Of a stretch of 20,223 bases of DNA, positions 1 to 20,223 are shown piece by piece. Under the pieces are notes generated by a model. It was given only the letters and a program-made list of their open reading frames with translations, did not search any database and had not been told where the DNA came from. The translations under genes and the position numbers were made by a program. The stretch comes from a virus. Location of the stretch: the IMG/VR virus record IMGVR_UViG_3300021368_000033, positions 1 through 20,223 of that record; one strand, written 5' to 3'. Each line of letters begins with the position of its first letter. Position 1 is the first letter of the stretch.

Positions 1-717
1 GGAAATACTGTTCAGTTCCAAAAAGTAGCGAAAGGTTCTGCTTCAACTAAAGCAAGACACGCTGAGGTTGTCGCTATGAACTCAGTTCACTCAAATGTAA
101 CTGCAACACTATCAGATTTTTATGCTGCTGATTACGTAGACAAACTAGACGAACTAAAAGTAAATATTGATGAAAGAAACATTGTAGCACAAAACGCTGC
201 ATATGCTCTAGGTCGTAAGACTGACGAGATCATCACTGATACTTTTGATGCAGGTGCAACTGCACTAGCAAACAACTCTGCTGGTACAACTACTGGTATG
301 AACTTAGACAAAGCTCAGAATGTTTTTGAAATCTTTGGTAACAATGATGTGCCAGATGATGGACAAAGATACTGGGTAGTCGGTCCAAAACAGTGGTCTG
401 ACCTATTAGATATAGATCAGTTCTCAAGAGCTGAATATATCGGTGAAGCAGATCTACCTTACAAAGGTGGTATGACAGCTAAAAGATGGTTGTCTTTCAT
501 GTGGATGGGCTTCAGTGGTCTACCAACATCTGGTTCAACAGATAGACACACTATGGCTTTCCATAAATCATCTCTAGGTTTAGGTGTAGGTTCAGACGTA
601 AGAACTGAAGTAAACTACATCCCTGAGAAAGTAGCACACCTTACAACTTCATATATGTCAATGGGAGCAGTCCTAATTGATGGTGATGGTGTAAGAATCC
701 AGAAGTGTGCAGAGTAG
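1..717 (+). CDS. Major capsid protein, 5'-truncated by the window edge
   Basis: The frame is open from base 1, so the gene begins upstream; about 238 C-terminal residues are present. The ATG at 76 is an internal Met, not the start. The segment around 'YVDKLDELKVNIDER' and 'AAYALGRKTDEII' resembles capsid subunits of marine podoviruses, which form the HK97-fold icosahedral shell. Position supports this: a small capsid-associated gene, a strong terminator and then tail tube genes follow, as in T7 genes 10 to 12. The stop TAG (715-717) is followed in frame by GAG TAA, giving a nearby back-up stop. The next gene's AGGAG (716-720) overlaps this stop. The capsid assignment rests on gene order plus family resemblance, not on a catalytic motif. 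Confidence 0.82.
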   Translation, partial: GNTVQFQKVAKGSASTKARHAEVVAMNSVHSNVTATLSDFYAADYVDKLDELKVNIDERNIVAQNAAYALGRKTDEIITDTFDAGATALANNSAGTTTGMNLDKAQNVFEIFGNNDVPDDGQRYWVVGPKQWSDLLDIDQFSRAEYIGEADLPYKGGMTAKRWLSFMWMGFSGLPTSGSTDRHTMAFHKSSLGLGVGSDVRTEVNYIPEKVAHLTTSYMSMGAVLIDGDGVRIQKCAE

Positions 718-726
718 GAGTAAATA

Positions 727-975
727 ATGGCATACGCAACTTCAAACCCTTTAAAGAAGATCTCTCAAATGGGAGATAGCAATTCCTTATGGTACTACTC
801 TGACGGAGATGCTATAGGAACTATTGATGATGCAGATTACTTTTTATCAGCGACAGGCGATCTGAACGCTGGTGATGTAATCATTGTAAACAGTGGTGGA
901 TCAAATGGCGTAGTAGATATCTTAATTGTATCTGCTGCTACATCTTCTACAGTAACAACTGCATTACTCGCATAA
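727..975 (+). CDS. Small capsid-associated (decoration / head-fibre-like) protein
   Basis: An 82-residue protein beginning MAYATSNPLKKI, with a 'SLWYYSDGDAI' segment, a 'DADYFLSATGDLNAGDVIIV' stretch and a beta-rich Thr/Ser tail. This pattern matches small proteins often encoded directly after the major capsid gene in tailed phages and annotated as head fibre or decoration proteins, which bind the outside of the shell. AGGAG at 716-720 lies six bases before the ATG, a strong ribosome site consistent with high-level production together with capsid. The stop TAA is followed at once by an in-frame TGA, then a terminator. The decoration role is inferred from position and composition. A scaffold-like role is less likely because scaffolds normally precede the capsid gene. 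Confidence 0.6.
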   Translation: MAYATSNPLKKISQMGDSNSLWYYSDGDAIGTIDDADYFLSATGDLNAGDVIIVNSGGSNGVVDILIVSAATSSTVTTALLA

Positions 976-982
976 TGATATT

Positions 983-1004
983 GGGGGGATTTATTCCCCC
1001 CTTT
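983..1004 (+). terminator. Rho-independent terminator after the capsid genes
   Basis: GGGGGGA (983-989) pairs perfectly with TCCCCCC (995-1001) around a five-base TTTAT loop and is followed by TTT. It sits eight bases after the stop of the 82-aa gene and five bases before the next start codon. The location corresponds to the T7 terminator after gene 10, which makes capsid transcripts more abundant than tail transcripts. The T-tract is short, so partial read-through is likely, and is needed because the tail genes lie just downstream. Confidence 0.8.
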
Positions 1005-1008
1005 AAAT

Positions 1009-1605
1009 ATGGCAGATACTAAAGTAGACATTTGTGCAAGAGCCTTAATTCTTATAGGAGCACAGCCTATATCTTCTTTTGATGATGGATCAACAGAAGC
1101 ATTAGTAGCTTCCAACATTTACGAAAACATTACTCAATCTATGTTATGTAGGCATAGATGGAAGTTCGCAACAGAACAACAACAACTATCTTTATTAACT
1201 GCAACACCTACAGGTAGATATGAATATGCTTATCAACTACCAACATCACCAGATTTATTACAACTAAATACTATAACAGTAGCTGATTTACCTATTGAAT
1301 ATGCTAGATACGGAGATAAAGTATTTGTTAATGGATATGATTCACAATCAGCTTTAATTGCTGATTATGTATTTAGACAAGAAGAATCAGAGTTTCCTGC
1401 TTATTTTAAAGATGCACTCGAATTAAAATTAGCTTCTAGGTTTGCTGGATCAGTAGCTAGAGATGCAGCTATGATTAAACAATTTAGTGATGAAGCAGAA
1501 AGACAAATACTTATTGCTAAAAATACAGACAGCCAAGAAGTAACAAACAAAAGACTTAGCACAAAGAGATTTATTAAAAACAGATTAACCACTAGGGGAT
1601 ACTAA
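1009..1605 (+). CDS. Tail tubular protein A (T7 gp11-like adaptor)
   Basis: A 198-residue protein starting MADTKVDICARALILIGAQPI, the usual beginning of gp11-type head-to-tail adaptor proteins, followed by the typical 'LCRHRWKFATEQ' helix, a 'YAYQLPTSPDLLQL' segment and an 'ALELKLASRFAG' helix. T7 gp11 is 196 aa, so the length fits. It forms the ring between portal and tail nozzle. The ATG lies only four bases after the terminator's T-run, and no Shine-Dalgarno sequence is visible between the hairpin and the start. Initiation therefore appears to be leader-poor or dependent on local AT-rich sequence. The gene ends in TAATG, sharing one base with the next gene. Confidence 0.85.
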   Translation: MADTKVDICARALILIGAQPISSFDDGSTEALVASNIYENITQSMLCRHRWKFATEQQQLSLLTATPTGRYEYAYQLPTSPDLLQLNTITVADLPIEYARYGDKVFVNGYDSQSALIADYVFRQEESEFPAYFKDALELKLASRFAGSVARDAAMIKQFSDEAERQILIAKNTDSQEVTNKRLSTKRFIKNRLTTRGY

Positions 1606-3803
1606 TGGCTAACACCCTAAGAACCGTTTACACTAACTTTGCAAGTGGAGAACTAAATCCATTACTAGTTACTAGAACAGATGCTAACGCATATTTCAGT
1701 GGTGCTAAAACTTTACGTAATTGGTATTTACTAGATGAAGGTGGTATTATGCGTAGACCTGGAACTACATACAAAGCTACGTTACCAGGAGAATCTAGAG
1801 TTATTCCTTTTATTTTTTCTAATGATGAACTAGCAGTATTTATTTTATCTAATGGAAGATTAGATGTTTATGATTCTGATGGTGTTGCTATACAAACTAA
1901 CATTACTTCTGGATGTAATTGGACTACAGCACAGTTATTTGAATTAAACTTTGCACAGTTTGGAGATACGGTGTTTATGACACACAGAGATAATCCTACA
2001 ATACAAATTAAAAGAACAAGTGCTACAACATTTACAGTTACAGAATTTGCATTTGAATTAGATGAAGATGTAGTCGTATCTGGTGCATATAAGACTCATG
2101 CTCCATTTTATAAGTATGTTGATGCTGGAGTAACATTGACTTTATCTACTGCATCAACTGGAACAGGCAGAACTATAACTGCATCTTCTGCTATATGGAC
2201 AAGTGCTTATGTAGGGCATTATATCAAAATAGATGGATCTCAAATAAAAATAACAGCATATAATTCCGCTACTGAATTAGAAGGAACTATTATTGAAGCT
2301 GGAATATCTGGTACTGGACCTCATGCTAATTGGGAAGAAGAACTAATATCTACAGTTAGAGGTTATCCTCAAGCAGTTACATTCCATGATAACAGATTGT
2401 ATTTTGCTGGAGTTAGAGATGCTCCTGCTGCTGTAATAGGATCACAGGTAGGTGGATATTTTAATTTTGATGTAGGTACTGGACTTGCTGATGAAGCAAT
2501 TAATGTATTTGTATCTGGTGATAGAGTAAACGAAATTAGACATTTAGTTTCCTCTAGAAACTTACAGGTATTAACAGATGGTGGTGAATACTTTGTTCCT
2601 ACATCTACAGATACTTCAGCTGTTACACCTGCTAACATTACATTCCTTAGACAAACACCTTATGGATGTAGTAGAGCAAAACCTATTATCTTTGATGGTG
2701 CAACATTGTATGCACAAAAGAATGGTAAGGCGATTAGAGAGTATTTATTTAGTGATGTAGAAAATGCTTATGCTTCTACTTCTATATCTATCCTAGCATC
2801 TCATTTAGTTAATGGTCCAGTAGATATGACTATGATAACTGGTACAACAACTAGACCAGAACAGTTTGCTTTCTTTACTAACAATGACGGAACACTAGCA
2901 TTGTTTCATAGTGTACGTGCAGAAAAAATAGCTGGTTGGACATTGTGGAGTACTAAGGCTGGAGATGAGTTTACAAGTATTACTGCTTTAAATGAAAATT
3001 TATTTTGTGTTGTTAAAAGACAACTAGAAGGTGGAACTGTATATACATTAGAAAAGTTTGCTGAACAGGATGATCTTACATTAGATTGTTCTGCGACTAC
3101 TACAGTTAATCAACAAGGAACACCATTAGTAGATGGTGCTAGTCAAACAGGTACAAGTTTAAATGTAGATGGATATACAACTGCGCCAAACACTGGTGAT
3201 GTTATTACTATTGCTGGAGTTACTGGTAGTTATGAAATACAAACAGTTACAGCTACAGCTAGTGGTCATACTATAGTTTTAGATCAGGCATTAGATTCTT
3301 CACCTGCTGATAACGCTGTAATTACTATTACTTCAGGTCGTGTCCATAACAGTCCAGCTCATTTAACAGAAGAAACTGTTAATGCTGTTGATGGTACTTT
3401 TTCATTAGGATCATTTACTACATCAGCTAGTGATACCATTACATTTGATGTGGCTCATAGTGCTGGTGTAATAGTAGGATTTAACTATGAACCTAGTCTT
3501 GAAACAATGCCAATAGATAGAGAAGTACAGACTGGTCCATTGACAGGTGAGATAAAGCGTATATCTAGAGCAGTTATAGATTTATCAGATTCTTTAAATG
3601 TAGCTTTACAAGCAGCAGATAATACTGCTAAAAGTTTAGTTATTAGAGATGTAGCTTTTGATGTAGCAGCTCCAGTAGCTAAAGTAACAGGAAAGAAAGA
3701 GTTTTTCTTTTTAGGTTATGATAGAGAGCCTACATTAAAGATAACACAAACAGCACCCTTGCCTTTAAAAGTTTTGGGTGTAGCATTAGAGGTAGTATAC
3801 TAG
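1605..3803 (+). CDS. Tail tubular protein B / tail nozzle (phage stabilisation-type protein)
   Basis: A 732-residue protein. The N-terminus contains the signature 'FASGELNPLLVTRTD' then 'LRNWYLLDEGGIMRRPGT', as in nozzle proteins equivalent to T7 gp12, often annotated in marine podoviruses as stabilisation protein. The C-terminus 'PLPLKVLGVALEVVY' is also characteristic. The middle is beta-rich and includes a Ser/Thr/Gly-rich region at about residues 495-575 that looks like an inserted beta-sandwich. The protein should form the hexameric tail tip below the gp11 ring and hold the fibres. It starts in a TAATG overlap with the gp11-like gene, with AGGGG a few bases upstream as a moderate ribosome site. 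T7 gp12 is about 794 aa, so the size is usual. Confidence 0.85.
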   Translation: MANTLRTVYTNFASGELNPLLVTRTDANAYFSGAKTLRNWYLLDEGGIMRRPGTTYKATLPGESRVIPFIFSNDELAVFILSNGRLDVYDSDGVAIQTNITSGCNWTTAQLFELNFAQFGDTVFMTHRDNPTIQIKRTSATTFTVTEFAFELDEDVVVSGAYKTHAPFYKYVDAGVTLTLSTASTGTGRTITASSAIWTSAYVGHYIKIDGSQIKITAYNSATELEGTIIEAGISGTGPHANWEEELISTVRGYPQAVTFHDNRLYFAGVRDAPAAVIGSQVGGYFNFDVGTGLADEAINVFVSGDRVNEIRHLVSSRNLQVLTDGGEYFVPTSTDTSAVTPANITFLRQTPYGCSRAKPIIFDGATLYAQKNGKAIREYLFSDVENAYASTSISILASHLVNGPVDMTMITGTTTRPEQFAFFTNNDGTLALFHSVRAEKIAGWTLWSTKAGDEFTSITALNENLFCVVKRQLEGGTVYTLEKFAEQDDLTLDCSATTTVNQQGTPLVDGASQTGTSLNVDGYTTAPNTGDVITIAGVTGSYEIQTVTATASGHTIVLDQALDSSPADNAVITITSGRVHNSPAHLTEETVNAVDGTFSLGSFTTSASDTITFDVAHSAGVIVGFNYEPSLETMPIDREVQTGPLTGEIKRISRAVIDLSDSLNVALQAADNTAKSLVIRDVAFDVAAPVAKVTGKKEFFFLGYDREPTLKITQTAPLPLKVLGVALEVVY

Positions 3804-3804
3804 G

Positions 3805-4335
3805 ATGGGCGTAGAAACAGCATTATTAATATCAGCAGGAGTAGGAGCAGTAAGCAGTATAGCAAATGCTAGAGCTTCAACGATTGCACTTTCTAACACA
3901 ATATCAAGATATCAAGATGAAAAAAAATATGCAGAGTTAAGAGCAATACAAGATGAAAATGCACGTAGGCGTGTTATGGATGAAACACTTGCTGCAAATA
4001 GAGCTATTGCTGGATCTGCTGGTATATTAGATGATAGTAGAAGTTTTTTATCTATTCAAGAAGATGTAGTTGCTAATGCAGTAAAGGATATAAAATCAAT
4101 AAGATTAAATGCAAAAATTGCTGGATCTAAATATGACCAAGCAATTATTAATTCTAAAATAGAACAACAATCAGTAGCATATAACGCAATAGCTGATGTA
4201 TCTAGTTATGCTATGAATGGTTGGAATTATTATAAATATTACAATCCAGCACCAAAAACTAGAACACAAGGGATTGGTCCAGGAGAAAGTATGGCTAGAT
4301 TTGGTACACCTATGGCAGGAGGGTTACAGAGATAA
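3805..4335 (+). CDS. Internal virion protein (T7 gp14-like)
   Basis: A 176-residue protein with a hydrophobic, Gly/Ala-rich N-terminus (about residues 5-25), then a long helical region with 'DEKKYAELRAIQDENARRRV', an 'AIAGSAGILDDSRSFL' motif common in gp14-type internal proteins, and a polar Gly/Pro-rich tail. T7 gp14 is 196 aa and is ejected into the host outer membrane at infection. Place and size match: it follows the nozzle gene by one base and precedes two very large internal-protein candidates. It ends in TAATG, with GGAGGG just upstream serving the next gene. The assignment rests on order, length and N-terminal character. Confidence 0.72.
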   Translation: MGVETALLISAGVGAVSSIANARASTIALSNTISRYQDEKKYAELRAIQDENARRRVMDETLAANRAIAGSAGILDDSRSFLSIQEDVVANAVKDIKSIRLNAKIAGSKYDQAIINSKIEQQSVAYNAIADVSSYAMNGWNYYKYYNPAPKTRTQGIGPGESMARFGTPMAGGLQR

Positions 4336-7181
4336 TGGCATTAAATAGAGGACAAGAACTTACTAGGGGTAAAAGGAGAACATTAATTGAAAATCCATTT
4401 GGTGTAGTACAAGCTAATACAGCAAGTCTTGGACAGATAGGTGGTAAGTTAGCTGAAACAGCTGAGAAAATAACTTTATTCCAGGCTGATATAATGGATA
4501 AAGAATGGCAAAATGACTTTGATAAAAACGCATCTTTATTTATTTCAGAAGAAACAAGAAAAGAACTTAATAGTCCAAATCCAGATATTGCAGGACTACA
4601 ACAAAAACTATTAACTTACAAAGATAAGATATTACAAGAAGCACCTAATAGATTTGCAAACTATGTAACTAATAAATTAGACTTGTCTTTTGCTGAAAAT
4701 ATTAACTTAGTAACTGATTATGCAAATGATCTTAAGTACACTAATCTACTTACACAAACACAAGAATTAGAAAAAAATAATCTTAGTGATACATCTAATT
4801 ATATAGATCAGGTGATTAAAAATAATGCAGGTGATATAGAAAAAATCAATAGTTTACTAGAGCTACATTATCAAAATGTAGTAACACCAAACATTAATAG
4901 AATAGCAAAGAATTACGAATCTCTTAATAAATTAAAACCATTAAAAGTAACACCGTCTGATATTGAAAGTAAAGTTAGATTGGTTCAAATAGATTTTATG
5001 TCAGAAAAGTTTTATTCAAAAATGAAAGCAGTTATTGGTTCTATTGATTTTGATGATTCTACTAGTGAAGAATTATCATTACAATTAACAGAAGCAAATA
5101 AACTTATGGATGAAATGATACAAGAGTTTGTAGAGAATCCAGAGTCTAGAGATATTAATAATCTTTCAGATGCAGAAGTAGAACAGATTAGAAAGAATTG
5201 GGTTGGTCAAAAAGAACAATTATTGAATTTTGAAAATACAAAAATCAAACAAGCTGATATTGCAGAACAACAAATAATAGGAGAAAAATCAGAGTTTATT
5301 GCAAATACCTATGCAGCTAATTCACAGTTAGCTTTAAATTCAAATTTAAGTGATGTTATGGAGATTGTATCTAAAGACGATTATTTATATAGAAATCCAA
5401 ATGTAGCATTTCAAACTATTGAATCAGCTATGAGATCAATAAATATTCATAAGTCTTTATATTCAATTAGTCAAAAGTATGATGAAAAATTACCAGAAGC
5501 ATCCACATTAAAAGATTTAATAAAACAAGATACAGACATTGAAGTAACAGATGATGAGTTAATTCAATATAGAAATGCTATGATTGGTGTTCCTTCTTTA
5601 ACAGTAGCTGAGTATATGGATTTATCTAATATTTCACAGATTGCTGGATATGGAGTAGAAGGTGATGGTAAAACACCAAGTCAAATTGAGATTGAAAAGA
5701 ATAATTTATTTCAATTAAAAGCATTTGAGTATCAATTAAAACAAGGTAATTACCCAAAAGATACTCTTGAGATGTTTGCTAAAGTAGATGCTATTATAAA
5801 TAGAAAAGAGTTATCTGAAACTGATGAACAGCAAATTCAAAATACATTTGCTTTTTACAGATTAAGCAAACAGTTAAACCCTGCTGCTTTTTATGAAAAA
5901 GGTTTTGGAGAGGTTAGTGATTTCTTTTTGTATTTAGATAAAACAAGAGGAGAGTTATATCTTAATACTAATATTACAGACATAGAAAGTGTAAGAGGTT
6001 TATATAACGAGTATAGAGATAATGTTAAAAAAGGATTTGATTTTGATAAAGCTAATCAATTTATCCAAGACAATAATTTAACTTATGGAACTACTAATGT
6101 TATACAAGATAAAATTGTAGATGATGCTAGAACAGCATACGGTGGTAAAGCTATTTTAAATTGGATAAGAAACAAATTACCAGAAGATGTTTTAGGATTT
6201 GATATTATACCAGGATCTTTAGATGAAGAAGATAAGAAAGTTAAAACAACTTCATATACAGATTTGTTTGGAGTAAGTGAATTTCAAAAGTTTGCTATAG
6301 GAATTACCAAACCTATGTTTTATGAAAGTAAAGCATATCAAGCCGCTAAAGATAAAATTATTAATTTACCTCCAAATGTTGAAGAACAAATAAATAGTAT
6401 TTATGTAATGAAATTGAACAAGTTAGTAGATTTTAATTTAATGGATGGAGATACTACTAAATTAAAAAAACAAATAGAACAAAATCAAGAACTAGCTTTA
6501 GAATTAACTATTAGACAATTAAGAGATGATGGTTTTGGTGTAAGTAAATATGAATCAAAAGGTCCAGGATTAACATTAGCTTATCAACCAATAGAAAATA
6601 AAATGATTTATCAAAAACCTGAAGATCAAGATATGTATATTGCTGTTCATTTTTACAACAGAATTAAAGATATGACAGCTAGACATGGACCATTATATAT
6701 GTTGGAAAATTATCCAAATCTGTTTTATGAAAATTATCAAACAGATCAAGAGAACAAAGTGGAGTTTGATTTAAATAGAGCTTATGAATTAGCCATAGAA
6801 AGAGATGGTGTATATCTTACTAGATTGCCAGGAACAGATGTTTATAGATATAATTTAGATGAGAATGTATTTAATGGTGGTGGTAGATCTGAATTAGATG
6901 GAGATATTGATGAAGAACAATACTTTAGACCAGATAGTGTTATTATTTCTGGAGATCAATTAATTAGTAATGAATCTATTATAGGTGGAGCAATTAAAAA
7001 ATATATAGCTCAAGATCCAACAGTCCTATCTTTAATTCAAGATATGGGTGTTAGTCAAGATGTAGTAGAAAATATTTTTTATAGAGTAATGTATCCTGGT
7101 GTTAAGTTAATGACTAATGAAGAAGAAATTATGGACTACATTCAAAAGCAATCAGTTCATACATATGGTTTAATTCAGTAA
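4335..7181 (+). CDS. Large internal virion protein (T7 gp15 position)
   Basis: A 948-residue, Asn/Lys/Glu-rich, mainly helical protein starting MALNRGQELTRGKRRTLI. It lies where T7 encodes gp15, the periplasmic tunnel protein of the ejection apparatus (747 aa), but is longer. No signal peptide, transmembrane segment or lysozyme/transglycosylase motif is visible. The conserved start 'NPFGVVQANTASLGQIGGKLAE' with helical repeats behind it is compatible with a core-stacking protein. It shares one base with both neighbours (TAATG on each side), so its translation is probably coupled to the gp14-like gene; GGAGG precedes its start. Coding is very AT-rich. Function is inferred from order and size. 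Confidence 0.7.
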   Translation: MALNRGQELTRGKRRTLIENPFGVVQANTASLGQIGGKLAETAEKITLFQADIMDKEWQNDFDKNASLFISEETRKELNSPNPDIAGLQQKLLTYKDKILQEAPNRFANYVTNKLDLSFAENINLVTDYANDLKYTNLLTQTQELEKNNLSDTSNYIDQVIKNNAGDIEKINSLLELHYQNVVTPNINRIAKNYESLNKLKPLKVTPSDIESKVRLVQIDFMSEKFYSKMKAVIGSIDFDDSTSEELSLQLTEANKLMDEMIQEFVENPESRDINNLSDAEVEQIRKNWVGQKEQLLNFENTKIKQADIAEQQIIGEKSEFIANTYAANSQLALNSNLSDVMEIVSKDDYLYRNPNVAFQTIESAMRSINIHKSLYSISQKYDEKLPEASTLKDLIKQDTDIEVTDDELIQYRNAMIGVPSLTVAEYMDLSNISQIAGYGVEGDGKTPSQIEIEKNNLFQLKAFEYQLKQGNYPKDTLEMFAKVDAIINRKELSETDEQQIQNTFAFYRLSKQLNPAAFYEKGFGEVSDFFLYLDKTRGELYLNTNITDIESVRGLYNEYRDNVKKGFDFDKANQFIQDNNLTYGTTNVIQDKIVDDARTAYGGKAILNWIRNKLPEDVLGFDIIPGSLDEEDKKVKTTSYTDLFGVSEFQKFAIGITKPMFYESKAYQAAKDKIINLPPNVEEQINSIYVMKLNKLVDFNLMDGDTTKLKKQIEQNQELALELTIRQLRDDGFGVSKYESKGPGLTLAYQPIENKMIYQKPEDQDMYIAVHFYNRIKDMTARHGPLYMLENYPNLFYENYQTDQENKVEFDLNRAYELAIERDGVYLTRLPGTDVYRYNLDENVFNGGGRSELDGDIDEEQYFRPDSVIISGDQLISNESIIGGAIKKYIAQDPTVLSLIQDMGVSQDVVENIFYRVMYPGVKLMTNEEEIMDYIQKQSVHTYGLIQ

Positions 7182-10100
7182 TGTCTAATGTTGCTTATAA
7201 AGGATTTATAGGTAATCATGTTCCTACTTATTCAAAGAATGAATCAAGTATAGATAAGTTTTTTGCAAGACCAAAATTAGAAGGATTAAAAAAAGGTTTT
7301 GCAGATGAAAACTCAATAGCGTTATCATATTCAACTTTTGTTGAAAGAAATAGATCATTTAAAGATGATCCAGAATACTCACCTTTTTATGATGAAGAAC
7401 TAGCACCATACATAAATAATCTTGATTATTTTAGATCTTCAAGAAGTAGGGAAGAAACTAAGTATTTAATTCAACAGTTAAAAGATGAAAATCAAATTAT
7501 TCAACAAAATCCTGGAGCATACTTTTTAGGTAGATTAACTGGAGCAATACTAGATCCAATTAGTATGATGGCATTTAGTGCTAAAGCATTAAGAACAACA
7601 ACAGGTGCTTTAAATGTAAAGAAAATTACTGGTGTTATGACAGCTGAAGAACTTTATAAACAAGCTATAGATAGTACTAGAGAATCAGAATTAGCTTATA
7701 TGGTTCCATTTGGAACTGCTATTACTACTGGACTATTATCTGGTATTCAAAAGTTAAGAACAAAAGAAGGTGGAGAAGCTATTGCTAAATACAATAGAGA
7801 TATGGATAGACTTGATAGAAAAGAAACAGAAGTAGCTAGTGCTAAGATAACAGATCCAGATGACATTGATGATAGAATATTAGATCCAAATAAAAAAATG
7901 AATCCACAATCAGCTGGTGCTAGTGCTGGTCCTCAAGCAGAAGGTAGATCTTATAATGATGATTTATGGGATGAAGCATTTGTTAAAACATATACAGGAT
8001 TAGAAGATACTCCTATAACCCCTATGTTTAGAACTATTAAATCAAAACTTTTAACTGTTAGAGAATTAGCAACAGACATGATGGATACTAAACTAATACA
8101 AAATAAAAATTTAAAAGGTATTGAAACTACAAGATCTATTGAATCAAATATTGCAAGAAAGAATTTATATGTAGTTAATAATATTAGAGTAGTTAAAGAT
8201 CAGTATAAATCTTATTTAAATAGATTTTATAAAGAAAATGAACTCGGTAATCCTAACCTAATTAATAGAGTAAAAAATAGTTACAAAAGAGATGATATTA
8301 TGTCTGAGCAAGAGTTTAGACGACAAGTAAGTAGAGCATTGTTAAAAGAAAATTTTGGAGCTGGTGAGTTTGCAGATGAAATTGTACAGGCAGCAAGAAC
8401 TATTAGAGAAAACTTTTTTACACTTATTGGTAGAGAGGCTGATGAACAAGAATTATTTAGTTTGTATTCTAAAGTTATATTAGCAGGTTTAAAAAAAACT
8501 AGAGATAGAATGAAAAGTAGTGGTGAAAAAACTATTATTCAAAAAGATAAAAAATATACATTTGATGAAATTTTAAAAAGAATTGATGATGAACAAGCTA
8601 GATTAGATACTATTAATGCTACTGGTCCTTTACGTAGAAACTTTTTACCAAGATATTGGAGAAAAGATTTGATTAGAAAAGATATAAATCAATTTAAAAA
8701 AGATATGTTAGTAGCATTAAAGAATAAAGGATTACAAGTAAGTTCTAAAGAGTTAGATGAAATAGTAGATGATATATTAACATCAACACCTTTTAACAAA
8801 TTACCAAAAAATCCTATAGGTAAAGATGAAACATTTGATTTAGAGTTTGCTTTTCAAGCATCAGGCATTTCAAAACATTTACGTAATAGAGTATGGAATT
8901 TTGATGATGAGTACCTACTAGCTAAAGGTTATATGGAAGATGACATTACATTAATAATGAAACAATACTTTAATTCTATTATGCCTGATATTGAGATAGC
9001 TAAAGTATTTGGTGATGTGTCTATGATGGGTATACGTGGTCCAGGATATAGACCTGGATTAGCACAAATAAGAGTAGAGTGGGATAATTTTATAAACAAA
9101 ACAGCACCTAAGAAAACAAAACCAGAATTAAGAAAAAGATTAATTGGAGAAAGAGATCAAGATTTAAGAGATATAGAAGCATTAAGAGATTTGCTAAGAG
9201 GTACACGTGGATTACCAGCAGACCCTAGTGCTCCATTACCATCTGCAATTAGAACATTAAAGAATGTACAAAACATGATTTTTTTACAAGGAGCTTTATC
9301 AGCTGTACCAGATATGGGCAGATTAATTATGCAGAATGGTTTGTTAAATACTTTTGGACAATTATTAGATACAGGTTTTTCTGGGATGTATAAACAAGTA
9401 ATGAAGTTATCTAAAAAAGAAGCTGAAATGGCAGGAGAAGCCTTAGATTTATTATTTGCAGGTAGGGCTTCTGTTATTGGTAATATAGACGATATGGTAT
9501 TTGGTATGAATAGTGTAGAAAGAGCTACATCTAAATTGAACTCGATATATTTCACCTTTATTAACATGATGAATGTATGGAATACAGGAGCTAAAACAGG
9601 ATCATCATTTATTGGAGGAACAAAAATTTTACAATTAGCAGAAAAATATACAAAAGGAACTATTGGTAAAAGAGAAGTAGCTAAATTAACTGCAAATGGA
9701 ATTAATAGAGATATGGCTAAAAGGATTTATGAGCAATATAAAGAATTTGGATTAGGAGTAAAAGCAAAAGAAACAGGAGGGTTTAAAATAAACAGAATAG
9801 CTAGATCAGATACTTGGTTAGATAGAGAAGCTGCTAATGCTTTTAGTAACGCATTAAGAAAAGAAATAAGAACTACTATTGTTACTCCTGATAAAGCAGA
9901 TGTACCATTATGGATGAACTCACAATTAGGTGGATTATTATCACAGTTTAAAAAATTTGGTATGGGTGCAACACAAGCAATATTAATGAGAGGATTGCAA
10001 GAAAGAGATCAAAATTTCTTTACTGGAGTATTATTCTTAGTAGGGTTAGGAGCTATGGTTGATATGTTAAGAACCAGAGCATTTGATAGAGATTATAATA

Positions 10101-10441
10101 AAAAGAAATTAGGAGATAAAATTGCTAGTGCTATAGATAGATCAGCTGTTATTGGTATACTTAGTGATGTAAACAGAATGATTGAAGTAGCTAGTGATAA
10201 TGATTTAGGAATAGCTCCAGCATTAGGTGCTGGTAAACCTTATGATTCTACATTTAAACAAAAGATGGGATTAGCAGGACCAACTGGTAGTTTGTTAGCA
10301 AACTTACATGAAATTATGATTGATACTGGAAGTGGTAATTATGACTATACTACTGCTAGAGCTATACGAAGGTCTTTACCTTTGCAAAATATATGGTATT
10401 TAGATGGTATCTTTGATAGATTAGAAAAGAGTATAAGATAA
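7181..10441 (+). CDS. Largest internal virion protein (T7 gp16 position), no visible transglycosylase domain
   Basis: A 1086-residue protein in the gp16 position (T7 gp16 is 1318 aa). The segment 'NPGAYFLGRLTGAILDPISM' near residues 113-132 is a helix type I associate with gp16-like ejection proteins. A hydrophobic helix 'GVLFLVGLGAMVDML' lies near residue 950 and could enter the inner membrane. The N-terminal soluble lytic transglycosylase domain of T7 gp16 is not recognisable: I see no catalytic Glu-Ser with a following GxxGLMQ-like motif. The middle (about 220-260) is a charged, probably disordered linker. It starts at TAATG without a clear Shine-Dalgarno, so coupling to the upstream gene is likely, and it ends at TAATG into the fibre gene. 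Confidence 0.72.
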   Translation: MSNVAYKGFIGNHVPTYSKNESSIDKFFARPKLEGLKKGFADENSIALSYSTFVERNRSFKDDPEYSPFYDEELAPYINNLDYFRSSRSREETKYLIQQLKDENQIIQQNPGAYFLGRLTGAILDPISMMAFSAKALRTTTGALNVKKITGVMTAEELYKQAIDSTRESELAYMVPFGTAITTGLLSGIQKLRTKEGGEAIAKYNRDMDRLDRKETEVASAKITDPDDIDDRILDPNKKMNPQSAGASAGPQAEGRSYNDDLWDEAFVKTYTGLEDTPITPMFRTIKSKLLTVRELATDMMDTKLIQNKNLKGIETTRSIESNIARKNLYVVNNIRVVKDQYKSYLNRFYKENELGNPNLINRVKNSYKRDDIMSEQEFRRQVSRALLKENFGAGEFADEIVQAARTIRENFFTLIGREADEQELFSLYSKVILAGLKKTRDRMKSSGEKTIIQKDKKYTFDEILKRIDDEQARLDTINATGPLRRNFLPRYWRKDLIRKDINQFKKDMLVALKNKGLQVSSKELDEIVDDILTSTPFNKLPKNPIGKDETFDLEFAFQASGISKHLRNRVWNFDDEYLLAKGYMEDDITLIMKQYFNSIMPDIEIAKVFGDVSMMGIRGPGYRPGLAQIRVEWDNFINKTAPKKTKPELRKRLIGERDQDLRDIEALRDLLRGTRGLPADPSAPLPSAIRTLKNVQNMIFLQGALSAVPDMGRLIMQNGLLNTFGQLLDTGFSGMYKQVMKLSKKEAEMAGEALDLLFAGRASVIGNIDDMVFGMNSVERATSKLNSIYFTFINMMNVWNTGAKTGSSFIGGTKILQLAEKYTKGTIGKREVAKLTANGINRDMAKRIYEQYKEFGLGVKAKETGGFKINRIARSDTWLDREAANAFSNALRKEIRTTIVTPDKADVPLWMNSQLGGLLSQFKKFGMGATQAILMRGLQERDQNFFTGVLFLVGLGAMVDMLRTRAFDRDYNKKKLGDKIASAIDRSAVIGILSDVNRMIEVASDNDLGIAPALGAGKPYDSTFKQKMGLAGPTGSLLANLHEIMIDTGSGNYDYTTARAIRRSLPLQNIWYLDGIFDRLEKSIR

Positions 10442-11829
10442 TGGCACTTCAAATAAGCGATACTACACCTAGAGTTCAATATACAGCTACGTCTGGACAA
10501 ACAACCTTTTCAGTTAATTTTGAGTTTTTTGATGTTGCAGATCTAAAAGTTTACAACGGTACGACACTCCTTACTTACAACAACTCACCATCATCTGCAT
10601 CACAGTACAGTGTTACTGGTGCAGGTGTTACTGGTGGGGGATCTATTACTTTAGGTAGTCCAGGAGCTACACTGAATGACAGTATTACGATTGTTAGAGA
10701 TTTAGCGATTGAAAGATTATCAGACTTTCCAGTATCTGGTAACTTTCCTATCCAAACCCTTAATACAGAATTAGATAAGATTGTTGCTATGTTGCAACAG
10801 TTAGAAGAACAGTTTGCTAGAACACTGCAATATCCAGTTACTACAACTACAGGATTTGATGTAGATCTACCTGAGTTAGTGGCTAATAGAGTATTATCTG
10901 TTAATGCAGACGCAACTGCTTTATTAGCTGAACAAGAACTAGGTACATTTAAAGGTGATTGGGCAACTTCTACATCCTACCAAGTTAGAGATCTAGTTAA
11001 AGATACATCAACAGGTAATATATTCTTTGTTAATGCTGCACATACATCATCTGGTAGTGAGCCATTAACGACTAATGCAAACAGTTCTAAATATGATTTA
11101 ATAGTAGATGCGGCATCAGCCACGACGTCTGCTACCAATGCTGCTAGTTCTGCAACAGCAGCTGCAACCAGTGCGACTGCTGCCGCTAATTCAGCTACAG
11201 CTGCCGCTACATCAGAAACCAATGCTGCTACTTCAGAAACAAATGCAGCAACAAGTGCTACTACAGCATCTACTCAGGCAACTAATGCTTCCAACTCAGC
11301 AACTGCGGCTGCCACAAGCGAAACTAATGCTGGAACAAGTGAAACCAATGCAGCGACATCTGCCACAGCTGCCGCTACATCTGCTACTAACGCAGCATCA
11401 TCTGCAACTACAGCTTCTGGTCATGCTACTACTGCTACTACACAAGCTAGTGCAGCAAGTACGTCAGCTACTAATGCAGCGACTTCTGAAACAAATGCTG
11501 CAACGAGTGCAACAACTGCAACAACCCAAGCAACAAATGCAGCAACATCTGCGACAGCTGCACAAACAGCTCAGACAGCTGCCGAAGCTGCACAAACTGC
11601 CGCTGAATTAGCTGCTGATAACTTTGATGATACCTATTTAGGAGCTAAAGCATCTGATCCAACAGTGGATAATGATGGAGATGCCTTGAACGCTGGAGAT
11701 TTATATTTTAATACGACTGACAATGTGCTGAAATACTATGATGGATCAGCATGGAATAACATTGAAGCCACTGATACAAGTGGTTTTGCAACAAATGGAT
11801 TTGCGATTGCTATGGCTATTGCATTATGA
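10441..11829 (+). CDS. Tail fibre protein, T7 gp17-like N-terminus, heptad-repeat shaft
   Basis: A 462-residue protein. Residues 1 to about 135 match the T7 gp17 N-terminal anchor that docks to the tail: 'SGQTTFSVNFEFFDVADLKV', a 'SITIVRDLAIERLSDFP' strand pair, 'NTELDKIVAMLQQLEEQFAR'. Residues 230-390 form a Ser/Ala/Thr heptad repeat (23 units) of the phage fibre repeat type (as in lambda Stf). The end carries a small 'DLYFNTTDNVLKYYDGSAWNN' motif common in marine phage fibres. There is no globular or beta-helical tip, so receptor binding is probably delegated to proteins encoded just downstream. Codons here look more GC-rich than in the preceding internal-protein genes, as expected from the Ala/Thr-rich shaft and possibly from exchange. 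The stop TGA is followed in frame by TAA. Confidence 0.88.
   Translation: MALQISDTTPRVQYTATSGQTTFSVNFEFFDVADLKVYNGTTLLTYNNSPSSASQYSVTGAGVTGGGSITLGSPGATLNDSITIVRDLAIERLSDFPVSGNFPIQTLNTELDKIVAMLQQLEEQFARTLQYPVTTTTGFDVDLPELVANRVLSVNADATALLAEQELGTFKGDWATSTSYQVRDLVKDTSTGNIFFVNAAHTSSGSEPLTTNANSSKYDLIVDAASATTSATNAASSATAAATSATAAANSATAAATSETNAATSETNAATSATTASTQATNASNSATAAATSETNAGTSETNAATSATAAATSATNAASSATTASGHATTATTQASAASTSATNAATSETNAATSATTATTQATNAATSATAAQTAQTAAEAAQTAAELAADNFDDTYLGAKASDPTVDNDGDALNAGDLYFNTTDNVLKYYDGSAWNNIEATDTSGFATNGFAIAMAIAL
11128..11610 (+). repeat. 23 tandem degenerate 21-bp units encoding a heptad shaft
   Basis: From TCT at 11128 the fibre gene can be read as exactly 23 consecutive seven-codon units with consensus S-(A/E)-T-(N/A/T)-A-A-(T/S), such as SATNAAS, SATAAAT, SETNAAT and QATNAAT, ending in AQTAAEL. 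Ala at positions 5 and usually 6, with Ser at position 1, gives a small-residue trimeric shaft. The units differ mostly at synonymous sites, so the array is old enough to have diverged but retains perfect register. It is a protein-coding repeat, not a CRISPR array. Confidence 0.9.
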
Positions 11830-11841
11830 TAAGGAGAAAGT

Positions 11842-12168
11842 ATGGCACAGAACTTTAGAAGATACACCTCTAATGATGTAGGAGCATCAGCAGCCACAAT
11901 ATTTACTGCTGATTCTTATGATACTGTTGTTGGTATATCACTAGCTAATGTTACTGCTTCTGCTGTTAATGTATCTGTATATATCAATGATGGAGCAAAT
12001 GACATCTACTTAGTGAAAGATGCACCTATTCCAGCTGGATCACAATTACAGGTATTAGATGGTGGTGCAAAGTATGTAGTACAATCTGGTGATGCCTTAA
12101 AAGTAGTATCTGACACAGCATCATCTGTAGATGTATGGGTATCAACTGTAGACGCAATTAGTACATAA
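11842..12168 (+). CDS. Small beta-rich virion-associated protein, function unknown
   Basis: A 108-residue protein, MAQNFRRYTSNDVGASAATI..., with alternating beta strands ('VVGISLANVTASAVNVSVYI', 'APIPAGSQLQVLDGG', 'GDALKVVSDTASSVDVWVS'). The pattern resembles a small beta-sandwich protein repeatedly found beside tail-fibre genes in marine phages, where it is annotated as hypothetical or structural. AAGGAG at 11831-11836 gives it its own strong ribosome site, unlike most neighbours, which suggests independent and perhaps high translation. It ends with TAATG into the next fibre-like gene. A role as a fibre-attached or capsid-surface accessory protein is inferred from context only. Confidence 0.65.
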   Translation: MAQNFRRYTSNDVGASAATIFTADSYDTVVGISLANVTASAVNVSVYINDGANDIYLVKDAPIPAGSQLQVLDGGAKYVVQSGDALKVVSDTASSVDVWVSTVDAIST

Positions 12169-13346
12169 TGGCATATATTGGAAGAACACCAACTGGATCA
12201 ATATTAACATCAGCTGATATTGCTGACGGATCTATTTCTACAGATAAGATACAAGATAATGCTGTAACACCAGCTAAGTATATAGAAGTTCCTTCATTTA
12301 GAAACCTCATCATCAATGGTGATATGTCTATTGCACAGAGGGGTACTTCTTTTTCACCAACAGGAGATGCTTATGTATTAGATAGATTTAAATTAGATTA
12401 TGCAGGAAGTCCTGCTGTTAGGTACACAATTACACAAGATACAAATGTTCCAACAGGACAAGGTTTTGCAAAATCAATGAAGTTTGATGTAACCACTGCT
12501 GAAGCATCACCTAGTGCAACAACAAGATTATGGACTAGATTAGAAGGACAAAATTTACAACAACTTAAATATGGAACATCAAATGCTGAAAGTTTAACAT
12601 TATCTTTTTGGGTGAAATCAAATTTAACAGGAACTTTTATATTTTGGTTATATCAAGAAGATGGCTCAAATAGGAGTATTTCAAAATCTTATACAATTAA
12701 TTCAGCAAATACTTGGGAAAAGAAAACGATTACTATTGATGGTGATACAAGTGGACAAATAGATAATGATAATGGTGCTGGATTTAGGGTAGTTTGGTAT
12801 TTAACTGCTGACCAAAGTGCCTATGGAACATCTTCTTTACAAACATCTTGGGGAAGTTATGACTCAACTGCTGTTGCAACTGGTCAAACAAATGTAGGAA
12901 GCAGTACATCTAACGAATGGTACATCACAGGAGTACAACTAGAAGTCGGTACATCTGCTAGTGACTTTGAGTTCTTACCTTATGATGTGAATTTACAAAG
13001 GTGTCAGAGGTATTTTGAAATTTTGTCTATTAAACAAGCATCTCAAGAAAATGAAATTATGAATATGATATCATTTAATGCTTCACAAATTTATGGCACT
13101 TATCAATTTAGAACTGAAAAAAGAAACGACCCTAGTTTGGTTGTAGATAATGGAACAAATTATTTTAGATATTATAGACAAGGAGGAAATGAAAATTTTA
13201 GTTCTATAGGATTAGATAATTCAAGTTTACATCAAGCAAGTTTATACGGAACAGGTTTAAGTCTTACTTCAGGTGAAGGTGGTTTTGTTAGATGGGTAAA
13301 CAATGCAAGTACAAATGATAAAGTTGCATTTGATTCGGAGTTATAG
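12168..13346 (+). CDS. Receptor-binding / tail tip protein with MAYIG anchor and carbohydrate-binding-like domain
   Basis: A 392-residue protein. Residues 1-40 form an anchor (MAYIGRTP, then 'ADGSISTDKIQDNAVTPAKY') common at the start of phage fibre proteins. From residue 44 comes 'FRNLIINGDMSIAQRGTS' and then 'YVLDRFKLDYAG', a typical entry to a phage domain resembling a carbohydrate-binding jelly roll. 'EWYITGVQLEVGTSASDFEF' at about residues 248-267 closes that domain, as in other tail proteins of this type. A C-terminal region of about 110 residues follows with no recognised motif and could be the variable tip. The gene starts in a TAATG overlap without a clear ribosome site. It is probably a host-recognition protein attached to the gp17-like fibre. 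Confidence 0.72.
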   Translation: MAYIGRTPTGSILTSADIADGSISTDKIQDNAVTPAKYIEVPSFRNLIINGDMSIAQRGTSFSPTGDAYVLDRFKLDYAGSPAVRYTITQDTNVPTGQGFAKSMKFDVTTAEASPSATTRLWTRLEGQNLQQLKYGTSNAESLTLSFWVKSNLTGTFIFWLYQEDGSNRSISKSYTINSANTWEKKTITIDGDTSGQIDNDNGAGFRVVWYLTADQSAYGTSSLQTSWGSYDSTAVATGQTNVGSSTSNEWYITGVQLEVGTSASDFEFLPYDVNLQRCQRYFEILSIKQASQENEIMNMISFNASQIYGTYQFRTEKRNDPSLVVDNGTNYFRYYRQGGNENFSSIGLDNSSLHQASLYGTGLSLTSGEGGFVRWVNNASTNDKVAFDSEL

Positions 13347-13529
13347 ATGATAGAATCAGTAGAAAAAATATACAGTGTTGTAGATAGTTCAAAATTTACA
13401 TATAAAATTATTTATGAAAATAATAAAAATATATTTGTTCCTCACAACGAAGCAAACCGACACTACCAAGAAATACTAGAATGGGTAGCTGAAGGAAACA
13501 CAATTACAGATAATGGGGGTAGTGAGTAA
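13347..13529 (+). CDS. Small fibre-associated protein of marine phages
   Basis: A 60-residue protein beginning immediately after the stop of the preceding gene (TAG ATG). Its 'VPHNEANRHYQEILEWVAEGNTI' end matches a small family frequent in cyanophages and pelagiphages, where the 'NRHYQxIxxWVAxGNTI' motif occurs in short proteins between fibre genes or at fibre ends. Function is not established; chaperone-like or fibre-assembly roles are guesses. There is little room for its own ribosome site, so translation is likely coupled to the upstream tip gene. It ends in TAATG into the next gene. Confidence 0.65.
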   Translation: MIESVEKIYSVVDSSKFTYKIIYENNKNIFVPHNEANRHYQEILEWVAEGNTITDNGGSE

Positions 13530-13984
13530 TGGCATACATTGGAAAACAACCTATAGTAGGAAACCACATTCTTCTTGATGATATATCAGGGAGTTTCAAT
13601 GGTACATTAACTAGCTTTACCTTACAATCTGGTGCAGTCAATGTAACACCACAGACAGAACAATCTTGTATTATTTCTATTTCAGGGGTGGTTCAATATC
13701 CCAATGACGCATACACTATTAGTGGTAGTACGATCACATTCACATCCGCACCTTTAGCATCTGATAGCTTTAGTGGTGTGGTCTTAGGAGATACTTTAAA
13801 TGTAGGAGTTCCGAGTGATGCAACAATTACTACATCAAAACTAGCTTCTTCGTTTTATACCATTAACAATCAAACCTTTACAGACATCACAGTAACATCA
13901 AATAAAAACGCTATAGTCGCAGGACCGATTACAGTATCAGGCACATTGACTATTGCATCAGGGAGTACATTCGTAATCGCATGA
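13529..13984 (+). CDS. Short tail fibre / tip protein with MAYIG anchor
   Basis: A 151-residue protein that begins MAYIGKQP, the same anchor as the 392-aa protein upstream. It continues with a compact beta domain of the phage fibre type ('SGVVQYPNDAYTISGSTITF', 'APLASDSFSGVVLGD'), the short linker 'SDATITTSKLAS', and the end 'AGPITVSGTLTIASGSTFVI', which is the usual terminal beta-helix-like segment of marine phage fibre proteins. In other phages these pieces are often parts of one long fibre; here they form a stand-alone gene. It overlaps the next gene by four bases (ATGA). Probably a trimeric fibre accessory or adaptor; the exact partner is unknown. Confidence 0.65.
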   Translation: MAYIGKQPIVGNHILLDDISGSFNGTLTSFTLQSGAVNVTPQTEQSCIISISGVVQYPNDAYTISGSTITFTSAPLASDSFSGVVLGDTLNVGVPSDATITTSKLASSFYTINNQTFTDITVTSNKNAIVAGPITVSGTLTIASGSTFVIA

Positions 13985-14535
13985 GTACATTAGAAGTAAA
14001 TACAATTAACCCTCAATCTGGAACAACTATTACGATTGGTGGTAGTGGAGATACAGTATCACTAGGTAGTGGTGCTACACAGAGTGGATTTGGTGGAGTA
14101 ATGACTCCTTACTTTCATGTTTATCTTGGAAGTGACCAAAGCGTTACTAGTGGAGCTACAAGTAAAGTACAATTTAATACAGAAGTTTATGACTCAAACA
14201 CAAATTATGATAACTCTACTAACTACAGATTTACACCTACAGTAGCTGGCAAATATTATTTTTACACAAGTGTCGTTTATTATGCTGATGCTGATAATTT
14301 TAATTTTAATAAAGTAAGCATTAGATTAAATGGTAGTGCTATAGCTGGTGGTGAAGCTGACTCAAGATTTGGTAGAGGTAGACAATATTCTGCATCTTGT
14401 TCATGTATTCAAGAAATGAATGGTTCTAGTGATTATGTAGAAGTTTATTCTTTTGTTCAATCTAATGGTGCATCTAGTCATTTTGAATCTGATAATAAAG
14501 CAACATTCTTTGGAGGCTATAAGTTAATAACATGA
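13981..14535 (+). CDS. C1q/TNF-like jelly-roll tip protein, copy 1
   Basis: A 184-residue protein. Residues 1-40 are an anchor (MSTLEVNTINP, then Gly/Ser/Thr-rich strands). From about residue 42 to the end the pattern is that of a C1q/TNF-like trimeric jelly roll: 'TPYFHVYLG', 'KVQFNTEVYD', 'YRFTPTVAGKYYFYTSVVY' (82-100), 'VSIRLNGSAI', 'SSDYVEVYSFV' and the closing 'FFGGYKLI'. Two Cys (140, 142) sit in the 'SASCSCIQEM' segment. Such heads commonly bind receptors or glycans. It is the first of four adjacent paralogues, closest to copy 2 (shared 'YDNSTNYRFTPTVAGKY'). It begins at ATGA overlapping the previous stop and ends the same way. Confidence 0.72.
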   Translation: MSTLEVNTINPQSGTTITIGGSGDTVSLGSGATQSGFGGVMTPYFHVYLGSDQSVTSGATSKVQFNTEVYDSNTNYDNSTNYRFTPTVAGKYYFYTSVVYYADADNFNFNKVSIRLNGSAIAGGEADSRFGRGRQYSASCSCIQEMNGSSDYVEVYSFVQSNGASSHFESDNKATFFGGYKLIT

Positions 14536-15083
14536 GCATATTAAAAGTTAATACAATACAGGATAAGGGTGGCAACGCTATTATCTCTAGTGATGGTGCT
14601 GGTACAGTTACAGTAAATAATGATGCGTTAAAAGCTACTCCAAGTTTCGAAGCCTATAATAATGCTAACCAAACAGTTTCTGATAATACCCATACTAAAC
14701 TTCAATTTAATACTGAGGTATATGACACAGATGGTTGCTATGACAACTCTACAAATTATCGTTTTACACCTACAGTAGCAGGTAAGTATTTTGTTTATGC
14801 TAGTGGACAAGCAGAAACTGAGGCTTCTCAATTACAATTTACTCAAATATCAATATATAAAAATGGTAGTCAATATGCTCAAAGAAATATCGATTTCAGA
14901 AGTAATAACGGATTGCAAGTAAGTGCAAACATATCAGCTATTGTAGACATGAATGGTAGTAGTGATTATGTAGAAATTTATGGAAAAATATTTAAAGGTG
15001 GTGGTTCAACAATTAGATTTAAAGCAGACTCTACTTCAGAAAAATCTATGCAGTTCGGAGCATACAGGATTATAGGAGCATAA
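14532..15083 (+). CDS. C1q/TNF-like jelly-roll tip protein, copy 2
   Basis: A 183-residue protein with the anchor MSILKVNTIQDKGGNAI followed by 'SSDGAGTVTV', then a C1q-like head: 'TPSFEAYNN', 'LQFNTEVYD', 'YRFTPTVAGKYFVYAS' (77-91), 'ISIYKNGSQYA', 'SSDYVEIYGKI' and the end 'FGAYRIIGA'. The 'QFNTEVYD' and 'YDNSTNYRFTPTVAGKY' blocks are identical in copy 1, whereas the second half of the head diverges. That contrast is expected if a conserved core supports variable binding loops. GGAGG lies inside the last codons of copy 1 upstream, and its own last codons contain AGGAG for copy 3. It is proposed as one alternative or co-assembled receptor-binding head. Confidence 0.73.
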   Translation: MSILKVNTIQDKGGNAIISSDGAGTVTVNNDALKATPSFEAYNNANQTVSDNTHTKLQFNTEVYDTDGCYDNSTNYRFTPTVAGKYFVYASGQAETEASQLQFTQISIYKNGSQYAQRNIDFRSNNGLQVSANISAIVDMNGSSDYVEIYGKIFKGGGSTIRFKADSTSEKSMQFGAYRIIGA

Positions 15084-15084
15084 C

Positions 15085-15639
15085 ATGAGTTCAATTATAA
15101 AAGTAAATACATTTCAAGACGCAAACGGAAATGCTCTATTCTCATCTGATGGTAGTGGTAATGTAACAATGAGTGCAAATGGAGCTAAGAATACTCCAAT
15201 GTTTCATACTTATTTAAACGGACATCAAACAGTTTCTCATAATGTTCATACAAAATTTCAAAGTAATGTAGTTGTTAAAGATACAGACTCAGCTTATGAC
15301 AATACAACAAATTATCGTTGGACTTGTCCAAGCGGTAAAGGAGGTACTTATTTATTTTGGTGGAACTTATTTATTCATTATAACGGAAACACAATAACTA
15401 ATGCTTTAGCTTATTTGAAAAAGAATGGTTCAACAATTACAGGAACGGACAATGGTAATGGTGTTGATGTAAACGATGGAAGTTTATTAATGGTTCCTAT
15501 TTCTGGAACATTTGTAGTAGATATTTCTGATGGTGATTACATTGAATTATATGGATATGGAACTACTGATAATGGAGGTTCTTTTTATTTTATTGATAAA
15601 TCCTATGGTTGGGGTGGAATGAGGTTAATAGGAGCATAA
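15085..15639 (+). CDS. C1q/TNF-like jelly-roll tip protein, copy 3
   Basis: A 184-residue protein with the anchor MSSIIKVNTFQDANGNALF and 'SSDGSGNVTM', nearly the same as copy 2. The head has 'TPMFHTYLNG' (close to copy 1), 'YDNTTNYRWTCPSGKGGTYLF' in place of the FTPTVAGKY block, 'ISDGDYIELYGYG' and the end 'GWGGMRLIGA'. The anchor thus groups with copy 2 while the core strands lean toward copy 4, suggesting mosaic ancestry. AGGAG at 15074-15078, within the last codons of copy 2, is six bases from the ATG. The same arrangement recurs before copy 4. Likely a trimeric fibre-tip protein. Confidence 0.72.
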   Translation: MSSIIKVNTFQDANGNALFSSDGSGNVTMSANGAKNTPMFHTYLNGHQTVSHNVHTKFQSNVVVKDTDSAYDNTTNYRWTCPSGKGGTYLFWWNLFIHYNGNTITNALAYLKKNGSTITGTDNGNGVDVNDGSLLMVPISGTFVVDISDGDYIELYGYGTTDNGGSFYFIDKSYGWGGMRLIGA

Positions 15640-15640
15640 C

Positions 15641-16129
15641 ATGGCAATAACTCGTTTAAATAATAATTCAATTACTTCGATAACAGCTTTGCCTAGTGCT
15701 GTTGCTGTTGCTAATACTCCTTCTTTTTTAGTAAGAAATGGGGGAAGTGGTCAAAGTATAGCTAATGGAACTACAGTAAAAATTACAGCTTGGGATACAG
15801 CAGATTTTGATACTGACTCTGGGTGGGATGCAACAAATTCAAAATTTGTAATCCCTACTGGCAAAGGTGGTAAATATTTATTTTCAGCTTCTTTAAAATC
15901 TGGTTCAACCAGCGATTTAAGGTTACATACAAGAATTTATTTAAATGGCAGTTGGGTTACAGGAAACTCTGCCAATATCACCTATTATGCATCTACAAAT
16001 ACTATAGTTATTTTAGATTGTTCTGCTGGAGATTATATTGAAGTATATGGTAAGTCTGACCAATCAAGTGGTACAACAGTAGGTACGGATTCTAGAGAAG
16101 AATATTTTTTAGGATATAAACTAATTTAA
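15641..16129 (+). CDS. C1q/TNF-like jelly-roll tip protein, copy 4 with different anchor
   Basis: A 162-residue protein. The anchor is different (MAITRLNNNSITSITALPSA), a short form common in marine phage fibres, but the head keeps the same plan: 'TPSFLVRNGG', 'FVIPTGKGGKYLFSASL' (about 69-85), 'HTRIYLNGSWV', 'SAGDYIEVYGKSD' and the end 'YFLGYKLI'. The GKGGxYLF block is shared with copy 3. Its start is preceded by AGGAG (15630-15634) located in the last codons of copy 3. It is the last of the array; the next gene has an independent strong ribosome site. Probably a receptor-binding head that docks through its own anchor type. Confidence 0.7.
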   Translation: MAITRLNNNSITSITALPSAVAVANTPSFLVRNGGSGQSIANGTTVKITAWDTADFDTDSGWDATNSKFVIPTGKGGKYLFSASLKSGSTSDLRLHTRIYLNGSWVTGNSANITYYASTNTIVILDCSAGDYIEVYGKSDQSSGTTVGTDSREEYFLGYKLI

Positions 16130-16143
16130 AAAGGAGAAAACAA

Positions 16144-16470
16144 ATGGCACAACTAAGTACAAAAATAAAAGAGTATCTAAAGGCTAACTCAGTAAACGAG
16201 GTGGACTTTACAACTGATGTTCTTTTACAAGATGATGGTCAAGGTGCATACATTAAAGAGTGGAATATCTCTGGTGTAGCGAAACCATCTGATAGCGACT
16301 TAGCTAGTTATGATGCAGCAGCAACAACTGCTGAATCTAATGCCACTGTAGATGCAACTCGTAGAGCTGCATATGGTAATATAGGCGATCAATTAGATGA
16401 AATCTATCACGACATTGACGCTTGGAGAACCAGAATACAGGGTGTGAAAACAGCTAATCCTAAAAGCTAA
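16144..16470 (+). CDS. Conserved small fibre-region protein, possible assembly factor
   Basis: A 108-residue protein, MAQLSTKIKEYLKANSVNEV..., with an N-terminal region that includes 'VLLQDDGQGAYIKEWNI' and a helical C-terminus 'GNIGDQLDEIYHDIDAWR' then 'VKTANPK'. The 'IGDQLDxIYHDID...VKxxNPK' motif recurs in short proteins or protein ends at the close of fibre modules in marine phages. Some are annotated as tail-fibre assembly or XkdW-like proteins, but the role is unproven. It has its own strong ribosome site (AAGGAG at 16131-16136, seven bases before the ATG) and ends in TAATG into the lysis cassette. Alternative: a structural component rather than a chaperone. Confidence 0.62.
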   Translation: MAQLSTKIKEYLKANSVNEVDFTTDVLLQDDGQGAYIKEWNISGVAKPSDSDLASYDAAATTAESNATVDATRRAAYGNIGDQLDEIYHDIDAWRTRIQGVKTANPKS

Positions 16471-16829
16471 TGCCCAGTCTATCTGATAAGACAGAAATAG
16501 GTTTACCTATAAAGAATCTATTAGGTCTTATTGGAGCAACAGCAACTGCTGTCTGGGCATACTTTGGTATTATTGAAAGATTAAATACCATTGAAACTAG
16601 ACAGACGTTATTTGAAGCTGATCTAGTTAAGGCAGCAGATCAAACACCAGTAGATCAGGAACAGTTTATGTTATTAGAATTTATCTCTGGTCAAGTAGAA
16701 GGTGTGGTAGAAGATTTAGAAAACATGGCACATAACAAAGTAAACATTATGAGATTACAAACAGATATGGAAAAAGCCTTATCAGATATAGAGGCTTTAA
16801 AGGATAAAATTAGAAACAATGGTCATTAA
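16470..16829 (+). CDS. Single-TM coiled-coil membrane protein (inner-membrane spanin-like or holin-associated)
   Basis: A 119-residue protein with one hydrophobic segment near the N-terminus (residues about 16-35, 'NLLGLIGATATAVWAYFGII') followed by a long charged helical region likely to form a coiled coil. An N-terminal membrane anchor with a periplasmic coiled coil is the plan of Rz-type inner-membrane spanins. The last codons overlap the start of a small exported protein in another frame, also reminiscent of Rz/Rz1. However, that partner lacks a lipobox, so a spanin function is only a hypothesis. It starts at TAATG with no clear ribosome site, coupled to the preceding gene, and opens the lysis cassette. 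Confidence 0.6.
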   Translation: MPSLSDKTEIGLPIKNLLGLIGATATAVWAYFGIIERLNTIETRQTLFEADLVKAADQTPVDQEQFMLLEFISGQVEGVVEDLENMAHNKVNIMRLQTDMEKALSDIEALKDKIRNNGH

Positions 16830-17034
16830 AACAGTCATAGCATTACTACTATTTAGTCAAGGAGTATTAATTGAACATACTGTTATGCCTACAGTTCACG
16901 ACTGTCTTAAAGCCAAAAGAGAAATGTTAAGAAATATGTCAGATTCTGTACAAATTACTTGTGCTGAAGTTGAAGCAGAGATCCAAGTTATCCAAGGAAA
17001 AGAATTTATAAAGTCAATACAAAAGACATCTTGA
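16819..17034 (+). CDS. Small exported two-cysteine protein, unknown function
   Basis: A 71-residue protein with a hydrophobic N-terminus (residues 1-15, 'MVIKTVIALLLFSQG') fitting a signal peptide or anchor, then a mature part containing Cys29 and Cys48 spaced by a Lys/Arg-rich helix ('HDCLKAKREMLRNM', 'ITCAEVEAEIQ'). The two Cys could form a periplasmic disulfide. No lipobox is present. It overlaps the end of the TM-coiled-coil gene by 11 bases in a different frame and ends in TGATG, which could restart translation at 17034. Small proteins of this layout are common near the lysis genes of marine phages, but I know no demonstrated function. Confidence 0.55.
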   Translation: MVIKTVIALLLFSQGVLIEHTVMPTVHDCLKAKREMLRNMSDSVQITCAEVEAEIQVIQGKEFIKSIQKTS

Positions 17035-17084
17035 TGTTGAATCCTGGTCAGAATAATATAAACCCTTTACACACTAATTTACAG

Positions 17085-17090
17085 AAAGGG
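17085..17090 (+). promoter_or_regulatory. Ribosome binding site AAAGGG selecting the start at 17097
   Basis: AAAGGG, six bases before the ATG at 17097, within a purine run. It favours that start over ATG 17034 or TTG 17031, which lack an upstream purine-rich site and could only be reached by coupling through TGATG. Confidence 0.5.
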
Positions 17091-17096
17091 AAAGAT

Positions 17097-17249
17097 ATGA
17101 CAGCCGCTGAAGCTCACACTATTGCAAAAGAATATAAAGAAATGAAGATTAACTATCATATGTTGCTTGACAAATACGAAGCTAAATGTGAAGAATTAAC
17201 ACAGAAAAGAAAAGAATTAATGGAACTGAAATATCAGAAGAAACCATGA
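17097..17249 (+). CDS. Small helical (coiled-coil) protein, unknown function
   Basis: A 50-residue protein from ATG 17097, MTAAEAHTIAKEYKEMKINY, almost wholly charged and helical ('MLLDKYEAKCEELTQKRKELM'). I chose this start because an AAAGGG site precedes it and because the sequence from here has the compact look of a complete helical hairpin. The same frame is open back to ATG 17034 (TGATG overlap with the previous stop), which would add 21 low-complexity residues. It ends in ATGA overlapping the next gene. Similar short proteins occur in marine phage lysis regions, but I cannot name a role. Confidence 0.5.
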   Translation: MTAAEAHTIAKEYKEMKINYHMLLDKYEAKCEELTQKRKELMELKYQKKP

Positions 17250-17440
17250 CCTTAGATACAGAAAAACTAGCAAACCTTGATAAGCAGGTAGCTGTTATTT
17301 CTGAACGCCTAAACACAATTCAAAACAACCACTTATATCATATTGAAAAAGATATGAACATGATTAAGAGAGTACTCTGGAGCGTTGGCTTCTTAGTATT
17401 CTCTAATTTACTCGGTATAATTATCTCTATAGTATATTAG
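17246..17440 (+). CDS. XhlA-like small membrane protein, lysis cassette
   Basis: A 64-residue protein with a helical N-terminus ('LDKQVAVISERLNTIQNN', coiled-coil-like) and one C-terminal transmembrane segment (about residues 43-63, 'VLWSVGFLVFSNLLGIIISI'). This order matches XhlA-type haemolysin/holin-associated proteins, which sit in the cytoplasmic membrane beside holin and endolysin genes and help permeabilisation. It overlaps the previous gene by four bases (ATGA) and lies two bases before the next. With a lysozyme and a 3TM-type holin downstream, it may modulate holin timing. The match is architectural, not based on a specific residue motif. Confidence 0.55.
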   Translation: MTLDTEKLANLDKQVAVISERLNTIQNNHLYHIEKDMNMIKRVLWSVGFLVFSNLLGIIISIVY

Positions 17441-17442
17441 GT

Positions 17443-17649
17443 ATGAAGGTATACCTAATTCTGATTGCTTGTTTGCAGTCAATATATACTCCTTTGGAGG
17501 AAGTATGTATAGCAGAACCCCTATCACAACAGTTCGATACAGTTCCACAGTGTCTTGCATATGTGGATAATTTTAAATATACTTTGAGAGAAGAAAAGGA
17601 TTTGTTTATTACAGGATTTTGTACGACAAAAGATTATAATGTATACTGA
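17443..17649 (+). CDS. Small exported cysteine-rich protein next to lysozyme
   Basis: A 68-residue protein with a very short hydrophobic start ('MKVYLILIACLQSIY') and four Cys (10, 22, 37, 60). 'LIAC' at residues 7-10 fits a lipobox, but a nine-residue leader would be unusually short for a lipoprotein, so simple export or membrane tethering is equally possible. The pattern 'CxxY...FCTTK' near the end recurs in small proteins of marine phages. It overlaps the lysozyme gene by 11 bases in another frame. If the Cys is lipidated, it could act as an outer-membrane spanin partner to the TM-coiled-coil protein; this is speculative. Confidence 0.5.
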   Translation: MKVYLILIACLQSIYTPLEEVCIAEPLSQQFDTVPQCLAYVDNFKYTLREEKDLFITGFCTTKDYNVY

Positions 17650-18058
17650 TTTAAAAGAGAGGATTAAAGAGCATGAAGGATATTGTGAAACTGTTTACAA
17701 AGATACACTGGGATTTGAAACTGGTGGGTATGGACATAAGATCATACCTGGTGAAGATATACCGACAGACAGAGATGGATGGGATGCTCTATTCGAGAGT
17801 GATTTTCAAAATGCAGTTAATGGCGCTGAGAGGATTCTTGATGGCTATGATATTAATAACACAGCTAGGGAAGTTATTATTGAGATGGTGTTCCAAATGG
17901 GTGAAGGTGGTGTATCTAAATTTAAGAACGCTTTATCTAACCTTAAAGAACAAAGGTATTCGGAATGTGCAGCAGAAATGTTGAACAGCAGGTGGGCAAA
18001 TCAAACACCCAACAGGGCAAAATCTCTAGCATCAATAATGGAGAACTCAAATGCTTAA
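17639..18058 (+). CDS. Endolysin: T4-type lysozyme (GH24)
   Basis: A 139-residue muramidase cutting the MurNAc-GlcNAc bond of peptidoglycan. The catalytic triad pattern of T4 lysozyme is clear: Glu13 in 'KEHEG', Asp22 in 'YKDTLG' and Thr28 in 'ETGGYGH' (T4 Glu11, Asp20, Thr26). The C-terminus 'SRWANQTPNRAKSLASIM' matches the T4 'NQTPNRAK' helix. The length is slightly under T4 lysozyme (164 aa). There is no signal peptide, so it should wait in the cytoplasm for a holin, consistent with the holin gene that overlaps its end by eight bases. This is the only recognisable muralytic enzyme in the window. Confidence 0.95.
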   Translation: MYTDLKERIKEHEGYCETVYKDTLGFETGGYGHKIIPGEDIPTDRDGWDALFESDFQNAVNGAERILDGYDINNTAREVIIEMVFQMGEGGVSKFKNALSNLKEQRYSECAAEMLNSRWANQTPNRAKSLASIMENSNA

Positions 18059-18434
18059 CTTACTCGGACCTGTCGCTGGAGCAGTCTTTAAAACTATTGA
18101 TAAAGTTGTCGATAATAAGGGAGAGGCTGACAAACTTAAAGCAAAAGTACAAGAAAAGATTATCGCAGGAGAACTAGCAGAGCTAGAAGGTGCTGCGAAA
18201 ACAATACAAATAGAAGCACAGGGAGGATTCTTACAAAGAAACTGGCGACCAATTATGATGTTGGTCTTTGCTGGTTTAATGGTAGCTCATTGGTTTGGGT
18301 TTACTGCACCAAACATTCCAGAGTCTGTACAGAACTCCCTACTTAACATTATCCTAGTGGGGATAGGAGGTTATACAGTTGGAAGATCAGCAGAGAAAGT
18401 CGCAGACAAATTTAATACCAATAAAAAGGGGTAG
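18051..18434 (+). CDS. Holin, 3TM/GTA-holin type
   Basis: A 127-residue protein with an amphipathic N-terminal helix, a charged helical segment (residues 20-58), 'FLQRNWRPIMMLVFAGLMV' entering a membrane segment (66-84) and a second one (about 95-112, 'NSLLNIILVGIGGYTVGRS'). The 'xxNWRPxxM' entry and the 'GGYxxGRSxEK' exit are characteristic of holins of the GTA_holin_3TM family. It would form lesions that let the lysozyme reach the wall. GGAG in the lysozyme's last codons supplies its ribosome site, and the two reading frames overlap by eight bases. Its own 3' end contains the start and ribosome site of the metallophosphoesterase gene. Confidence 0.85.
   Translation: MLNLLGPVAGAVFKTIDKVVDNKGEADKLKAKVQEKIIAGELAELEGAAKTIQIEAQGGFLQRNWRPIMMLVFAGLMVAHWFGFTAPNIPESVQNSLLNIILVGIGGYTVGRSAEKVADKFNTNKKG
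18365..18370 (+). promoter_or_regulatory. Ribosome binding site AGGAGG deciding a TTG start
   Basis: A perfect AGGAGG lies within the holin coding sequence, eight bases before the TTG at 18379. No ATG or GTG exists in the downstream frame before the conserved phosphoesterase core, so this site fixes the unusual start of the metallophosphoesterase. Confidence 0.75.
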
Positions 18435-19191
18435 GGGTAGACCTAGGAAAGGTGAAAGTACCCCTTCTACGGCTCTTAAAACAGGAAAAAACGATAGAAT
18501 TTTGGTCATCTCTGACCTTCATGTGCCTTATCATCATCCTGATAGTTATAGGTTCTTGGAGTCTTTGGCTGCTAAGTATAATCCTACGAATGTCATTCAT
18601 ATCGGAGACGAAATGGATTGGCACTCAATTAATGTTTCTCACGTAATCAATCCAGATTTACCATCACCTGCTGATGAACTAGAGATCGGTAGATATCACA
18701 TGAAGAAGCTAGAAGCTATGTTCCCTGTCATGACTATACTAGAATCTAATCATGGTTCTATGGTCCTAAGACGTGCTATGGCAAAGGGTATGTCTAAGTT
18801 CTTTTTGAAAGACTACAATGAGATACTAGATGTAGGTCATGGTTGGCAGTGGAAAGAATCACACTGGGAAGAAACTGCTATGGGTAGAGTTTACTTTGCA
18901 CATCAAGTATCTAAGAACATTGTGAAGGCAGTACAGATGATGTCTGCTTCGGTAGTTCAAGGACACTATCATACTCAGTCAAACATAGAGTATGTTGGTA
19001 ATGACTTCCATTTAAACTGGGGTATGTCTGTTGGTTGTTTAGTTGATAAGAAGTCTATGGCTATGGCTTACATGAAAGTAAACATGGCAAAGCCAATCTT
19101 ATCTTGTGGTGTCATCACTAATGGTGTACCATCCATAGTTCCAATGTTATTGAGGAAGGATGGTTCATGGGATGGCAAAGTATACGTCTAA
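18379..19191 (+). CDS. Calcineurin-like metallophosphoesterase with N-terminal AT-hook-like motif, TTG start
   Basis: A 270-residue protein. Metal-binding motifs are in order: Asp46-x-His48 ('ISDLHVP'), Gly76-Asp77 ('IGDEMDWH'), Asn124-His125 ('ESNHGS'), His175 and His196-x-His198 ('GHYHTQ'). It should be a two-metal phosphatase or nuclease; the substrate is unknown (related phage enzymes are annotated as metallophosphatase). Residues 17-25, RGRGRPRKG, form an AT-hook-like DNA-binding motif, so the N-terminal tail may tether the enzyme to AT-rich DNA. The start is TTG 18379, supported by AGGAGG eight bases upstream; it overlaps the holin gene by 56 bases in another frame. The motif's codons mostly follow the holin stop, so they are not simply a shadow of holin coding. 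Confidence 0.88.
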   Translation: MEDQQRKSQTNLIPIKRGRGRPRKGESTPSTALKTGKNDRILVISDLHVPYHHPDSYRFLESLAAKYNPTNVIHIGDEMDWHSINVSHVINPDLPSPADELEIGRYHMKKLEAMFPVMTILESNHGSMVLRRAMAKGMSKFFLKDYNEILDVGHGWQWKESHWEETAMGRVYFAHQVSKNIVKAVQMMSASVVQGHYHTQSNIEYVGNDFHLNWGMSVGCLVDKKSMAMAYMKVNMAKPILSCGVITNGVPSIVPMLLRKDGSWDGKVYV

Positions 19192-19462
19192 AGATAAAAA
19201 ATATTTTAAGAAGATCATCCAAGAAGGATGTTGTGTTCCAGGTTGTATGTCTAATTCACCAATGAATGTTCATCATCTACGTGGTAGCCAGGTTCAACAT
19301 CAAAGATCTAATCAGCTTGTAGTACCATTGTGTTTTGAACACCATTCGGATCTGACATGGGGTAAGTATAAACCAGAACACAGGTTTTGGGAACATCATA
19401 GTTTTGATGCTGTGGAATATGCTAATGAACTGTACCAGAAGTACGTGTCTGAACGACACTAA
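19160..19462 (+). CDS. Ref/DUF968-type HNH nuclease
   Basis: A 100-residue protein with 'CCVPGC' (residues 24-29), 'NVHHLRG' (36-42), 'LVVPLCFEHHSDLTWG' (53-68) and 'EHRFWEHH' (73-80). The paired Cys and the HH...N...HH arrangement fit the zinc-stabilised beta-beta-alpha metal fold of small Ref/DUF968 HNH nucleases, as encoded by P1 (Ref) and other phages. Possible roles are cleavage of recombination or packaging intermediates. The start is ATG 19160 or 19172; GAGG and AAGG just upstream do not clearly choose between them. It overlaps the metallophosphoesterase end by 32 bases. Its own end overlaps, tail to tail, a - strand gene. Last gene of the + strand module. Confidence 0.72.
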   Translation: MVHGMAKYTSKDKKYFKKIIQEGCCVPGCMSNSPMNVHHLRGSQVQHQRSNQLVVPLCFEHHSDLTWGKYKPEHRFWEHHSFDAVEYANELYQKYVSERH

Positions 19463-19655
19463 GTTCTTTCATACGTTCTTTAATAGCATCTGAGGAAGCG
19501 TTCTTCTTGATCTTTTTGCCTGATAGCGAAGCTGCCATGATGGCATATGCTGCAAAAATAGTATCGGTATCATAACCGAACTGCTTGAGATAGACACTGT
19601 AATCATTGAGTGTGTCTACCAATTCGTCTAGTTCTCCTTTAACAATCATTGTCAT
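19422..19655 (-). CDS. Hypothetical 77-aa protein, opposite strand
   Basis: A 77-residue protein, MTMIVKGELDELVDTLNDYS..., with an acidic helical N-terminal half, a hydrophobic 'TIFAAYAIMAASLSG' segment near residues 32-46 and a basic, Lys-rich tail. No known motif. The balanced composition and amphipathic pattern look like real coding rather than an antisense shadow, and about 190 of its 234 bases lie outside the opposing nuclease gene. The last 41 bases overlap that gene in antisense. GAAAGAG upstream is a weak ribosome site. It lies downstream of ssb on the same strand, separated by a structured 158-bp gap, so it may be the end of the leftward early transcript. Confidence 0.5.
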   Translation of the reverse strand: MTMIVKGELDELVDTLNDYSVYLKQFGYDTDTIFAAYAIMAASLSGKKIKKNASSDAIKERMKELSVVQTRTSGTVH

Positions 19656-19675
19656 TAACTCTTTCTATCATTTGT

Positions 19676-19748
19676 AGGGTGCTAATACTAGGAGATATAC
19701 ACAAACAATATGTCCTTTCTTCTTAACTATAGTTTGTACTAGCACCCT
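19676..19748. repeat. Long inverted repeat with 13-bp arms between ssb and the 77-aa gene
   Basis: AGGGTGCTAATAC (19676-19688) is the inverted complement of GTACTAGCACCCT (19736-19748) with one mismatch; the outer nine pairs are perfect. Inside lie a second inverted pair, ACAAAC (19701-19706) and GTTTGT (19732-19737), and a 10-bp palindrome AACTATAGTT (19725-19734). On the - strand this would fold in the leader about 20 bases before the 77-aa start. No T-run follows either arm, so it is not a simple terminator. Confidence 0.6.
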
Positions 19749-19751
19749 GTA

Positions 19752-19803
19752 TTCCCCAACAGCCTAGCTAGGCGAAGGTTTTACCTTACATAACGAGGGG
19801 GAA
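19752..19803. other. Compact structured element downstream of ssb (multi-hairpin)
   Basis: TTCCCC (19752-19757) pairs with GGGGAA (19798-19803), enclosing the perfect palindrome GCCTAGCTAGGC (19762-19773) and the hairpin AAGGT-TTT-ACCTT (19775-19787), a three-way-junction-like layout. Alternatively CTGT (19747-19750) and ACAG (19759-19762) close a loop whose CCCC could pair with the GGGG as a pseudoknot. On the + strand the outer stem is followed by ACTTTT, so a weak late-operon terminator is possible. Function is unknown; it matches no riboswitch or tRNA that I can recognise. Confidence 0.4.
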
Positions 19804-19813
19804 ACTTTTAAAA

Positions 19814-20218
19814 CTAAAATGGTATATCACTAGGGATATCGTCATCTGGTAAGTCGTCAGATGACTGCTGTTTAGCTTCACCTTTGGTACTTACCATCTT
19901 CATGATACCCATTCTAGGGATAATGATAGAAGTATTATAACGCTTGTTACCATTACTATCTGTGTAGTCAGATACATCTATCTCACCTTCGAGATATAAC
20001 ATTGTACCTTTCTTCACATAGTTCTTGATAGTCTGTGTTAGATTAGGATCAAAGGTAGTAACCTTGTGCCAAGTAGTTTTCTCTTGCCACGTACCATCTT
20101 TGGTCTTGATCTTCTTTGAAGTTGCCAGGCTAAAGTTAGCAAACTCATCACCCTTGCTGGTAGCTTTGATCTCTGGATCTGTACCCAATCTACCTACTAG
20201 TATTACTCTGTTAATCAT
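19814..20218 (-). CDS. ssb: Single-stranded DNA-binding protein (bacterial SSB type)
   Basis: A 134-residue protein: OB-fold domain (residues 1 to about 108) starting MINRVILVGRLGTDPEI, with 'FANFSLATS', 'WQEKTTWHKVTTF' (Trp44 and Trp50, the latter equivalent to E. coli SSB Trp54) and 'KKGTMLYLEGEIDVSDYTD'. A short linker is followed by the acidic tail 'SDDLPDDDIPSDIPF', the partner-binding tip found in bacterial SSBs. It coats single-stranded DNA at phage replication forks and could recruit host replication and repair proteins through that tail, unlike the unrelated T7 gp2.5. The ATG lies five bases from the window edge, so its ribosome site and promoter are not visible. It marks the replication module on the - strand. 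Confidence 0.95.
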   Translation of the reverse strand: MINRVILVGRLGTDPEIKATSKGDEFANFSLATSKKIKTKDGTWQEKTTWHKVTTFDPNLTQTIKNYVKKGTMLYLEGEIDVSDYTDSNGNKRYNTSIIIPRMGIMKMVSTKGEAKQQSSDDLPDDDIPSDIPF

Positions 20219-20223
20219 ATTAC

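Follow-up and report, generated by a model that had tools for sequence, protein, structure and literature searches.

Four adjacent genes with a common plan

The locus raises the question of why an ocean virus of bacteria should carry, side by side, four small genes whose products look like variants of one adhesin, and whether these genes arose from one another. In the window, by which we mean the whole stretch of 20,223 nucleotides that was analysed, the four open reading frames lie on the + strand at 13981..14535 (slot 1, 184 aa), 14532..15083 (slot 2, 183 aa), 15085..15639 (slot 3, 184 aa) and 15641..16129 (slot 4, 162 aa), in agreement with the earlier note, which had read them as adjacent genes of 162-184 codons. 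All four are candidate C1q-head adhesins by a family profile match and, for slot 2, by a structure model as well. They share one plan, a short N-terminus followed by a C1q-like jelly-roll head, and among the four the identity to copy 1 is 29-45%. The genes are closely packed. The start codon of slot 2 lies in an ATGA overlap with the slot 1 gene, the AGGAG ribosome-binding site of slot 3 (15074..15078, +) lies within the last codons of slot 2 (..IIGA stop), and that of slot 4 (15630..15634, +) within the last codons of slot 3 (..LIGA stop). The closing LIGA codons are also the ribosome-binding site of the next gene, and a Shine-Dalgarno-like site inside the preceding gene was found in 109 of 119 adjacent gene pairs of the family.

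The heads have the C1q fold

Pfam C1q matched the single proteins weakly, with E values of 0.005-0.008 for copies 1 and 2; copy 4 gave a match to BclA_C (E 2e-4), and the single-protein Pfam search gave no such match for copy 3. A C1q-like profile built from the family matched all four (E 1e-41 to 2e-52) and, when searched against the PDB, found the solved C1q-like protein 2 with an E value of 2.6e-7. Pfam C1q was matched by 21 of 112 family members at E<=1e-3, the best value being 9.7e-10. A model from four sequences gave a pLDDT of 50 and was set aside in favour of an alignment of 112 sequences, with which the AlphaFold model of slot 2 reached a pLDDT of 93.3; this deep-alignment model was built for slot 2 only, and the fold of the other three slots rests on homology. 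The top PDB matches of the slot 2 model in Foldseek were C1QL1-3 (C1QL3: E 7e-9, TM 0.81 by target length), and C1q proteins of BFVD as well as Bd2734 of Bdellovibrio bacteriovorus were also among the matches. The C1q/TNF fold proposed in the earlier note is therefore borne out by a high-confidence monomer model and its Foldseek matches, and fold and sequence profile together place the proteins, as modelled, in the C1q/TNF jelly-roll superfamily. Likewise the motifs to which attention had been drawn ('AGKY', 'GKGG', 'DYVEVY' and the closing 'GxxLI') are genuine core positions throughout the family. The heads are probably homotrimers.

The array is part of a T7-type tail fibre module

The window encodes T7-type tail tubular proteins A and B, an internal virion protein and a fibre with a gp17-type N-terminus, as expected of a T7-like podovirus; the evidence comprises the tube (Pfam) and PHROG tail proteins, an endolysin domain in the internal virion protein and a PDB match to a tail nozzle. 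The array lies in the tail fibre module, with fibre, o108 and hub upstream of it. The tail fibre itself (10441..11829, +; 462 aa; PHROG tail fibre matches) is short and T7-gp17-like in layout, with a fibre N-terminus, a repeat-rich shaft and a conserved C-terminus, and no variable tip domain was identified in its 462 aa. Residues 3-296 match the N-terminus of the solved phage fibre 9efk orf22 (E 7.6e-12), and the C-terminal 70 aa are 94% identical in the related locus L011. It is followed by o108 (11842..12168, +), a conserved protein of virion-structural type of 108 aa which is 83-100% identical in the 80 loci kept, lies upstream of the hub and the array in related loci, and has pelagiphage homologues annotated as 'virion structural protein'. 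It is a candidate fibre cap or adaptor. Next comes slot A (12168..13346, +; PHROG 4492 tail fibre, E 1.8e-55), an upstream adhesin-like protein that combines the tag MAYIGRTPTGSILTSADIADGSIST with a different C-terminal region; in L096 its N-terminus is retained and the rest is replaced. Searches of the PDB with o108 and the slot A protein gave no match. Between slot A and the hub lies a small ORF of 60 aa (13347..13529, +) with homologues at the same place in L103, L300 and L255.

The hub, a protein of 151 aa of the MAYIG family (13529..13984, +), is the candidate base of the array. In 18 of 19 arrays that could be tested, its gene immediately precedes the first gene of the array, and it is 82-97% identical in L096, L098 and L103. 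Its residues 5-107 are homologous to part of a solved fibre, gp28 of cyanophage P-SCSP1u (8i4m; match with E 8.7e-11). The unit is closed by a small XkdW-family protein (16144..16470, +; Pfam XkdW, E 5.3e-10), possibly a fibre-assembly factor, whose gene comes after the array in related loci too.

Constant tags and exchangeable heads

Comparison with related phages divides each slot protein into two parts. The N-terminal tags, 20-40 aa long, are mostly 90-100% identical in DNA between related phages: relative to L096, L098 and L103 the first 60-120 nt are mostly at this level, and identity then falls abruptly to about 55-60%. The slot 1 tag MSTLEVNTINPQSGTTITIGGSGDTVSLGSGATQSGFGG (13981..14100, +) has 93-100% DNA identity with these three loci before the abrupt drop in the head. 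For the slot 2 tag MSILKVNTIQDKGGNAIISSDGAGT (14532..14621, +) identity to the same loci is 70-100% per 30 nt over about 90 nt, and for the slot 3 tag MSSIIKVNTFQDANGNALFSSDGSG (15085..15174, +) it is 66-100% per 30 nt with L096, L098, L103, L293 and L294; L293 joins the same tag to a head 70% identical to the slot 3 head here. The slot 4 tag MAITRLNNNSITSITALPSAVAV (15641..15709, +) carries non-C1q heads in L204, L228, L254, L293 and L296. The head after a given tag may thus be a different C1q head or one of a different family. The order of the tags is constant: 64 unique adjacent pairs were acyclic and showed no reversal, although the pairs are not independent trials and the order may simply be inherited.

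The decoupling of tag and head was measured in 183 proteins. In 179 pairs with tags at least 90% identical the heads were only 41% identical, as against 36-38% in other pairs. Conversely, heads were at least 70% identical in 18 pairs, 13 of which were on tags less than 50% identical, and the DNA of nine such pairs was roughly 25-70% identical over the tag but roughly 80-100% identical over the head. Heads have moved between tags. The head tree, weakly resolved because the heads are very divergent, required 69 slot changes, compared with 66.7 +/- 3.4 for shuffled labels; the tag tree required 4, a low count expected by construction since slots are defined by their tags. The residual correlation between tag and head was small (Mantel r 0.13), and nearest heads shared a slot in 51 of 135 cases, slightly above the 31% expected. 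Slot and head are almost independent.

These data bear directly on the origin of the heads. One reading has a single C1q gene duplicated in tandem, its copies then diverging and now and again undergoing gene conversion. In its favour, the tags of different slots are similar (MSxLKVNTI...), and the slots as such are therefore probably the product of an old duplication. For the heads, tandem duplication is largely refuted and, as an account of the array as a whole, quite improbable: of 135 heads only 2 had their nearest relative within their own array, so that array members are not each other's closest relatives, and the same slots hold other head families. The block YDNSTNYRFTPTVAGKY, pointed out in the earlier note as identical in copies 1 and 2, is indeed present; it matches the consensus of the whole family and is identical at only 42 of 51 positions in DNA, and for these reasons it is not a trace of recombination. 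Gene conversion between the two copies was rejected on the same ground. The suggestion that duplication with recombination diversifies host recognition thus holds for recombination, and more strongly than proposed, whereas tandem duplication does not account for the heads, which come from a wider pool onto fixed, slot-specific N-termini.

Sequence entropy in the hypervariable heads peaks at model residues 91-135 and 151-174, as would be found if they diversified in place by rapid point mutation or with the help of a reverse transcriptase, without any exchange. Such a process cannot yield near-identical heads on unrelated tags or non-homologous heads on the same tag, and the pattern of variation is one of whole-head exchange, not of point changes; we regard diversification in place as extremely improbable and have discarded it. 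No reverse-transcriptase gene was recognised among the genes examined in the window, which is a fragment.

Other head families and other phages

The four-gene array, singled out in the earlier note as unusual, is not peculiar to this phage. Many marine contigs carry arrays of three or four C1q genes, and among cultured pelagiphages HTVC115P has three C1q slots. The cultured phage Lederberg has the hub, four slots and, after them, a diverged XkdW-like gene; its slots are without a C1q head and carry another head family instead. Arrays that mix C1q and non-C1q heads are common, and more than one head family is found on the same tags. One alternative family is homologous to the C-terminal part of a solved fibre, 9efk orf22 (E 6.5e-22). 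Profile comparison of this family with the C1q heads gave a significant match (E 3.8e-9), in an alignment that begins in the shared tag and extends over about 97 columns; the two may have a remote common origin. A third family (A4) has only about 10 tag residues in common with the C1q proteins (E 0.03).

Could slots 1-3 act together, for instance as a C1q-like heterotrimer that forms one composite binding head per fibre? The A, B and C chains of complement C1q offer an analogy, the tags of these slots are related to one another, the number of chains suits the stoichiometry of a trimer, and a common arrangement is a run of three C1q genes with a non-C1q slot after it (7 of 43 runs, with three C1q genes by themselves in 5 of 43). 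Nevertheless, mixed arrays of C1q and non-C1q heads are common too and disfavour an obligate C1q heterotrimer, and an obligate hetero-interface would limit the exchange of heads between slots, which is in fact free. We consider a hetero-oligomer unlikely.

The C1q/TNF fold is also used in decoration and lectin domains. The slot proteins might accordingly be hypervariable decorations of the capsid or tail that stick to glycans in general, on the cell surface or outside the cell, and do not determine specificity. Such uses of the fold speak for this reading, as does the fact that related phages manage without the array (the close relatives L084-L087 lack it and have a longer fibre instead). It is nonetheless rather improbable, as the array adjoins the fibre genes, the hub is related to one solved fibre and the C-terminal part of another has its counterpart in the alternative head family.

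A proposed split tail fibre with interchangeable adhesins

The best reading, which we hold to be moderately probable, is a split tail fibre that presents several interchangeable adhesins. The constant base would consist of the short T7-type fibre shaft with its conserved C-terminus, o108 and the hub. Four further small proteins, all present in one virion, would dock on this base by short N-terminal tags, a different one for each protein, and every protein would present a C-terminal head, probably binding the host surface. If the tag fixes the position, then any head, C1q or not, could be replaced without disturbing assembly. A receptor-binding role of the heads is likely in view of the fibre neighbourhood, the fibre-homologous hub, the hypervariability of the heads and published precedent. 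Heads might be swapped by recombination near the boundary of tag and head and at the sequence shared by the end of the head and the ribosome-binding site; heads arriving from other phages would yield combinatorial sets of specificities for binding SAR11-type hosts.

Branched multi-spike systems, such as those of CBA120 and phiK64-1, attach several receptor-binding proteins via N-terminal modules; their spikes are large enzymatic tailspikes, unlike the small heads described here. The C1q head itself is not new: in 2014 C1q-domain proteins of pelagiphages were proposed as putative receptor-binding proteins (Mizuno, Ghai and Rodriguez-Valera, PMC3909814). These also have a C1q head near the tail fibre and an N-terminus more conserved than the head. 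The parts of that paper which concern them treat individual C1q genes and make no mention of an ordered multi-slot array, of slot-specific tags, of heads that move from slot to slot or of the same tags bearing other head families. In cryoconite phages (PMC7468147) interchangeable C1q variants with 54-69% nucleotide identity occur in an otherwise stable genome, but they are whole-gene variants of one putative receptor-binding gene and not a multi-slot array. The mosaic adhesive trimer (MAT) fibres of B. bacteriovorus (PMC10769870) likewise have a conserved N-terminus and swapped C-terminal tips, some of them TNF/C1q-like. The array follows the same plan of constant N-terminus and exchangeable tips, a likeness that does not make it a member of the MAT class; MAT fibres are surface fibres of bacteria, large in size (about 1,000 aa), and not small co-linear phage genes with position-specific tags. 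In gp28 of P-SCSP1u the hub-like segment (residues 570-673, homologous to the hub) lies within a single fibre of 1,079 aa, whereas the hub described here has a gene of its own, and the heads that come after it are proteins in their own right. Similarly, orf22 of 9efk is homologous to the fibre described here at its N-terminus and to the alternative head family at its C-terminus, but holds base and head in one polypeptide; here they are split and multiplied. In the literature searched we found no description of the multi-slot arrangement.

Significance

SAR11 bacteria rank with the most abundant organisms of the ocean, and little is known of how their phages recognise them. It is an even question whether a position-addressed adhesin rack is general in marine phages, with the tags as address labels on a constant fibre hub, several different receptor-binding heads on each virion at once, and heads of at least two to three families permuted among the addresses across phage groups by recombination. 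For the annotation of these 'hypothetical' genes, the division would indicate which part marks position and which part binding. The cultured phages Lederberg (on HTCC1062) and HTVC115P (on HTCC7211) give a defined set of heads for direct tests of receptor binding. If true, a fibre split in this way, its tags ordered and its heads exchangeable, would account for how very small phage genomes maintain many binding specificities, and for an ocean virus of bacteria a rack of swappable heads looks like a means of keeping up with changing hosts.

The virus and its relatives

The window is a virus record of 20,223 bases. Its genes make up the late half of a podovirus of the T7 type; they encode a capsid protein, tail tubular proteins A and B, internal virion proteins, a fibre, a lysozyme and a holin. 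Cultured pelagiphages are its closest named relatives at the DNA level. Because its tail tubular protein B is less than 60% identical to that of any of these phages, we go no further than to infer SAR11 as the host from these sequence comparisons. A metallophosphoesterase gene (phrog_221; 18379-19191) adjoins the holin, which is of the gene-transfer-agent type (18051-18434). An open frame of 167 codons (11108-11611) overlaps the A/T/S-rich repeat of the fibre in another frame; relatives have similar shadow frames, which makes it a probable side effect of the repeat. In the related locus L085 the lysozyme gene (15514-15939) is 62% identical to that of the window while the genes downstream are 93-97% identical, which suggests that it was exchanged separately from its neighbours.

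The array genes and their fold

The four adjacent genes proposed in the earlier note (13981-14535, 14532-15083, 15085-15639 and 15641-16129, + strand; slots 1 to 4) were all found exactly as described, and one C1q-like profile matches every copy. The slot-2 protein, modelled from an alignment of 112 family members, is a predicted beta sandwich (mean pLDDT 93.3) whose top solved structural matches are C1q-like proteins (C1QL3, E 7e-9, TM 0.81 by target length), so that this monomer model supports the C1q/TNF fold first suggested from sequence; profiles and predicted structure give the same assignment. Weaker-ranked matches were the central-spike knob of phage phi812, the CBD domain of the short tail fibre of cyanophage A-1(L), BclA, the Burkholderia lectin BC2L-C and a Bdellovibrio MAT tip. 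Positional entropy in the head family peaks at residues 91-135 and 151-174. In another phage group (L112-L121), proteins of about 855 residues each carry one C1q-like domain at residues ~243-361.

Constant tags and changing heads

Arrays of three or four genes in the related loci L096, L098 and L103 have the slot-specific N-termini (tags) of the window, in the same order, with different heads. Over the first 60-120 nt the array genes are mostly 90-100% identical in DNA to these relatives, after which identity drops abruptly to ~55-60%. In 183 distinct C1q proteins with a single head, mean head identity was 41% where the two tags of a pair were at least 90% identical and 36-38% for other pairs. 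Conversely, heads reached 70% identity or more in 18 pairs, and in 13 of these the tags were less than 50% identical. A single head occurred on three different tags (L238:5001, L234:675, L226:538), the slot-1 head of L098 is 76% identical to the slot-3 head of L218, and in nine pairs with like heads on unlike tags DNA identity was low in the tag and climbed to ~80-100% in the head. Slot labels changed 69 times on the head tree, no less often than with shuffled labels (66.7 ± 3.4), and 4 times on the tag tree, a count low by construction because tags defined the slots. A weak association of tag and head is left over (Mantel r 0.13; nearest head in the same slot for 51 of 135, 31% expected).

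The earlier note had read a block common to copies 1 and 2 as a trace of duplication with recombination. This reading did not hold: the block matches the family consensus, and between the two copies 9 of its 51 bases differ, every one a silent change since the peptides are identical. The four copies are 52-63% identical in DNA, and the nearest head lay in the same array for only 2 of the 135 heads assigned to slots.

The tags also carry heads of other kinds. On the slot-4 tag MAITRLNNNSITSITALPSAV the head is C1q in the window, L096, L098, L218 and L294 and not C1q in L204, L228, L254, L293 and L296. Each of the eight tag types examined was seen with C1q heads and with one or more other kinds of head, in counts biased towards C1q because C1q queries fetched many of the loci. 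The commonest alternative head may be a remote jelly roll: in profile comparisons it matched C1q significantly, but with the shared tag inside the alignment. A third head family showed no match to C1q outside the tag.

For 64 unique pairs of neighbouring genes that differ in tag type, reversed order was never seen, and the graph as a whole contains no cycle. Because common descent of the arrays contributes, these pairs show a conserved order rather than one independently repeated.

For 109 of 119 adjacent pairs, the ribosome-binding site of the second gene falls within the final codons of the head encoded before it. This accounts in part for the closing LIGA motif and suggests translational coupling of the array genes. 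As this embedded site keeps the 3' end of each head conserved, recombination could resolve there.

The hub and the fibre

A 151-residue protein of the MAYIG family (the hub; 13529..13984, + strand, in the window) immediately precedes the first array gene in 18 of 19 testable arrays; L102 is the exception, where a slot-1 tag bearing a non-C1q head is found further upstream. The hub has a homologue in a stretch of the fibre gp28 of cyanophage P-SCSP1u (8i4m, residues 570-673; E 8.7e-11). In fibre orf22 of 9efk, the C-terminus is matched by the alternative head family (E 6.5e-22) and the N-terminus by the window's own fibre (E 7.6e-12). Pieces joined in one fibre polypeptide in P-SCSP1u and 9efk are therefore separate genes here. 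Four close relatives (L084-L087), with ~80% or greater identity to the window in most neighbouring structural genes, lack the array and have there a long fibre (842-940 residues) and, downstream of it, one other gene, of 279-313 codons and starting MATIDLGKI. Long fibre and MATIDLGKI gene are a whole-module alternative to short fibre and array.

Other loci have paired hub-plus-slot units in series, with ordered tags in each (L240:4556-10274, L100:1-5849, L104:2959-9305, L268:566-5537). In other phages the slot genes are interspersed with small ORFs of ~92-111 codons (L300:1567-1860, L303:4815-5093, L302:5699-6001, L268:3836-4171, L104:9305-9601), which have motifs like HIEDYLxxLHTGQWFGW and are possibly head-specific assembly factors.

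Among cultured phages, HTVC115P (host HTCC7211) has the hub and three C1q slots. In Lederberg EXVC029P (host HTCC1062) the hub is followed by four slots, whose tags are related but whose heads are not recognisably C1q, and then by an XkdW-like gene; a separate gene upstream is annotated as C1q.

A proposed split tail fibre

C1q receptor-binding candidates of pelagiphages were proposed earlier (PMC3909814), and exchangeable C1q variants have been reported in cryoconite phages (PMC7468147). Ordered slots with head exchange between them were not found in the literature searched (most subscription papers lay outside it) and are, within that literature, not previously described. The observations fit a split tail fibre in which each position is set by a short tag and heads are swapped whole. 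The tags would dock on the hub, one virion would carry all heads, and these heads may bind host receptors.
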